A stretch of 64,000 nucleotides of DNA, taken from Pelagibacteraceae bacterium AG-426-I15 (GTDB lineage Bacteria; Pseudomonadota; Alphaproteobacteria; Pelagibacterales; Pelagibacteraceae). The notes under the pieces were generated by a model. It searched no databases. It was not told the origin of the DNA and was given only the letters and a program-made list of their open reading frames with translations. Positions 1 through 64,000 of the stretch are shown here, in pieces. Both the position numbers and the translations under genes were made by a program. Location of the stretch: positions 240,001 through 304,000 of the forward strand of contig QCNT01000001.1 of the NCBI GenBank assembly GCA_003213135.1, given 5' to 3'. Every line of letters starts with the position of its first letter. The stretch's first letter is position 1.

Positions 1-54
1 TTTTTATTTTTTGAGACTTCTGGATCAATAGCTGTTTTACAACATGAAAATTAA
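1..54 (+). CDS. 3' end of an upstream gene (unidentified)
   Basis: The first frame is open from the window edge to a TAA at 52-54 and would encode a C-terminus ending ETSGSIAVLQHEN. The next gene's ATG at 44 overlaps this end by 11 bases, the kind of coupling seen throughout the island. The other two frames on this strand close by base 31. The product cannot be identified from 17 residues. Confidence 0.4.
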   Translation, partial: FLFFETSGSIAVLQHEN

Positions 55-709
55 AAAAGTATTCATATTAGTAGATAACCCTAGAAGTTGGTTTCTTAAC
101 TTTGCAAAAATTTTAAAAAATAAAATTAAAAAAAAAAATATTAGCTGCACGTTAGTAACAAATGCAAAAAAACTAAATAAAAAGGCTGATTTATGTTTTT
201 ATCTATCTTGCACAAAAATAACTAAAAATAAAACTTTAAATCAATTTAAAAAAAATATTGTTGTTCACGGTAGCAATCTACCAATTGGTCGAGGTCATGC
301 CCCATGGATTTGGAAAATTTTATCTGGTTCAAATAAAATTAATTTGTCTTTATTTGAAATCGACCCTTCAAACTCAAAACCTGACTCAGGACCCATATAT
401 CTCAGAGAAAAAATACAATTAAAAGGTACAGAATTACTCGATGATATAAGATTTATTTTAGCGAAAAATATCATTAATATGTGTGTTAAATTTATAGAAC
501 ATATGAAAAAAAGGAAAAATTTTAGACCAAGAAAACAAATCGGAAAGGGAACTTTTTATCGAATGAGAAAGCCAGAGGATCAAGAACTAAATTTAAAAAA
601 AAATATTATTTCTCAGCTTAACTTATTTAGAACGGCTGATAATTATAGATGGCCAGTTTTTTTCAAATATAAAAAAATTAAATACATTCTTAAAGTATAT
701 AAGAGTTAA
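44..709 (+). CDS. formyltransferase-like sugar-modifying protein
   Basis: This 221-residue protein resembles the formyl-transferase fold used by methionyl-tRNA and sugar N-formyltransferases. The visible signature is the central HGSNLPIGRGHAPWIW segment (about residues 75-90), matching the family pattern of His followed by LPxxRGxxP, and a DSGPIYLREKI segment around residue 115, where these enzymes have a conserved D-x-G block. Its position beside a NeuB-like synthase and an aminotransferase suggests formylation or similar acylation of an amino sugar. It converges on the synthase gene with a 4-base overlap of the 3' ends. The C-terminal third is Lys-rich and unremarkable. The fold assignment is fairly safe; the substrate is inferred from neighbours only. 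Confidence 0.6.
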   Translation: MKIKKVFILVDNPRSWFLNFAKILKNKIKKKNISCTLVTNAKKLNKKADLCFYLSCTKITKNKTLNQFKKNIVVHGSNLPIGRGHAPWIWKILSGSNKINLSLFEIDPSNSKPDSGPIYLREKIQLKGTELLDDIRFILAKNIINMCVKFIEHMKKRKNFRPRKQIGKGTFYRMRKPEDQELNLKKNIISQLNLFRTADNYRWPVFFKYKKIKYILKVYKS

Positions 710-1713
710 TTTGAAAATAATTTCATCTCAACTTTCTGAAATTTGATTACATTTCTTTTTAAATTCTTCCCTATAAACTTTTTGTAATCATTTAATTTTA
801 TTTTATTAGCAGGTCTTAAAAAGGAGATGTGATCCAAATTGATTTTAGTATTTTTATTAATATCTTTTGAAAAGTATATTCCTTTTCTAAAAAATTTTTT
901 GTTTTTCATCTCCAATTTAGTGGGATTTATTTTTCCAGACCCCAAAAATTTACTATAGTTTTTTGCAAAAGAAACAATTTCTTTTAAATCTTCTTTGTTT
1001 GCAGAAATATTATGATCTGCACCTATTAATTTTTTATTAAATGTAAAATGTTTTTCAATTACACTTGCTCCTAATGTTATGGCAATTTTACAAGCACCGT
1101 TCCCAATTGTGTGATCAGAATATCCAATTTTATTATTGAACTTACTTTTAAGTGATACTATTCTCTTTAAATTTGCATTGTCTATTGAGCATGGATAAAG
1201 AGAAACACAATGAAGAATCACAATTTTATTACCTAAAATCTTTCTTGCAGTTACTATCTCTTTATAAGTGGCCATACCAGTTGATAAGATTACTTTTTTT
1301 TTAGTTTTTTTTATTTTTTTTAAAAGAACAATGTCATTTATATCTGAGGAAGCAATTTTAAGATAATCGACACCAATTTTTAAGACTTTATTTAAACTCT
1401 TATCGTCAAAAACAGAACATATAAAATCAATTTTATTCTTTTTACAAAAATTTTTTAAAATTTTAAGTTTGTTTGTATCAAGATAAACTCTTTTCCACAT
1501 TTTGCTTAATGATATATTTTTCTTACTATTTTTAATTTGATCTAAGTTTTTTTTCATTTTAGGTCGTCCTAAAGTCTCTGTTTCAAAAACTTGAAATTTA
1601 GCTGCGCTAGCACCAGCTTCTTTAGCATCCAAAATAAGCCTTTTTGCTATTTTCATACTACCATTATGATTAATGCCTATTTCTGCTATGATGTATGTAT
1701 TTGACTTCTTCAT
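706..1713 (-). CDS. NeuB/PseI-family nonulosonic acid synthase
   Basis: Condenses phosphoenolpyruvate with a 6-deoxy-diamino-hexose or ManNAc-type sugar to give a nine-carbon nonulosonic acid (sialic, legionaminic or pseudaminic type). The N-terminal TIM barrel opens with AEIGINHNGS. The metal-binding histidines are intact in GYSDHT (about residue 198) and in IEKHFTF followed by GADHNIS (about 220-235). The C-terminal part, from about residue 275, is the antifreeze-like SAF domain. At 335 residues it is full length. It follows the aminotransferase gene by 2 bases on the same strand. Which acid is made cannot be read from sequence; a second complete synthase lies at 22336. Confidence 0.85.
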   Translation of the reverse strand: MKKSNTYIIAEIGINHNGSMKIAKRLILDAKEAGASAAKFQVFETETLGRPKMKKNLDQIKNSKKNISLSKMWKRVYLDTNKLKILKNFCKKNKIDFICSVFDDKSLNKVLKIGVDYLKIASSDINDIVLLKKIKKTKKKVILSTGMATYKEIVTARKILGNKIVILHCVSLYPCSIDNANLKRIVSLKSKFNNKIGYSDHTIGNGACKIAITLGASVIEKHFTFNKKLIGADHNISANKEDLKEIVSFAKNYSKFLGSGKINPTKLEMKNKKFFRKGIYFSKDINKNTKINLDHISFLRPANKIKLNDYKKFIGKNLKRNVIKFQKVEMKLFSN

Positions 1714-1715
1714 AA

Positions 1716-2873
1716 TTAATGCTTTAAAAAAAATTCCTTAACTTTGCTAGATATAAAAATAATATCTTTCTCTTTTAAATTATTATGAAATGGAATTGAA
1801 ATAATATTATCAAAAATATAGTCGGAGTTTTTCAAATTAAATCTTTTAAACTTCTTTTTATAAAATATGTGTTTGTTTGCTGGGATATAATGAACTGTGC
1901 AGTTAATTCCCCTTTTTTTTAAATACAAAAACAAATTATCCCTTTTTTTTTTGGTATTTTTTTTATTGATAAGAATAGTGTAAATATATTCTGATAAAGT
2001 AATCTTATTATTATAATTTTTTTTAATTAGAAATTTTTTCTGGAAAAGAGGTTCAAGTTCTTTATCGTATAGTTTTCTTAATTTTTTTCTATAGTTTTGT
2101 ATCTTTTTAATTTTTTTTAACTGTTCTAGTCCAATACAAGCTTGCAAATCTGTAAAATTATATTTGAAACCATAAAATGGGACATTGTAAAACCAACTTT
2201 TTTTTTCAAATGTTCTTTGCCAAGGGTCTTTATCAATACCACAAGAAATTAAATTTCTTATTTTCTTTGCTAAATTATTATTATTTGTTGTTACCACACC
2301 TCCTTCACCTGTGGTAATAACTTTATTAGCATAAAAACTAAACACTGCTATCGAGTCATTATAAGCGCCTATATATTTATTTTTAACCTTTGCGCCAAAT
2401 GCAGTAGCAGCGTCCTCAATCACCTTAATTTTTTTACTTTTGCAGATATCAATAATTTTTTTTATATTTGCTGGTATTCCTCCATAGTGAGTGACAACTA
2501 CACACTTAGTTTTTGACGTAATGTTTTTTTTTAATTCTTCAGGATCCATGCTGAAATCATTAAAATTAATATCAATTAATTTAATCTTAAGACCAAAATT
2601 GAAGAGGTTATGAATAGTGCTTACAAAAGTAAATGGAGTAGTGATAACTTCGTCATTTTTTTTTAAATTCAAAGCGTGTAACGATGCAAAAATTCCATTA
2701 GTACATGAGTTTACTGCTATAGCATTTTTCACACTAAGTTTTTTTTTGACTTCTTCTTCAAATTTATGTGTAATCCTTCCCGAAGTGAGCCAACCGCTAG
2801 CAATTACATTTTTTAATGAGTTAAGCTCGTCTTTATTTATAAATGTAGAAGAAACCTGAAATTTTTTTTTCAT
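1716..2873 (-). CDS. DegT/DnrJ/EryC1/StrS-family PLP aminotransferase
   Basis: PLP-dependent sugar aminotransferase, likely converting a 4-keto nucleotide sugar to the 4-amino sugar on the way to a nonulosonic acid (PseC/LegC role). Visible marks are VIEDAATAFGA (cofactor Asp, about residue 155), SFYANKVITTGEGG with the Schiff-base Lys (about residue 185), and the C-terminal HYIPANKH block typical of the family. Length 385 is normal. It sits between the CBS-SDR fusion (its ATG overlaps that gene's stop codon by one base) and the NeuB-like synthase, so the three are probably co-transcribed. The family is certain; the exact substrate is inferred from context. Confidence 0.85.
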   Translation of the reverse strand: MKKKFQVSSTFINKDELNSLKNVIASGWLTSGRITHKFEEEVKKKLSVKNAIAVNSCTNGIFASLHALNLKKNDEVITTPFTFVSTIHNLFNFGLKIKLIDINFNDFSMDPEELKKNITSKTKCVVVTHYGGIPANIKKIIDICKSKKIKVIEDAATAFGAKVKNKYIGAYNDSIAVFSFYANKVITTGEGGVVTTNNNNLAKKIRNLISCGIDKDPWQRTFEKKSWFYNVPFYGFKYNFTDLQACIGLEQLKKIKKIQNYRKKLRKLYDKELEPLFQKKFLIKKNYNNKITLSEYIYTILINKKNTKKKRDNLFLYLKKRGINCTVHYIPANKHIFYKKKFKRFNLKNSDYIFDNIISIPFHNNLKEKDIIFISSKVKEFFLKH

Positions 2874-4255
2874 TAAAACCTATCAGAATTTAAAATATTT
2901 TGAAATTTTCTTAAATTTAAATTTTTAATTTTATTTTTCTTTGTAAAATTCACTAATTCTTTTATTCCCATTTCAAGTGAAAATCTTGGTGAAAATTTGA
3001 TCATTTTTTGGGCCTTAGAAGATGATACTTTGTAATTTCTTTTATCTTTAACTATTTTATTATATTTGATATTTGCCTTTGGATAATTTTTTTTGATTGC
3101 TTTTCCAATATCTGAAATTTTGCAATTGAAACTTGCAAGATTAAATATTTGACCGTTTGTTTTCTCTTTGTCTATTTTAATAATTTTAACAATTGACTCA
3201 GCTACATCATCAACATGAATAAAAGGACGCCATTGATTTCCACCGTGAATTGTAATTTGCTTTTTATTTGCAACCAATCCTGAAAAAAGATTGATTACTA
3301 AATCATACCTGGGCCTCAATGAACTTCCAAAAACTGTGCCTAATCTCAAAATACATGGTCTACAATACTCATCCATATTTCTAATAATAGTTTTTTCTAT
3401 CAAAGCTTTTAGTTTTGCATATACAGATAATGGCAATATTTTTGAATTTTCAGTTAATATTTCATTATTCTTATTTGCCCCATAAACACTGCAAGACGAG
3501 ATGTATATAAGTTTTGAAACTGATAGATTCTTACAAATATTACTAATAGCCATTGATGCTAAAAAGTTAATCTCATAAGTTTTTGAAGGTTGCTTTTCAC
3601 ACAAGGGATCTCCAACTAATTCAGCGAGGTGCACTACTATATCATTACTTTTTACTGCTGAAAATATTTGGCTTATATTTCTGGAGTCTCCACTTATAAG
3701 ATCTAAATTTTTACTTTTTATAAATTTTTTAATTTTTTGTTTGGACATGTATATAAATTTATCAAATATAGTTACATCGTAACCTATCTTAATTAATTTT
3801 TTAGCAAGAATACTACCTATATATCCAGCTCCTCCAATTAGTAATATTCTAGGTTTAAATTTTAATTTTCTGGTTCTCAATGAGGTAAGTTGAATATTAT
3901 TTTTATTTATTATTTTATAGGGGATTAAATTTTTACTTAAAATAGGAATTAGAGGAGGTCTTATATGGTTAAATCTTTCTGAAGAGACAATATTTGAAAT
4001 CTGGTTTTCATCTACTTTATCTTTTAAATAAATTGGATTTTTATTTATTATATCTTTTATAGGTGAATTATTTCGATAACCATTAAGTATAGCTTTTCTA
4101 ATATCAGAAATAGTGATTATTCCTTGAAACTTTTTATTTTTATCAATTATTACTGCAAGGTTAGTTCTATTCTTTTCAAATATACTTAATATATCAATTA
4201 TTCGTTTATTATTGGATATACAAAATTTTTTGATGTAAGTATTTAGCACTGGCAT
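2873..4255 (-). CDS. CBS-domain pair fused to an NAD-dependent sugar epimerase/dehydratase
   Basis: Two-part protein. Roughly residues 10-115 form a tandem CBS module, with AVIIDKNKKFQGIITISDIR as its clearest stretch. From about residue 135 it is an extended short-chain dehydrogenase: GGAGYIGS nucleotide-binding loop, a Ser-rich SSCSVYG segment, and a Tyr-x3-Lys pair in YAKLK. In nonulosonic acid clusters this CBS module is usually joined to a nucleotidyltransferase (PtmE-like proteins), so fusion to an SDR is unusual. I place the start at the ATG at 4255 (MPVLNTY); an in-frame ATG 18 bases upstream would overlap the divergent gene at 4262. It probably modifies a nucleotide sugar, perhaps under adenylate control through the CBS pair, which is inference. 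Confidence 0.8.
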   Translation of the reverse strand: MPVLNTYIKKFCISNNKRIIDILSIFEKNRTNLAVIIDKNKKFQGIITISDIRKAILNGYRNNSPIKDIINKNPIYLKDKVDENQISNIVSSERFNHIRPPLIPILSKNLIPYKIINKNNIQLTSLRTRKLKFKPRILLIGGAGYIGSILAKKLIKIGYDVTIFDKFIYMSKQKIKKFIKSKNLDLISGDSRNISQIFSAVKSNDIVVHLAELVGDPLCEKQPSKTYEINFLASMAISNICKNLSVSKLIYISSCSVYGANKNNEILTENSKILPLSVYAKLKALIEKTIIRNMDEYCRPCILRLGTVFGSSLRPRYDLVINLFSGLVANKKQITIHGGNQWRPFIHVDDVAESIVKIIKIDKEKTNGQIFNLASFNCKISDIGKAIKKNYPKANIKYNKIVKDKRNYKVSSSKAQKMIKFSPRFSLEMGIKELVNFTKKNKIKNLNLRKFQNILNSDRF

Positions 4256-4261
4256 AAAAAT

Positions 4262-5302
4262 ATGTACTATCAATTAATTCAAAATAAAGAAAGCATTTTT
4301 TTTCGGGTTGATGGAGACAGAGGTAAAAAAGTTGGGCTAGGTCACATCTACAGAACTCTCAAAATTTATCGATCTTTAAAGTCAATTTTTAAAAAAAGGT
4401 TTAATTATATTTTTTTAATGAAAAACTTTAAACTAGGAAGAGATATCATTCATAATTTAACCGGCGAAAGAATTATAACAATAAATAAATCAATAAATAA
4501 AAAGATTTTTAAGGAAACAGATATTGTTATTATTGATACCTTAGGAGCAGAAAATTTTTTTTTAAAAATTCTTAATAATATAGGGTTAAAAAATATTATT
4601 AGTTTTGATCAAATAGAATTAAAAAATTTTAATTCAGGGACAATAATAAACGGGATATTTTTTGCCAAAAAAAAACTTATTTCAAAAAAAAGAAATTTAA
4701 ATATTTTTCAGGGTCCGAAATACATTATTTTAAATAATCTTTTTTCAAAAAAGATAAAAAAAACTTTCCCCAAAAAAGAAATAAAAATATTAATTTCCTC
4801 TGGAGGCGCAGATAAAAAAAATTTCCTATTAAAAATGGTTAAAATTTTGGAATATTATAAAAATCGTCATTTTAAGCTTTTTATTGCAGCTGGAAAAGGT
4901 GTGTCAAAAAAAAATCCAATTTTCTCCCTTAAAAAAACTAAAAACTTGGAAATTTATTACAATGTAAAAAATATGAAAAAGTTATTTGATAAAGTTGACT
5001 TAGCAGTGGTTTCTGGTGGCACAACAATGTTTGAGTCAGTAAGCAGTGGGAAAGTAACCTTTGTTTGCCAGACTTACCCTCATCAAAATTATGCAACAAA
5101 ATACTTCGAAAAAAAAGGTGTAATATTCAATATTGGCCCCATAAATAATATCAGAAAAAAATTAATTTACAGACATCTAGAAAAACCAAGACTTTTGGAA
5201 AAAAATTATTATGAAAAATTTTTAAAAAGAACTAATTTAATTGATGGCTTTGGACTAGAGAGAGTTAACAAGATCATATTGAAAAAGATTAAGAATGCTT
5301 AA
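4262..5302 (+). CDS. PseG-like nucleotide-sugar hydrolase
   Basis: Related to PseG, the GT-B-fold hydrolase that removes UDP from the diacetamido sugar before condensation with PEP. The N-terminal FRVDGD followed by GLGHIYRTL carries the conserved Gly-His of the family, and the C-terminal half has VVSGGTTMFESVSSGK, the usual nucleotide-binding signature. The ATG at 4262 is the only start before the conserved block and gives about 12 extra residues. Its start lies 6 bases from the divergent CBS-SDR start. The 3' end overlaps the next gene by 8 bases. A second PseG domain occurs in the fusion at 18903, which argues that two nonulosonic acid routes are present. Confidence 0.75.
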   Translation: MYYQLIQNKESIFFRVDGDRGKKVGLGHIYRTLKIYRSLKSIFKKRFNYIFLMKNFKLGRDIIHNLTGERIITINKSINKKIFKETDIVIIDTLGAENFFLKILNNIGLKNIISFDQIELKNFNSGTIINGIFFAKKKLISKKRNLNIFQGPKYIILNNLFSKKIKKTFPKKEIKILISSGGADKKNFLLKMVKILEYYKNRHFKLFIAAGKGVSKKNPIFSLKKTKNLEIYYNVKNMKKLFDKVDLAVVSGGTTMFESVSSGKVTFVCQTYPHQNYATKYFEKKGVIFNIGPINNIRKKLIYRHLEKPRLLEKNYYEKFLKRTNLIDGFGLERVNKIILKKIKNA

Positions 5303-6425
5303 ATTTTTAAAAATTTTTACTAAGAAGTTTGCTTTTAAAAATCTATCAGAACACAAACTGATTGTTTTTGACTGTATTAATAACAAGTATTTTAGAGAAT
5401 TATTCAAAAATACTGATTATTATTCACTATCCACGAGACTCGAAAGAATAGAAACTATCTTTATCAATTTCGAATTAATAAAGTTTATTTTTCAAAACTT
5501 TCTAAAAAGGAAACTTAAACAAAATTATTTAATTTCAGTAATTAAACAAATGAGACCAAAATTGGTAATCACTTTAACAGATAATTCTGAGGAATTTTCA
5601 ATAATTTCAAATTACTTTGAAAACGAGGTTCCTTTTTATGCAATACAAGGAGCTAATAGAGGAGATATTAAATTAAGGAGAACCGAAGATTTAAAAATTT
5701 ATAATTTTGATACCTTTTTTTGTTACAGTCCATACGAGAAGGAGCTTTATACAAAAAAAAAAATTAAAATTAAAAACTATATTTATACCGGTCCAATTAG
5801 AGCTAGTTTAGCTCTTAAATACTTTAAAAAAGAGAGAATAGTTATAAAAAGTAAAAATGATATATTTCTGCCAACAGAACTTTCTTTTAACTCTCCTTAC
5901 AACAAATTTACAAACTACTCAGACTCATGTAAAAAATTGGCTGAGTTCACCTTGAGCTTCTGTAAGAAAAATAATCTTAAATTAATATTTTGTGCTGAGT
6001 CTGAGAAAAATACAGAATTATTTAGAAAAGAAAATGAGTTTTATAAAAATGTTTTGCAAAGATATGATGTAAAATTGACTCCTAAAACGCATAACTACTC
6101 TGCATATCAAAATATGTTAGAAAGTAATTTAATTGTAGGATTAAATACAACTTTACTTAGGGAGGCAATTTATCTAAGACGTAAAGTGTTTGCATGCAAT
6201 CTTACCTTATTTGATCAAGCAGATTTTCCTATACGAAATATTTCCTCACCTGTAATCAAAAATCAGACACAGTTTGATAATCATTTGAGCAAATTACTTG
6301 AAATGGAAAATAAAACTTACTTCGAAATAATTAAAAACGAAATATTTAAGATCACTCAAATTGATCAAGATTGTTCTGAAATAATTAATTCCAAAGTTAA
6401 TAATATTATACATAATAAGATATGA
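5295..6425 (+). CDS. uncharacterised surface-carbohydrate biosynthesis protein
   Basis: A 376-residue soluble protein with no family I can name with certainty. Its layout resembles GT-B-like capsule and Leptospira-type surface carbohydrate proteins: a conserved AIQGANRGD block at about residue 115, a TGPIRASLAL motif near 170, and a C-terminal GLNTTLLREAIYLRRKVFA stretch near 280, reminiscent of nucleotide-binding loops in capsule transferases. It sits between the PseG-like and SpsF-like genes, overlapping both by a few bases, so it belongs to the same transcription unit. Transfer of an activated nonulosonic acid is a reasonable guess but unproven. Confidence 0.5.
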   Translation: MLKFLKIFTKKFAFKNLSEHKLIVFDCINNKYFRELFKNTDYYSLSTRLERIETIFINFELIKFIFQNFLKRKLKQNYLISVIKQMRPKLVITLTDNSEEFSIISNYFENEVPFYAIQGANRGDIKLRRTEDLKIYNFDTFFCYSPYEKELYTKKKIKIKNYIYTGPIRASLALKYFKKERIVIKSKNDIFLPTELSFNSPYNKFTNYSDSCKKLAEFTLSFCKKNNLKLIFCAESEKNTELFRKENEFYKNVLQRYDVKLTPKTHNYSAYQNMLESNLIVGLNTTLLREAIYLRRKVFACNLTLFDQADFPIRNISSPVIKNQTQFDNHLSKLLEMENKTYFEIIKNEIFKITQIDQDCSEIINSKVNNIIHNKI

Positions 6426-7141
6426 CCAAAAAAAAAATTATTCTATCGTTAGAGGCTAGAATGACATCAAGTAGATTACCAAATAAGATATTTAAAAAAA
6501 TTAATGATATAAAAGTAATTGAACTTTTAATAAAAAGAATAAAAAAAATTCGATACATAGATAATTTTTTTATTGCTATACCAAAATCTAAAACAAATAA
6601 TAAACTAGCAAATTTTCTAAATCGAAAAAAGATTAATTATTTTAGAGGATCAGAAAATAATGTCTTAGAAAGGATAGTTAAAGGAGGCGAGAAATACAAA
6701 GCGGATATTTTGGTTCGATTAACATGCGATAATCCTCTAGTTGATATTTATATGGTTGATACAATGATTAAAAAATTTTTGAAAAAAAAAAATATAGACT
6801 ACTTCTCAAATAATGGTTACGCAAAAAGCAAAATAAGAAACATGCCCACAGGTATAGATATTGAAATTATAAAATTTAAAACATTAAAAAAAATATTAAG
6901 ACACGTGAAAAAAAAATATTATTTAACTTTTCCATCTTCGTACATATATATTTCAAAAAAAGAAAAATTTAAATTAGCTCATTTCCAATTAAATAAAGAT
7001 ATAATTAAGAAGTTTACAAAGAACTTACGACTTACTCTAGATACAAAAGCAGATCTTATATTCCTAAACAGATTATTTAAAAAAGTTTATAGGAAATATA
7101 GATTAAATTTTAATCTCTTAAATGTTTTAAATTGTTTATAA
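6422..7141 (+). CDS. SpsF-like cytidylyltransferase
   Basis: Nucleotidyltransferase of the SpsF/CMP-sugar activating group. The N-terminal LEARMTSSRLPNK matches the family glycine/serine loop region, followed by GSENNVLERIV (about residue 78), LTCDNPLVD (about 100, metal-binding Asp), PTGIDIEI (about 145) and a C-terminal LRLTLDTKAD. Such proteins accompany nonulosonic acid genes and probably activate the sugar with CTP. The second to fifth codons contain a run of ten A residues, yet the frame stays open. It ends 12 bases from the convergent SDR gene, and nothing in that gap looks like a strong terminator. Confidence 0.75.
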   Translation: MTKKKIILSLEARMTSSRLPNKIFKKINDIKVIELLIKRIKKIRYIDNFFIAIPKSKTNNKLANFLNRKKINYFRGSENNVLERIVKGGEKYKADILVRLTCDNPLVDIYMVDTMIKKFLKKKNIDYFSNNGYAKSKIRNMPTGIDIEIIKFKTLKKILRHVKKKYYLTFPSSYIYISKKEKFKLAHFQLNKDIIKKFTKNLRLTLDTKADLIFLNRLFKKVYRKYRLNFNLLNVLNCL

Positions 7142-7153
7142 AAATACATTGAA

Positions 7154-7813
7154 TTAAAAAAAACTTTTATTTAAATTACCATCGAAATATATTGTTGATC
7201 CAGAAATATACTTAATATCATTTTCAATTATGAATTTAATGAACTTTCCTATCTCTGCTGGATTACCAATTTTTCCCGTAGGAAGAGCTTTTTCAAAATT
7301 TTTTAAATTATTTACTAATTCCTTAACTCTCCTTGTCTTGAAAGGACCTGGCGCTATATTGATGGTTGAAATTCCAAATTTTGAATTAATTATAGAAAAA
7401 GATTTAAGTAAACTACTCGTTGCAGATCTAATTGAGGAAGATAATATAAGGTCTTTACTAGGTTCTTTTATTATTGAGGAAGAGATATAAAAAACATATC
7501 CGTTTTTATTTATTTTTAAATTTTGTAGTAAAAGAAAAAAGCCAAGAAATAATTGCTTAAAATATTTTTCCCAATCTTTAGTTCTTATTTTTTCAAATTT
7601 TATGTTAGGGGGGCCGCCGGAATTTAATACAAGAATATCTGTGTTTTTATGTTTCTTAATAAATTTATTTACTGAAATAATGTCAGAGGTATCTATATCA
7701 TTTCTTGAGCAAGAAATTGTTTTAATTTTAAGGGATTTTAGATGTTTAGTTATTTCTCCCCCTAAACCTTTGCTTCCTCCTAAAACTATCGCTTTCTTAT
7801 TCTTAAATCTCAT
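7154..7813 (-). CDS. short-chain dehydrogenase/reductase (SDR)
   Basis: Classical SDR of 219 residues: VLGGSKGLGGEI cofactor loop at residues 10-21, NSGGPP in place of the usual NNAG, then SSSI followed by a region where the catalytic Tyr-x3-Lys is not obvious (SSSIRSATSSLLKSFS). The C-terminal half has INIAPGPFKTRRV, the usual substrate-loop region, and ends with SGSTIYFDG. If the missing Tyr is real, activity may be altered or lost. Its start overlaps the upstream degenerate NeuB-like gene by 11 bases. Probably acts on a sugar or its nucleotide derivative, by context. Confidence 0.7.
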   Translation of the reverse strand: MRFKNKKAIVLGGSKGLGGEITKHLKSLKIKTISCSRNDIDTSDIISVNKFIKKHKNTDILVLNSGGPPNIKFEKIRTKDWEKYFKQLFLGFFLLLQNLKINKNGYVFYISSSIIKEPSKDLILSSSIRSATSSLLKSFSIINSKFGISTINIAPGPFKTRRVKELVNNLKNFEKALPTGKIGNPAEIGKFIKFIIENDIKYISGSTIYFDGNLNKSFF

Positions 7814-8561
7814 TTTTAAAGATATTTATTTTATAAATTTTTTTTGTAAACTTATTTGCTTTTAAGTAATTAATATAGTTTTTCTTCACTTTTTCAAGCT
7901 CATCCAAATAAACTGCATGTTCATTATCGGGATAAACCCGTTTTTTTCGTCTTACCGGCTTACAATATAAAAAAATAATTTTTGGATTATAGCACGAAAG
8001 AACATTTAGATTATTAATATCGTTATTGTGATTACTGTAGCCAACATCTAGTTTAAATTTTTTTCTCATAATATTTATTTTCGGAAAATTTAATTCTGAA
8101 GCATTGTAAGTCATTGGGGTATGAAGTATTGTAAGCTTATTTTTACTTTTGAACATTTTAATACTTTTTTGCACCTGGGAAATACTTGTATTGAAGCCTG
8201 TCGAAATAAAAACATGTTTATTTCTTTTCCTCAAACATTCTATTAAAGGATAATTATTGACACTGATACTTAATAATTTATAAAAATCGAAATTTAAATC
8301 TTTTAGTTCATCAAAAGTTTTTAAGTCACAAACAGATAAACCGATTTTTTTTCCTTTTTCATGAGATATATTTATTGCTTTTTTGTAAAACTCTCGAGAT
8401 AATTTAAAATTAATTTTTTTTTTTAAGTATTTCTTATAAAATTTTTCTGTATGGAGCATGAAAGTAAGGTTTTTGAATGTTGATTTTACAAAAAAGTCTA
8501 AGGTTTTTTTTGCTAACTTTGTTTCCCCAAAGTGATTTATACCGGCCTCAATAACAAACAT
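7803..8561 (-). CDS. degenerate NeuB-like TIM-barrel protein, no SAF domain
   Basis: A 252-residue relative of nonulosonic acid synthases: it opens with IEAGINHFGE, as NeuB does, and has LHTPMTYNAS and GYSNHN where the synthases have a Cys-rich strand and GYSDHT. The later metal-binding block EKHF is replaced (KIIFLYCKPVRR), so one conserved His appears to be a Tyr, and the C-terminal antifreeze-like domain is absent. It is either a decayed duplicate or a barrel recruited for another step. It lies 35 bases downstream of the radical SAM gene and overlaps the SDR gene, so it may be in the riboswitch-led transcription unit. Confidence 0.6.
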   Translation of the reverse strand: MFVIEAGINHFGETKLAKKTLDFFVKSTFKNLTFMLHTEKFYKKYLKKKINFKLSREFYKKAINISHEKGKKIGLSVCDLKTFDELKDLNFDFYKLLSISVNNYPLIECLRKRNKHVFISTGFNTSISQVQKSIKMFKSKNKLTILHTPMTYNASELNFPKINIMRKKFKLDVGYSNHNNDINNLNVLSCYNPKIIFLYCKPVRRKKRVYPDNEHAVYLDELEKVKKNYINYLKANKFTKKIYKINIFKNEI

Positions 8562-8596
8562 TTTATGATTTTTTGTTCGTCAGACTTAGCAAATGC

Positions 8597-10027
8597 TTAT
8601 TCATGCATTGCAGTATTGCTATCCATAGCTGCAGACATTGGAGATTGATATTCTCCATCTCTCTCTTGCTCCCAAGCATGCTTATAAATTCCGAATTCCT
8701 CATTATATATTTTAATATATTCTTTTAATTCTTGTTTTGGCATCCAGTTAACGTCTGTTCTTTCCTCAAACCTCGAGGATATATTTCTTTTTGACCAGCC
8801 TAAAAGTGTTGTTGGAGGTTTATATCCCATCCCAACCGCATCTTTAAACATCTTCGTTGCGGGCAAAGGAATAAAAATACAATTTTGTAAGAAAATATTA
8901 GGGTTCACTTTTTTCAATTCGTGCATCAATTTTATTGTTTCTCTTAAATCAGCCACAGTTTCTCCAGGCATCGCAAACATAAACGAAGCATACATTTCTA
9001 TACCTAATCCTCCTAGAACCTCTGCACTTTTGACATAGTCCTCTCGTTTTACTTTTTTAACCATAAAATCTAGCATTCTTTGAGATCCGCTCTCTACTCC
9101 AAACATAACTGAAGTTAATCCTGATTTTTTCATATATTTAAATTGCTCTGGGGAATATTGTCTATGAAAAGTTCCTCTTGCTTGACCTTTCCATTTTTTC
9201 TCCTGACCTAAGTTATTTATTAACTCCGCACAGTCCATTACAACGCTGGCCTTTAGGAAAAAAGTTGGATCCCTAAAACATAAATTATCGAATTTTAGAT
9301 CGTCTAAGAGATACTTAATTTCTCTGTGGTATTGAGAAGGTAATTTATGTGATGTATTGAAATTACCTGTCGCACAAAAAGTACACTTAAAAGGACATCC
9401 TCTTGTTTTGAAGTACGCAACAACATTGTTCTTTGACCGATACTTTTCTACATCTATTAAATGATATGCTGGAGCTTCCTCGTAATCAAACTTTGCAAAA
9501 TTTGGTATTCTTTGTCCAGCTATTTCACCTTTTTTGTCTCTCCACAAAACTCCTTTTAACTCTGGAGGAAATTCTTTTTTTTCAAATAGACAGTCTAAAA
9601 CTTTTGGAAAAGTATATTCCGCGGGACCTAAAAAAACATAATCAGCCATATTCTCATTAAAAATTTCATCTGGTAAAGCCGATGAATGATGACCACCCCA
9701 CATAACATGAACTTTATTTTTCATTGATTGAGCTATCTGACTTGCTCTCATTGCAGGTATTAAGTCTGGTCCAGACATACTTGTGATACCAATAGCAAAA
9801 GCGTCTTCAAGCTCTTTTTGTAAAATTTGCTCCCAGTTCTCCATGTTGACCCTAGAGTCTAATATGACAACTTCATAGCCGTGGTTTTCTAAGAATGGAG
9901 CCATGTACAAATATGGGAATGGCATCCAAACATCATTTTCGTATCCAACGTGAGGGAAAAACAAAACGATTTTTGCCTTTCTATTTTTTGGCTTTTCTGG
10001 AATTTTATTATGTTTATCGCAAATCAT
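8597..10027 (-). CDS. B12-binding-domain radical SAM protein
   Basis: Cytoplasmic radical SAM enzyme of the cobalamin-binding subclass. The N-terminal 150 residues form a Rossmann-like B12-binding domain (LENHGYEVVILDSR, TSMSG, WGGHHSSALP). The 4Fe-4S ligands are in RGCPFKCTFCATG (about residues 208-220, C-x3-C-x2-C). The barrel continues with FGVESGSQRMLDFM and MPGETVADLRET. Members of this subclass do radical methylations and ring or carbon-skeleton changes; the substrate here is unknown. It overlaps the stop of the DUF6580-like gene by one base and lies in the cobalamin-riboswitch operon, so its cofactor supply and expression appear linked. Confidence 0.85.
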   Translation of the reverse strand: MICDKHNKIPEKPKNRKAKIVLFFPHVGYENDVWMPFPYLYMAPFLENHGYEVVILDSRVNMENWEQILQKELEDAFAIGITSMSGPDLIPAMRASQIAQSMKNKVHVMWGGHHSSALPDEIFNENMADYVFLGPAEYTFPKVLDCLFEKKEFPPELKGVLWRDKKGEIAGQRIPNFAKFDYEEAPAYHLIDVEKYRSKNNVVAYFKTRGCPFKCTFCATGNFNTSHKLPSQYHREIKYLLDDLKFDNLCFRDPTFFLKASVVMDCAELINNLGQEKKWKGQARGTFHRQYSPEQFKYMKKSGLTSVMFGVESGSQRMLDFMVKKVKREDYVKSAEVLGGLGIEMYASFMFAMPGETVADLRETIKLMHELKKVNPNIFLQNCIFIPLPATKMFKDAVGMGYKPPTTLLGWSKRNISSRFEERTDVNWMPKQELKEYIKIYNEEFGIYKHAWEQERDGEYQSPMSAAMDSNTAMHE

Positions 10028-10524
10028 TAATTTTTAAGAATGTTTAAATTAAACCTTTTTATACACAATTGGCAAGATGCTTCAATTAAAAAAGCAAAAA
10101 CCAAAGTAGAAATGAGGCTATAACCGAAAAAAGGAATTGCCATAAAGTAACTAGTAAAAAGACCATTTATTGAGTAACCATAAGAACCTAATGTCCATAC
10201 ACCAAAGTTTGTTACAATAAAAAACAAACATGCACCCAATAAGCAACCACTAATTCTCTTTATTAAAGAATTACTGAAATTGTTCGCGAGCAATCCAATG
10301 ATCAAAACACTTCCCCAAGTAAACAGAACCGTTCCATGGAAACCAATTATCAAATCCGTAATAACAAAACTTACAAGAAGAGCTGGCAAATATCTTTTAC
10401 CCAAAATTGCAGGAACATAAAAAGATAAAGCTATAAGACTGGTAAAGTTTGGCGGATGAGGAATAAATCTACTTGCCGCGAGTGCAAGGAAAATTCCGAA
10501 AAATATTTTTAAATCTTTTTTCAT
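10027..10524 (-). CDS. DUF6580-like small membrane protein (possible substrate-capture component)
   Basis: About 165 residues with five or six hydrophobic segments and a short conserved RFIPHPPNFT stretch after the first, typical of the DUF6580 putative transport family, whose size and topology resemble ECF-transporter S components. I choose the ATG at 10524 (MKKDLKIFFG), 7 bases after the receptor gene's stop; a longer form from 10554 would overlap that gene. It sits between the BtuB-type receptor and a B12 radical SAM gene, under the riboswitch. A role in moving cobalamin or a precursor across the inner membrane is inferred from context only; no BtuCDF or ECF ATPase lies nearby. Confidence 0.65.
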   Translation of the reverse strand: MKKDLKIFFGIFLALAASRFIPHPPNFTSLIALSFYVPAILGKRYLPALLVSFVITDLIIGFHGTVLFTWGSVLIIGLLANNFSNSLIKRISGCLLGACLFFIVTNFGVWTLGSYGYSINGLFTSYFMAIPFFGYSLISTLVFAFLIEASCQLCIKRFNLNILKN

Positions 10525-10531
10525 TAATTCA

Positions 10532-12475
10532 TTAGTATAGTTTTTTAAAACCAATATTTAAAGCTCTTTCTGGAGCAGCAAATTGTAGAGCCTGACTATA
10601 TTTTTCATCAAAAACATTAGAAAGTGAAACATAGCCTCTATAATTTTGATACAAAAAGTCGAGTCCGAAGTCATTTACTAAATATGAATCTAATCTAACA
10701 TCTGTATAATTCGACTCATTTCCGTTTCCATAGTCTCTTGCTGTATCTGACCATTTAGTTTTCCAATTAACGCTCATATTATTTAAAATGTTATAATTTA
10801 TTCCAAAATTTAATAAATGTCTTGGTACCCTTACCATCTGAGAGCTGTGAAAATCACCGGCACTTCCAGGACCCATATCAGGATCATCAAAATCTGCACC
10901 ATCATAAGTATTATTGTAAGTGTATTGTAAATTAAAATTTAAATCTTTTTTAGGTTTAAAATTTGAAATTAAATCAATACCTTTAGTTGTAACTGTTCCG
11001 GCGACATTTTTTGGTGTCCATCCAGCTGCCTTCCATCCCTCAATGGTATCTTCGTACCTATGCTGAAAAAAAGTTAAGTCTACGTCAAATCCTATGTTCG
11101 AAAAACTTTTTTCAATACCAAAATCAAAACTTTCTCCATGTTCAGCCACTAAAGAGTCAGGGTTTCCACTTTTGTAATATTCATACAAAGATGGAAATTT
11201 TATACCAGTCCCATAAGAAGATTTTATTTTTGCTCCTAAAGCATCAGATAGATAAGCAACAGATATTCTTTCGCTATCCTCATTTAGATTCTGGCTATGT
11301 TTATCAAACCTAGCTCCAAAAGTCGCGAATAATTTTTCGTTTAATTTTGATTGAACATCTATGTATTGTGAAGTTATCTCTTCACCCTTTTTAAAATCTG
11401 TTGGAGATCCCCACGCTCCCTTATAGTCATAAGGATTATATCTCATTTCTTCAAATTCTTTTTCAATTCCAAAAACAACATTATAATTATCATTTACTTT
11501 ATAATTATTTTCTAAACTTATAGTGTCACGATATGACCAATAATCTTGTTCTAAAACTACATTATAAAATTGATTAACAACATTATCCGATGTTCTACTC
11601 ATATAGGCATTACTGAAAATTATGTTACTTTTTAATTTATCAATTGGTTTATAAGTAAAATTTAGAGTAGCTGAAGAGTCTTTTTCATGTGAGCTATTAT
11701 CAATTTGATTAAAAGTTGATCGAACAGCGTCATAATGAAGTTTTGAATCTGTAAATTTGTAGATACCTCGAAATTCCAAATTCTCAGAAATTTTGTAACC
11801 ATAATTTGTTAAAAATGTATGGTTTTTATATGCATCCTTTTCATCATTATGTGTCATCGCTGAGATACCATCGGTTTGATATCTTTCAACACCAATATAA
11901 AAGTCCTTAGTTTCATCAGATCCGCCATATGAAAATCCTAAGTTATGTGTGTTATTTGTGCCCGCCGAATAAGAATAATTATTTTTAAAATCACCAGAGC
12001 CTTTTTTTGAGAATATATTTATTGTTCCTCCCATAGCTCCACTTCCATATATAGAACTTTGGTTTCCTTTTAAAATTTCAACTCTTGATATTGGCCCTGT
12101 AAGTATATCGTCAAAGTAAAAATCATTCTTTGGAGTTGATGCATCTGATTTTTTAACCCCATCAATGTAAACAGTTGAATATGCCTTAGGCAAACCTCTG
12201 AGTTGTAGACCCATTTGTGTACCAGCACCGCCTGTTTGAAAAAAATTCATTCCTGGAACAGAATTATTCAACAAATCACCTAAAAAAAAATCTTTAGACC
12301 CAATCAAGTCTTGTTCATCTAATACTTTTACAGACGTTCCTACCGTAGAAATAGATTGAGGTGTTTTACTTGGTGCAATTACAATAACAGGGATTTCTTT
12401 TGCATTAACACTCACAAAAGAAAAAGCTGTTAATATTATTAATAAAAATGTTATTTTTTTAAAATTTTTTAGCAT
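10532..12475 (-). CDS. btuB: BtuB-type TonB-dependent outer-membrane receptor
   Basis: A 647-residue outer-membrane receptor, most likely for cobalamin. A signal peptide (residues 1-25, ending VSVNA) is followed by a TonB-box-like segment (IPVIVIAPSKTPQ). The plug domain (about 40-155) holds GLPKAYSTVYIDGVKKSD and IEILKGNQSSIYGSGAMGG-like sequence, and a long beta-barrel with alternating Tyr/Asn-rich strands ends at IGFKKLY. The B12 assignment rests on the cobalamin riboswitch directly upstream. TonB-dependent receptors are uncommon in streamlined SAR11 genomes as far as I know, and no TonB-ExbBD genes are seen in the window. Confidence 0.88.
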   Translation of the reverse strand: MLKNFKKITFLLIILTAFSFVSVNAKEIPVIVIAPSKTPQSISTVGTSVKVLDEQDLIGSKDFFLGDLLNNSVPGMNFFQTGGAGTQMGLQLRGLPKAYSTVYIDGVKKSDASTPKNDFYFDDILTGPISRVEILKGNQSSIYGSGAMGGTINIFSKKGSGDFKNNYSYSAGTNNTHNLGFSYGGSDETKDFYIGVERYQTDGISAMTHNDEKDAYKNHTFLTNYGYKISENLEFRGIYKFTDSKLHYDAVRSTFNQIDNSSHEKDSSATLNFTYKPIDKLKSNIIFSNAYMSRTSDNVVNQFYNVVLEQDYWSYRDTISLENNYKVNDNYNVVFGIEKEFEEMRYNPYDYKGAWGSPTDFKKGEEITSQYIDVQSKLNEKLFATFGARFDKHSQNLNEDSERISVAYLSDALGAKIKSSYGTGIKFPSLYEYYKSGNPDSLVAEHGESFDFGIEKSFSNIGFDVDLTFFQHRYEDTIEGWKAAGWTPKNVAGTVTTKGIDLISNFKPKKDLNFNLQYTYNNTYDGADFDDPDMGPGSAGDFHSSQMVRVPRHLLNFGINYNILNNMSVNWKTKWSDTARDYGNGNESNYTDVRLDSYLVNDFGLDFLYQNYRGYVSLSNVFDEKYSQALQFAAPERALNIGFKKLY

Positions 12476-12483
12476 GTAGCTAT

Positions 12484-12646
12484 CTCCTTTTTTTTAGCCA
12501 CTGCTAATTTTTCATTGTAGAACTAGACTTTTCCTGGCCCTCATTCACAGCGGTCTCTGTTGGGCGGCACTCCGACTTTACGGTTGCAGGTACAGCCAAT
12601 GAATTTCACACTGATTCCCCACCAATTCAACAGAATTTGTTCTTAT
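12484..12646 (-). promoter_or_regulatory. cobalamin (B12) riboswitch
   Basis: The minus-strand leader of btuB has the conserved cobalamin aptamer blocks in order: GGGGAATC and GTGAAATTC (plus positions 12601-12609), GGCTGTACCTGCAACCG (about 12581-12597), GAGTGCCGCC (12563-12572) and GGCCAGGA (12532-12539). The closing stem pairs AGAAC (12639-12643) with GTTCT (12519-12523). Downstream, TTAGC-AGTG-GCTAA (12494-12507) forms a hairpin next to the AGGAG ribosome site. It has no U-tract, so translational control is more likely than termination. B12 binding should reduce receptor synthesis. Confidence 0.9.
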
Positions 12647-12742
12647 ACGCTTTCTTTAAAGAAAACAATCATTTTTTTAAATAAAATTTTTCCAAAATGG
12701 GTCATTATTAATTAATTATGTAATTTAAAGGTTTTTGATAGA

Positions 12743-12771
12743 TTGACTGTTCAAAAATTGAACAATATAAT
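12743..12771 (+). promoter_or_regulatory. sigma70-type promoter of the EPS-regulator operon
   Basis: TTGACT at 12743-12748 and TATAAT at 12766-12771 are separated by 17 bases, a near-consensus promoter. Transcription should begin about 12777-12779, leaving only two to four bases before the ATG at 12781, so the mRNA would be practically leaderless. No Shine-Dalgarno sequence precedes the ATG. Both promoter elements are touched by palindromic operators, which suggests repression by the encoded MarR-type protein. Confidence 0.7.
12748..12764. promoter_or_regulatory. palindromic operator copy 1
   Basis: TGTTCAAAAATTGAACA is a perfect 7-base inverted repeat around three bases. It fills the spacer between the -35 and -10 elements of the regulator promoter. 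A near-identical palindrome lies 23 bases downstream. It is the likely binding site of the MarR-type regulator, giving autoregulation; binding itself is inferred. Confidence 0.7.
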
Positions 12772-12787
12772 GTTCAAATAATGAACA
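12771..12787. promoter_or_regulatory. palindromic operator copy 2, overlapping the start codon
   Basis: TGTTCAAATAATGAACA shares the TGTTCA/TGAACA arms and 5-base centre spacing of copy 1. It begins at the last base of the -10 box, covers the predicted transcription start and includes the ATG of the regulator gene. The centre-to-centre distance of 23 bases is about two helical turns, suiting two dimers on one DNA face. Confidence 0.65.
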
Positions 12788-13086
12788 AAAATAATGAAGA
12801 CCATTTTCAAGTTCTGAGAAAAATACATAAAAAACCGGATACCTCTCAAAGAGAATTGGCAGAGGAGCTTGGATTTAGCTTAGGTAAATTGAATTATTGT
12901 ATTAATGCATTAATTTCGAAAGGTCTTTTAAAAATAAATAATTTTAAAAAGCAAAAAAATAAAGCTCAATATTTTAAGTATGTAATTACATCAAGGGGTA
13001 TATCTGAGAGGACAAAACTTACAGTGAATTTTATGAAAAAAAAAATGAAAGAATATGATGAGCTTAAAAAAGAGCTTAAAAAATAA
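12781..13086 (+). CDS. MarR-family EPS-associated transcriptional regulator
   Basis: A 101-residue winged-helix protein matching the EPS-associated MarR-type family found at the head of surface polysaccharide operons. The helix-turn-helix is in DTSQRELAEELGFSLGKLNY (about residues 19-38), the wing in INNFKKQKNKAQYFKYVIT, and a Lys/Glu-rich helix at the C-terminus. It is the first gene of the long plus-strand train; its stop overlaps the ATG of the NusG-like gene by one base. Two palindromes in its promoter make autoregulation likely. Control of the neighbouring divergent B12 operon is possible but not shown. Confidence 0.85.
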   Translation: MNKNNEDHFQVLRKIHKKPDTSQRELAEELGFSLGKLNYCINALISKGLLKINNFKKQKNKAQYFKYVITSRGISERTKLTVNFMKKKMKEYDELKKELKK

Positions 13087-13583
13087 TGTGGTTAGTATTT
13101 AAAATTAAAAAAAAAAAATTAAATCAATTTCGAGAGGACCTTGAAAAAAAAATTGACAAAAATTTTTTAATTTATTCCCCAAAAATCCTAATAAAGAAAA
13201 AATTAAAAAAACAAGAGAAAAATCATGAATTGCAACTTCTAGACGATTATATTTTTTGTTATCATTCTAATTTTTCTGATCAAAAGTTTTTAACTAAAAT
13301 AAAATATTGTAGAGGTTTAAAATATTTCTTAACAGGTTATAAATTAGGACAATCTGAAATTAAGAAATTTATAGACTTATGTAAAAGTTTTGAAAACAAA
13401 GAAGGTTTTTTAAATTACGATTTTTTCAAAATAGATTTAAATAGAAATTATAAAATTTTATCTGGACCTTTTATTGGTCAGATAGTGAAAATATTAAATT
13501 ACCAAAAGAATAAAATAGATTTAGTATTAGGAAATATAAAAGCTTCAACTAATAGAGAAAATCTTTTATTTAAGCCTGTCTAA
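13086..13583 (+). CDS. NusG-paralogue antiterminator (RfaH/UpxY-like)
   Basis: A 165-residue NusG-type protein: an N-terminal NGN-like domain (MWLVFKIKKKKLNQFREDL, then LLDDYIFCYH about residue 55) and a C-terminal KOW domain beginning LSGPFIGQIVKI at about residue 123. Specialised NusG paralogues such as RfaH ride RNA polymerase from an ops-type pause site and suppress premature termination in long surface polysaccharide operons. Its place as second gene of a train running to 42.4 kb fits that role. It is unlikely to be the essential NusG, which sits with rplK/rplA genes. The downstream gap holds a candidate recruitment element. Confidence 0.8.
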   Translation: MWLVFKIKKKKLNQFREDLEKKIDKNFLIYSPKILIKKKLKKQEKNHELQLLDDYIFCYHSNFSDQKFLTKIKYCRGLKYFLTGYKLGQSEIKKFIDLCKSFENKEGFLNYDFFKIDLNRNYKILSGPFIGQIVKILNYQKNKIDLVLGNIKASTNRENLLFKPV

Positions 13584-13602
13584 AAAATGATGACCAATTC
13601 AA

Positions 13603-13639
13603 TTGTAAAACTGCTCTTTTACAAAGTGCGGAGCTATGC
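13603..13639 (+). promoter_or_regulatory. candidate ops-like hairpin/pause element
   Basis: The 71-base gap after the NusG-like gene contains a perfect 8-base hairpin (TTGTAAAA, loop CTGCTC, TTTTACAA; 13603-13624), followed at 13628-13639 by GCGGAGCTATGC, which loosely resembles the E. coli ops core GGCGGTAGCGTG. It is GC-rich against a very AT-rich background. A role in loading the NusG paralogue is a hypothesis. Confidence 0.35.
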
Positions 13640-13654
13640 AAAAAATTAATAATC

Positions 13655-16391
<2,737 letters not shown>

Positions 16392-16402
16392 AATTTAGAA
16401 AC

Positions 16403-17062
16403 ATGAATTTAGCACTTATAATTGCTAGAGCAGGTAGCGTCCGTATTAAAAATAAGAATATAAAAAATTTTTATGGAAAACCAATTATTGCGTATCCAAT
16501 ACAAACTTTACAAAAAAGTAAAATATTTAGTAAAATTTATGTATCTACAGATAGCAAAAAAATAGCAAAAATTTCAAAGAGATATAAAGCAACTGTACCA
16601 TTTCTAAGACCAAAAAATTTAGCAAATAACAAAACATCAACATTGAAAGTGATTAAGCACTTTATTAAAACTTTAAAAATTTCACCAAATATCAATATTT
16701 GTTGTGTTTACCCTGTTTCACCTTTGCTTACAGTATCAACTTTGATGAAAGCATACAAAAAATTCAGACTTAGAAAAGGAAACTTTTTAGTTCCAATTCA
16801 AAAAGCAACCGTAGGAGAAAATAAAGTATTTAAGATTGATAAGAGAAAACAAATAATTAAATATAATAAATCGAAATCTTTATTTAAGGATACCGGACAA
16901 TTTTATTTTGGAACGGCAAAATCTTTTATTAAGAAAAACTCAATATTATTCTCTGGTTCAACAAGAACAATGTTAATTTCAAAAAAATCCGGAATTGATG
17001 TAAACACAATTGATGATTGGAATTTATTAAAAAAATTGTTTAAAAATAAAAGAAATGATTAA
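16403..17062 (+). CDS. pseF: pseudaminic acid cytidylyltransferase, PseF
   Basis: Activates the finished nonulosonic acid with CTP. The N-terminal IARAGSVRIKNKNIKNFYGKP has the basic CTP-binding loop of NeuA/PseF enzymes, followed by VYPVSPLL (about residue 100) and DTGQFYFG (about 160). PseF homologues are about 230 residues; this one is 219. It overlaps pseC by 8 bases. Assignment to pseudaminic rather than sialic acid rests on its place between pseB and pseC. Confidence 0.82.
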   Translation: MNLALIIARAGSVRIKNKNIKNFYGKPIIAYPIQTLQKSKIFSKIYVSTDSKKIAKISKRYKATVPFLRPKNLANNKTSTLKVIKHFIKTLKISPNINICCVYPVSPLLTVSTLMKAYKKFRLRKGNFLVPIQKATVGENKVFKIDKRKQIIKYNKSKSLFKDTGQFYFGTAKSFIKKNSILFSGSTRTMLISKKSGIDVNTIDDWNLLKKLFKNKRND

Positions 17063-18209
17063 TTATAGCAAACAAACAATTGACAGTTCTGATTTAAGAG
17101 CAGTTAGCAAAACTTTAAAATCAAATTATTTAACTCAAGGACCAAAATCTGAACAGTTTGAGAGTAAAATAAGAAAATATACTGGAGCAAAATATTCTGT
17201 TGTAGTTAATAGTGCATCTTCGGCACTCCTAATGTCTTGTTTGTCTTTAGGTCTGAAAAAAAATGATTTAATTTGGACCGTTCCAAACACTTTTGTAGCA
17301 TCAGCAAATTGTGCAATTTTAAGCGGTCACAAAGTTGATTTTGTAGATATTGATGATGAAACTTGGAATATTTCTTTAGAGAAATTAAAAATAAAATTAC
17401 AAAAAGCAAAAATAAAAAAGAAACTTCCAAAAGCATTAATAGTAGTTCACTTAGCTGGTTTACCCGTTGATCCTTTAGAACTTAAAAAGTTATCAATAAA
17501 ATATAAATTTTTTATTATTGAAGACGCATCGCATTCTATTGGCTCAAAGTACTACGGTAAAAAAGTCGGCTGTTGTAAATGGTCAGATCTTTGTGTTTTT
17601 AGTTTTCATCCAGTAAAAATAATAACAACCGGAGAAGGAGGAGCGATTACTACTAATTCTCAAAAATTTTACAAAAAAATGTTGATGATTAGAAATAATG
17701 GAATAACAAAAAATCCAAAAGATTTTTTAAAAAAAAGTATCGGACCCTGGTATTATGAACAACAAACTTTAGGATTTAATTTTAGGATGAATGATATCCA
17801 GGCTTCTCTAGGCATAAGTCAATTAAGTAGAATAAATAAAATGTTAAAATTAAGAAACAAAATTGCAAAAATTTACAAAAAAGAACTTAAAAATTTGCCC
17901 TTAATTTTTCAAAAGGTAAGTAAAAATTTTTTTAGTTCTTATCATTTGTTTATTATAAGATTGAAAAAAGAAAATCGTTTTTTTCACAAAAAGCTTTTTA
18001 TATATTTAAGAAAGCATGGATTATTTGTAAATTTACATTATTTGCCAGTCCATTTACATCCTTATTATAGAAAATTAAATTTCAAAAAAGGTGATTTTCC
18101 AAGTTCTGAGAAATACTCTCTAAGTTCAATTTCTATACCAATTTATCCAAATTTAACTTTCAAAGAACAAAAAAAAGTAATTAATTTATTAAAAAATTTT
18201 TTTAATTAA
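17055..18209 (+). CDS. pseC: PLP aminotransferase, PseC
   Basis: DegT-family enzyme that transfers an amino group to C4 of the PseB product. It opens with YSKQTIDSSDLRAVSKTLKS, the typical PseC N-terminus, then VNSASSALL, IIEDASHSIGS (PLP Asp, about residue 155) and SFHPVKIITTGEGGA, with the Schiff-base Lys around residue 185. The C-terminal HYLPVHLHPYYR block is characteristic. Length 384 is standard. Overlaps pseF and is followed 1 base later by a PIG-L deacetylase, so the group is translated as a unit. Confidence 0.88.
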   Translation: MINYSKQTIDSSDLRAVSKTLKSNYLTQGPKSEQFESKIRKYTGAKYSVVVNSASSALLMSCLSLGLKKNDLIWTVPNTFVASANCAILSGHKVDFVDIDDETWNISLEKLKIKLQKAKIKKKLPKALIVVHLAGLPVDPLELKKLSIKYKFFIIEDASHSIGSKYYGKKVGCCKWSDLCVFSFHPVKIITTGEGGAITTNSQKFYKKMLMIRNNGITKNPKDFLKKSIGPWYYEQQTLGFNFRMNDIQASLGISQLSRINKMLKLRNKIAKIYKKELKNLPLIFQKVSKNFFSSYHLFIIRLKKENRFFHKKLFIYLRKHGLFVNLHYLPVHLHPYYRKLNFKKGDFPSSEKYSLSSISIPIYPNLTFKEQKKVINLLKNFFN

Positions 18210-18210
18210 G

Positions 18211-18903
18211 ATGAAAAATGAAAACAAAATAATGGTCGTAGCTGCTCATCCAGACGATGAAATTTTGGGATGCGGAGGAACATTGATCAAATTAAGAAAA
18301 CAGGGTTATAATGTTCAATGTATATTTCTAGCTGATGGTGAAAGTTCAAGAAATATTAAAGACAAAAATAAACTTCTGAAATATATCAAAAATCGAGAAT
18401 ATCAAGCTTCGAAAGTGTCAAAACTCCTTAAATTTAAACGACCAAAATTTTTTAGATTACCTGACAATAAAATAGACTCTATACCTTTGATTAAAATTAT
18501 TAAGATTATTGAAAAAGAAATTAAAATTTTCAAGCCATCCATAATTTTCACGCATTCGCAAGCAGACTTAAATGTTGATCATAGTCTCTTGTGTAAAGCT
18601 GTACTTACTGCAACTCGACCTTTTTCTAAAACATTTGTAAAAAGAATAGCAAGTTTTGAAGTCGCATCAAATTCAGAGTTATATTTTTCAAATAATAAGA
18701 AATTTTTTAGACCAAACCTATTTTGTGATATTACCAAAGAAATAAAATTAAAACTTAGAGCATTAAAGATTTACAAAAATGAAATTCGTAAAGCTCCACA
18801 CGCAAGGTCAATTAAAGGTTTAGAAAATTTAGCTAAGTATAGGGGCAGTCAGTCTGGTACGAAGTTTTCAGAAGCTTTCGAATTTTTAAGAGATATAATC
18901 TAA
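18211..18903 (+). CDS. PIG-L/LmbE-family N-deacetylase
   Basis: Zinc-dependent de-N-acetylase of 230 residues. AAHPDDEILGCGG at residues 11-23 carries the metal-binding His-x-Asp-Asp, and HSQADLNVDH (about residue 114) provides the third ligand region. In a pseudaminic acid cluster it could remove an N-acetyl group so that another acyl group is attached, giving a modified nonulosonic acid; this is inference. Its stop overlaps the next start (TAATG), so expression is coupled to the PseG-PseH fusion. Confidence 0.82.
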   Translation: MKNENKIMVVAAHPDDEILGCGGTLIKLRKQGYNVQCIFLADGESSRNIKDKNKLLKYIKNREYQASKVSKLLKFKRPKFFRLPDNKIDSIPLIKIIKIIEKEIKIFKPSIIFTHSQADLNVDHSLLCKAVLTATRPFSKTFVKRIASFEVASNSELYFSNNKKFFRPNLFCDITKEIKLKLRALKIYKNEIRKAPHARSIKGLENLAKYRGSQSGTKFSEAFEFLRDII

Positions 18904-20354
18904 TGAAAATTGGTTTTAGAGTTGATAGCTCACCTGAGATTGGAATTGGACATTTACATAGATCTATAGAATTCGCTAAAGAATTTAAAAATGCAGGTAT
19001 AAAAGTTTTTTTTTACACAGCAAACCTAAACGGGAATATAGACTATATCATTAAAGAAAAAGGATTTAGTTTAGTACAATTAAATAAAAATAAAGTAAAA
19101 CTTAAAAAACTTAGGAATAATTTTTTAAAAGCAGATGCTATAAAAACATCAAAGTTTTTAAAAAAGGATAAAATATCATTAATTATTGTTGATAATTATC
19201 TTATTAATGAAAAATGGGAGAGACATGTTTCTAAATATTGCAAATTAGCTCTTATAGACGACTTTGTTAATAGAAAAACTTTTTGCGACTATATAATTTC
19301 ATATCATTTAAGTAAAAGAAGCACAGAAAAATTTTTGGTAAAAAAAAATTGCTTAAGATTAGAAGACTCTCAATATACAATTATAAAAAAATATAATAAA
19401 AAAAAAGAATACGAAAAAAAATTGAAAAATGTACTAGTTTATTTTGGGGGTGCAGATAATCGAAACTTCACAAAGATTTTGTTTAACAAGTTTAACAGTA
19501 AATTATATAAAAAATTTCAATTCTCCTTCATATTATCATCAAAAAAATTCGCTGAAATTAAAAAAAAAAATCTATTGAATAAAAATATAAAATTTAAAAC
19601 CAAGGTTTCGAAAGATTTATATTCTGAGGCCAAAAAGAACTCGCTTGTTTTATCAAACATGGGTTTAAGTATGTATGAATTTGCACACGCAGGGAAAAAA
19701 TTAATTTTATTTCCCCAAAGCAATACACATAGAAAGATTGCTCAAAACTTAAGAGAATTTCAAATTTTTAAAATAATTTCTCATCCAAATGAATTAAATA
19801 AAAAGACCCTAATTAATGGTTTTTTAGAAAGTAAAGACGTAATTAAAAAACGCATGTCAATTTTTAATAGCCTTGGCTCAAAAGCACTTGTCAATTTCTT
19901 TTTGAAAAAATTTCAAAAATTAAGATTAGAAAAATTTAAAGAGAACGACAAATATTTTCTTCACAAACTCGTAAATGACCCAGCAGTAAGAGCCTCATCT
20001 ATAAAAAGTAAAAAAAATATAAATTTTGACGATCATTCCAAATGGCTTGAAAAGTTTAAGAAGAAAAAGAAAAATTTGTTGTTAATTTTTAAAACAGATC
20101 ATTTTAAACTAGGCCAAATTCGATTGGAGAAAAGCAAAAATTATTATAACTTAGATTATTCAATATCTAATGAATTTAGAAACAATGGTTTTGGCGCAAA
20201 AATGATTAGATTAGCAATCAAGGAGTATAAACTATCTAAAATTAGAGCTGTTGCAAAAAAAAAAAATATTTCATCAAATAAAACGTTGCAAAAGGTAGGT
20301 TTTAAAAAAATATCAAATACTAAGACTTTAAACAACTATTTATTTTCTTTATAA
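18903..20354 (+). CDS. PseG-PseH fusion: UDP-sugar hydrolase plus GNAT acetyltransferase
   Basis: Two pathway steps in one 483-residue polypeptide. Residues 1-320 are PseG: FRVDSSPEIGIGHLHRS, VDNYLINEKWE and VLSNMGLSMYEFAHAGK, the last being the nucleotide-binding loop. Residues 345-483 are a GNAT domain like PseH, with LHKLVNDPAVRASS, ISNEFRNNGFGAKMIRLAI (acetyl-CoA loop) and KTLQKVGFKKI. It would N-acetylate the 4-amino group and then release UDP. PseG and PseH are usually separate proteins, though fusions occur. With pseB, pseC, pseF and pseI it completes the known pathway. Confidence 0.82.
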   Translation: MKIGFRVDSSPEIGIGHLHRSIEFAKEFKNAGIKVFFYTANLNGNIDYIIKEKGFSLVQLNKNKVKLKKLRNNFLKADAIKTSKFLKKDKISLIIVDNYLINEKWERHVSKYCKLALIDDFVNRKTFCDYIISYHLSKRSTEKFLVKKNCLRLEDSQYTIIKKYNKKKEYEKKLKNVLVYFGGADNRNFTKILFNKFNSKLYKKFQFSFILSSKKFAEIKKKNLLNKNIKFKTKVSKDLYSEAKKNSLVLSNMGLSMYEFAHAGKKLILFPQSNTHRKIAQNLREFQIFKIISHPNELNKKTLINGFLESKDVIKKRMSIFNSLGSKALVNFFLKKFQKLRLEKFKENDKYFLHKLVNDPAVRASSIKSKKNINFDDHSKWLEKFKKKKKNLLLIFKTDHFKLGQIRLEKSKNYYNLDYSISNEFRNNGFGAKMIRLAIKEYKLSKIRAVAKKKNISSNKTLQKVGFKKISNTKTLNNYLFSL

Positions 20355-20388
20355 ATTTAATATTACAGCTAATAGTTCAATCAAAAAA

Positions 20389-22314
20389 ATGTGTGGAATA
20401 TCTGGTATAATAAGTCTTAACGGAAAACCGATCAATAATTTAGAAGAAAAAATTAAATTAATGACAAATTTGTTGCATCACCGTGGACCTGATCAACAAG
20501 GCTTTTTTATCAATGACAATAAAAACTTTGCATTAAGCAACAATAGGTTATCAATAGTTGCTCCTGAAGAAAAAATAGAATTACCTTACTCAAAAAATAA
20601 AAAAAATTATCTAAGCTTTAATGGCGAGATATATAATTTTTTATCCATAAAAAGTTCATTAGTTGAAAAAGGTTGTAAGTTTAACTCATCAACAGATACA
20701 GAGGTACTTTATGAGTTTCTTAAATATTACGATAATAAAAAATTTAACGAGTTAAATGGAATGTGGTCTTTTGCTTTTTATGATAACGAAAAAAATAATC
20801 TTATTTTGAGTAGAGATCTATTAGGTGAAAGGCAGCTTTATTATTATACAGACGAAAAGCAGCTAATATTTTCCTCAGAGGTTGAACCTATTCTCCACGT
20901 TAATGAAAAAATAAATGAAATCGAACCCTCATCAGTAATATCCTCTTGGAAGTATAATTCAAGCGGCACAAGAAAAACACTTATTAAAAATATATTCAGA
21001 ATGAGGCCTGGAACGAACCTAATTTGTTCTAATGGAAAAATAAAATTTGAGCGGTTTCAAAAAATAAATTTAGAAAAATGGTTAAACTATTTTGAAAATT
21101 CTCCACCTTTACCACAAGTTCAGAAAAAATTTGAGGAACTTTTCTCAGATGAATTAAGAATACGTATTCCAAAAGATGTAAAATTTATGACAACTATTTC
21201 AGGTGGTATAGACAGTACAATTATAGGGATTTATTTAAATAAATTAAAAATATTTTCAAAAACTTTTTTTGCAATTAGTGGAGATAAAGAGGAAAAAAAA
21301 ATTGATGGCCCCTCAGAATTAGAGAATAGCTACCATGTGGCTAAAAAACTAAATTTGAATCACAGTCACATATCTTTAAAAGATAGCGAGTCTTTTAAAG
21401 ATATTGAAACTACGGCAGCTACAGCTTTTGATGGCTGTATCTGCAGTGGAACAGACAATTTTGCTGGGTTGGCTAGACATCTTAAAAAGAATAAAAATAA
21501 AGTCATGATTATTTCTGACGGAGCCGATGAGTTCCTAGGAGGTTATAAAGTAGATATCGAAGCGCACAAATTAGACAAATTCTTAGCACCGGGTAAACCT
21601 TTTTATTTCTTAAAATTTTTTACTAAATTTAAAATTGTAAAAAAAATAATATCTTTCCTTCTAAATTTAAAAAAAAATAGGGAATTCGAATTTTCGTATG
21701 ACCCATTTTATACATCAGTTAATCATTCTGTTTGCTCTGATGCATTTATGAAAAAAATATTTAAAAACTATTCCACACTCAAATATAAAGATTATGGTAT
21801 TTTGGGAGATGAATATAATGATCTATCTAAAAAACTAGATTATTCTCAAAAGAGAGCTTTAAGTTATGCAACTAAAACTTTACCAGACATGTTTAACATG
21901 AGGCTAGATAAAGCAAGTATGAGACACTCTGTTGAGGTAAGGCTACCTTTTCAATCTATTAAAATCACTGAAATGCTCATAGCGATGCCTAGTAAATATA
22001 GGTTTAAAGATCAAAGAGGCAAATCTTTTCTTAGAATTTTAATAGAAAAATATCTTGGCAGAACAATTTCAAACTTACCGAAAAAAGGCATGGGTAATTA
22101 CTTGTGGCTTAATGAAGATATAGGGAAAGACTTAGATTTTAAAAACGAAATTAGAAATTCTAAATTTCTTGAAGGAGAGATATTTAATAAAAACGTTAAA
22201 AAGATTTTACTTCAAAAAGAAGTACATCCCTGTAATCTTTGGAATGCATTCTGTTTAACTAAAACATTCAAACGACTTGAAGAAATAAACAAACTGAAAA
22301 AAATTGTTAAATAA
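20389..22314 (+). CDS. asnB: asparagine synthase-like glutamine amidotransferase
   Basis: Class II amidotransferase: after Met removal the N-terminal Cys in MCGISGIISLNGK is the glutaminase nucleophile, and LLHHRGPDQQG and SFNGEIYNF are typical. The synthetase half has the PP-loop TISGGIDSTIIG (about residue 267) and ISDGADEFLGGY (about 378). Length 641 is normal. In surface polysaccharide clusters such homologues often amidate sugar carboxylates rather than make asparagine. Its position between the PseG-PseH fusion and pseI favours a glycan role, but free asparagine synthesis cannot be excluded. Confidence 0.82.
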   Translation: MCGISGIISLNGKPINNLEEKIKLMTNLLHHRGPDQQGFFINDNKNFALSNNRLSIVAPEEKIELPYSKNKKNYLSFNGEIYNFLSIKSSLVEKGCKFNSSTDTEVLYEFLKYYDNKKFNELNGMWSFAFYDNEKNNLILSRDLLGERQLYYYTDEKQLIFSSEVEPILHVNEKINEIEPSSVISSWKYNSSGTRKTLIKNIFRMRPGTNLICSNGKIKFERFQKINLEKWLNYFENSPPLPQVQKKFEELFSDELRIRIPKDVKFMTTISGGIDSTIIGIYLNKLKIFSKTFFAISGDKEEKKIDGPSELENSYHVAKKLNLNHSHISLKDSESFKDIETTAATAFDGCICSGTDNFAGLARHLKKNKNKVMIISDGADEFLGGYKVDIEAHKLDKFLAPGKPFYFLKFFTKFKIVKKIISFLLNLKKNREFEFSYDPFYTSVNHSVCSDAFMKKIFKNYSTLKYKDYGILGDEYNDLSKKLDYSQKRALSYATKTLPDMFNMRLDKASMRHSVEVRLPFQSIKITEMLIAMPSKYRFKDQRGKSFLRILIEKYLGRTISNLPKKGMGNYLWLNEDIGKDLDFKNEIRNSKFLEGEIFNKNVKKILLQKEVHPCNLWNAFCLTKTFKRLEEINKLKKIVK

Positions 22315-22335
22315 TTTATAATTTAAATATTTTAT

Positions 22336-23373
22336 ATGTCTCGAATCAATAAATTAAACTTTAAAATAGGTAACAAAACTATAAACAAGTCGAGCAAAAC
22401 TTTTTTAATAAGTGAAATTGGAATTAATCACGAAGGAAGCTTTCTTAAGTGTATTAAAATGATAGAAGAGTCCAAGAAAGCCGGTGCTGACGCTGTGAAA
22501 CTTCAAACAGTAAAAGCTGAAAATAACTATTTACGAAGCACAAAATCTTTTAAAGAATTTAAAAAAACAGATTTTTCAGATGAAGAACTTTTTAAAATAG
22601 TAAACTTTTCGAAAAAGAATAAATTGATTTTCTTATCTACCCCTGGGACTTTTAATGAAGTTGACCAATTAATAAATTTAAAAGTTGATGGAATTAAAAT
22701 ATCCTCTGGATCAATGACAAATTACCCACTTATTTCTTACGCAGCCAAAAAAACTAAATCGATTATCATATCTACCGGTATGGGCTATAATGACGAAATT
22801 AGGCAGGCAATTCTGGCTTGTAAATCAAATCAAAATATTGCAATTTTGAAGTGCACTTCTTTATATCCTCCCCGTGATAAAGAATTGAATCTTAGATCGA
22901 TCCAAGAATTTCAAAAAAAATTTAAGTATATAATAGGATACTCTGATCATAAAAAAGATTACCTATCCTGCCTTCTTGCAGTTTCTAATGGTGCAAAAAT
23001 TATAGAAAAACATTTTACTTTAGATCCAAAAAAAAAAGGTAAAGATCACCATATTTCGCTCAATCCAAAAGAATTTAAAAAAATGGCAGAGGATATTAAA
23101 AGAACAGAAAATATGCTTGGTGATTTTGAAATTCGACCAACTAAAAGAGAGATTAAAAACAGAAATTTATTTCATAGGTGTTTAGTCACAACAAAAAATA
23201 TTCTTAAGGGAGAGAAATTTACATTGGATAATATCAGTTTGAAAAGAGTAAATAATAAATCAAATTCTAAAATTGAACCAAAAAATCTTTCAAAAATACT
23301 AGCTAAAAAATCTAATAGAAATATTTCGAAAGATACTCAATTATTAAAACAATTCATTAATTGGAAAAATTAA
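22336..23373 (+). CDS. pseI: pseudaminic acid synthase, PseI
   Basis: PEP-dependent condensing enzyme of the NeuB family, 345 residues. The barrel starts SEIGINHEGSF and has VKLQTVKAE (about residue 55), ILKCTSLYPP (about 173), GYSDHK and IEKHFTLDPKKKGKDHHIS, with both metal-binding His residues. The SAF domain runs from about residue 285 with RCLVTTKNILKGE. It is more canonical than the NeuB-like copy at 706. The cluster before it supplies the substrate, so this is the probable CMP-pseudaminic acid route. Confidence 0.87.
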   Translation: MSRINKLNFKIGNKTINKSSKTFLISEIGINHEGSFLKCIKMIEESKKAGADAVKLQTVKAENNYLRSTKSFKEFKKTDFSDEELFKIVNFSKKNKLIFLSTPGTFNEVDQLINLKVDGIKISSGSMTNYPLISYAAKKTKSIIISTGMGYNDEIRQAILACKSNQNIAILKCTSLYPPRDKELNLRSIQEFQKKFKYIIGYSDHKKDYLSCLLAVSNGAKIIEKHFTLDPKKKGKDHHISLNPKEFKKMAEDIKRTENMLGDFEIRPTKREIKNRNLFHRCLVTTKNILKGEKFTLDNISLKRVNNKSNSKIEPKNLSKILAKKSNRNISKDTQLLKQFINWKN

Positions 23374-23387
23374 TACATTAAAAAAAA

Positions 23388-24383
23388 GTGAGAATATTAT
23401 TAACTTCAGCGGGAGGAGAATTAATGCCTGTCTTAGCTAAATATCTTAAGAATGATATTTATTTAAAAAAACCTTTATTATATGGAGTTGATCAAAGAAA
23501 AATAAAAAAATCAAAATATTTTGAAAAAATTTATTTATTAAGTTCGAAAAATAGATCATCCTTTAAAAAAAAAATTCTCAAAATTTGCCAAAATAATAAA
23601 ATAAATTTAATTATTCCATTTTCTGATGAAGAAGCAAGAATTTTCTCGCATCAAAAAAATTTTTTTCTAAAAAAAAAAATTAAAATCATGGTTAATGACT
23701 CGAAGGAAGTTGAATTAATTTCCAATAAATTCAAAACCTACGAATTACTTAGAAAAAATAAAATTAGAATACCAGAATACTATTTATCTAAGAATATGAA
23801 ATCGCTAGAAAAAAATATACAAAAATTCAAAGATAAAAAAAATAATTTTGTAATTAAACCATTAAACTCTAGAGGAGGCAGGGGAATTATAATCTGTTCA
23901 TACAACGCAATGAATAATAATAAGTATAAACCTAAAAGGATAAAATTAGTCAATTATAATACTTTAAAATTAAAAAAATCAATCTTTAAATTTGGTGATG
24001 TTTTAGTAATGGAACAACTTATGCCTCCAGGTTATGATATTGATTGTTATGTGCAAAATAAAAAAATTTTTAACATTTTTAGGAAAAGAGTTAATCCATA
24101 CGGTATTCCTTATAAGGGAAATATTTTCGTTAAACCCAAGAAAAATTTCAATTTAAAAAAGATAATAAAAGTTTTAAAACTCAAGAGTCTTTTTGATTTA
24201 GATTTTTTTACTAATCAAAGAGGATATCCTGTACTGCTTGAAGCAAACCCCAGACCTAGCGGAAGTATTACGTTATGTAATAAGATTAAAATTCCATTTT
24301 TATCTTTTGCAATATCAAAATTCATGAATATTTATTACCCTAGCTTAAAACTCTCTATAAATTCAAAAAAAATAATTAAATAA
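23388..24383 (+). CDS. ATP-grasp family ligase of unknown substrate
   Basis: A 331-residue protein with carbamoyl-phosphate-synthase-like ATP-grasp architecture: an N-terminal pre-ATP domain (LLTSAGGELMPVL, IIPFSDEEA), ATP-binding segment VIKPLNSRGGRGII (about residue 160), and LEANPRPSG near 285 with the metal-binding Glu-x-Asn. The start is GTG at 23388. Such ligases join a carboxylate to an amine; in nonulosonic acid clusters they may attach an amino acid or similar group to a sugar. It follows pseI by 14 bases. The substrate is unknown. Confidence 0.75.
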   Translation: MRILLTSAGGELMPVLAKYLKNDIYLKKPLLYGVDQRKIKKSKYFEKIYLLSSKNRSSFKKKILKICQNNKINLIIPFSDEEARIFSHQKNFFLKKKIKIMVNDSKEVELISNKFKTYELLRKNKIRIPEYYLSKNMKSLEKNIQKFKDKKNNFVIKPLNSRGGRGIIICSYNAMNNNKYKPKRIKLVNYNTLKLKKSIFKFGDVLVMEQLMPPGYDIDCYVQNKKIFNIFRKRVNPYGIPYKGNIFVKPKKNFNLKKIIKVLKLKSLFDLDFFTNQRGYPVLLEANPRPSGSITLCNKIKIPFLSFAISKFMNIYYPSLKLSINSKKIIK

Positions 24384-24395
24384 ATTAAATATATA

Positions 24396-26075
24396 ATGAT
24401 TGATATAAGGAAAATGGACATTTGGTATAGCGAGAATATCGATAATTTTGATCGATATAACCAAAAAAAAGTAGAAAATATTTTTACAAAAAATCAAGAA
24501 AAAATTAATAGAATAAAAATTTTAAATTTTACTAAAAAAGAAATAAGAAAAATATTTCCTAAATTAAATAAAATTCATAAAACTAATTTCAGCGAAGCTT
24601 TTTGGCAAAAAGTTCTTTTTCCCTGGTTCTTTTATGTGGCTGATAGTATTTTTATAAATTATCAAATTTTTGAAAAAATTTTTAAAAAAGATAAAAAGTT
24701 CATAACATATCAGATAAATACTAAAGATATGATAAGCCGACAGGCGATAAAAATCGATCTTGAGGCTTATCATATTATGTTAGCTAGTGAGTATATCAAA
24801 TTTAAAAAATATGATTTTACCTCAAAAAAATTTAAAATAAATCCTCTAGTAAAAAATAGAAAAAATTTTATGAAAAATAAACATAAGTCAACTTTTTTAA
24901 AGTCTTTTCTTTCATTTATTTCGAAAAAAATTTATAATTTATTTCCTCCAAAATTTTTTATTATAGATTTGGGTTTACCATTTAAAGATGTTATTTTTTT
25001 AAATTTAAAATTAAAACAATTCCCTTTTTATTGGATTTTTAGCAAATATAAAAAAAATGAGTTTAACAATAATTTAAGGAGAGAAATATTTAAAAATAAT
25101 GAAAAAAATCAGTTTAACAAATATTTTAATCATATTGTTGCAAAAATTTTTCCAAAAATTTTCTTAGAAGATTTTAGTGAAGTTATGGCAATTTATAAAA
25201 AAGAATTTAAATTAAAACCAAAATATTTACTTACTCAAAATCTTTACGAGCCAGAAGAAAAAATAATTTATCTAGCATTGATGCAAATGAAAAAAACAAA
25301 ATTGTTTCTTTTTCAACACGGAGGTCTGTATGGAACTCACCTTTTTGCCATTGGAGAATTAAATGAAATGAGAATTGCTGACAAATTTTTTTCCTGGGGT
25401 TGGAAAAAAAATAAGAAAACCCATCCGTTTTATTCTCTTCCATTTAGCTATACCTCTAAAAATTTAAAAACAGATAATCATAATAATAAAATATTATTAT
25501 GTTTAATTTTGAACCCAAGATTTCTAAATGTTTCAGGCGATATTCAAAGAAATAATATTGAGAGGTTAAAACAAAATGAATCCATTAAAAAATTTACAGA
25601 AGCAGTTAAGTTTAAATATGCAAAAAACATGACTATTAGATATTTAGAAAGAGCAGAAAGTTCAGGCTCTCATTTAGATAAAAAAATTTTTCGTAAGGTA
25701 ACAAAATTTGATGGAGCACAAGAAAGCTTATTTAAAGTTATTAATAATTATAGATTGACAATTCATTTTAGTATTAATACTTCTGGACTTGAGACCTTGA
25801 GTTTCGGAAAACCAACTTTATTTCTCATAGACAAAAAAAGTGAATTATTTCAAAAATCATTTTATCCAATTTTAGATAAAATGATTAAACATGAAATCGT
25901 ACATTTAAATTATAGATCTTTAGCTAATTTTTTAAATAAAAATTTTGAAAATATTGAGGATTGGTGGAATTCCAAAAAAATTGAAAAAATAAGATCACAA
26001 GTTTTGAATAGGTATGCAAGAACCACTGATCAATACGACAAAAAAATTTTAAATAGCCTCTCAAAATTTAGTTGA
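24396..26075 (+). CDS. LIC12162-like putative glycosyltransferase
   Basis: A 559-residue protein with the family-type segment LNKIHKTNFSEAFWQKVLFPWFFYV (given here in abbreviated sense, residues about 61-85, keyed by N-H and W-x3-L-x-P-W), as in LIC12162-type transferases of surface polysaccharide clusters. The C-terminal part has FQHGGLYG (about residue 305) and HFSINTSGLETLSFGKPT (about 455), reminiscent of capsule transferase nucleotide-binding loops. It may transfer the CMP-nonulosonic acid made upstream. No biochemical role is established for this type to my knowledge. Its stop overlaps the start of the next gene. Confidence 0.55.
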   Translation: MIDIRKMDIWYSENIDNFDRYNQKKVENIFTKNQEKINRIKILNFTKKEIRKIFPKLNKIHKTNFSEAFWQKVLFPWFFYVADSIFINYQIFEKIFKKDKKFITYQINTKDMISRQAIKIDLEAYHIMLASEYIKFKKYDFTSKKFKINPLVKNRKNFMKNKHKSTFLKSFLSFISKKIYNLFPPKFFIIDLGLPFKDVIFLNLKLKQFPFYWIFSKYKKNEFNNNLRREIFKNNEKNQFNKYFNHIVAKIFPKIFLEDFSEVMAIYKKEFKLKPKYLLTQNLYEPEEKIIYLALMQMKKTKLFLFQHGGLYGTHLFAIGELNEMRIADKFFSWGWKKNKKTHPFYSLPFSYTSKNLKTDNHNNKILLCLILNPRFLNVSGDIQRNNIERLKQNESIKKFTEAVKFKYAKNMTIRYLERAESSGSHLDKKIFRKVTKFDGAQESLFKVINNYRLTIHFSINTSGLETLSFGKPTLFLIDKKSELFQKSFYPILDKMIKHEIVHLNYRSLANFLNKNFENIEDWWNSKKIEKIRSQVLNRYARTTDQYDKKILNSLSKFS

Positions 26076-26719
26076 TATCTATGATAAGAATTAAAAAAAT
26101 TAAATTTCTAGGAAAGAATTTTTCTGACGATCTCTCAAGATATTTTTTAAGATTCTTTTTTAAAAATAAAATAAATAAAATCATTTTAACGGGAGGTACT
26201 TCAGCCCCACCTATTTATGTAAAGTTAATGAAAAAAATTAAAAAATTGAGTTTTAAATCCCACATATATCTATCAGACGAAAGACTAGTTGGTTTGAAAA
26301 GTAAAAAACTGAATGCAAATTTATTTAAGAACTATGAAAATAATTACACTAAATTTTCACCGATCTTATTAAGAGGAAAAAGCTATAACTATTCTGTATC
26401 AAGATACAATGAAATTTTACCAAAATTTCCCTCTTTTATACTTTTATCAATGGGTAGTGACGGACACATTGCATCTATTTTTCCTCAATCTAAAGCACTA
26501 AAATCAAAAAAAAAAGTTGTTCTAGATAGAAAGGTTTATAATTCATTTAAAAGAGTAAGCATTACTATGAATTATTTAAAAAATAAAAGAAATATTTTCA
26601 TACTTTGTAAGATTAAAAGGTTAAATATTTTTAATAATTTAATAAAAAAAAAAAATTCAGTTTTAAATTTCCTATTAAAAATAAATCCCAATTTTAAATT
26701 ATTAATAATAAGGAATTAA
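26072..26719 (+). CDS. 6-phosphogluconolactonase/NagB-fold protein
   Basis: A 215-residue relative of 6-phosphogluconolactonase and glucosamine-6-phosphate isomerase. TGGTSAPPIY (about residue 38) is the phosphate loop, LSDERLV (about 68) and LSMGSDGHIASIFP (about 128-141) are the catalytic signatures. The second half is short and Lys-rich. It lies between a surface carbohydrate transferase and an epimerase rather than with zwf or edd, so it may act on a glycan precursor. It overlaps the gene before it by 4 bases. Confidence 0.72.
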   Translation: MISMIRIKKIKFLGKNFSDDLSRYFLRFFFKNKINKIILTGGTSAPPIYVKLMKKIKKLSFKSHIYLSDERLVGLKSKKLNANLFKNYENNYTKFSPILLRGKSYNYSVSRYNEILPKFPSFILLSMGSDGHIASIFPQSKALKSKKKVVLDRKVYNSFKRVSITMNYLKNKRNIFILCKIKRLNIFNNLIKKKNSVLNFLLKINPNFKLLIIRN

Positions 26720-26724
26720 AAATT

Positions 26725-27597
26725 ATGAATTGTCTCGTTACAGGAGGAAGTGGTTTTTTAGGCTCACATGTTGCTGATGAACTATTAAAAAAAGGTCATC
26801 AAGTTTTAATATTTGATAAACAAAAGCCTAAATGGTTATCTAAAAAAAATAAAAAAATAATTATAGGAGATATTAAAAATATTAGATCAATTGAAAAAAT
26901 TTTCAAAAAAAAAATTGATATAGTATTTCATTTTGCAGCTCTAGCTGACTTAAATCAAGCAATGTCAAAACCACATGATACAGTCAATTATAATATTCTT
27001 GGGACAGTAAACCTTTTAGAGCTGTGTAAAAAATATAAGGTAAAAAGATTCGTATTTGCAAGTTCTATTTATGTTAACAGTAAACAAGGAGGTTTCTACC
27101 GAAGTAGTAAAAGAGCGGCAGAAGACTATGTTGAAGAATATAATCAAAGATATAACCTTAATTTTACAATTTTGAGATTCGGATCACTTTATGGTGAAAG
27201 ATCTGATAGAAATAATGGTGTTAGAAAAATCATTGAGTCTGGAATCGGTTCAAATTTTATTAAATACTATGGAAACCCCAGATCTGTTAGAAAATATATT
27301 TATGTTAAAGATGCAGCAAGAGCTTGTGTTGAAGTAATAAAACCAAAATATAAAAATAAACACTTAACTATTACAGGAAAAAAAACAATTTCTATTAAAA
27401 ACCTTCTTAAAATGATAATTAATATTTATGGAGGTAAAAGAAAAATTAAGTTTTATCCCAAAAAGGCACTTGGGCATTATATTAAGAGCCCTTTTAGTTA
27501 CAAATTTAAAAAAGGAATAAATTATATTACAAAAAATCAAATTAAATTTGAAACAGGGCTTAAGAAAGTTTTTTTAGATATAAATAAAAATTATTAA
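26725..27597 (+). CDS. NAD-dependent sugar epimerase/dehydratase
   Basis: Extended SDR of 290 residues: GGSGFLGSHVADELL at 7-21, FHFAALADLNQAM near 73, SSIYVNSKQGGFYRSSKRAAE (about 113-133, the catalytic Tyr in YRSSK), and RFGSLYGERS. The family includes UDP-sugar 4-epimerases and related enzymes. It is followed without a gap by a cytidylyltransferase, suggesting that its sugar is later CMP-activated. The precise reaction is not predictable from sequence. Confidence 0.78.
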   Translation: MNCLVTGGSGFLGSHVADELLKKGHQVLIFDKQKPKWLSKKNKKIIIGDIKNIRSIEKIFKKKIDIVFHFAALADLNQAMSKPHDTVNYNILGTVNLLELCKKYKVKRFVFASSIYVNSKQGGFYRSSKRAAEDYVEEYNQRYNLNFTILRFGSLYGERSDRNNGVRKIIESGIGSNFIKYYGNPRSVRKYIYVKDAARACVEVIKPKYKNKHLTITGKKTISIKNLLKMIINIYGGKRKIKFYPKKALGHYIKSPFSYKFKKGINYITKNQIKFETGLKKVFLDINKNY

Positions 27598-28314
27598 ATG
27601 ATTTACGCAATAATGATAGGAAGAAAAGGAAGCAGAGGGTTCCCAGGCAAAAATCTAAAAAAAATAAATGGAAAAAGATTGTGTGAGTATCCACTTATTG
27701 CAGCAAATAAATCGAGTTTAATTAAAGGTATTTTCGTTTCTACTGATTGTCCAAAAATAAAACAAATCTCAAAAAAATATAAGGCAACTGTTCTTGATAG
27801 ACCAAAAAGATTGTCTTCATCTAAAGCATTGGGCGACCATGTTTTCGAAAATGCTTACTTTCAAGTTAAAAAAAAAGTTAAAAATATTAAATATCTAATT
27901 TTGTTATTTGCAAACGCACCTCTAGTAAATGAAAATATGATTAATGAGGGTATTAAAATTTTGAATAAAAATAAAAAATTTGACTCAGCTGTTTCTACGT
28001 CTATTTATAATATGTGGAGTCCCTTAAGAGCTAGAAAATTAGATAAGAACGGGTGTTTAAAACCTTTTGTAAAATTTAATTATTTTGGTGATCCTAAAAA
28101 ATTAAATTGTGATAGAGATTCTCAAGGTGATGTTTATTTTGCTGATATGTCTCTTTCTGTTGTAAGACCAAAGTGCTTAGAAAATTTAAGTTCAGGGTTG
28201 TTACCCCAAAAATGGATGGGAAAAAACATTGCACCAATTAAAACTTGGGGTGGTTTTGACATAGATTATGAATGGCAAATGCCTTTATTAAAATATAGAT
28301 TAAAATTTAAATAA
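27598..28314 (+). CDS. acylneuraminate-type cytidylyltransferase
   Basis: NeuA/KdsB-like nucleotidyltransferase, 238 residues. It opens with MIGRKGSRGFPGKNLKKING, the basic CTP-binding loop, then FANAPLV (about residue 102), and WGGFDIDYEW near the C-terminus, where NeuA enzymes have their conserved D-x-D-x-E/W. It is the third CMP-sugar activating gene in the window besides those at 6422 and 16403, so at least three different activated acids may be made. Starts directly after the epimerase stop. Confidence 0.78.
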   Translation: MIYAIMIGRKGSRGFPGKNLKKINGKRLCEYPLIAANKSSLIKGIFVSTDCPKIKQISKKYKATVLDRPKRLSSSKALGDHVFENAYFQVKKKVKNIKYLILLFANAPLVNENMINEGIKILNKNKKFDSAVSTSIYNMWSPLRARKLDKNGCLKPFVKFNYFGDPKKLNCDRDSQGDVYFADMSLSVVRPKCLENLSSGLLPQKWMGKNIAPIKTWGGFDIDYEWQMPLLKYRLKFK

Positions 28315-28317
28315 CTT

Positions 28318-29481
28318 ATGATTGAAGAGAAAAAAGAATATAAAAAACATAATAGCTTTATTAAATTCTCATCTAGCTCCAAGAATGATTCAAATAATAT
28401 TTTGATTAAAATAAAAAAAATCTTGAACAATCCAAATTATTTGAAACATTTAAATTCAGTTAATTTAAATCTTATAAAAGTAATTCAGAAAGATTTGTTC
28501 TCACCAAATATGAAAAAAGACAGCAATGATATTTTCAAATTATCACAACACGTGATAGATGACCTAAACATTTTAGAAGATAAAGAAATCCCTAAGTACC
28601 TGATACATAGATACAGGTATGAAATTTATCCAATAAAAAAAATCCTTGATGATTTTCCACCTTATCTTCAAATTGAACCAAGCTCTATATGTAATTATAG
28701 ATGCGTGTTTTGTTTTGAAACTGATAAATCATTTACAAATAAAAAAAATGGTTTTATGGGTACGATGAAACTTGAATTATTTAAAGATATAATTGATCAA
28801 GCTCATAAAAATGTAGAATTTATATCTCTTGCATCAAGAGGAGAACCTTTAGTCTGTAAGGACATTGATAAAATGTTAGAGTACACTACAGGTAAATTTT
28901 TAAATCTTAAGATAAACACTAATGCTTCCTTATTAAATGAAAAATCAATACATGCGATTTTGAACGGAGGTGTAAAAACTGTTGTTTTTTCTGCTGATGC
29001 TGCAGACGAAGACCTTTATGCAAAATTAAGAGTAAATGGCAATTTAAAAAATGTATTAAAAAATATTGAAAAATTTAACAAAATTAAAACTACTAGATAT
29101 CCAAATAAAAAAATTATTACTAGAGTTTCAGGAGTAAAAGTTAATGATAGCCAAGATATTAATGCAATGCAAAATTTATGGGGAGATTTAGTTAATCAAG
29201 TTGCATTCGTTGACTACAATCCATGGGAAAATGTTTATGATAGTAATGAAAGTCAAATTAGTAAACCATGTTCAGATTTATGGAGAAGGATGTTTGTTTG
29301 GTGGGATGGCAAAGCTAACCCGTGTGATACAGATTATAAATCAATACTATCACCAGGAAATTTTAAGGAAATGAATATTGAAAAATTGTGGAATTCCGAA
29401 GTATATAATAATTTGAGGCAAAAGCATGAAATGAAATCAAGGAAAAATATTTTCCCTTGCAAAAACTGTTGCGTGACTTAA
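28318..29481 (+). CDS. radical SAM protein with SPASM-type C-terminus
   Basis: A 387-residue radical SAM enzyme. A 110-residue N-terminal extension of unknown role precedes CNYRCVFC (about residues 123-130), the C-x3-C-x2-C 4Fe-4S motif. SRGEPL and LKINTNAS follow in the barrel. The C-terminus has CSDLWRRMFVWWDGKANPCD and ends FPCKNCC, matching SPASM/twitch auxiliary cluster ligands. Such proteins occur in sugar dehydration and peptide modification. Location between a CMP-sugar gene and an SDR/isomerase pair suggests a sugar substrate, by inference. Confidence 0.8.
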   Translation: MIEEKKEYKKHNSFIKFSSSSKNDSNNILIKIKKILNNPNYLKHLNSVNLNLIKVIQKDLFSPNMKKDSNDIFKLSQHVIDDLNILEDKEIPKYLIHRYRYEIYPIKKILDDFPPYLQIEPSSICNYRCVFCFETDKSFTNKKNGFMGTMKLELFKDIIDQAHKNVEFISLASRGEPLVCKDIDKMLEYTTGKFLNLKINTNASLLNEKSIHAILNGGVKTVVFSADAADEDLYAKLRVNGNLKNVLKNIEKFNKIKTTRYPNKKIITRVSGVKVNDSQDINAMQNLWGDLVNQVAFVDYNPWENVYDSNESQISKPCSDLWRRMFVWWDGKANPCDTDYKSILSPGNFKEMNIEKLWNSEVYNNLRQKHEMKSRKNIFPCKNCCVT

Positions 29482-30198
29482 ATGAAAATTAAAAAAATAT
29501 TAATACTTGGAGCAAGTTCAGATATAGGTATTGAGGCATCGAGTCTATTTCTAAAAAAAAATTGGCAAGTAATAGCTCATTTTAATAGTAATATAAAAAA
29601 ATTACAACAACTTAAAAAAAATTATAAGAATTTAGAGTTTGTAAAATTTGATTTTAAAAATAAAAAAAATTTAAATATTAAATTAAAAAAAGTTTTTAAT
29701 CATGGATATCACTCTATTATAAATTTAGTGGGATTTATCGATAATAAGAGTTATGAGAAATCAAATTTACAAGATACAATTAACTCGATTTCTATAAATG
29801 CCCTAATTCCAAATCTAATTATAAAAAACAATATTAGATATATGAAAAAAGAAAAATGGGGCCGGATAGTAAATGGTTCAAGTTTAGGTGTTCCTTATGG
29901 AGGTGGTGAATTTTCTTTCAATTATAATTTATCTAAACACTGCCTTGAATTTATACCTGGTAAATTTAAATCATGGGCAAAAAGCAATATTTTAATTAAT
30001 AACCTTAGAATTGGTCATACAGATACAAAAATACATAAAAAAATGAAAAAAGCATTGTTTGGAAAAAAAAGAATAAAACTTATACCAGTAAATAGAATGG
30101 CGACACCAAAAGAAATGGCAGAATATTTATATTTTCTAGGAAGCGAAAAAAATTCATATATGACTAATGAGACTTTATCATCTACAGGAGGTGAATAG
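29482..30198 (+). CDS. short-chain dehydrogenase/reductase
   Basis: A 238-residue SDR with ILGASSDIGIEASSLF cofactor loop (residues 7-22), NLVGFIDNKSYEKS where classical SDRs have NNAG, GSSLGVPYGGGEFSFNYNLSK (about 133-153; Ser and Tyr-x3-Lys in YNLSK), and GHTDTKI. It starts directly after the radical SAM stop and is followed 3 bases later by a TIM-barrel isomerase-like gene, so the three probably act in sequence on one substrate. FabG-like activity on a keto sugar is inferred. Confidence 0.78.
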   Translation: MKIKKILILGASSDIGIEASSLFLKKNWQVIAHFNSNIKKLQQLKKNYKNLEFVKFDFKNKKNLNIKLKKVFNHGYHSIINLVGFIDNKSYEKSNLQDTINSISINALIPNLIIKNNIRYMKKEKWGRIVNGSSLGVPYGGGEFSFNYNLSKHCLEFIPGKFKSWAKSNILINNLRIGHTDTKIHKKMKKALFGKKRIKLIPVNRMATPKEMAEYLYFLGSEKNSYMTNETLSSTGGE

Positions 30199-30201
30199 TA
30201 A

Positions 30202-30909
30202 ATGAAATTGTCTGTATCTAATATAGTTTGGGGAAACGAAAAATTTGATGATTTTTTGAAATTACTCAAGCAAGAGGGATGTCATGGAATTGAATTAGCG
30301 CCAAGTTTAATTTGGAATGAGCCTATAAATTCCAGCAGAGAAGAAAGACAAAAACTAAAAAAACAAATTAATAATAGTGGTTTAGAATTTGTGGGATTTC
30401 ATTCTTTATTATTTTCTAGACCTGACCTTCAACTTTTTAAAGACGATGATTCTAGAAAAAAAACAATTGAGTATATTCTTAATTTAATAAATTTATGTGC
30501 AGACTTAGGAGGGAAGCAATTGATATTTGGATCACCTAACAACCGCTCATTACACGGTAGAGACTACGAGCAGTGCCTGAAACAGTCGCATGATGATTTT
30601 TTTGAAATTGCGGAACAAGGAAAAAAAAAAAATGTTTTTTTTTGCATTGAGCCACTTGGAAAAAATTATACAGATTTTATAATTTCAATGGAGGAAGGTG
30701 GTCAAATGGTAAAAAAAATTAATCATGTCAATTTTAAATTACACCTAGATACAAAAACTATTTTTAGTAACAATGAGGATGTAAATAAAATCACAAGTGA
30801 ATATGGAGATTTAATACAACATGTGCATGTAAGTGACGATGATTTGCGTGAACCCGGCACAGTCAATAAAAACCATAACTTTATAGGTAAATCTTTAAAA
30901 AAAAATTAA
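30202..30909 (+). CDS. sugar phosphate isomerase/epimerase-like TIM barrel, 3' end frameshifted
   Basis: AP-endonuclease-2-type barrel: VSNIVWGNEKFDDFL at the start, GIELAPSLIW (about residue 30), FGSPNNRSLHG (about 112), CIEPLGKNYTDF (about 150), LHLDTKTIF and VHVSDDDLREPG near the end. The reading stops at 30907-30909 after 235 residues, short of the usual 260-280. The expected continuation (KIKYNKFLSIEMKK, then NTINSIINGIKFVKN) is present downstream but in two other frames, each change falling in a run of nine A residues (30897-30905 and 30938-30946). The gene is therefore broken, read by slippage, or mis-sequenced. Confidence 0.78.
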   Translation: MKLSVSNIVWGNEKFDDFLKLLKQEGCHGIELAPSLIWNEPINSSREERQKLKKQINNSGLEFVGFHSLLFSRPDLQLFKDDDSRKKTIEYILNLINLCADLGGKQLIFGSPNNRSLHGRDYEQCLKQSHDDFFEIAEQGKKKNVFFCIEPLGKNYTDFIISMEEGGQMVKKINHVNFKLHLDTKTIFSNNEDVNKITSEYGDLIQHVHVSDDDLREPGTVNKNHNFIGKSLKKN

Positions 30910-31004
30910 ATATAATAAATTTTTATCCATAGAAATGAAAAAAAAACACTATAAATTCAATTATTAATGGTATAAAATTTGTAAAAAATAACTATATCTC
31001 TTAG
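30897..31004 (+). other. out-of-frame C-terminal coding remnant of the isomerase gene
   Basis: Dropping one A from each of two A9 runs restores one frame from 30202 to the TAG at 31002-31004 and about 266 residues, close to the family length. The restored tail reads SLKKIKYNKFLSIEMKKN and then TINSIINGIKFVKNNYIS, typical of the family's last strand and helix. This is direct evidence that both indels lie in homopolymers. Confidence 0.7.
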
Positions 31005-31028
31005 AAATACATTGTTAAAATTTTTATA

Positions 31029-32633
31029 ATGAAGATACTTTTTATATATCCAAACACCTATGGAATGAACATGATTCCTCCCGCTATAGCTATGTTTTCA
31101 TCAATGTTAAAAAAAGATGGTCATGAAGTAGAAATTTTTGACACCACATACTACCAAACAGACCATGGGATTGACTCTGATGGTAGTAAAATGGAAAGAT
31201 TAAACGTAGTTCCTTACAAAATGAACAAAGATGATTTGCTAAAGAAAACAGATTGGCGGAAAGATTTGAATAATCAAGTTACAAGATTTAAACCAGATTT
31301 ATTTGCAATTTCTGCTACTGAGGATATGTGGGAACTTGGACTTAGAATTATAGAAGAAGTAAAGGAATATAAAATTAAAAATAATGTTCCTGTTATTGCA
31401 GGTGGAGTTTTTTCTACATTCGCGCCGGATTTATGTATTAAACATGAACTCATTGATTTAGTTTGTGTCGGAGAGGGTGAAAATGCTCTTAAAGATATTT
31501 GTAATAAAATAGAAAAAAAAGATTACGATTTTTTAAAAATAACTAATTGTTGGGTTAAAAAAGAGGGAAAAATAGTTGCGAAAAATTCAATAACAAAACC
31601 AGTTGATATCAATACTAATTCAGTAATTGATGTTTCATTGTTTGAAGAAAATAGACTTTATCGTCCGATGGCTGGGCAAGTTTATAAAATGCTACCAGTT
31701 GAAACAATAAGAGGATGTCCGTTTACTTGCAGATTCTGTAATTCACCTGATCAAATGAGACTATACAAGGGTGTGGGAGCAAATTTCTACAGAAAAAAAA
31801 AGATGGACTTAGTTTACAAGGAATTAAAATATTTTAAAGATGTTGAAAAAGTTCAATATAATTATTTTTGGGCTGATACATTTTTAGGAATGAGCAATAA
31901 AGAATTTGATGAGTTTTGTGAAATGTATTCTGATATCAAATTACCTTTTTGGATACAAACTAGACCAGAGACAGTAACAGATTATAACATGAAGAAACTT
32001 AAATCAGTTGGTCTCCATAGAATTTCTTTTGGTATAGAACATGGAAACGAAGAGTTTAGAAAAAACATATTAGATAGAAGATGGAAAAATAAAGATATAA
32101 TTGATAAATTAAAAATTCCTAAAATCTATGATATTCCATTTAGCGCGAATAATATCACTGGCTTTCCAACGGAGACTAAAAAACTTGCATTTGATACTAT
32201 TGAGTTGAACAGGCAGATAGATGCCGATAATGCCAATATTTATGCATTTGTTCCATTTCACGGAACACCTTTACGAAAGATGTGCGAAGATTTAGGGCTG
32301 ATAAAGCACGAAACTATTACAAAATGTTTAACGGCTGAAAGTCAACTTACTATGCCGCAATATCCACCCCATGAAATTGAGGAAATAAAAAAATGTTTTT
32401 CTTTATACGTTAAATTTCCTAAGAGCAGGTGGAAGGAAATTCAAAGAGCTGAGAAAAACGATAAAGAAGGCAATAGAATATACAAATTATTAAAAAGTGA
32501 ATATCTTGAAAAGTATATGCCAAAACCGGATGCTGATCCTCATGGAGGACTTGAAGATTTTGAAAAACTTGATGATCCTATTTGCAGCGCAGCAACTATT
32601 CGTCCTAAGAGCACATCTGACGAAATGCATTAG
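31029..32633 (+). CDS. B12-binding-domain radical SAM protein (second copy type)
   Basis: A 534-residue enzyme with an N-terminal cobalamin-binding-like domain (IYPNTYGMNMIPPAIAMFSS, LKKDGHEVEIFDTTY, VIAGGVFSTFAP, CVGEGENAL) followed by the radical SAM core, whose ligands are in RGCPFTCRFC (about residues 229-238). FGIEHGNEEFRKNIL and ITGFPTETKKLAFDT are barrel signatures. It differs strongly from the B12-type enzyme at 8597, so it is not a recent duplicate. The substrate is unknown; the SDR and isomerase before it and the carbohydrate protein after it point to glycan precursor chemistry such as C-methylation. Confidence 0.83.
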   Translation: MKILFIYPNTYGMNMIPPAIAMFSSMLKKDGHEVEIFDTTYYQTDHGIDSDGSKMERLNVVPYKMNKDDLLKKTDWRKDLNNQVTRFKPDLFAISATEDMWELGLRIIEEVKEYKIKNNVPVIAGGVFSTFAPDLCIKHELIDLVCVGEGENALKDICNKIEKKDYDFLKITNCWVKKEGKIVAKNSITKPVDINTNSVIDVSLFEENRLYRPMAGQVYKMLPVETIRGCPFTCRFCNSPDQMRLYKGVGANFYRKKKMDLVYKELKYFKDVEKVQYNYFWADTFLGMSNKEFDEFCEMYSDIKLPFWIQTRPETVTDYNMKKLKSVGLHRISFGIEHGNEEFRKNILDRRWKNKDIIDKLKIPKIYDIPFSANNITGFPTETKKLAFDTIELNRQIDADNANIYAFVPFHGTPLRKMCEDLGLIKHETITKCLTAESQLTMPQYPPHEIEEIKKCFSLYVKFPKSRWKEIQRAEKNDKEGNRIYKLLKSEYLEKYMPKPDADPHGGLEDFEKLDDPICSAATIRPKSTSDEMH

Positions 32634-32672
32634 CAAAAATTTTACTTCATATTTTTCTAAGTTTAGCCGTAA

Positions 32673-34283
32673 ATGTCTAAATTAAATACACTCAAAAAAA
32701 ATTATATTTTGTGGAAGAAAACCTCAGACTTTTATGTCAAATGGGTTGCTACTTCTGAATTAAAAAATTTTTTTTCTAAAAATATTAAAATTAAAAATTT
32801 ATCATTATGGTGGGCAACCGACATATGCAAAAAGGATAATATGATAGATAATAGATGGTTTTTTGAATTAAAAGATTTCTTGTACAATAATAAAAAAACT
32901 AAATTTAATAAACCTAAATTCTTCTTAATTTTGTTTTTAAAATTCACTAAAAATTTCTTTACAAGTATTATTTGGTATTCAATAATAAAAATCTTATCAT
33001 TTACTAGATTTAAGAAAATTAAAAAGAGCAATTGTTTTCATTCTATAAATTATAACTTTTTAAAAAATAAAAATGATTATATTTACGATAGGTGTTATGG
33101 GAATGCTCATACTGTAAATTATAAAAAAAATTTTTTTTTAATTACTGTAGCCAGAAGAAAAAATTTTTTTTTAGATATTTTAGGGAAAAAAAGAATTGAA
33201 AAAAAAATACCTTCAATTGTTGCTGATGAGTTTATTTCTGTCAAAGATGTATTCTTAGTAAATTTGAAGGTATTGTGTTTCTTTTTTAAACTGTTAAATT
33301 TTTTAAGGTTTAAAAAAAATCTATTTATTGTAAATAAAAAAAATTGTTCTAATATTTTATTACCACTATTATTAACATCATTTTCCGGACCTATACAATC
33401 TCAGCTTTATATTGGAATTGCAATAAATAATTTTTTAAAAGGAAAAAAAATAAAAAACTTTATTACTTACAGCGAATTTAACCCAGGAATAAGATCAATA
33501 TATTCTTTCATTAGAGACAGCAATAATCCACCTAAAATTTTTGCAATACAACATGGTCATTCTAATGAAAACTTAATGTTTTTTAAGCATCAAAGAAACG
33601 AATTTTCAAAAAAAAAAACCAACGAAGGAGATCTTCACTCACCATCTCCTGATATATATCTGACCCAAGGGTCTCAGTATGCAAAGATTTTAAAAAAGTA
33701 TTTTCCTAGAAAAATAAAAATTATTGGCTGTTTAAAATATGATATTTACAAATTTAAAAGACATACATCTCAGAAGCCTTCTAATAATCATAAACTGAAA
33801 AAAAAAATTATTTTATTGTGTCCCTCTATTGGTGACCAAGATTATATTTTGGATTACTTAAAAAAAAGTATTAATAGAGATAATACCTACATTCTTAGTC
33901 CCCACCCAGCTTATCGTGAGGTAATTGAAAAAAAATATTTTTCTGTTTTAAAAAGCAAATGTGATCTCAAAATAATTAATAATACCTCAACATTTAATCT
34001 TTTAAAAATTTCAGATGTTGTAATTTGTGGATTTTCAACAATAGCCTATGAGGCTTTATTTCTTGGAGCGAAACCAATTAGAGTTGTAGATCCTTATCAA
34101 CCTCAGTTTTTTGACTTAAAAGATAAATTGCCTATAATAGATAATCATCTTGATTTAAAAAAAGAATTTGAAATTAGAAACTTTAACAAAAAATTGCCGA
34201 TTGCTCGTCAGATCAAAAGAGAGTATTTTTATAAATTAGATAATAAAAGTAAAAACCGTTTTTGGAATATAATCAATAAATAA
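32673..34283 (+). CDS. uncharacterised surface carbohydrate biosynthesis protein
   Basis: A 536-residue soluble protein without a clear named family. It shares architecture with Leptospira-type surface carbohydrate proteins and capsule transferases: YIGIAINNFLKG (about residue 250), AIQHGHSNENLM (about 293), LTQGSQYAK, IILLCPSIGD (about 385), LSPHPAYREV (about 408), and VVICGFSTIAYEALFLGAKP (about 448-467), the nucleotide-binding-like loop. A short hydrophobic stretch near residue 90-110 may contact the membrane. Third such large protein in the island, suggesting three related transferases. Confidence 0.5.
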   Translation: MSKLNTLKKNYILWKKTSDFYVKWVATSELKNFFSKNIKIKNLSLWWATDICKKDNMIDNRWFFELKDFLYNNKKTKFNKPKFFLILFLKFTKNFFTSIIWYSIIKILSFTRFKKIKKSNCFHSINYNFLKNKNDYIYDRCYGNAHTVNYKKNFFLITVARRKNFFLDILGKKRIEKKIPSIVADEFISVKDVFLVNLKVLCFFFKLLNFLRFKKNLFIVNKKNCSNILLPLLLTSFSGPIQSQLYIGIAINNFLKGKKIKNFITYSEFNPGIRSIYSFIRDSNNPPKIFAIQHGHSNENLMFFKHQRNEFSKKKTNEGDLHSPSPDIYLTQGSQYAKILKKYFPRKIKIIGCLKYDIYKFKRHTSQKPSNNHKLKKKIILLCPSIGDQDYILDYLKKSINRDNTYILSPHPAYREVIEKKYFSVLKSKCDLKIINNTSTFNLLKISDVVICGFSTIAYEALFLGAKPIRVVDPYQPQFFDLKDKLPIIDNHLDLKKEFEIRNFNKKLPIARQIKREYFYKLDNKSKNRFWNIINK

Positions 34284-34285
34284 TC

Positions 34286-35086
34286 ATGTATCTTCCAAAA
34301 TTTTTATGTCCTAGATATAAAACAGAGTTAATAAGAATAGGAAGAAATAATGATGGAGGATATTGTATACCAAAACAATCAATTACAAGTTCAGAAATTT
34401 TATACAGTTTTGGGTTAAATGATGATTGGTCGTTTGAAGAAGATTTTTTTAAAGAAAATTCTAAAACAAAAATTTATATTTTTGACAACTCGGTTAATAT
34501 TAAATTTTGGATAAAAAATTTTATTTTAAATACTATAGATCTATTTAGATTAAATAAAAAAATAAGCAACTTTATTGAAGATCTTACTTGTTATATAAGA
34601 TATAAAATATTTATTAATAAAAAAAATATTTTTCATATTAAAAAAAATGTGATTGATGAAAATAAAAATCATATTAAAAATCAAAAAAGCTTAGATATAA
34701 GTCTGCCGTCAATACTATCAACTTACGGAAATAATCGTTATTTTTTGAAAATTGATATAGAAGGCAACGAGTACAGAATATTAGAAGATATATTAATCAA
34801 TCAAAAAGGTCTTGAAGGTTTAGTTATAGAATTTCATAATTTAGATTTAATGGAAAATCATATTAAAAACTTTATTGATAAAATCAGATTAGACTTGGTT
34901 CATGTACACGTAAATAATTTTGGAGGTTGTAATGATAGTGGTTATGCAAAAGTAATCGAGGCAACTTTCTCTAAAAGAGAAAATAACTTAATAAGAAAAG
35001 ATAATGAGTTTGATTTTCCAGATCAAAATATTGATCAACCAAATAATTTTAAAACTGAAGATGTAAGAATAATATTTAAGGATTAA
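34286..35086 (+). CDS. FkbM-like methyltransferase
   Basis: A 266-residue protein with a degenerate SAM-dependent methyltransferase fold of the FkbM type. RIGRNNDGGYCIP and YSFGLNDDWSFEEDFF in the N-terminal third resemble the SAM-site region, and FLKIDIEGNEYRILEDI (about residue 153) is the hallmark of FkbM proteins. FkbM enzymes O-methylate sugars or polyketides; here methylation of a glycan residue is likely. It begins 2 bases after the previous gene and is followed 8 bases later by a second methyltransferase. Confidence 0.7.
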   Translation: MYLPKFLCPRYKTELIRIGRNNDGGYCIPKQSITSSEILYSFGLNDDWSFEEDFFKENSKTKIYIFDNSVNIKFWIKNFILNTIDLFRLNKKISNFIEDLTCYIRYKIFINKKNIFHIKKNVIDENKNHIKNQKSLDISLPSILSTYGNNRYFLKIDIEGNEYRILEDILINQKGLEGLVIEFHNLDLMENHIKNFIDKIRLDLVHVHVNNFGGCNDSGYAKVIEATFSKRENNLIRKDNEFDFPDQNIDQPNNFKTEDVRIIFKD

Positions 35087-35094
35087 TTATCATT

Positions 35095-36015
35095 ATGGAA
35101 CTTAAAAAAGAATATAAAAAATTTGTAGAAAATTATTTACCGTTTGAATGGGAAATTGATAAAAGCGAAAGATATCATGGCCAGCATTCTTTTGAAATAA
35201 GTTTTAAGCGTTTTTTTTATGTTTTTAAGTTTTTAAAAAAATTACAAACTGCAAACCCAAACCCGAAAATAATTGATGTTGGTTCTTATCCAGGAAATAT
35301 GATAAAGCTTTGCCAGCATATTTTTAGAACTTATCCAAAATATTTGTCAGTTGGACTTGATCTAGATGATCATTTTGTATCAGAAGTTAAAAATTACAAT
35401 GTTGAATGTTTAGATACTGAAATAGATCCAAACTTTCCAGCTTCCAAAGAAACAAAGGAATGGAACGTTGATAATTTTGACGTATGTCTTTTGCTAGATA
35501 CGATAGAACACTTAGTAAATCCAACATTCTGTTTAGATAAAATAAACAAATCTTTAAAGGTAGGTGGACATATATTATTAACAACCGATAATATAAGTAA
35601 CTTTTTGTATGTCATAAAAATGATTTTAAAAGGAGAAAGTCCTAACGTAAATTTTATACTATCCTCCATGTTCTATATAGGTAATCACAGACCTCATCAT
35701 AGGGAGTTTAGTAAAAAAGAGCTTGAGTTTTTGCTTAAACATTCTGGTTTTGAAATAATAGAGCATGAGTATTTTGATAGAAAACAAGGAGAATTTTTTA
35801 TTGAAAATAAGAAGTTAAGAAAAAGAAAAGATTTAAGATTGAAGAGTATTCTGGTCAATTCAATCAAAAATTTAGCAAATTTTATTCCTCATTTCAGAAA
35901 TCATCAAATTATCTTAGCCAAAAAAATTGAGAACATACAAGATGTTAAAAGAATGGAACCAACTCAATCAAAAAATAAATGGATTCAATATAGATTAAAA
36001 AATTTAGGATATTAA
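35095..36015 (+). CDS. class I SAM-dependent methyltransferase
   Basis: A 306-residue methyltransferase. IIDVGSYPGNMIKLC (about residues 60-74) is motif I, GLDLDDHF the acidic ribose-binding motif, LLLDTIEHLVNP (about 140-151) motif IV, and LKVGGHILLTT the post-loop strand. HRPHHREFSKKELEFLL is common to sugar or ubiquinone-type methyltransferases. With the FkbM-like gene before it, it probably decorates a surface sugar. The C-terminal 60 residues are Lys/Arg-rich and lack a recognisable domain. Confidence 0.78.
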   Translation: MELKKEYKKFVENYLPFEWEIDKSERYHGQHSFEISFKRFFYVFKFLKKLQTANPNPKIIDVGSYPGNMIKLCQHIFRTYPKYLSVGLDLDDHFVSEVKNYNVECLDTEIDPNFPASKETKEWNVDNFDVCLLLDTIEHLVNPTFCLDKINKSLKVGGHILLTTDNISNFLYVIKMILKGESPNVNFILSSMFYIGNHRPHHREFSKKELEFLLKHSGFEIIEHEYFDRKQGEFFIENKKLRKRKDLRLKSILVNSIKNLANFIPHFRNHQIILAKKIENIQDVKRMEPTQSKNKWIQYRLKNLGY

Positions 36016-36076
36016 ATAATCTTTTGCTTTAAATTTAAATCAATCACATTAGAATGAAAAAAAAAATCAAAAAAAA

Positions 36077-37252
36077 ATTATTATAGTTGTTGAAAATTTA
36101 CTTTACGGCGGAGTTACTACTCATTTAATAAATCTTTTGAATAGCCAAGCATTTCGACAATTTAAAATTATTTTAATTACCAATAAAACAAACGCAGGTA
36201 TAAAAAATATAATTAATTCTTGCAACATAAAAAGAATTGAAATAATTTTTTATGATTCATTTAATGCATTTAAAACTGAAAATATTTTTTTAAAATTTTT
36301 GATAATTACTTTTAAGCCCGTGCTATTTATCATTTCTTTTTTTCAAATGTATTTAATTTTGAAAAAATATAAATTTGATATATTGATGGGTAACTGTGGC
36401 GGGTACGGGGATTTTAGATCTGAAATGGCAAGCGTACTTGCAGGAAAAATATTAGGAATAAAAAATATTTATCTTTTAATCCACCATTCTTTTACAAAGC
36501 CAAGGATGTGGAAAAGCTTGATAAACCTAATAGATTTAATGATTGGTAAATATGTAAAAAGCCTTTTTTTCGTATCGCATGCTACTAAAACATCTATTAT
36601 AAAAAATACTACCTTATTTAGCTTATTCAAAAATAAAAGTTACGTTATACATAACGGGGTAACTTTGAAAAAATTTAAAAAAACAAAAGTAAAAGAATTA
36701 AATGTAAAAAGCGGTACACTTAAAATAGGTATGTTATCAAGAATCGAGAGATACAAAGGTCAATCAGATTTAATAGACGCTTTTGCCAATTTACCGAAAA
36801 AAATTAAATCTAAATATAAAGTTTTTTTGGTTGGATCAGGCAACTTAAAAGAGGTTTCTTTTTTAAAAAAAAAAATACTTAAAAATAACTTAAGTAACAA
36901 CATTAAAATTATAAAATACATTAACAAGGACAGTCTGATAATACTATCAAATTTTGATTTATTTTTATCATTAACAAGGGATTTCGAGGGCTTTGGTTAC
37001 TCTATAGCAGAAGCTTTGTATGTTGGCACGCCAGTAATATCGACTAAAGTAGGCGGTGTAACAGAGTACTTAAACAGAAAAAACTCAGAACTAATTAAAC
37101 CAATGGAAACAAAAAAATTAACCGAATTATTAAAAAATTTTACAAAAGATAGAAAAAAATGGAAAACAAAAATTGCTCATGGAAAAAAATTAATTTCATA
37201 TAAATATAATTCTGAGATAATGTCAGAAAAATATTTTAAATTATTAAACTAA
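36077..37252 (+). CDS. GT4-type glycosyltransferase with an unusual or frameshifted start
   Basis: Glycosyltransferase family 4, GT-B fold. The N-terminal strand IIIVVENLLYGGVTTHLINLL is in frame from about 36077, before the first usable start (TTG at 36137), so the real protein begins upstream. An ATG at 36054 opens another frame, through A10 and A9 runs, and stops at 36084. Adding one A would join them. The C-terminal half has HNGVTLKKF, IGMLSRIERYKGQSDLIDAF (about residues 202-221) and EGFGYSIAEALYVGTPVIST (about 290-309), with the Glu-x7-Glu. It transfers an activated sugar to the growing glycan. I chose ATT 36077 as a minimal start with low certainty. Confidence 0.75.
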   Translation: MIIVVENLLYGGVTTHLINLLNSQAFRQFKIILITNKTNAGIKNIINSCNIKRIEIIFYDSFNAFKTENIFLKFLIITFKPVLFIISFFQMYLILKKYKFDILMGNCGGYGDFRSEMASVLAGKILGIKNIYLLIHHSFTKPRMWKSLINLIDLMIGKYVKSLFFVSHATKTSIIKNTTLFSLFKNKSYVIHNGVTLKKFKKTKVKELNVKSGTLKIGMLSRIERYKGQSDLIDAFANLPKKIKSKYKVFLVGSGNLKEVSFLKKKILKNNLSNNIKIIKYINKDSLIILSNFDLFLSLTRDFEGFGYSIAEALYVGTPVISTKVGGVTEYLNRKNSELIKPMETKKLTELLKNFTKDRKKWKTKIAHGKKLISYKYNSEIMSEKYFKLLN

Positions 37253-37255
37253 TAA

Positions 37256-38332
37256 ATGAATTTTAAAAAACACTTTGCGGGAAAAAAAATTATTGTGACC
37301 GGTCACAGTGGTTTCAAAGGATCATGGCTTACGCTATGGCTTAATTCTCTTGGGGCAAAGGTAATTGGCATATCATTGGATGCACCTACAAAACCATCAC
37401 ATTTAGAGGCGCTTAACTTAAAGAAAAAAATTACTGAAAAAAAAATAGATATAAGGAAAATTGACGAGATAAAAAAAATTTTTAAAAAAAATAAACCAGA
37501 TTATGTTTTTCATTTAGCAGCTCAATCACTAGTGAAAAGGTCATATAAAGAACCAATATTAACTTGGGATACTAATGCATTAGGAACAAGAAATATTTTA
37601 GAATGCTTAAGGATTTTAAAAAAGAAATGTGTAGCAATTTTCATAACAAGTGACAAAAGTTATAGAAATTTAGAATTAAAAAGAGGTTACAGGGAGAATG
37701 ATGTATTGGGAGGATTTGATCCCTATAGTTCATCAAAAGCGTCAGCAGAACTAGTGATTAATTCATACGTACATTCTTATTTTACTAAAAATAAAAATAA
37801 TGTTTTAATTGGTATTGCTCGAGCAGGCAATGTTATAGGTGGTGGTGATTGGTCAAGCGATCGTTTGATACCAGATTGTGTCAAATCTTGGTCAAGGAAA
37901 AAAACAGCAAACATAAGAAACCCTAACTCCACAAGACCATGGCAGCATGTTATGGAAGCATTGAGCGGTTATTTGATGTTTGCAATAAAGCTTAAAAAAA
38001 ACCATAAGTTACATGGTCAAGCATTTAATTTCGGTCCAAATAACTCCAGTAATTTTAAAGTTATTAATTTAGTAAATTTAATGAATATTTACTGGAAAAA
38101 TGTTTCTTGGAAGATTGTAAAAAAAGAAAAATTTTATGAATCTGGATTACTCAAATTAAACTCTTCAAAAGCAAAGAAACTACTTGGCTGGAAAAGTATT
38201 TTAAATTTTAGAGAGTGCACTAAATTAGTAGCAGTTTGGTATAAGGAATATTACAATAACAGGAAAAATGCTTATGAATTATCTCTTGGTCAAATACAGA
38301 ATTATCAAAAACTTTTAAAGAAAAGATTATGA
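37256..38332 (+). CDS. rfbG: CDP-glucose 4,6-dehydratase
   Basis: Makes CDP-4-keto-6-deoxyglucose. Visible: VTGHSGFKGSWLTLWL (residues 14-29, cofactor loop typical of RfbG), FHLAAQSLVKRSYKEP (about 80-95), ITSDKSYRN and YSSSKASAELV (about 157-167, Tyr-x3-Lys), and RPWQHVMEALSGYL. Length 358 is standard. Its stop overlaps the start of the cytidylyltransferase gene by 4 bases, the usual rfbF/rfbG pairing. No rfbH-like 3-dehydratase is nearby, so the product is probably a CDP-6-deoxyhexose rather than a 3,6-dideoxyhexose. Confidence 0.9.
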   Translation: MNFKKHFAGKKIIVTGHSGFKGSWLTLWLNSLGAKVIGISLDAPTKPSHLEALNLKKKITEKKIDIRKIDEIKKIFKKNKPDYVFHLAAQSLVKRSYKEPILTWDTNALGTRNILECLRILKKKCVAIFITSDKSYRNLELKRGYRENDVLGGFDPYSSSKASAELVINSYVHSYFTKNKNNVLIGIARAGNVIGGGDWSSDRLIPDCVKSWSRKKTANIRNPNSTRPWQHVMEALSGYLMFAIKLKKNHKLHGQAFNFGPNNSSNFKVINLVNLMNIYWKNVSWKIVKKEKFYESGLLKLNSSKAKKLLGWKSILNFRECTKLVAVWYKEYYNNRKNAYELSLGQIQNYQKLLKKRL

Positions 38333-39012
38333 AAGTAGTGATTTTAGCCGGTGGATTAGGAACACGATTATCTGAGTATACACATTCAATACCTAAGCCA
38401 ATGATAAGTATAAATGGAAAACCTATTATTTTTCATATCATGAAACATTTTTCCAGCTATGGTTTTAAAGATTTTTATATAGCTCTTGGATACAAAGGGG
38501 GGATTATAAAAAAGTTTTTCAAAAATAAAAATTATGGTTGGAAAGTAAACCTTATTAATACTGGAAAAAAAACAATGACGGGTGGAAGATTAAAACGTTT
38601 AAAGAAATATTTAAAGAACGAAACATTTATGATGACCTATGGAGATGGGTTGTCTGATGTAAATTTAAAAAAATTATTAAAATTTCATAAAAAAAATAAA
38701 AAAATCGTAACTGTGACCGCTGTGAGACCTCCGGCAAGATTCGGAGCACTTAAACTTAAAGGGAATAAAGTTAGTTATTTTAAGGAAAAATCAAGACTCG
38801 ATGAAGGATGGATAAACGGAGGTTTTTTTGTAATGGAGCCAAATTTTTTGAAATTAATAAAAAATGATCGAACTTATCTTGAAAAACAACCCCTAGAAAA
38901 AGTAACCAAAGACAAACAATTAGTTGCTTATAAACATAAGAGGTTTTGGCAGTGTATCGACACTAAAAGAGATTTAGACAAAGTAAGACAAATTTTAAAA
39001 AAAGTATTTTGA
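38329..39012 (+). CDS. rfbF: glucose-1-phosphate cytidylyltransferase
   Basis: Joins CTP and glucose 1-phosphate to give CDP-glucose for the adjacent dehydratase. VVILAGGLGTRLSEYTHSIPKPM (abbreviated: residues 3-25, G-G-x-G-T-R-L loop) begins the protein, and TYGDGLSD (about residue 104) supplies the metal-binding Asp. FGALKLKGNKVSYFKEK and GWINGGFFVM complete the active site. At 227 residues it is about 30 shorter than enterobacterial RfbF, the shortening lying in the central part, with all motifs kept. Overlaps genes on both sides. Confidence 0.88.
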   Translation: MKVVILAGGLGTRLSEYTHSIPKPMISINGKPIIFHIMKHFSSYGFKDFYIALGYKGGIIKKFFKNKNYGWKVNLINTGKKTMTGGRLKRLKKYLKNETFMMTYGDGLSDVNLKKLLKFHKKNKKIVTVTAVRPPARFGALKLKGNKVSYFKEKSRLDEGWINGGFFVMEPNFLKLIKNDRTYLEKQPLEKVTKDKQLVAYKHKRFWQCIDTKRDLDKVRQILKKVF

Positions 39013-39932
39013 AAAAAAATATATCTATCCTTATCGTTGGCGGCACTGGTTTTATTGGTTATCATTTAGCTAAAAGAGCTAAAAAGTATAATTGGAAAAT
39101 TACATCAATTTCATCAAAACGTCCTCAAAAAAAAAGGAGTTTATCGGGAATAAAATATTTAATATGCGATATTGGAAACAAAAAAAAATTACAAAAAAAA
39201 ATCAAAAATAAATATTTTAATTATGTAGTAAATCTTGGCGGATATGTTGATCACTCTAAATTTAAAAAAACTTATAATAGTCACTATTTGGGTTGTAAAA
39301 ATTTAGCTGAGATTTTTATTAAAAATTATCCTGAGACTTTTTTACAAATGGGAAGCAGCGGGGAATACGGTAATTTAAAGTCACCTCAAAAAGAAAACAA
39401 AAAATGTTTTCCACTTACAGTATATTCAAAAGCAAAATTATCTGCCTCATTATATTTAGTTAAGCTTTTTCGAGAAAAAAATTTTCCAGCTACAATTTTA
39501 AGACTTTATCAAGCATACGGTCCACATCAAGACGTAAACAGATTTATACCAATTGTAATAACAAATTGTTTAAAAAAATCTAAATTTCCTTGTTCTGACG
39601 GCAAACAATTTAGAGACTTTATTTATATTGAAGATTTAATTTCTGCAATTATACAAGCCTTAAAACGAAAACAATCTTTAGGAAAAATTATAAATATTGG
39701 CACGGGCAAACCTAAGAAAATCAGAAAAATAATTAAATTTATAAATAATTATTTAAAGGGAGGTCATCCTATTTATGGAAAGGTAAAATTAAGAAAAGAT
39801 GAAAATTTGAAAACCTATCCAGATTTAAAAAATGCTAGAAGAATTCTTAAATGGAAGGCAAAAACGAATTTTTTTAGTGGTTTAAAAAAAACTATTAGAT
39901 TTTATAAAAATGAGAGAAAAAACGCTTATTAG
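39009..39932 (+). CDS. NAD-dependent epimerase/ketoreductase, probably on a CDP-sugar
   Basis: Extended SDR of 307 residues. VGGTGFIGYHLAKRAKK is the cofactor loop, MGSSGEYGNLKSP (about residue 117) and YSKAKLSASLYLV (about 138-150) hold the Ser and Tyr-x3-Lys. The start is TTG at 39009, overlapping the rfbF stop, since no ATG precedes the nucleotide loop. Directly after the CDP-glucose pair, it is likely the 4-ketoreductase or epimerase that finishes a CDP-6-deoxyhexose. Its 3' end overlaps the next gene by 23 bases. Confidence 0.78.
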   Translation: MKKNISILIVGGTGFIGYHLAKRAKKYNWKITSISSKRPQKKRSLSGIKYLICDIGNKKKLQKKIKNKYFNYVVNLGGYVDHSKFKKTYNSHYLGCKNLAEIFIKNYPETFLQMGSSGEYGNLKSPQKENKKCFPLTVYSKAKLSASLYLVKLFREKNFPATILRLYQAYGPHQDVNRFIPIVITNCLKKSKFPCSDGKQFRDFIYIEDLISAIIQALKRKQSLGKIINIGTGKPKKIRKIIKFINNYLKGGHPIYGKVKLRKDENLKTYPDLKNARRILKWKAKTNFFSGLKKTIRFYKNERKNAY

Positions 39933-40698
39933 TGTAATTATGAATTGTCACAATGGGGAGACTTTTTTAGAGGAAAGTTTAAAAAGTTTGTTCGCCCAAT
40001 CTTATGAAAATTGGGAGTTAATTTTTTGGGACAATTTATCAACAGACAATAGTAAGAAAATTTTAAAAAAATTTAATGATAAAAGAATTAAATATTATTT
40101 ATCTGATAATTTTACCAATCTCTATGAAGCAAGAAATTTAGCAATAGAGAAAGCTAGTGGCAAATATATTAGTTTTTTAGATACCGATGATCTTTGGACT
40201 AAAGATAAATTGAAAAAACAATTAAGTTTTTTAAATGAAAAAAAGGAATTTAAAATACTTTATTCAAATTACTTCATTAAAGATGAAATAAAAAAAAAAG
40301 AATACCTAATGTATAATGAACTTTTACCATCAGGTTATATTACTCAAAAATTACTTAATAATTACTACTTAGGGATAACCTCAGTTATTTTGGAAAAAAA
40401 AATATTTGAAGAAATTAACTTCCATAAAAAGTATAATGTTATTGGAGACTTTGACTTTTTTATCAAAATTAGCCAAACATACAAGATTGGAAGCATACAA
40501 GAACCATTAGATTTCTATAGGATTCACAATAATAGTTACTCATTAAAAAGAAGTGAAGTTTATATTAATGAATTAAGTCAATGGATCCAGGAGAATGAAA
40601 AACGTTTAAAAGAAAGCGGTTTTAATTTAAACAAACAAAAAATATTTCTGTATAAGTTAAAAATTAAAGCTTTTTTAAAAAAAATTATAAATAAATAA
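39910..40698 (+). CDS. family 2 glycosyltransferase
   Basis: Inverting GT-A glycosyltransferase of 262 residues. ISVIMNCHNGETFLEESLKS opens the fold, WDNLSTDNSKKIL holds the first Asp motif, ARNLAIEKASGKYISFLDTDDLW (abbreviated: about residues 75-97) has the D-x-D metal-binding site in DTDD. It lacks membrane helices and ends in a basic tail (KIKAFLKKIINK), consistent with peripheral membrane attachment. It probably adds the CDP-derived or another sugar to the lipid-linked glycan. Confidence 0.83.
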   Translation: MREKTLISVIMNCHNGETFLEESLKSLFAQSYENWELIFWDNLSTDNSKKILKKFNDKRIKYYLSDNFTNLYEARNLAIEKASGKYISFLDTDDLWTKDKLKKQLSFLNEKKEFKILYSNYFIKDEIKKKEYLMYNELLPSGYITQKLLNNYYLGITSVILEKKIFEEINFHKKYNVIGDFDFFIKISQTYKIGSIQEPLDFYRIHNNSYSLKRSEVYINELSQWIQENEKRLKESGFNLNKQKIFLYKLKIKAFLKKIINK

Positions 40699-40699
40699 A

Positions 40700-41338
40700 A
40701 TGAAAAAAATAATAATTGTAGATTATGACTGTGGCAATATCTTAAGTTTAAGAAGAGGTTTGCAAGAGGTTGGTTACAACAGTGAAATAACTAGTAATGA
40801 AAAAAAAATATTAGGCTCTGATTTTGTAATATTACCAGGGGTTGGTGCTTTTGAAAATGCAATGAATCTTTTAAAGAAAAAAAACTTAATAGATACTTTG
40901 AAAGAGTATGTCCAAATTAAAAAAAAACCAATATTTGGAATATGTTTAGGTATGCAGGTATTTTTAACCAAAAGTTTTGAAATGGGAGAGCATGATGGTC
41001 TTAATTTTATTGAAGGTGAAGTTGTGTCAATTACAAAATTAAGTAAAATTAAAAATATAAAAGTACCACATATCAGCTGGAATGAAATTGTATTAAACGA
41101 GAAAGGAAAAGATAAGGCAAAAATTAATAATGAAATTCTAAATAAGAGTTATTATTTTATACATTCTTATTTAGCTATTACTAAAGAAAAAGAAGATACA
41201 TTAGCCTATGCAAAATATTTCGATGTAAATGTTCCATCAATTTTATGTCATGAAAATATTTTAGGCTGCCAGTTCCATCCGGAAAAAAGTGGAAAGAATG
41301 GTCTTAAATTTTTAGAAAAAATAATAAATTATATATAA
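40700..41338 (+). CDS. hisH: HisH-like glutamine amidotransferase (orphan)
   Basis: Class I glutaminase of 212 residues. VDYDCGNILSLRRGL at the N-terminus and ILPGVGAF (about residue 50) are typical of HisH; the nucleophile Cys is in FGICLGMQVF (about 80), and the His-Glu pair in CQFHPEKSGKNGL (about 190). The catalytic triad is complete. In surface polysaccharide loci HisH-like proteins feed ammonia to an N-acetyl sugar amidotransferase (WbpG/PseA type) with HisF, but neither partner is visible in the window. It may serve a partner elsewhere, or be a remnant. Confidence 0.82.
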   Translation: MKKIIIVDYDCGNILSLRRGLQEVGYNSEITSNEKKILGSDFVILPGVGAFENAMNLLKKKNLIDTLKEYVQIKKKPIFGICLGMQVFLTKSFEMGEHDGLNFIEGEVVSITKLSKIKNIKVPHISWNEIVLNEKGKDKAKINNEILNKSYYFIHSYLAITKEKEDTLAYAKYFDVNVPSILCHENILGCQFHPEKSGKNGLKFLEKIINYI

Positions 41339-41357
41339 ATTTTTTTACACTTAATTT

Positions 41358-42386
41358 ATGAGAAAAGATTTAATAATAATAAACAATGAAAAATGTTTAG
41401 AAAAATCTGAAACCTATTATTGCGAAAATATAGAAATAAGTTCTATAAATGATCTTTTAAGTAAAAAATTTAATGTTAAATTAATTTTAAGAAAATCAAA
41501 TATAAATCCTATTCATAGAATTAAAAATAATAATGTATTTGCATGCTCTAATATTTTTTCGTTTATTAAGAATATTATTAATATAGCTTCAAAAAAAAAT
41601 TCTATTTGTTTAATAATTGCTGTAACACCGTATACCTTTGCATCTTTTTTATTTCTTATATTATTTAAAAGAGAAATTTTTCTTTATTTAAGAAGTGATG
41701 GCAAGAAAGAGATATCTGCAATTTTTGGAAAAAAAATTTCAATTATTTATAAAATAATCGAAAATATCATGGTAAAATTTTGTAATCTAATTGTAGTAAA
41801 TAATATAATAGTAAAGAAAAAAAAATTTCAAATTGTAAACCCATCTCAAATTGACGAAGATTGGACTAAAAATATTAAAAAGTCCAATAGAAATCAAATA
41901 AAATTACTTTATGTAGGAAGATTAAAAATTGAAAAAGGTATTTATTCTTTAATTGATATTTTTAATAAAATTAAATTTCAAGATAAGAAAATTCTACTTA
42001 CTTTAATAGGACAAGGAAAAAAACCAACTGAGATTAATGAAAGAATAAAATTTATAAATCCTATATCAAAAAAAGAGGATTTAATTAAACAATATGATGC
42101 ACATGATATTTTTATATTGCCATCTTTTACCGAAGGGCAACCTCAGGTACTAATTGAAAGTTTAATAAGACAAAGGCCTGTTATTGTTTTCAAAGAAATA
42201 CAGCATGTCCGCCAAAATTATAAAGGCGTGTTTGTGGTTGATAGAAATGCAAAAGATTTATTTAATAAAATAAAGTTTATAGATAAAAATTATGAGCAAA
42301 TTTTAAGCGAAATGAAAACAAACAAATACCCAACCAAGGAAAATTTTTTAAATCAGTTAGATGCAATATTTAAAATGGGCGTGTAG
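41358..42386 (+). CDS. GT4-type glycosyltransferase whose stop lies in tRNA-Val
   Basis: A 342-residue GT-B glycosyltransferase: IKLLYVGRLKIEKGIYSLIDIF (abbreviated: about residues 184-205) and DIFILPSFTEGQPQVLIESLI (abbreviated: about 248-268) with the Glu-x7-Glu motif. The N-terminal acceptor domain has one hydrophobic segment (about 90-108) that could rest on the membrane. Its last codons, Gly-Val-stop, are read from the first ten bases of tRNA-Val(GAC). It is the final gene of the island, so the junction with the conserved flank falls exactly at the tRNA. Confidence 0.8.
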   Translation: MRKDLIIINNEKCLEKSETYYCENIEISSINDLLSKKFNVKLILRKSNINPIHRIKNNNVFACSNIFSFIKNIINIASKKNSICLIIAVTPYTFASFLFLILFKREIFLYLRSDGKKEISAIFGKKISIIYKIIENIMVKFCNLIVVNNIIVKKKKFQIVNPSQIDEDWTKNIKKSNRNQIKLLYVGRLKIEKGIYSLIDIFNKIKFQDKKILLTLIGQGKKPTEINERIKFINPISKKEDLIKQYDAHDIFILPSFTEGQPQVLIESLIRQRPVIVFKEIQHVRQNYKGVFVVDRNAKDLFNKIKFIDKNYEQILSEMKTNKYPTKENFLNQLDAIFKMGV

Positions 42387-42451
42387 TTCAATGGTAGAAC
42401 GCTACGTTGACATCGTAGAGGTCATAAGTTCGATTCTTATCACGCCCACCA
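42377..42451 (+). tRNA. tRNA-Val (anticodon GAC)
   Basis: Cloverleaf with acceptor stem GGGCGTG/CACGCCC, D arm with AATGGTA, anticodon loop TTGACAT in a CTACG/CGTAG stem, variable AGGTC, T arm with TTCGATT and an encoded CCA at 42449-42451. Anticodon GAC reads GUC/GUU valine codons. Its first ten bases double as the end of the glycosyltransferase gene. Confidence 0.92.
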
Positions 42452-42480
42452 AACCCAAGAAGATTAGCCACTAAATAGTA

Positions 42481-42509
42481 TTTACAATGTGGAAAAAAAA
42501 TAATATAAA
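42481..42509 (+). promoter_or_regulatory. candidate promoter for orphan 5S rRNA
   Basis: TTTACA at 42481-42486 and TATAAA at 42504-42509 are 17 bases apart, each one base from the sigma70 consensus. The expected start at about 42515 coincides with the 5' end of the 5S rRNA. A dedicated promoter would explain how 5S is made when it is separated from the 16S-23S unit. Confidence 0.5.
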
Positions 42510-42512
42510 TTC

Positions 42513-42632
42513 GTGCCTGGTGATTATTGCGAAGGGGTAATACCCGATCCCATTCCGAACTCGGAAGTCAAGCCCTTCAGCGCCGATGGTACTTTGTCTT
42601 AAGATATGGGAGAGTAGGTCGTTGCCAGGCTT
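42513..42632 (+). rRNA. rrf: 5S ribosomal RNA, detached from 16S-23S
   Basis: About 118 bases with terminal helix GCCTGG/CCAGGC, the conserved CCCATTCCGAACTCGGAAGTCAAG-type loop (central block around 42550-42575) and GATGGTACT of the helix IV/V junction. No 23S gene is within 42 kb upstream in the window. SAR11 genomes are known for a 5S gene separated from 16S-23S by a hypervariable region, which this layout matches. Confidence 0.92.
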
Positions 42633-42640
42633 AAATAATT

Positions 42641-42766
42641 ATGAAAATCTCTAGTTCACTTAAATCCCTAAAAAAAAGAGATCTTAACTCAAAAATGGTT
42701 AAGAGACGTGGAAAAATTTATATAATTAATAAAAAAAAACCTAAATTTAAAGCTAGACAAGGCTAA
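42641..42766 (+). CDS. rpmJ: 50S ribosomal protein L36
   Basis: A 41-residue protein: [14 protein letters not shown], then [20 protein letters not shown] and ARQG. This is the longer, non-zinc (YkgO/C-minus) L36 form, lacking the Cys-x2-Cys and Cys/His ligands of the zinc form; it sits at the peptidyl-transferase end of the large subunit. The ATG is only about 9 bases after the 5S rRNA end, leaving no room for a terminator, so rRNA and mRNA may share a transcript. It precedes pntAA by 9 bases. Confidence 0.9.
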
Positions 42767-42775
42767 ATTTTCTTA

Positions 42776-43855
42776 ATGAACGTAGGGTCAACAAAAGAAA
42801 AAAATCCAGAAAAAAGAATATCAATTACACCTGATACATCTAAAAGTTTTAAAAATCTTGGTTTAAATATTTTTTTAGAAAAAGGATATGGGGATAGTCT
42901 TGGTTATACTGATAAAAATTATAAAGATACTGGCGCAGAAATTCTAAATAGTTCTGAAGAAGTCTTATCTAGGTCAAATTTACTTTGTAAAGTTAATTTT
43001 CCTACAGAAAAAGAGTTAAGTATCATTAAAGAAAATACACATTTAATTGTCTCAAACTATAACCCAGAAATAGAAAAAAAATTTTTAAATAATAAAATTA
43101 AAATTTTTGCATTAAATTTACTTCCTAGAATTACAAGAGCCCAATCTATGGACGTATTATCTTCTCAAGCTAATCTTGCTGGTTACAGAGCAGTTATAGA
43201 GTCGATCTATGAATATCAGAAAGCAGTTCCAATGATGATGACTGCAGCAGGCACGGTTCCAGCAGCTAAAGTTTTAGTAGTTGGTGCTGGAGTTGCCGGT
43301 CTACAAGCAATTGCAACTGCAAAAAGGTTGGGAGCAATTGTTTCAGCCACAGATGTAAGACTGACTGCAAAAGAACAGGTTGAAAGTTTAGGTGGAAAAT
43401 TTTTGACTGTGGAGGGTTCTGAAAATTTAGAAACAAAAGGTGGTTATGCTAAAGAAGCAAGTGAGGATTTTAAAAAGAAACAAGCGGAAATGTTGGAAAA
43501 TGCAGCTTCAAAAAATGATATTATTATTTGTACAGCTTTAATACCCGGAAGACCTGCACCAAGAATTATAACAGAAAAAATGATAGATAAGATGAAATCT
43601 GGATCTGTTATTTTTGACTTAGCCGTTGCCCAAGGTGGAAACGCAGCTTACTCTGAAGTAGATAAGATTGTTAATAAAAATGGTACAAAAATAATTGGAA
43701 TATCTAATGTTATGAATAAATTACCTTTAACAGCGTCAAATTTATATGCAAAAAATTTATTTAGTTTTGTTAGAAATCTTTACAGTAGAGAAAAAAAACA
43801 ATTTGTTATTAATCTTGAAGATGAAATTATTAAAAATACTTTGTTAAAGGAGTAG
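42776..43855 (+). CDS. pntAA: NAD(P) transhydrogenase alpha subunit part 1
   Basis: Cytoplasmic NAD(H)-binding domain I of proton-translocating transhydrogenase, which couples hydride transfer between NADH and NADP to proton flow. N-terminal KEKNPEKRISITPDT resembles alanine-dehydrogenase/PntA. The GVPAAKVLVVGAGVAGLQAIA-type loop is at about residues 160-180, and AALIPGRPAPRIIT (about 258) follows. At 359 residues it covers only domain I; the membrane parts are in the next two genes, giving the three-gene arrangement common in alphaproteobacteria. Confidence 0.93.
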   Translation: MNVGSTKEKNPEKRISITPDTSKSFKNLGLNIFLEKGYGDSLGYTDKNYKDTGAEILNSSEEVLSRSNLLCKVNFPTEKELSIIKENTHLIVSNYNPEIEKKFLNNKIKIFALNLLPRITRAQSMDVLSSQANLAGYRAVIESIYEYQKAVPMMMTAAGTVPAAKVLVVGAGVAGLQAIATAKRLGAIVSATDVRLTAKEQVESLGGKFLTVEGSENLETKGGYAKEASEDFKKKQAEMLENAASKNDIIICTALIPGRPAPRIITEKMIDKMKSGSVIFDLAVAQGGNAAYSEVDKIVNKNGTKIIGISNVMNKLPLTASNLYAKNLFSFVRNLYSREKKQFVINLEDEIIKNTLLKE

Positions 43856-43862
43856 AATTATT

Positions 43863-44171
43863 ATGGAAATAGACCCGTTTATATTTAGATTTAGTATTTT
43901 TATTTTAGCAATCTTCGTAGGTTATTATGTTGTCTGGAGTGTTACGCCCTCACTTCACACTCCTCTAATGTCTGTGACTAATGCGATATCCTCAGTGATT
44001 ATTGTTGGAGCAATTATAGCTGCATTAGCAGGTTCATCAGAAAACATTTTTGAAACATCAAATATCTTTGGATTTTTAGCTATAGTTTTAGCTGCAGTAA
44101 ATATTTTCGGTGGATTCTTAGTAACTCAAAGAATGCTTCAAATGTATAAGAAAAAGAAGAAGAATAAATAA
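43863..44171 (+). CDS. pntAB: NAD(P) transhydrogenase alpha subunit part 2
   Basis: A 102-residue membrane protein with three or four helices: the alpha-chain membrane domain of transhydrogenase. VVWSVTPSLHTPLMSVTNAIS (abbreviated: about residues 22-42) is the highly conserved segment, and VAQRM-like sequence (LVTQRMLQMYKKK) ends it. It lies 7 bases after pntAA and its stop overlaps the ATG of pntB, so the subunits are made together. Confidence 0.93.
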   Translation: MEIDPFIFRFSIFILAIFVGYYVVWSVTPSLHTPLMSVTNAISSVIIVGAIIAALAGSSENIFETSNIFGFLAIVLAAVNIFGGFLVTQRMLQMYKKKKKNK

Positions 44172-45568
44172 TGATATCAGCAAACCTATCAGCAATATTT
44201 TATTTAATTTCTGGAATACTTTTCATTCTTGCACTCAGAGGTCTTTCTTCGCCTGAAACATCTAGGCAGGGAAACCTTTTTGGAATCCTAGGAATGATAA
44301 TTGCTATAACTGTTACTTTTCTAACAGTAGGTAACTTTTCTACTTCAACAATTTATGTGTTTATATTTTTACTTATTGGTGGAGCAATCGGAGCATTTAT
44401 CGCTTTTAAAATTCCAATGACTGCTATGCCAGAGTTAGTAGCTGGTTTTCATAGTCTTGTTGGTTTAGCTGCAGTTTTTGTAGCTATATCTGCATTTAAA
44501 AATCCAGAAGCTTTTAACCTTGGTATCCCAGGCGATATAAAACTGGCAAGCTTAATTGAGATGTCAATTGGTGCAGCAGTAGGTGCAATTACCTTTTCTG
44601 GTTCAATAATAGCTTTTTTAAAACTAAGAGGAATAATGTCAGGATCGCCTATTACTTTTCCTGGCCAACACATTGTTAATTTATTAATTGGAATATCAAT
44701 TTTTGTATTAATTTATTTTTTATGTAGCTCACAGTCAGAAAGCTTCTTTTGGAGCATGATCGCAATATCTTTTTTAATTGGCGTTCTTTTAATTATTCCA
44801 ATTGGTGGAGCAGATATGCCTGTGGTAATTTCAATGTTAAATTCTTACTCAGGTTGGGCGGCAGCTGGTATTGGTTTTACTTTAGAAAATACTGCATTAA
44901 TAATAACAGGAGCACTTGTAGGATCATCTGGTGCAATTCTTTCATATATAATGTGTAAGGGAATGAATAGATCATTCTTTAGTGTGATACTTGGTGGATT
45001 TGGGGGAGATGCAAGCGTTAGCAAAGATAAGAAAAAAGATCAAAAGCCAGTTAAAAGTGGTAATGCAGAAGACGCAGCATTTCTTTTAAAAAATGCTTCC
45101 TCAGTAATTATTGTTCCAGGGTATGGTATGGCAGTTGCACAAGCTCAACATGCATTAAGGGAGATGGTAGATACTTTAAAGAAAAACGATATTAAAGTTT
45201 CTTATGCTGTTCACCCTGTAGCTGGAAGAATGCCTGGACACATGAATGTTTTATTAGCAGAGGCTAACGTGCCATATGATGAAGTATTTGAATTAGACGA
45301 TATTAATAATGACTTTGCAAATACAGATGTTGCTTTTGTCATAGGTGCTAATGATGTAACAAATCCAGTTGCAAAAACTGATCCGCAAAGCCCAATTTTT
45401 GGAATGCCTGTATTAGATGTGGAAAAATGTAAGTCAGTTTTATTTGTTAAAAGAAGTTTATCCCCAGGATATGCAGGTGTCGATAACGAACTATTCTATA
45501 GAGAAAATACAATGATGTTATTTGCTGATGCAAAAAAAATGACAGAAGATATAGTTAAGAATATTTAA
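44171..45568 (+). CDS. pntB: NAD(P) transhydrogenase beta subunit
   Basis: A 465-residue subunit: about eight membrane helices in the first 260 residues, with the conserved GGADMPVVISMLNSYSGWAA (about residues 211-230) that carries the proton pathway, then the cytoplasmic NADP-binding domain III from about 290 with VPGYGMAVAQAQH and HPVAGRMPGHMNVLLAEA-type motifs, GANDVTNPVA, and KRSLSPGYAGVDN. Length is normal. The pump supplies NADPH for biosynthesis. Confidence 0.94.
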   Translation: MISANLSAIFYLISGILFILALRGLSSPETSRQGNLFGILGMIIAITVTFLTVGNFSTSTIYVFIFLLIGGAIGAFIAFKIPMTAMPELVAGFHSLVGLAAVFVAISAFKNPEAFNLGIPGDIKLASLIEMSIGAAVGAITFSGSIIAFLKLRGIMSGSPITFPGQHIVNLLIGISIFVLIYFLCSSQSESFFWSMIAISFLIGVLLIIPIGGADMPVVISMLNSYSGWAAAGIGFTLENTALIITGALVGSSGAILSYIMCKGMNRSFFSVILGGFGGDASVSKDKKKDQKPVKSGNAEDAAFLLKNASSVIIVPGYGMAVAQAQHALREMVDTLKKNDIKVSYAVHPVAGRMPGHMNVLLAEANVPYDEVFELDDINNDFANTDVAFVIGANDVTNPVAKTDPQSPIFGMPVLDVEKCKSVLFVKRSLSPGYAGVDNELFYRENTMMLFADAKKMTEDIVKNI

Positions 45569-45570
45569 AA

Positions 45571-46272
45571 ATGCCTAAAACTAAAATTTTTTGTGATATT
45601 GCCGACAGCAAGACAATTAACAAATTCAATAAAAAATCAATTGTTAATGGTTTTACTACTAATCCAAGTTTAATGAGAAAAGCTGGTGCCAAAAGTTATG
45701 AAAAATATTCAAAAATTTTACTTAAAATATGTAAAAAGAAACCAATTTCTTTAGAAGTTTTTGCAGACAATTTTAAAGATATGGAAAAACAAGCTTTGAA
45801 AATAAACTCTTGGGGGAAAAATATTTACGTTAAAATTCCTGTAGTAAACAGTAAAGGCAAGTTCACCGGTCAACTAATAAGAAAATTAAACAAAAGAAGA
45901 ATTAAACTTAACATAACTGCTGTTTATACAATCGCTCAGGTTAAGAAGATTAATAAATGTCTTGATAACAAAACCAATTCAATCATTTCAATTTTTTCTG
46001 GTCGTATGGCTGATGTTGGGAAAGATCCAGTACCTATTATTAAAAAAGCTGTACAAATGACCAATAAAAAAAATAAGGTTGAAATACTTTGGGCAAGCGT
46101 AAGAGAGCCATATAACTATATTCAAGCCAAACAATTAGGTTGCCAAATCATCACCATGCCACCTAAAATAATTGAAAAAGTATCTAATTTTGGAAAGTCA
46201 TTTGACCGACTAACCAAAGATACTGTGATAGCATTCTTAAAAGATAGTAGAAAATCACAGTTTAGAATTTAG
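45571..46272 (+). CDS. transaldolase/fructose-6-phosphate aldolase-like protein
   Basis: A 233-residue TIM barrel of the small transaldolase (TalC/FSA) group. DIADSKTINKF, NGFTTNPSLM (about residues 28-37), YVKIPV with the Schiff-base Lys (about 88) and LNITAVYT (about 115) are the diagnostic blocks, and WASVREPYNY-x4-LGCQIITMPP completes the barrel. It begins 2 bases after pntB. Whether it is a transaldolase or an aldolase for another sugar phosphate cannot be decided. About 60 bases downstream hold no visible regulatory structure before the PanB-like gene. Confidence 0.82.
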   Translation: MPKTKIFCDIADSKTINKFNKKSIVNGFTTNPSLMRKAGAKSYEKYSKILLKICKKKPISLEVFADNFKDMEKQALKINSWGKNIYVKIPVVNSKGKFTGQLIRKLNKRRIKLNITAVYTIAQVKKINKCLDNKTNSIISIFSGRMADVGKDPVPIIKKAVQMTNKKNKVEILWASVREPYNYIQAKQLGCQIITMPPKIIEKVSNFGKSFDRLTKDTVIAFLKDSRKSQFRI

Positions 46273-46333
46273 GTTTTCTCAAAAAAATATAGTCAAAATT
46301 GAAAAATATAGAATAATTTGGTTAAATATAAAA

Positions 46334-47146
46334 ATGAAAAATATTTATACTTGGGCGGCTAATCCTGCAAAAAGAACTGTCACTGTAGATGATATTATAA
46401 AAGCTAAAGGAAAAAAAATTCTTACACAAGTAACTGCAAATAATTCATTAGAGGCAAAAGCAGCTGAAGAAGCTGGTTTTGACATGATAATAGGAAGTGC
46501 TTCAAATGTTAAGAAGGTTCGGGGAGGATCTAAATCTCTTTTTTATACAGCAGCACTTGAACTACATAATTATCCTACAGCCGAAGATGTGTTACGTGGT
46601 GCCTTTAAAGCTTTAGAGAATGGTGCTGATGCGGTTATGACTGCTAGAAGTATGGATGTTGTTACTATGCTTGCAAAAGAAGATGTTCCAGTTATGGGTC
46701 ATTTAGGTTTAGTTCCTAGAAAATCAACATGGATTGGTGGATTAAGAGCTGTAGGTAAAACTGCTGATGAAGCATACGAATTATATAAAAAATTTAAACG
46801 TTTAGAAGATGCTGGTGCCTTTTCAGCCGAATGTGAAGTTATTCCTGAAAATATTATGGGGGAAATATCTAAAAGGACAAGTATTGTTACTGTATCTCTT
46901 GGATCTGGAAAAAAAGCCGATGTTATGTATCTCTTCATGAATGATATCTGTGGTGAGCAAGAAAAGTCCCCTAGACATGCAAAAGCTTATACAAATTTAA
47001 AAAAGATGAAAGATGAAATTGAAATCGAAAGAGTTAAAGCCTTAAAAGCATTTATTAAAGATAGTTTAGAGGGGAAGTTTCCTGGGCCTGAAAATTCAGT
47101 AAATGTTAGTGAAGAAATTCTAGAAAATTTTAAAAAGAAACTTTAA
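46334..47146 (+). CDS. PanB-like (ketopantoate hydroxymethyltransferase family) protein
   Basis: A 270-residue PEP-mutase/PanB-superfamily barrel. VPVMGHLGLVPRKSTWIGGLRAVGK (abbreviated: about residues 116-140) is strongly PanB-like, and LEDAGAFSAECEVIPENIMGEI matches the later PanB block (EAGAF, E-x-V-P). The early PanB motif with the metal-binding Gly-Asp-Ser is changed to GSASN, and the N-terminus is unlike PanB. SAR11 is reported to lack a full pantothenate route, so another C1 or aldol reaction is likely. Its 3' end overlaps the convergent DMT gene by 4 bases. Confidence 0.7.
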   Translation: MKNIYTWAANPAKRTVTVDDIIKAKGKKILTQVTANNSLEAKAAEEAGFDMIIGSASNVKKVRGGSKSLFYTAALELHNYPTAEDVLRGAFKALENGADAVMTARSMDVVTMLAKEDVPVMGHLGLVPRKSTWIGGLRAVGKTADEAYELYKKFKRLEDAGAFSAECEVIPENIMGEISKRTSIVTVSLGSGKKADVMYLFMNDICGEQEKSPRHAKAYTNLKKMKDEIEIERVKALKAFIKDSLEGKFPGPENSVNVSEEILENFKKKL

Positions 47147-48066
47147 TCTTTTTTAATAGGGATAGTCGGGTGTCTAGCTGTTGAAGTAACAATATTTTTC
47201 TTAAGCTGCATTTCTCTAAACACAATATATAAACCTGCGCCTATTATTATTATATTTCCGATATAATTATTTAATGTTGGAATTTCAGAGAAAATAAAAT
47301 AACCCACCAAAACCCCACCAAATATTTGCACATAAAGAATTGAGCCAAAAATAGCTCCCGGTAAATGTCTTGCCGCATTTACCACAAAAATTGTTGCAAT
47401 TCCCCTCATTAACCCTGCTGCTCCATTCAACATTAAGTGGTCTAAAGAGACTGGTTTAAAAATAAATAAGGCAAAAATTCCAGTAAAAATAATCATCAAT
47501 GCTTTACCGTAAATTAAAAATGAAAATAAATTTTCTTTAATGCCGTACTTTCTAACTATTAAATAACTTGCTGAAGCAAATATTGGGCAGAAAAGTGCTA
47601 AAAAAATATAATTATCATACTCTGTACCAAAAGGATTAATGGAAATTATTGCTCCAATAAAACCAATCAATATTGCTGTAAACCTTTTCCATCTTACCAC
47701 TTCACCTAAAAAGAAAACTGATCCAATTGTAATCATTAAAGGTATCAAGAATACAATGCTGTACATCGTAACCATTGGTAATCGGTAAAAACCGGTGTAA
47801 CCGAAAAATAATGCTAAAGCCATTGTTAAAGCTCTAAAAAAGTGAACTGTAAAATTAGCTTTTTTTAATTTTCTCCAACCATTTAAAGTTTGCGTGTATA
47901 AAACAATAGGAATTAAAGCGAACCAAGAATTTACAAAAATAATTTGAACAATTGAATAATCTGAACCTAAATATTTAACAATTGAATCACTTCCTACAAA
48001 TAGGCAATAAGCAAAGCATGCAAGAATGAAGTCTGTAAGGTAGACCCTTTCCGTAACTGATTTCAT
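47143..48066 (-). CDS. DMT-superfamily (EamA) transporter
   Basis: A 307-residue inner-membrane protein with about ten helices in two EamA repeats (residues 12-140 and 155-290). FFRALTMALALFFGYTGFYRLP is the usual end of repeat one, and FLGEVVRWKR and IFSEIPTLNNYIG mark the characteristic conserved Glu at each repeat end. Such proteins export metabolites, amino acids or nucleotide sugars. It ends 4 bases inside the convergent PanB-like gene and starts 3 bases after the PhyH gene, so it may be in the operon that begins with the solute-binding protein. Confidence 0.82.
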   Translation of the reverse strand: MKSVTERVYLTDFILACFAYCLFVGSDSIVKYLGSDYSIVQIIFVNSWFALIPIVLYTQTLNGWRKLKKANFTVHFFRALTMALALFFGYTGFYRLPMVTMYSIVFLIPLMITIGSVFFLGEVVRWKRFTAILIGFIGAIISINPFGTEYDNYIFLALFCPIFASASYLIVRKYGIKENLFSFLIYGKALMIIFTGIFALFIFKPVSLDHLMLNGAAGLMRGIATIFVVNAARHLPGAIFGSILYVQIFGGVLVGYFIFSEIPTLNNYIGNIIIIGAGLYIVFREMQLKKNIVTSTARHPTIPIKKD

Positions 48067-48069
48067 TAA

Positions 48070-49059
48070 TTAATTTAATTTCTTAGAATAATCTTGCTTG
48101 GAATGTTTATAAACAGGTAAATAATATTTAAATGTATAACCCTTGTTTAATGATTTCATGTAAGCTTTGTTCCAAAGAGCAACCCATTGCTGGTAAGTTT
48201 TAACTTTGATTTTTTCTTTTTTGGCACTTCTTACATAAAAACTTGGTAGTGGCTCTCTACCTGAACTTTGACCAGCTTTATGAAATCTAATGTCCATACT
48301 TATCCTAATATTTTTCGAAACATTTGGAAGAGAACAGTGAATCAATCTTTTATCTAAAATAATTATATCGCCAACATCAGCTTCAAGTGGAACCATTTTG
48401 CTATATTTATGGATAAGTTCTGAATTTTTTATTTCCACCTGACCTTTTGATCCGTGGTGGTGATTTAACAAACCTAGTTTATTACTTTTAGGTACAGCCA
48501 ACATACAGCCGTTCTTAGCATTAGTTTTTGTAAATGGTATCCAGACTGTCACCAAGTCAGTTTTGAATCTTGCTTTTTTATTTATAGTTCCTTCATCTTG
48601 GTGCCATGGTGTTCTACCAATTAAACCATCCATAAAATTTTTACCTGAATTTATATTTGGTTTTTTCACCCTAAAAGTTTGAACTGGATTTGAAAAAATT
48701 TCTTTACCAATAATTTTCTCAACTACATTTAAAATTTTATCCGATTTAATTAGATTGAATATTGATTCAGGATTAAAATATTCAACATTTTCATGTTTTT
48801 TAAAGTTTTGTGGGGGTCTATTATTAAAAATCTTTTCAAAAGTTAACCCAGATTTTTTAGTCAATGCAAAGTATTTATCCTGAAACTTTAATTTAAATAA
48901 TCTTTTCGCTTCCTTTGTTGTAAAGTATTTTTCTATTAGTTTATCAGCTTTTGCTTCTAAATCATTGAGTACTGGCTTGATATCTTTTTGAAAATTAAGG
49001 ACGTTTCTTATTCTTATGAAACCTTTGGCTTTTAGCTCTTTATTTATTTTGTTTTTCAC
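48070..49059 (-). CDS. phytanoyl-CoA dioxygenase (PhyH) family protein
   Basis: Fe(II)/2-oxoglutarate-dependent oxygenase of 329 residues. TPWHQDEGTINKKA (about residue 150) supplies the His-x-Asp iron ligands, VPLEADVGDIIILDKRLIHCSLPN (abbreviated: about 232-255) the distal His, and NIRISMDIRF the Arg for 2-oxoglutarate. PhyH enzymes hydroxylate diverse small molecules. It follows the Liv-type ATPase gene by 46 bases, suggesting that the imported compound is hydroxylated early in its breakdown; the substrate is unknown. Confidence 0.85.
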   Translation of the reverse strand: MKNKINKELKAKGFIRIRNVLNFQKDIKPVLNDLEAKADKLIEKYFTTKEAKRLFKLKFQDKYFALTKKSGLTFEKIFNNRPPQNFKKHENVEYFNPESIFNLIKSDKILNVVEKIIGKEIFSNPVQTFRVKKPNINSGKNFMDGLIGRTPWHQDEGTINKKARFKTDLVTVWIPFTKTNAKNGCMLAVPKSNKLGLLNHHHGSKGQVEIKNSELIHKYSKMVPLEADVGDIIILDKRLIHCSLPNVSKNIRISMDIRFHKAGQSSGREPLPSFYVRSAKKEKIKVKTYQQWVALWNKAYMKSLNKGYTFKYYLPVYKHSKQDYSKKLN

Positions 49060-49105
49060 AGTATTAGAATGTTAATTTATTAACTAAAATCATATACCGC
49101 TTGTA

Positions 49106-49903
49106 TTAAACTGCAAGTGCTTTTCTCATTTCTTCGTCATCCATTTTTTTACCTAGATAAGCCTCAATTACAGCGTTATCATCCTTGATCTGAGAAGGGG
49201 TACCCTCTGCTATCTTTTCACCATGATCAAGAACAGTAACTTTACTACAGGTATCCATAACCACTTTTAATATGTGCTCAATTATAATTAGTGTTAAGCC
49301 GTATTTTTCTTTTAACCGCATTAATATCTTCATCAAATTATCAACGTTCACTGGTGATAGACCTGCAGCAGGTTCATCTAACATTAATAACTTTGGTTTT
49401 CCTGCAATAGCTCTAGCTAAAACAAGAAGTCTTCTTTGACCTCCAGATAATTCACTAGCGTTCATCTCGGCATAATCTGCTAATCCAACGAACGATAAAA
49501 GGTCCATCATTTCTTCTTTAATTACCTTCTCTTGATCCCATATTTTTTTTCTTCCAACGACTGCATCTATAAATCTATAAGGTACTAAAGTGTGATAACC
49601 GGACATCACATTGTTTATTACAGACATATCTTGGTACAACCTTAATAATTGGAAAGTCCTTGCTAATCCAAGCTCACCTACTTTATGTGGAGGTTCCTCT
49701 GTTATATCGTGCCCATCAAATTCTATATAACTACCTGGGTCAGGATCATAAACACCAGATACTAAGTTAAAAAAAGTACTTTTGCCCGATCCATTTGGTC
49801 CAATTATTCCTCTAATTTCATTTTTAGGCAATTCAAAATCAACTTTGTTGATAGCTTTTAAACCGCCAAATGCCTTCATTAATTTTTTAGTTTTTAGAAG
49901 CAT
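49106..49903 (-). CDS. livG: Liv-type ABC transporter ATPase (LivG-like)
   Basis: A 265-residue ATPase of the branched-chain amino acid (HAAT) importer family. Walker A GPNGSGKST (about residues 36-44), LARTFQLLRLYQDMSV Q-loop region, ELSGGQRRLLVLARA signature (about 153), Walker B LLMLDEPAAGLSP and the C-terminal LivG extension with EAYLG. It overlaps the stop of the permease gene by one base. The family also imports aromatic acids, urea and amides, so the substrate is not fixed by sequence. Confidence 0.88.
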   Translation of the reverse strand: MLLKTKKLMKAFGGLKAINKVDFELPKNEIRGIIGPNGSGKSTFFNLVSGVYDPDPGSYIEFDGHDITEEPPHKVGELGLARTFQLLRLYQDMSVINNVMSGYHTLVPYRFIDAVVGRKKIWDQEKVIKEEMMDLLSFVGLADYAEMNASELSGGQRRLLVLARAIAGKPKLLMLDEPAAGLSPVNVDNLMKILMRLKEKYGLTLIIIEHILKVVMDTCSKVTVLDHGEKIAEGTPSQIKDDNAVIEAYLGKKMDDEEMRKALAV

Positions 49904-50892
49904 TATTTATCAGCAACCGCCTGTTTTTTTTTAAATCTTCGATCTATAAAATACTTATCAATGAAACCGCCAATACCTTTTGGCATAAATAAAATTGTTA
50001 AAACTATAGTTAAACCAAATATAAATAGTTGATACTCATAAAGTGGTCTCGTTAAGTCATAAACAATAGTAATTATTACTGCTCCAATTATTCCACCCCA
50101 TATGTGTCCTAAACCACCAAATACAACCATAGCAAGGAAAGTTACCATTTCAATAACAGTGTAATTATTTGGATGGATGTAACCCGGTGGTAAATGAGCA
50201 TAAACAGCTCCTGCAGCGCCAGCAAACATAGCGCTTAAAATAAAAGCTAACATTTTATGTTTTTTTACATTAATTCCTGATGCAGCTGCAGAAATAGGAT
50301 CTTCTCTAACTGCCATGAAGGCTCGTCCGATTGATGATCTTAAAACACTAAAAGAGAAGTATATTGCAATTAACATTACGGGCATTGAAATATAATAATA
50401 CTTATCAGGTGTATCAAAAGTAATCCCAAATAGTTCAGGTTGAGATATACTTGAAATACCATAAGTCGAACCAAAAAATTCACCGTTCTCAATAAATAGT
50501 CTTATAGCTTCACCGCCTCCTAAAGTTGCAAGTGCTAAATATGGTCCCTCAAGTCTAAAAGATGGAATTGCAAAAGCAACACCAAATAAACCAGTTACTA
50601 AAATAGCAACAGGCAAAGTTATCCATAGCGATGCACCTAGATACATAAACATACATCCAGCAGTATAAGAACCAACAGCATATAAACCTACATGTCCAAC
50701 GGTAACTTGTCCGCAATAACCTTTAACAATATTCAAACCAGCTGCAACAATGATGTTTATAAAAATCAGACTTGATAAATGAGATTGATAAAGATCAGTA
50801 AAAAAAATAGATGGTATTGCCATCAAAATAAAAAAAGCAATAATGAAACCTAAAAAAGGATACTGTCTAATAATATCTTTAAATTTTTCCAT
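49903..50892 (-). CDS. livM: Liv-type ABC transporter permease (LivM-like)
   Basis: Inner-membrane permease with about eight to ten helices. NIVKGYCGQVTVGHVGLYAVGSY (abbreviated: about residues 50-72) is the LivM/LivH signature, FRLEGPYLALATLGGGEAIRL the next conserved stretch, and GAAGAVYAHLPPGYIHP follows. I place the start at the ATG at 50892 (MEKFKDIIRQYP), preceded by AAGAG; a longer form from 50937 would begin inside a strong hairpin and adds an unrelated basic tail. Confidence 0.85.
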   Translation of the reverse strand: MEKFKDIIRQYPFLGFIIAFFILMAIPSIFFTDLYQSHLSSLIFINIIVAAGLNIVKGYCGQVTVGHVGLYAVGSYTAGCMFMYLGASLWITLPVAILVTGLFGVAFAIPSFRLEGPYLALATLGGGEAIRLFIENGEFFGSTYGISSISQPELFGITFDTPDKYYYISMPVMLIAIYFSFSVLRSSIGRAFMAVREDPISAAASGINVKKHKMLAFILSAMFAGAAGAVYAHLPPGYIHPNNYTVIEMVTFLAMVVFGGLGHIWGGIIGAVIITIVYDLTRPLYEYQLFIFGLTIVLTILFMPKGIGGFIDKYFIDRRFKKKQAVADK

Positions 50893-50917
50893 TATTTTTA
50901 CTCTTGAAACTAAAAAT

Positions 50918-50942
50918 GAGCGGTGGTTTTTAATCACCGCTC
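50918..50942 (-). terminator. strong hairpin between binding-protein and permease genes
   Basis: GAGCGGTG and CACCGCTC form a perfect 8-base stem with a 9-base loop, followed on the minus strand by ATTTTTAG. It lies just after the binding-protein stop (50958) and before the livM start (50892). It may be a partial terminator or an RNA-stabilising element that keeps the binding protein in excess over the permease, as in many ABC operons. Confidence 0.65.
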
Positions 50943-50957
50943 ATAAATTTTGATTTA

Positions 50958-52148
50958 TTACAGACCGTCGCTAGGTTTAAAAGTAACTGTACCAGCTACT
51001 GCTGTCTTCCAGTTTTTACCACCTCTAGTGTATTTGATCATAACAGGCGTTTTGTTACCATCTCTACACTCCGGAGATCCTGCTGCACAAAAACTTATCG
51101 GCCCAGAAGCTAATCCAGTGAAGTTTTTAATGTTAGCTATCGAATCTCTAACAGCGTTTCTGTCAGCAGCTAAGTTACCAGTAAAGTTAACTTGTTCTAA
51201 AGCTGGTTTTAGCATGTCTAATAGATCTTGCATTTGTGAAAAATCATGGCCCGGTGTTACACCGTATTTACTTTTAACCATCTTCACAAATTTTTTAGCT
51301 ATTGGTCGTGTATCAGATGCCGCAAATGCAGCAGAGTAAACAACACCAACAGCTGCTTTACCAGCGTTTGTTGGTACTTCTACTTTTGATGCTACAGAAT
51401 TTGCAACTCTATGAACACTTTTTGGTATTCCTACCTCGTAAGATTGTACAAGCATACGAACAGTTTCATCAACTAATCCTGATAAAACAATTACATCTGG
51501 GTTAGCTGCTTTAGCTTTCATAAGAAACGATCTAAAGTCAGTTTCTTTTTCACCAGCTTGAACTTGATAAACAGGATCAACTCCATATTCATCTTTCATA
51601 TACTTCATCATTTCTTTTGCAAAGACCATACTCGCTTGGTCAGGAACATAGATATAAGCTATCTTTTTCCCTTGTTGTTCAGCAGTAAACTTTCCTTGCA
51701 CGATTTTATAAAATCTAGATGAAACAGGTACTCTGAATATGTATTCACTACCCGTCATCGTTATTTTTGAACTTGTTGAGTGAGGTATAATTTGTGGAAC
51801 GCCAGCTTTAGTTATTACAGGTACCATAGGTAATGTAACAGAACTACAGCTAGATCCAATTATAACGTGGACTTTGTCTTGGTAAGCAAGCTTCGTTGCA
51901 TTTGCTACACCTTTTTCAGACTTACACTCATCATTGTAAAGAGTTAAATCAATTTTTTTACCATTAATTCCACCCTGAGAGTTCCACATTTTGACTGTGT
52001 CTTCAATCAGCATTCCATGCTTGTAGCCAACGTCAGATAGCATTCTGAAAGAAACACCAATTTTGATGTTTTCAGCTTGCGCTATTGTAGACATTAACAA
52101 ACTAGCAGTGAACACTAGACTTGAAAAAATAATTTTTATTTTTTTCAT
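50958..52148 (-). CDS. Liv-type periplasmic substrate-binding protein
   Basis: A 396-residue periplasmic binding protein, type I fold. A signal peptide (residues 1-25, ending STIAQA) precedes ENIKIGVSFRMLSDVG. YNDECKSEKGVANATKL (about residue 68), IIGSSCSSVTLPMVPVITKAGVP (abbreviated) and VLSGLVDETVRML are typical of LivK/HAAT proteins. A second Cys pair near the end (CAAGSPEC, about residue 355) may form a disulfide. A good ribosome site (AGGGGG) precedes the ATG. It captures the substrate for the LivFGHM proteins encoded on either side. Confidence 0.88.
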   Translation of the reverse strand: MKKIKIIFSSLVFTASLLMSTIAQAENIKIGVSFRMLSDVGYKHGMLIEDTVKMWNSQGGINGKKIDLTLYNDECKSEKGVANATKLAYQDKVHVIIGSSCSSVTLPMVPVITKAGVPQIIPHSTSSKITMTGSEYIFRVPVSSRFYKIVQGKFTAEQQGKKIAYIYVPDQASMVFAKEMMKYMKDEYGVDPVYQVQAGEKETDFRSFLMKAKAANPDVIVLSGLVDETVRMLVQSYEVGIPKSVHRVANSVASKVEVPTNAGKAAVGVVYSAAFAASDTRPIAKKFVKMVKSKYGVTPGHDFSQMQDLLDMLKPALEQVNFTGNLAADRNAVRDSIANIKNFTGLASGPISFCAAGSPECRDGNKTPVMIKYTRGGKNWKTAVAGTVTFKPSDGL

Positions 52149-52171
52149 TATTTCCCCCTAATTGTTTTTTA

Positions 52172-52206
52172 AATTCCTCGGCGTTTTTAATTGACGACTA
52201 GGAATT
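52172..52206. promoter_or_regulatory. inverted repeat in the divergent transporter promoter region
   Basis: AATTCCT (52172-52178) and AGGAATT (52200-52206) are perfect 7-base arms 21 bases apart, in the 106-base gap between the divergent binding-protein and livF genes. They could be an operator or fold in the binding-protein leader RNA. The right arm overlaps the candidate livF promoter. Confidence 0.4.
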
Positions 52207-52219
52207 AATTTAATTAAAT
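52191..52219 (+). promoter_or_regulatory. candidate promoter of the livF catabolic operon
   Basis: TTGACG at 52191-52196 and TTAAAT at 52214-52219 are 17 bases apart; the -35 is one base and the -10 two bases from consensus. Transcription would begin about 29 bases before the ATG at 52255. The AT-rich background makes the -10 uncertain. Confidence 0.4.
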
Positions 52220-52254
52220 GCAGGAAAACATATTAAAGGCTTAAAAACAACAGC

Positions 52255-52980
52255 ATGCTTAAAATAAATAATTTAGTTTCTGGATACGGTAGTGTCCAAA
52301 TTTTAAACGGTTCAAATATGGAGGTAAAAAATCAATCCATAGTTGCATTACTTGGTGGCAATGGAACTGGTAAATCTACTATTCTTAAAGCCTGTTCAGG
52401 AATAATAAGAGCTTGGAAAGGAACAATAAGTTTTGATGGTGAGGAAATACAAAATCTTGCTCCCCATAAAATTGTTGAAAAAGGTTTAGTCCAAGTAACA
52501 CAAGGAAAAGATGTTTTCCCAGCCATGACTGTTTTAGAGAACTTAAGATTGGGTGGATTTGTATTAAAATCAAATATTGATTTAAAAAATAACCTAGAAA
52601 AAGTTTTTAATTATTTTCCAAGATTAAATGAGAGAAAAAATCAACTTGCAGCCACCCTATCAGGTGGAGAATTGCAAATGCTTTGTATCGGTAGAGGATT
52701 AATGTCTAACCCTAAAATGATAATGTTGGATGAACCTAGTGCCGCTTTAGCGCCCCAGATAGTAATGGATATATTTAAAAATATTAACAAAATTAGAAAA
52801 GATGGACTTACGGTATTAGTAGTTGAACAAAACGTAAGAATGGCTCTTTTACTTGCAGACTATGGATACGTTATAAAGGATGGAGCTATTAATGTTGAAG
52901 GAGACTCAAAAAAATTAATGTACGACGAGTCGGTGAAAGATTCTTATTTAGGCGGGGGAGGTACTACGGCTAATGTTTAA
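52255..52980 (+). CDS. livF: Liv-type ABC transporter ATPase (LivF-like)
   Basis: A 241-residue ATPase, the second ATPase of the importer. YGSVQILNGSNMEV at the start is LivF-like, Walker A GGNGTGKST (about residues 34-42), LVQVTQGKDVFPAMTVLENLRLG Q-loop region (abbreviated), ATLSGGELQMLCIGRG signature, and MIMLDEPSAALAP Walker B. It starts the plus-strand operon divergent from the binding protein, and overlaps livH by 8 bases. Confidence 0.88.
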   Translation: MLKINNLVSGYGSVQILNGSNMEVKNQSIVALLGGNGTGKSTILKACSGIIRAWKGTISFDGEEIQNLAPHKIVEKGLVQVTQGKDVFPAMTVLENLRLGGFVLKSNIDLKNNLEKVFNYFPRLNERKNQLAATLSGGELQMLCIGRGLMSNPKMIMLDEPSAALAPQIVMDIFKNINKIRKDGLTVLVVEQNVRMALLLADYGYVIKDGAINVEGDSKKLMYDESVKDSYLGGGGTTANV

Positions 52981-54010
52981 AAAGCTTAGATTAACTTCAA
53001 AAATTGAAAATGCTTTAATGCTTACTTTTACATTAATTTTTTTAATATTCATAAGCATAAGTCCGGATATGAACCTTGAGTCTCTAAAAGGTGTTTTGAT
53101 AATAGGTATTACAGTTGGAATAATTTATGGATTAGTCGCTGTAGGAATTTCTTTAATTTATACTGGTTTAGATGTAGTAAATTTTTCACATGGTGAATTT
53201 TTTATGCTTGGCGCTTTCACTGGCTTAACCGTCTATAATTTTCTCATAGATGGAGAGATAATTTATAAAATATTTCCTGAGGCATACGGTTGGGTAGGAT
53301 ACGTAATTGGTCTTTTTTTAGCATTTGTAACTATGGGTTTATTTGGAATATTGATTGAGCGAATATTTTTAAGACCACTAACTAAAAAAGGTGGTGGTTA
53401 TACAGTTGCTGGTATGGGTATAATAATATGTGGTTTTGGTTTGTCAGTTATTTTACAAAACGTAGCTTATGTAATTTGGGATCCAACAGCACACCCATTC
53501 CATGCTGATTTAGGTTTGCCTATAACACTTGGAGGAGTGACGCTACCAATGACTTACCTCTGGATGTTAGTAACAGGTTTTATTGTTGCTGGTGCTTTAT
53601 ATTTATTTTTAAATAAAACTAAAATGGGGTTAGGGGTAAGAGCCGTTGCTTATTCAAAAGTAGTATCAAACCTTGTTGGAATAAATGTTCCTTTATACAT
53701 TTCAATTATATTTGGGATCGCGTGTGCTTTAGCAGGAATAGCTGGTACTTTAGTTGGCCCAACTTACCAGGTAGTTATTTATATGGGATATATAATTTTA
53801 TTAAAAGCTTTTGCGGCTGCAGTAGTAGGAGGTTTTGGAAGTTTACCAGGTGCTATCATTGGTGGTTTTACCGTTGGGCTTTTTGAAACAGCCTGTGCAT
53901 TTTTTATATCAGGAAGTCACAAAGATGCTTACGCATTCCTCTTAATGATCGTAGTTTTACTAATAAAGCCAACTGGTTTTTTTGGTGTTCAAGTTAAAAT
54001 GAAAGCTTAA
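52973..54010 (+). CDS. livH: Liv-type ABC transporter permease (LivH-like)
   Basis: A 345-residue inner-membrane permease with about eight to nine helices. AVGISLIYTGLDVVNFSHGEFFMLGAF (abbreviated: about residues 56-82) is the LivH signature, LGVRAVAYSKVVSNLVGINV the cytoplasmic loop, and AAAVVGGFGSLPGAIIGGF the final conserved segment. It forms the membrane channel with LivM. The stop overlaps the ATG of the PanE-like gene (TAATG). Confidence 0.88.
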   Translation: MFKKLRLTSKIENALMLTFTLIFLIFISISPDMNLESLKGVLIIGITVGIIYGLVAVGISLIYTGLDVVNFSHGEFFMLGAFTGLTVYNFLIDGEIIYKIFPEAYGWVGYVIGLFLAFVTMGLFGILIERIFLRPLTKKGGGYTVAGMGIIICGFGLSVILQNVAYVIWDPTAHPFHADLGLPITLGGVTLPMTYLWMLVTGFIVAGALYLFLNKTKMGLGVRAVAYSKVVSNLVGINVPLYISIIFGIACALAGIAGTLVGPTYQVVIYMGYIILLKAFAAAVVGGFGSLPGAIIGGFTVGLFETACAFFISGSHKDAYAFLLMIVVLLIKPTGFFGVQVKMKA

Positions 54011-54954
54011 TGAGTAATAAAAATACAAAAGTTGCTGTACTTGGCGCAGGAGCTATGGGTTGTCTCTTCGGCGGTTTATTAGCCGAAAAAGGTTTAAGCG
54101 TAGTACTTATTGATGTATGGAAAGAACACGTAGATGAAATAAATAGCAAGGGTCTAAAAATGATGGGCCACGGCGGCGATAGAACGGTTAAAATTGAGGC
54201 AACAACAGACCCAAAAAAACTACAACCGGTTGATGCTATAATTATAATGTGTAAAGCAACAGCTTTAGAACAGGCGCTTACAAACTCGAAGAATATTATT
54301 GGAGACAAAACCATGCTTATGTCTTTTCAAAACGGAATAGGCCACGAGGAAATTATGCAAAACATAGCTGGCAAAGATAAAGTTTTGGGTGGATCAACTA
54401 CTCAAGCATCCAGTATTCAAGGACCTGGAATTATTCAAAACCACGCGAGCTTACCATCTTGGATTGGAGAATATGAAGGTGGTCATAGCGAAAGAGTCAA
54501 AAATCTTGCTGAAGTATTTACTGCACATGGGTTAGAAACTATTGCAGAAGAGAATATTAAAAAAAGAAAATGGATGAAATTATTTGCACTTACAGCCATA
54601 GGTCCTCTTTCAGCAATATTCGATCTTCACCATACTGATCTTTACATATCTAACAAAAATCAAAATATGTCTCGAAATCTAGGTAAAGAAATAATCTTAG
54701 AAACAAGAGAAGTAGCTAAAGCAGATGGTGTTGATGTAAGTGAAAAAGATTGTCTTGAAATGTTCAATAGAATTGTAGACTCAAGACAAACCAATAAATC
54801 TTCTATGGCTTTTGATGTATTAAAGCACAGAAAAACTGAGATAGATTTTATTAGCGGTGCTGTATCAAGAATTGGAAAAAAACACGGGATTAAAACACCA
54901 TTAAACGACTTAATGTACAATATTATTAAAATCAAAGAAGGAATGTATATATAG
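54010..54954 (+). CDS. PanE/ApbA-family 2-oxo-acid reductase
   Basis: A 314-residue NADPH-dependent reductase of the ketopantoate reductase family. VLGAGAMGCLFGGLLAEKG is the cofactor loop, SFQNGIGHEEIM (about residue 97) and KWMKLFALTAIGPLSAI (about 188-204) contain the catalytic Lys and neighbouring Asn-equivalents. It lies in a transporter-catabolic operon rather than with panBC, so reduction of a different 2-oxo acid is likely. A PanB-like gene is 7 kb upstream in the window. Confidence 0.78.
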   Translation: MSNKNTKVAVLGAGAMGCLFGGLLAEKGLSVVLIDVWKEHVDEINSKGLKMMGHGGDRTVKIEATTDPKKLQPVDAIIIMCKATALEQALTNSKNIIGDKTMLMSFQNGIGHEEIMQNIAGKDKVLGGSTTQASSIQGPGIIQNHASLPSWIGEYEGGHSERVKNLAEVFTAHGLETIAEENIKKRKWMKLFALTAIGPLSAIFDLHHTDLYISNKNQNMSRNLGKEIILETREVAKADGVDVSEKDCLEMFNRIVDSRQTNKSSMAFDVLKHRKTEIDFISGAVSRIGKKHGIKTPLNDLMYNIIKIKEGMYI

Positions 54955-54958
54955 ACCT

Positions 54959-56878
54959 GTGTCCAAAGAAATCATTTGGCAACCATCTAAAGACTTAATT
55001 GAAAATTCTAAACTTACCAAGTTTTTAAATTTTTCAAAAACAAAAGATTATGAAGATCTTGAAAAAAAAAGCTCGTCCGATCCTGGATGGTTATGGGATA
55101 ATGTAATTAAATTTGCTGATTTAAAATTTTTTAAACCATATTCGAAAATTATGGATGAAAGTAAAGGTATACCATGGACTAAATGGTGTGTAGATGGCAA
55201 AACAAATATCGTACTTAATTGCATTGATCGCCACAAAGATAAAGAATTTTTTAAGCAAACTTTTATTTTTTCCGAAAGGGAAGACGGAGAAAAAGACTCA
55301 ATTACTTATGAAGAATTTGATAAAAGAATCTCAAAGGTTGGAAATGCATTAAAAAATAATGGTTTCAAAAAAGGTGATGTAATAGCACTCTATATGCCTC
55401 AATTTATTGAAACCTATATTGCTTACTTTGCTATTTTAAAAATAGGTTGTATCGTTTTGCCTCTCTTCTCTGGTTACGGCTCTAAAGCTGTAATTGAAAG
55501 ATTAAATATTTCAAAGGCAAAAGGTATTTTCACAGTAGATAAAACTTTTAGAAAAGCAAAAGAAATAAGAATGTTTGATCAAATAAAAGATGAGCTGAAC
55601 CAAGTTAATTCATTAGAAAAAATATTCCTTTTAGGAAATGACAAAGGTAAAAAAATATTTAATTGGAGTAACTTTGAAAATGTATCAGATAAATTAAAAA
55701 CGGAGGAGATGAATACTGAAGATCCAGCTATTATACATTTTACTTCTGGTACCACAGGAAAACCAAAAGGATGTGTTTATACCCACATAGGCCTTGTTGC
55801 AAAAATGGCATTTGATGAAGGAATATTAGCTGACTTTAAACAGACCGACGTTCATTTATGTATGGCAGATATGGGTTGGATGGTTGGATCGAAATCAGCA
55901 ACTATTGCATCATCACACGGTGCTAAAATGATAATTGCAGAAGGTGTTCCAGATTTTCCGGATGAATTAAGATTTTGGAAATTAATTGAAAAATATAAAG
56001 TATCTTGGACCGAGTTATCTCCTGCATTAATTAGAAATCAAATGACAAAAGATGAAATACTTTTTAAAAATTTAAATTTAGATTCATTAAGAATTGTTTG
56101 TACAGGCGGGGAACCATGGACGGAAAAACCATGGAAGTGGTTATTCGAATTTATTGGTAAATCAAAAGTACCTATTATGAATTCAGCTGGTGGAACCGAG
56201 GTATCTGGATCTATACTGCACTGTTGCTTGCATAGACCCTTTAAAGTTGGTTCTTTTAATGCACCCATTCCTGGAATGAGTGCAGATATTGTGGATTCAA
56301 AAGGCGAAAAAGTATCTGCTGATCAAATGGGAGAATTGGTAATGAGAAAATCATCAATAGGATTAACTAAAAGTTTATGGAATGATGATGAAAGATACAT
56401 ACAGAATTATTGGAAGGTTATAAAAAATGACTTATGGGTTCACGGTGATTTAGCTAGTAAGGATAAAGACGGTCACTGGTATTTACACGGTAGATCAGAT
56501 GATACAATCAAGGTTTCTGGTAAAAGAATTGGGCCATCGGAGTTAGAAAGTGTAATTGTCAAAAGTGGTAAAGCTAAAGAGGTTGCGGCTGTTGGAATTC
56601 CAGATGAGAGCAAAGGGTCAAAGATAATTTTATCTATAGTTCCTCTCGAAAGTGAAAAAAACCCTAAAGAAAACTTATTTAGTGATTTAATTATAAAAGA
56701 TTTAGGAAAATCATTTAAGCCTGATAGAATAATATTTGTTAAGGATTTACCTAAAACAAGAAATATGAAAATAATGAGGAGAGTAATAAAATCGTGTTTA
56801 ACAAATGAGGACCCTGGCGATATTTCAACTTTATTAAATCCAGAGTCAGTAGAGGAAATAAAACAACATGCAATTTAA
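54959..56878 (+). CDS. acyl-CoA synthetase (AMP-forming)
   Basis: A 639-residue adenylate-forming enzyme related to acetyl/propionyl- and acetoacetyl-CoA synthetases. HFTSGTTGKPKG (about residue 262) is the phosphate loop, NSAGGTEVSG (about 405) motif II, WVHGDLASKDKDGHWYLHGRSDD (abbreviated) contains the hinge Asp, KVSGKRIGPSE the A8 core and TRNMKIMRR the C-terminal catalytic Lys. It activates the imported carboxylate to its CoA thioester. The start is GTG at 54959. Its 3' end overlaps the crotonase gene by 11 bases, so the thioester is probably the next enzyme's substrate. Confidence 0.87.
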   Translation: MSKEIIWQPSKDLIENSKLTKFLNFSKTKDYEDLEKKSSSDPGWLWDNVIKFADLKFFKPYSKIMDESKGIPWTKWCVDGKTNIVLNCIDRHKDKEFFKQTFIFSEREDGEKDSITYEEFDKRISKVGNALKNNGFKKGDVIALYMPQFIETYIAYFAILKIGCIVLPLFSGYGSKAVIERLNISKAKGIFTVDKTFRKAKEIRMFDQIKDELNQVNSLEKIFLLGNDKGKKIFNWSNFENVSDKLKTEEMNTEDPAIIHFTSGTTGKPKGCVYTHIGLVAKMAFDEGILADFKQTDVHLCMADMGWMVGSKSATIASSHGAKMIIAEGVPDFPDELRFWKLIEKYKVSWTELSPALIRNQMTKDEILFKNLNLDSLRIVCTGGEPWTEKPWKWLFEFIGKSKVPIMNSAGGTEVSGSILHCCLHRPFKVGSFNAPIPGMSADIVDSKGEKVSADQMGELVMRKSSIGLTKSLWNDDERYIQNYWKVIKNDLWVHGDLASKDKDGHWYLHGRSDDTIKVSGKRIGPSELESVIVKSGKAKEVAAVGIPDESKGSKIILSIVPLESEKNPKENLFSDLIIKDLGKSFKPDRIIFVKDLPKTRNMKIMRRVIKSCLTNEDPGDISTLLNPESVEEIKQHAI

Positions 56879-57638
56879 AGATATAATATATGAAGTTAAA
56901 AGTGATTATGCTTATGTAACTATAAATAGACCAAAAGTATTAAACGCGTTCACACCCGTCACTCTTCAAGAATTGAAAACTGCTTTAGATAGTGCTGAAA
57001 AAGATAAAAATGTTGGCGTAATTATTTTATCTGGCGCTGGGGATAGAGCTTTTTGTGCAGGAGGAGATATGAACTGGGAAAGTTCAAAAGAATTTCAAGA
57101 CCATGAATATGAATTTCATATCCACTTAACAAAGTGTAGTAAACCAATAATAGCAAAAGTGGATGGTTATGCGATTGGTGGTGGAAATCATATGGCTTAC
57201 TTTTGTGATCTAACTATAGCAAGTGAAAATTCTATATTTGGACAGAACGGGCCAAGAGTTGGATCGCCAGCAGGAGGTGCTATCGTTGCTCATTCTGCGA
57301 ATATTTTAGGTCATAAACGTGCAAGGGAAATGTGGATGACGTGCAAACGATATTCCGCAAAAGAGATGATGAATTGGGGATTAGTCAACTCTGTTGTAAA
57401 AAGAGAAAAATTAGATGAGGAAGTTAAAAAATATGGGGATGAAATATTAAAAGGAGCACCGACATGTTTGAAGATATTAAAAGCTAGTTTTCGAAAACAA
57501 TTTGATGAAATTTTAAAAATAACTCAAAAAAGTATGGTTGATGAAGAAGCTCCAGGCTATTTTAAAACTGGAGAACAGTCTGAGGGTGCTAAGGCTTTTT
57601 TAGAGAAAAGAAAACCAAATTTTAAAAAATTTCGTTAA
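56868..57638 (+). CDS. crotonase-family enzyme, BadI/MenB-like
   Basis: A 256-residue enoyl-CoA hydratase/isomerase-superfamily protein. AFCAGGDMNWE (about residue 62) and AIGGGNHMAYFCDLTIAS (about 104) form the oxyanion hole. The FGQNGPRVGSPAGGAI block and GHKRAREMWMTCKRYSAKEMMNWGLVN with the SEGAKAFLEKRKPNF ending match the MenB/BadI subgroup (ring-closing naphthoyl-CoA synthase or ring-opening 2-ketocyclohexanecarboxyl-CoA hydrolase) better than ordinary hydratases. No menaquinone genes accompany it, so hydrolytic cleavage of a cyclic keto-acyl-CoA is the better guess. Confidence 0.8.
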   Translation: MQFKDIIYEVKSDYAYVTINRPKVLNAFTPVTLQELKTALDSAEKDKNVGVIILSGAGDRAFCAGGDMNWESSKEFQDHEYEFHIHLTKCSKPIIAKVDGYAIGGGNHMAYFCDLTIASENSIFGQNGPRVGSPAGGAIVAHSANILGHKRAREMWMTCKRYSAKEMMNWGLVNSVVKREKLDEEVKKYGDEILKGAPTCLKILKASFRKQFDEILKITQKSMVDEEAPGYFKTGEQSEGAKAFLEKRKPNFKKFR

Positions 57639-58726
57639 TGAAAGTAAAATCAATCAAAGCAATCACTTTGAGTATGCCATTTAGTCACGGTGGTAAAAAA
57701 GTAATTTTTCATGGCAAAGAATGGAAAAGTCTTGAATTTAACTTAGTAAAAATTGAAACTGATAATGGTATTACCGGTTGGGGTGAGGCTTTTGGATATA
57801 CAAGTTGGAAAGCTGTTAAAGTTGCAATTGAAGATATGGTGGCACCCTTACTTATTGGAAAAGATATAAGTAATATTCCAGAGCTTCTTTTAACTCTTCA
57901 AAAGTCATTACACTTATTTGGTAGATACGGAATAACAATGTTTGCAATATCTGGTGTTGAAATTGCATTATGGGATGCTTTAGGAAAAGAAAAAAATAAG
58001 CCAATCCACGAATTATTAGGAAAAAAAAATAAAGATTTATTTAAAGCCTATTCTAGTCTTTTTAGATATGGAGATCCAAAAATTATTGAGCAAAAGTGTA
58101 AACAATCATTAGACGATGGCTATCAAGCAATTAAATTACATGAAATAGAAAATAATTGTATTGAAGCTGGAAGAAAAGGAACAGGCAATCTTCCTTTAAT
58201 GTTAGATACTAATTGTCCGTGGACATATGAAGAAACTATGGCCAAAAAAGATTTTTTAAAAAATATGAAGCTTACTTGGTTAGAGGAACCTATATATCCA
58301 CCAGAAGATTATGAAGCTCTTGCTAAATTAAATAAAGAGCTTGGAATACCAATAGCATGTGGAGAGAATGCATGTACAGAATTCGAGTTTAAGTCAATGA
58401 TCAAGCAAAAAGCTGCAACATATATTCAGCCGTCTGTAATTAAAGTTGGTGGTATTTACGAGATGTATAAAATTATACAACTTGCAGAAAAAAATAATAT
58501 TTCTGTAATGCCTCATACCGCTTACTTTGGACCAGGTTTTCTTGCCACTCTTCAACTAGCATCCTTGATGAAAAAAGAAACATATATAGAGAGATTTTAC
58601 CTTGATATTGACCAAGAGTTTTACCCAAATTTTAAAAAAGCTATGAATGGAAAATATAAATTACCCTCAGGTCCTGGCTTAGGTATTGACTTAGACTATA
58701 AAAGGTTAAGTAAATATGAAATATAG
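57638..58726 (+). CDS. enolase-superfamily enzyme (mandelate racemase/muconate lactonizing type)
   Basis: A 362-residue MR/MLE protein. Capping-domain TDNGITGWGEAFGYTS, catalytic Lys in QAIKLHE (about residue 167), metal ligands in LMLDTN (Asp), TWLEEP (Glu) and ACGEN (Glu), and a His in MPHTAYFGPG (about 290). The spot preceding the last strand reads IQPSVIKVGG, with Ser-Val where mandelate racemase-type enzymes carry the Asp of the His-Asp dyad, so chemistry may differ. It shares its ATG region with the crotonase stop (TAATG). Confidence 0.83.
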   Translation: MKVKSIKAITLSMPFSHGGKKVIFHGKEWKSLEFNLVKIETDNGITGWGEAFGYTSWKAVKVAIEDMVAPLLIGKDISNIPELLLTLQKSLHLFGRYGITMFAISGVEIALWDALGKEKNKPIHELLGKKNKDLFKAYSSLFRYGDPKIIEQKCKQSLDDGYQAIKLHEIENNCIEAGRKGTGNLPLMLDTNCPWTYEETMAKKDFLKNMKLTWLEEPIYPPEDYEALAKLNKELGIPIACGENACTEFEFKSMIKQKAATYIQPSVIKVGGIYEMYKIIQLAEKNNISVMPHTAYFGPGFLATLQLASLMKKETYIERFYLDIDQEFYPNFKKAMNGKYKLPSGPGLGIDLDYKRLSKYEI

Positions 58727-59357
58727 ATCAGTTTTATTTGTTCCTGGTCATGAGGAAAAAAAAATAAAAAAAGCATATACTTTAGACGCTGATCTAGTTG
58801 TAATTGATTTAGAATCTACAGTTCCTGATAATGAAAAACAAAATGCAAGGAAAATTATTAAAAATTGTAAAGTAGATAAAAAAAAAACTTATATCAGGAT
58901 TAACAATATTGAAGATTTAGACTTTGTAGTTAAAGAGGAATTTATTGGTATTTTTCTTCCTTTTACCGAAAGCAGAGAACAACTTTTAAATATTGATAAA
59001 ATTTTAAAATTAAACGAAAAGCTTAAAACAGATATAATTCCGATTATAGAAAGTGAAAAGGGAATTGAAAACCTTAAGGAAATTTCTGAGTTTAAAGAAA
59101 GAATAAAAGTTATCTCTTTTGGATCACATGATTTAGCTAAGTCTATTAATCTTAAAGTATCTGATGATGAAAATGAAATTCTTAATTATAGAAAACTTAT
59201 AGTCTCACATTCAAAAGACCCTATTGATACTTCATATCTTAATTTCAAAGATTTAATAGGTTTTGAGAAGTCATGTAATTTAGCCAAGAGCATAGGGTTT
59301 GCTGGAAAAGCTTGTATCCATCCTGGACAAGTTGATATATCAAATAAAATATTTTAA
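58716..59357 (+). CDS. HpcH/HpaI/CitE-family aldolase-lyase
   Basis: A 213-residue TIM barrel related to citrate lyase beta chain and malyl-CoA lyases. SVLFVPGHEEKKIKKA, LVVIDLESTVPDNEK (about residues 25-39), IPIIESEKG (about 107, metal-binding Glu), SFGSHDLAKS (about 135) and GFAGKACIHPGQ (about 195). It is about 60 residues shorter than typical CitE, ending soon after the last motif. It likely cleaves a hydroxyacyl-CoA or keto-acid late in the pathway. Overlaps the enolase-superfamily gene by 11 bases. Confidence 0.82.
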   Translation: MKYRSVLFVPGHEEKKIKKAYTLDADLVVIDLESTVPDNEKQNARKIIKNCKVDKKKTYIRINNIEDLDFVVKEEFIGIFLPFTESREQLLNIDKILKLNEKLKTDIIPIIESEKGIENLKEISEFKERIKVISFGSHDLAKSINLKVSDDENEILNYRKLIVSHSKDPIDTSYLNFKDLIGFEKSCNLAKSIGFAGKACIHPGQVDISNKIF

Positions 59358-60397
59358 TGAAAAATAAAACCAAAATAGCCGTGGTTGGTATTGGATTAAT
59401 GGGCAGCCAACACTTAATAGCTATTAAAAATTCTAAAAAAGCAGTTTTGCATTCGATAGTGGATATAAACGAAAGGTCAAGAGCGCACGCCAAAAAATTT
59501 AACGTTCCATTTTACAAAAACTCATCAGCATTAATTAAAAATAATAAACCTGACGCTGTAATTGTTGCAACACCAAATCAGTTTCATGAAAAGCATACTA
59601 TTAGTTTTTTAAATGCCAAAATTCCGGTTCTATTAGAAAAACCAATCTCTAGCAACATTCAAAAAGCAAAGAAAATTATTTCATCTTCAAAGAAAAATAA
59701 AACTCATTTGCTTATTGGTTATCATAGAAGACACAATGTGATTTCGACAAAAGTTAAGAATAAAATTACCAAAGGTAAGTTGGGAAAAATCGTATCAGTT
59801 AATGTGATGTGCTGGTTATATAAAAATAAAGAATGGTTTAAAGAGAAATGGAGAGTAAAAAAGGGCGGGGGTCCTCTGGGTATTAATCTTGTTCATGATA
59901 TCGATTTAATTTGTTATTTGTTAGGACCTATTGAGTATGTGCAGGCATCATCTTCAAATAAAATCAGAAAATATGATGTTGAAGATACTGCAGTTGTAAA
60001 TTTTGTTTTTAAATCAGGGGCATTAGGCACTCTGAGTGTTTCTGATACAATCGTATCACCGTGGAGTTATGAATTAACAGCAGGCGAAAATCCTGCTTAT
60101 CCAATAACTAATCAATCTGCCTACTACATTGGCGGTACAAAAAGCTCAATACAATTTCCAAATTATAAAGAGTGGTATAATAAAAGTGAGAGAAGCTGGT
60201 GGAAGAAAATATTTCATAAAGATGAAAGTACTAGAGAAAGTAGGTATACGCTTACAAACCAGATTAATCATTTATGTGATGTTGTTAATAAAAAGGCAAA
60301 ACCTAAAATTACCGGAGAAGATGGACTAGCATCACTTAAAATTTTCGCAGCAATTATTAACAGTGCAAAAACAGGTAAAAAAGTTAAAATTAAATAA
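59357..60397 (+). CDS. Gfo/Idh/MocA-family NAD(P)-dependent oxidoreductase
   Basis: A 346-residue dehydrogenase: Rossmann loop VVGIGLMGSQHL (about residues 8-19), IVATPNQFHEK (about 74) and LLEKPISSN with the conserved Glu-Lys-Pro (about 96), and GGPLGINLVHDIDLICYLLG (about 178-197) with the catalytic His-Asp region. Family members oxidise polyols, sugars and cyclic alcohols. It closes the plus-strand operon, starting at the CitE-like stop (TAATG). It converges with the MhpD-like gene, their ends overlapping by 8 bases. Confidence 0.85.
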   Translation: MKNKTKIAVVGIGLMGSQHLIAIKNSKKAVLHSIVDINERSRAHAKKFNVPFYKNSSALIKNNKPDAVIVATPNQFHEKHTISFLNAKIPVLLEKPISSNIQKAKKIISSSKKNKTHLLIGYHRRHNVISTKVKNKITKGKLGKIVSVNVMCWLYKNKEWFKEKWRVKKGGGPLGINLVHDIDLICYLLGPIEYVQASSSNKIRKYDVEDTAVVNFVFKSGALGTLSVSDTIVSPWSYELTAGENPAYPITNQSAYYIGGTKSSIQFPNYKEWYNKSERSWWKKIFHKDESTRESRYTLTNQINHLCDVVNKKAKPKITGEDGLASLKIFAAIINSAKTGKKVKIK

Positions 60398-61160
60398 AAT
60401 CTAAATTTATTTTTCCTAATGATCTAAAGTCGACTTTAAGCTTATCACCTTTACTCACTTTAAAAGGTTGTATAACTGAACCAGTCATAAACCAATCACC
60501 CTTTTTAAAAGTTACAGGATCATCTTTAAACTCATCAATTATACATTTAATTGCTAGTTTTGGACCAGCTCGTTTTTCTCCTTTAAAGAAAGGTTCTGTT
60601 ACTTTTCCATTTAAATTAATTTCAACTTGAATTGAATCCAAGTTAATTTTATCGAGATTTTGTATTTTGTCTCCAACAACTATTGCTCCAGCTCCACCAT
60701 TATCTGCAATATTTAAATTCATCATTCCAACTGGATCTAAATCTTTTTTCGAATCTGAATGAACTCTTGTAGATACAAGTTCTAAAGCTATATAAGCCTC
60801 ATAGTTACCTTTTTTATTTTCAGCGCCAGGTACCATTTTTGTATCCTCTAAAAATTTTAAACAAAATTCACATTCAAGAATACAATCAGGTACTTTACTA
60901 TATTCAATTTTTGACGGGTTCATTAAAACTGTTTCATCTATAATTTTTCCAATCATAGGACCTTCGACTTTTGCACCGTCTTGTAAATTCTTCGATACCA
61001 ATCCAATTTTCCAGCCGACTGTTTTTTTCTTTAATACAGAATGAAACTGTTTTTGAATTAAATGTGAGTCTTCCCTATTTTTTGGAAGTTCTTCAGATTT
61101 AATCTGTATCAAATCTCTTTTTATCCATGCATCTACTAATTTTTCTGCTAATGTGCTCAT
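60390..61160 (-). CDS. 2-oxopent-4-enoate hydratase (MhpD)-like protein
   Basis: A 256-residue member of the fumarylacetoacetate-hydrolase superfamily, hydratase/decarboxylase branch. Diagnostic are VGWKIGLVSKNLQ (about residue 48), CILECEFCLKFLED (about 92-105, acidic metal ligands), ALELVSTRV (about 126) and WFMTGSVIQPF (about 223). Such enzymes hydrate or decarboxylate enoates from aromatic ring cleavage, which agrees with the neighbouring BadI-like and acyl-CoA synthetase genes. It is the only minus-strand gene between two plus-strand neighbours, and starts 17 bases from the divergent DUF1907 gene. Confidence 0.83.
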   Translation of the reverse strand: MSTLAEKLVDAWIKRDLIQIKSEELPKNREDSHLIQKQFHSVLKKKTVGWKIGLVSKNLQDGAKVEGPMIGKIIDETVLMNPSKIEYSKVPDCILECEFCLKFLEDTKMVPGAENKKGNYEAYIALELVSTRVHSDSKKDLDPVGMMNLNIADNGGAGAIVVGDKIQNLDKINLDSIQVEINLNGKVTEPFFKGEKRAGPKLAIKCIIDEFKDDPVTFKKGDWFMTGSVIQPFKVSKGDKLKVDFRSLGKINLDFI

Positions 61161-61177
61161 AACCTATAAGTAATCAC

Positions 61178-62143
61178 ATGAAGCTAAAATTTGAAAGTGA
61201 AAAGTTTGACATACCTCCCTTGCAAAAAGTTGCTGAGGCTTTAAATATTGGTTTAAAAGAAAATTATCAAAAGGTAAACGTTGAAGTAGTAGATTGCCCA
61301 AATTTAAAAGACTGGGGCTGTCCTGCAGAAGGCATCTCTGGAAACGAAAAAATCATTGATGTTGGAGGGGAACCCTACATGCATGATCCAAAATTCATAG
61401 GTACCGAATTTGATTATGAAGAAATATCAAAAAAAATTGGTTCAGAAAAATCATATGCTCTAGGGGCAGGTTCAAGCGCAATGTCATGCATGAATGGACA
61501 TTGTGGCGAGCTTACAATTAACGAAAATTTAATCACATCAGATTCTAAATCTATTGTTGCAAGGGTAGATAAAGATAAAAAATGCATAGTTGAAAAATAT
61601 ACAGCCCGAAAGCATGGGGGTCTCTCAAATATTTATTTTTCTGATGGTAAAAAAGGCAAAGTAATCATGATTAAAATCAATATCAGAATTGGGAAGCAGG
61701 GCTCTTTACCCCAATCAATGAGATCAGCATTAAGTAAAAATTTAAAAATCAGTCAGAACAAACATGTATCCTTAGCTGGTATATTCAGAGTATTAAAAGG
61801 AAAAATAAAAAGTCATGTTCAACCTGATTATAAAGACATTAAAACTGATTATTACGATACAAGGTTAATGAAATGTACAAAAGATTTTTTACAGTTTTAT
61901 GAACCAGTTGGTTCAAAGCTTCAGTGTTATTCAGTTTTATGGACTGGAGATCCATCGGGGGGGAAACTAAATTTAAGAGAGTCAGGTGAGCATACCCATT
62001 TTCATTCTTATAATAATAATAAAGATGCCGGCCACTATCACTTTGACGTTACTCCAAATGAAATTCAGTATGAAGGTTACTTTAATTTGGCTAAAGAAGT
62101 TTATAGGGTAAATAATATTTATAAAGAATTAGCCAATAAGTAA
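61178..62143 (+). CDS. DUF1907 (C11orf54-like) putative zinc hydrolase
   Basis: A 321-residue protein of the DUF1907 family, named for human C11orf54 (PTD012), reported as a zinc-binding fold with ester hydrolase activity. The His-rich block HTHFHSYNNNKDAGHYHFDV (residues about 277-296) supplies the metal ligands, and GAGSSAMSCMNGHCGEL (about 96) and HGGLSNIYFSDGKKGKV are also family-like. The natural substrate is unknown. It faces the MhpD-like gene with a 17-base gap, so the two may share regulation. Confidence 0.78.
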   Translation: MKLKFESEKFDIPPLQKVAEALNIGLKENYQKVNVEVVDCPNLKDWGCPAEGISGNEKIIDVGGEPYMHDPKFIGTEFDYEEISKKIGSEKSYALGAGSSAMSCMNGHCGELTINENLITSDSKSIVARVDKDKKCIVEKYTARKHGGLSNIYFSDGKKGKVIMIKINIRIGKQGSLPQSMRSALSKNLKISQNKHVSLAGIFRVLKGKIKSHVQPDYKDIKTDYYDTRLMKCTKDFLQFYEPVGSKLQCYSVLWTGDPSGGKLNLRESGEHTHFHSYNNNKDAGHYHFDVTPNEIQYEGYFNLAKEVYRVNNIYKELANK

Positions 62144-62161
62144 TCTTAAGTATTGATTAGT

Positions 62162-62238
<77 letters not shown>

Positions 62239-62242
62239 ATAA

Positions 62243-62449
62243 TTACTTTGCGCTTTTAAGGTTAACTGCTTTAAGCTTACCTTTTTCCTCTTTTATTTCA
62301 AATTGAATTTTCTGGTTTTCTCTTATTTTACGAAACTTGGATTTCTCCAGGTCTGTAACATGTAAAAAAACATCTTTTTCACCATCTTCTAATGTTAAAA
62401 ATCCGTATCCTTTTTTTGCGTCAAACCATTTCACTCTGCCCCAAGGCAT
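62243..62449 (-). CDS. cold-shock domain protein (CspA family)
   Basis: A 68-residue single cold-shock domain: GRVKWFDAKKGYGFLTLED contains RNP1 (KGYGFL) and VFLHVTDLE covers RNP2 (DVFLHV). It binds single-stranded RNA/DNA and acts as an RNA chaperone. It starts 27 bases from the rpsU end and is followed 4 bases later by tRNA-fMet, so the three may be one transcript. Slightly shorter at the C-terminal side than classical CspA. Confidence 0.9.
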   Translation of the reverse strand: MPWGRVKWFDAKKGYGFLTLEDGEKDVFLHVTDLEKSKFRKIRENQKIQFEIKEEKGKLKAVNLKSAK

Positions 62450-62476
62450 AATATAAACTCCTGTATGTATTTTTGA

Positions 62477-62671
62477 TTAATATCTATTTCTTAAACGCTG
62501 AAATTTTTTAAGTCTTTTGATATTTTCCAGTCTAATTCTTTTCTTCTTTTCCGATGGTTTTTCATAATTACTTTTCATTTTCATAATTCTAAAAAAACCT
62601 TCTTTTTGAAGTTTTCTTTTAAGAACTCTTATAGCTTGTTCTACATTATTATCTTTTACGTCTATTTTAAT
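62477..62671 (-). CDS. rpsU: 30S ribosomal protein S21, apparent AUU start
   Basis: A 64-residue S21: KIDVKDNNVEQAIRVLKRK, then LQKEGFFRIMKMKSNYEKPS and EKKKRIRLENIKR with a basic tail. An in-frame stop lies upstream and no ATG, GTG or TTG falls between it and the conserved KIDVKDNN; the codon in the Met position is ATT, preceded by a strong AAAGGAGG 4 bases away. S21 of other bacteria begins at this residue. The gene is therefore likely to start with AUU, a rare start whose best-known case is infC. Confidence 0.85.
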   Translation of the reverse strand: MKIDVKDNNVEQAIRVLKRKLQKEGFFRIMKMKSNYEKPSEKKKRIRLENIKRLKKFQRLRNRY

Positions 62672-62739
62672 AAGTCCTCCTTTAAAATTAAAACTGACGC
62701 AGTAGTTAGCACGCTATATTGGAATTGTCTATATTGGAT

Positions 62740-63231
62740 TTAATAAGGTCTTTTTGGAATGTTGCTTTCGAATTCAGATCTATATTTTTTCAATTTTTGT
62801 CTAATATTTGGATATTTACGACTTAAAATAGCAACAGCAAATAATGCAGAATTTTTAGCGCCTGCTTTTCCAATAGCCAAAGTTGCAACTGGAACACCAG
62901 CCGGCATCTGAACAGTAGAATAAAGGCTGTCCACACCATTTGTTACACTCGGCATTGGCACTCCAAGAACAGGTATAGTTGTTAAAGCAGCAGTAACACC
63001 TGCTAAATGCGCCGCTCCTCCAGCCGCAGCAATAATTACCTCGTAATCTTTTTTTTCAGCCTCAGCTATGAATCTCTCAAGCCTTTTTGGAGTTCTGTGA
63101 GCAGATATTACCCTTACATCATTATTAATTCCAAATTCTTTCAGCATCTCACTACAATGTTCCATAACACCTTTCCAATCAGACTTGCTACCCATAATTA
63201 TTCCAACTGTCGGATTTTTATTAATTTTCAT
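62740..63231 (-). CDS. purE: N5-carboxyaminoimidazole ribonucleotide mutase
   Basis: Purine biosynthesis enzyme of 163 residues. VGIIMGSKSDWKGVMEHC (N-terminal substrate loop), VISAHRTPKRL (about residue 41, with the catalytic His-Arg), AAAGGAAHLAGVTAALTTIPVLGVP (abbreviated: about 67-91) and the C-terminal VATLAIGKAGAKNSALFAVAIL-type stretch. Length is standard for class I PurE. It overlaps the DUF1013 gene's stop by 11 bases. No purK is seen downstream. Confidence 0.93.
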   Translation of the reverse strand: MKINKNPTVGIIMGSKSDWKGVMEHCSEMLKEFGINNDVRVISAHRTPKRLERFIAEAEKKDYEVIIAAAGGAAHLAGVTAALTTIPVLGVPMPSVTNGVDSLYSTVQMPAGVPVATLAIGKAGAKNSALFAVAILSRKYPNIRQKLKKYRSEFESNIPKRPY

Positions 63232-63841
63232 TTGTATTTTCTTGTTGTTTATTTTCCTCTTTTTCTTTTTCTTTTAATTTTTCTTCTTTGGCTTTTAATT
63301 TTTTCTCTCGCTCTTTCCTTCTATTTGCTTTACCAATTGCCTTTTCAAAACTTGACTGAGTACACAAACCTAAAATCACAGGATCTCTCGGCGTAAGGTT
63401 TGAAAAATTCCAGAAAGTTCTGTTTCTTATTAATGATACAGTTCCTTTTGTACTTCCAACTAATTTTGCAATTTGTCCATCAGAAAGCTGTGGAAAGTTT
63501 TTTAAAAGCCATAATACTGAGTCAGGTCTGTCTTTTCTTTTGGAGATAGGGGTATATTTTGTTTTTTTTCTTCCTTCAGATACAACTATATCTTCCTTTT
63601 TTTTATTCAGCTGAAGTGGTCTACCATGATCTTTTGAACATAAATCGACCTCTTCACGGGTTACTTGTCCAGCTAAAATCGGATTATATGCTTTAATTCC
63701 TTTAGCAACATCTCCGTCAGCAATGCCTTTGATCTCTAACTCGTGCAGATTACAAAAGTTTGCAATTTGTTTAAAACTTAATGTAGTATTTTCGACTAAC
63801 CAAACAGCCGTAGCTTTTGGCATAAAAGGTGCATCAGACAT
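63221..63841 (-). CDS. trcR: DUF1013 cell-cycle regulator, TrcR-like
   Basis: A 206-residue alphaproteobacterial protein of the DUF1013 family, studied in Caulobacter as TrcR, a cell-cycle transcriptional regulator. MSDAPFMPKATAVWLVENT is the family N-terminus; FKQIANFCNLHELEIKGIADG (abbreviated) and LSDGQIAKLVGSTKGTVSLIRNR (abbreviated: about residues 130-152) each resemble helix-turn-helix segments. The C-terminal tail is Lys/Glu-rich and probably forms a coiled helix. Overlaps the purE start. Confidence 0.88.
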   Translation of the reverse strand: MSDAPFMPKATAVWLVENTTLSFKQIANFCNLHELEIKGIADGDVAKGIKAYNPILAGQVTREEVDLCSKDHGRPLQLNKKKEDIVVSEGRKKTKYTPISKRKDRPDSVLWLLKNFPQLSDGQIAKLVGSTKGTVSLIRNRTFWNFSNLTPRDPVILGLCTQSSFEKAIGKANRRKEREKKLKAKEEKLKEKEKEENKQQENTNEN

Positions 63842-63845
63842 AAAA

Positions 63846-64000
63846 TTAATTCTTAGCTTTTCTTAAATTACTAAATTTTTTATTATACTTACTTACTCTT
63901 CCTTTATCTAAAATTTTTTGGCTTCCCCCAGTCCATGCTGAATGGGATATCGGATCAATATCAAGCTTTAACGTATCTCCTTCTTTGCCCCATGTTGACC
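63846..64000 (-). CDS. rpmE: 50S ribosomal protein L31, 3' part
   Basis: The minus strand encodes [16 protein letters not shown], then [17 protein letters not shown] and [12 protein letters not shown], the C-terminal two-thirds of L31. The start lies beyond the window edge. It precedes the trcR gene, 4 bases from its start. Confidence 0.9.

Follow-up and report, generated by a model that had tools for sequence, protein, structure and literature searches.

A candidate vitamin B12 acquisition cassette in hypervariable region 2 of SAR11 genomes, with a DUF6580 protein as putative inner-membrane importer

How might a SAR11 cell acquire vitamin B12, and which enzymes would make use of it? SAR11 bacteria are among the most abundant cells of the ocean and are counted as B12-auxotrophic. 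P. ubique has been reported to lack any TonB-dependent transporters (PMC3400609), and a study from 2022 stated it as unknown whether B12 regulates btuB of SAR11 (PMC9296465). We here analyzed a locus of Pelagibacteraceae bacterium AG-426-I15 that raises these questions, located in a window (the whole stretch of DNA analyzed) of 64 kb from a genome of 977 kb in 19 contigs. Gene absence was assessed by profile searches over genomes, with the AG-426-I15 genome being 88% complete.

The locus is encoded on the minus strand (12633 down to 8597) and opens with an RF01689 riboswitch, followed by the genes of a TonB-dependent receptor, of a DUF6580 protein and of a radical SAM enzyme with a B12-binding domain. 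The features of the window used in the analysis were the following.

7154–7813, minus strand: SDR-family oxidoreductase (PF00106/PF13561), overlapping the NeuB-like gene
7803–8561, minus strand: short NeuB-like (nonulosonic acid synthase) gene, partial match to PF03102 (79 bits)
8597–10027, minus strand: B12-binding radical SAM enzyme A (PF04055, 70 bits; PF02310, 60 bits), with CPFKCTFC as its CxxxCxxC motif
10027–10524, minus strand: DUF6580 (PF20221) six-helix membrane protein (Pfam 95.7 bits; gathering cut-off 27)
10532–12475, minus strand: BtuB-type TonB-dependent outer-membrane receptor (Pfam Plug and barrel)
12493–12556, minus strand: conserved expression-platform element (about 62 nt), many of its columns being invariant in an alignment of 36 SAR11 leaders
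12557–12633, minus strand: aptamer of a short-class cobalamin riboswitch (AdoCbl-II, RF01689; Rfam 88.4 bits, gathering score 36.5)
31029–32633, plus strand: B12-binding radical SAM enzyme B, within a glycan gene train (PF04055, 63 bits; PF02310, 50 bits)
42377–42630, plus strand: tRNA-Val (at 42377) and 5S rRNA (at 42516), the far border of hypervariable region 2

A preliminary description of this DNA had proposed that the riboswitch, the BtuB-type receptor, the DUF6580-like protein and the radical SAM enzyme are tightly packed, and they were indeed found to lie a few bases apart or to overlap slightly. The stop of the receptor gene at 10532 and the likely ATG of DUF6580 at 10524 leave a gap of 7 nt (the DUF6580 ORF as listed starts with a TTG at 10554, which would overlap the receptor), while DUF6580 and radical SAM enzyme A share one base at 10027. 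The gene set formerly assigned to positions 8597–12646 could be kept, with the riboswitch end corrected, as the aptamer ends at 12633. The NeuB-like gene follows on the same strand after 35 nt, with no terminator-like site in between on that strand, and the transcript may thus exceed its earlier extent, probably including the NeuB-like and SDR genes. The order of riboswitch, receptor and DUF6580 was kept across SAR11, and was found also in SAR116 and the sister family, there with class-I riboswitches.

The site of the cassette is SAR11 hypervariable region 2 (HVR2), because tRNA-Val and 5S rRNA lie within the window, at 42377 and 42516, and the 16S gene about 5–6 kb upstream of it. The surroundings consist of nucleotide-sugar, nonulosonic-acid and glycosyltransferase genes, as expected from the previous assignment of the region as a surface-glycan island. 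Among the relatives, no more than about 30 bases separated the end of the cassette from the 23S gene at loci L033 and L034, and at L032 and L036 the cassette was found 4–5 kb from 5S. Divergent to the cassette (12781–13583, plus strand), we noted a MarR-family EPS regulator (TIGR04176, above cut-off) together with an UpxY-like antiterminator match below cut-off, a pair typical of the start of polysaccharide gene trains. Two NeuB-family genes were seen in the window, one full-length (706–1713, minus strand) and the short, partial one that comes after radical SAM enzyme A (7803–8561, minus strand). A SPASM-type radical SAM protein is encoded at 28318–29481 (plus strand), three genes ahead of enzyme B in the same gene train.

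The match of the cassette to RF01689 was the only one in the 977-kb genome. An RNAalifold consensus of 35 SAR11 leaders gave 32 pairs, 15 of them with at least one two-sided (compensatory) change; these changes were nearly all within the aptamer, and the pairs of the expression platform showed almost no covariation. The loop of the platform hairpin contains CAGG (from 12536); its complement, CCUG, lies in aptamer loop L5 (12587–12590) and was invariant among the SAR11 leaders. A kissing loop between L5 and L13 is part of the known architecture of cobalamin riboswitches (PMC10907184), and the CAGG/CCUG pairing would fit such a loop, with platform pairs too invariant to prove it. How far past the platform element the start codon of the receptor lies varied among the 38 listed leaders. 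A short upstream ORF of the leader (ATG AAA AAT TAG) was dropped as a candidate element, since relatives do not conserve it.

The best NCBIfam model for the receptor was that of TonB-B12 (TIGR01779), with 168.9 bits compared to 101 for hemin; since this score is below the curated cut-off of 599.7, the protein is BtuB-like and not an orthologue by that model. The same model matched all 26 relatives aligned, and when an AF2 model of the receptor (pLDDT 80) was compared to PDB folds, the first seven matches were all E. coli BtuB, with TM scores of 0.77–0.91. Near its N-terminus the receptor has the sequence EIPVIVIAPSK, which is similar to a TonB box and was kept in one receptor subtype. Two relatives had irregular receptor genes, one broken into two ORFs by a frameshift or sequencing error (L058:4990-6937) and one with a shortened C-terminus (L060).

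It is puzzling that a B12 receptor is present although no TonB could be detected. TonB_C (PF03544) gave no match in 61 genomes, including near-complete, cassette-bearing genomes of the sister family, and TonB_2 (PF13103) matched in one of the 61, a genome without DUF6580, and not in that of AG-426-I15. Each genome with a match to ExbD/TolR had one such protein, which in AG-426-I15 is encoded in a tolQ-tolR-tolA-like-tolB-pal cluster (L139:9752-13565, i.e. G000:C1:313752-317565), the tolA-like protein of which, having 268 aa, matched no Pfam family. Energisation of the receptor may hence be explained either by a diverged TonB that the profiles missed or by the Tol system driving the receptor.

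For passage across the inner membrane, it had been suggested that DUF6580 provides the missing step, as no BtuCDF was seen. BtuC (FecCD) was found neither in the 88%-complete genome nor in any SAR11 relative searched, so that no btuCDF elsewhere contradicted this proposal. SAR11 relatives gave only FecCD cross-hits of about 17–31 bits, whereas true BtuC-type proteins of the other Alphaproteobacteria searched scored 272–288 bits; the weak SAR11 matches, mostly of about 270 aa, were not accepted as BtuC and probably belong to the ZnuB type. The CbiQ/EcfT family was absent from the AG-426-I15 genome and positive in one of the 61 genomes, that single match (L147, G035:C2:118715-119245) being in a 1023-aa frame of a cassette-bearing SAR11 relative.

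The AF2 model of DUF6580 (pLDDT 92, pTM 0.87) had PDB fold matches with TM scores of about 0.6 that, in the list shown, were all ECF S-components (CbiM, BioY, FolT and others), the best single one being the cobalt S-component CbiM and the Foldseek E-values being non-significant (best 0.68). A profile built from 70 DUF6580 sequences matched only 6FNP (ECF-CbrT) in the PDB, weakly (E=0.093), over profile positions 7–114 and with PN and GF positions shared; the 182-aa chain A of 6FNP was taken as CbrT by its length and name. Searches of the PDB using phmmer with a single DUF6580 protein, or using a profile of 20 SAR11 DUF6580 sequences, found nothing. The invariant or nearly invariant columns of the 70 sequences included His (nearly invariant) and an Asp (invariant), with no Cys among them. 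Our literature search found no paper naming DUF6580. Gene context and predicted fold, as two independent lines, thus argue that DUF6580 is probably a solo S-component-type (BtuM-like) B12 importer, the solo reading being taken because no ECF module was found. The inner-membrane role proposed at the outset is in this way supported by gene order, BtuC absence, the S-component fold and the weak CbrT profile match.

DUF6580 was found in 24 of 90 genomes searched of the Pelagibacteraceae (AG-426-I15 counted) and in 46 of 53 genomes of the sister family, and, among public genome contigs, beyond these in SAR116, SAR86, Omnitrophota, Bacteroidia and others. Within Pelagibacteraceae and SAR116 it nearly always follows a receptor of BtuB type, and cobalamin riboswitches of either class were seen upstream of it in many loci. 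Class-I cobalamin riboswitches were noted near DUF6580 in Omnitrophota (L100), Ignavibacteria (L126) and Pedosphaera (L127), and the link to B12 thereby reaches beyond Proteobacteria. Across 48 loci, the identities of receptor and DUF6580 were uncorrelated (r=0.05); compared to the window, locus L042 had a receptor of 74% and a DUF6580 of 35% identity, while for L036 these values were 27% and 58%. Because of this lack of correlation, receptors and importers appear to have been swapped separately around one substrate, with the riboswitch retained.

We next consider the enzymes that would use the imported vitamin. The window had been said to hold a second, very different B12-type radical SAM enzyme 21 kb away, and enzymes A and B were found to be only 19% identical. 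In 197 family genomes a single homologue of enzyme A was found (76% identical, in G003), it too directly after DUF6580, while relatives L032, L035 and L036 have homologues of enzyme B (72–79% identical) immediately upstream of the cassette; the group of enzyme B is the commonest radical SAM neighbour of the cassette and enzyme A is rare. A phage origin of enzyme A was considered and not retained, as it gave only distant matches (25% identity), in a single Streptomyces phage. The co-occurrence of the cassette with B12-type radical SAM genes in SAR11, which the preliminary description had proposed to check, was seen: of 53 distinct Pelagibacteraceae loci, 33 had a radical SAM gene no more than 3 kb from the cassette. 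Thirty-five such sequences, the pair from the window included, fell into 17 groups at 35% identity, and of 32 cassette-adjacent radical SAM proteins scanned all but one (31) had a B12-binding domain.

A predominance of the radical SAM homologues in genomes without B12 import, named in the preliminary description as contrary evidence, was not seen, B12-binding proteins being found mostly in genomes with DUF6580. Among 55 Pelagibacteraceae genomes, hits to the B12-binding domain above cut-off were found in 17 of 18 having DUF6580 compared to 6 of 37 lacking it (Fisher p=2e-8, with genome kinship ignored), the six being G014 and five genomes of 60–82% completeness. The count of B12 proteins leaves out weak PF02310 matches (about 21–24 bits, about 355 aa). 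In G014, riboswitch and receptor are present beside an assembly anomaly at the 23S gene, where the receptor ORF runs oddly into 23S rRNA (L151:5793-10046), being an assembly chimera or a recombination that may explain the absence of DUF6580. The only B12-binding proteins detected in the AG-426-I15 genome were radical SAM enzymes A and B. From these sequence comparisons, the cassette seems to be carried by some SAR11 only, and mainly by those also holding B12-dependent radical SAM enzymes. The glycan genes around them make the proposed B12-dependent sugar chemistry by the radical SAM enzymes of the island plausible.

The class of the riboswitch may also be related to the form of the cofactor. 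Short-class cobalamin riboswitches prefer non-adenosylated forms of cobalamin. Searches for two adenosyltransferase families found none in 37 Pelagibacteraceae genomes, and the Pelagibacteraceae searched are therefore probably unable to make adenosylcobalamin. A PduO-type adenosyltransferase was found in 21 of 24 genomes searched of the sister family, where B12-domain ORFs of about 731 and about 653 aa have the sizes of methylmalonyl-CoA mutase subunits and, judged by that size, would be such subunits; locus L051 of this family (from G091) has a class-I riboswitch. The sensor would thus seem to match the cofactor, with the short class in the family lacking adenosyltransferase and the long class (class I) in the family having it.

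Considering these results together, we regard it as likely that the locus is an accessory B12 acquisition cassette of SAR11, situated in HVR2 and feeding B12-binding radical SAM enzymes. The short-class riboswitch would sense non-adenosylated cobalamin and, when B12 is plentiful, would repress the operon as known switches do. The BtuB-type receptor, a role strongly supported by homology, would carry the cobamide across the outer membrane, whereupon DUF6580 would move it across the inner membrane with neither BtuCDF nor an ECF module, as has been proposed for BtuM. The imported B12 would serve the B12-binding radical SAM enzymes, with A and B, from their gene context, probably modifying building blocks of surface glycans. 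A more far-reaching version, which we hold only tentatively and at somewhat less than even chance, is that DUF6580 constitutes a new and widespread family of solo B12 importers of Gram-negative bacteria, and that the receptor of SAR11 is Tol-driven without TonB, with the cassette feeding a swappable set of radical SAM enzymes of methylcobalamin type, by which surface glycans are diversified.

Some of the same observations allow other readings. DUF6580 might process or store the corrinoid at the membrane, for instance by decyanation or ligand exchange, with import by another system such as a BacA/SbmA-type ABC protein. BtuM also modifies B12 (PMC6072759), and mycobacteria are reported to import B12 through an ABC protein of the BacA type (PMC10960864); however, DUF6580 sits beside the receptor in most loci and in several phyla, its predicted fold is that of a transporter subunit, and the sister-family genomes of which 46 of 53 carry it also lack BtuC, so that we consider this reading unlikely. 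It is still less probable that the substrate imported is cobinamide or a different corrinoid (e.g. picocyanobacterial pseudocobalamin), or that the cassette mainly scavenges cobalt, rather than supplying the radical SAM cofactor. Cobinamide is also bound by CbrT and BtuM (PMC5997447, PMC6072759), and CbiM, the best single fold match of DUF6580, is a cobalt S-component, but the cobalamin riboswitch, the BtuB fold and the tie to B12 radical SAM enzymes all indicate a complete cobamide cofactor. A third possibility, that the receptor persists chiefly because phages select for a variable surface protein and that its B12 role is vestigial, would agree with its location in HVR2, its highly variable sequence exchanged independently of DUF6580 and the lack of a TonB found. 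Yet the riboswitch has compensatory changes, the segment resembling a TonB box has been retained, and the receptor is linked to DUF6580 and to B12 enzymes, making this the least probable of the readings.

For the genomes holding it, a B12 acquisition cassette gives a testable answer as to whether B12 can be taken up, by which protein, under which switch and for which client enzymes. It also suggests a likely function for DUF6580, an uncharacterised Pfam family present in several phyla.

Compared to known systems, the cassette resembles BtuB-BtuCDF in having a BtuB-type receptor under a cobalamin riboswitch, and differs in that neither a BtuC-type permease nor TonB was detected. Its radical SAM enzymes share the two domains and the CxxxCxxC motif with the B12-binding group of HpnJ, BchE, PhpK and ApyD, but A and B scored far below every curated cut-off. 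The riboswitch has the aptamer family (RF01689), and possibly the L5–L13 kissing loop, in common with other short-class riboswitches, to which we take env8 to belong. In 2010 such riboswitches were reported from sequences of marine origin (PMC2864571), and the structure of env8 has been solved with hydroxocobalamin (PMC10907184); in env8 a loop with the RBS is evident, whereas the SAR11 platform is a conserved element of about 62 nt that in many genomes is away from the start codon. CbrT of Lactobacillus delbrueckii (PDB 6FNP) shares the S-component fold and is the sole PDB sequence matching the DUF6580 profile (E=0.093), but it requires an ECF module for transport (PMC5997447) and no EcfT was found in the AG-426-I15 genome. 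With BtuM of Thiobacillus denitrificans no sequence match to DUF6580 was found; BtuM has an invariant cobalt-ligating Cys, the conserved residues of DUF6580 being instead His (nearly invariant) and an Asp (invariant), and BtuM is usually encoded beside btuR, whereas the Pelagibacteraceae searched were without adenosyltransferase. Like DUF6580, however, BtuM is a small six-helix inner-membrane protein of Gram-negative bacteria with an S-component fold and no ECF module, and it was first predicted by its co-localisation with btuB (PMC6072759).
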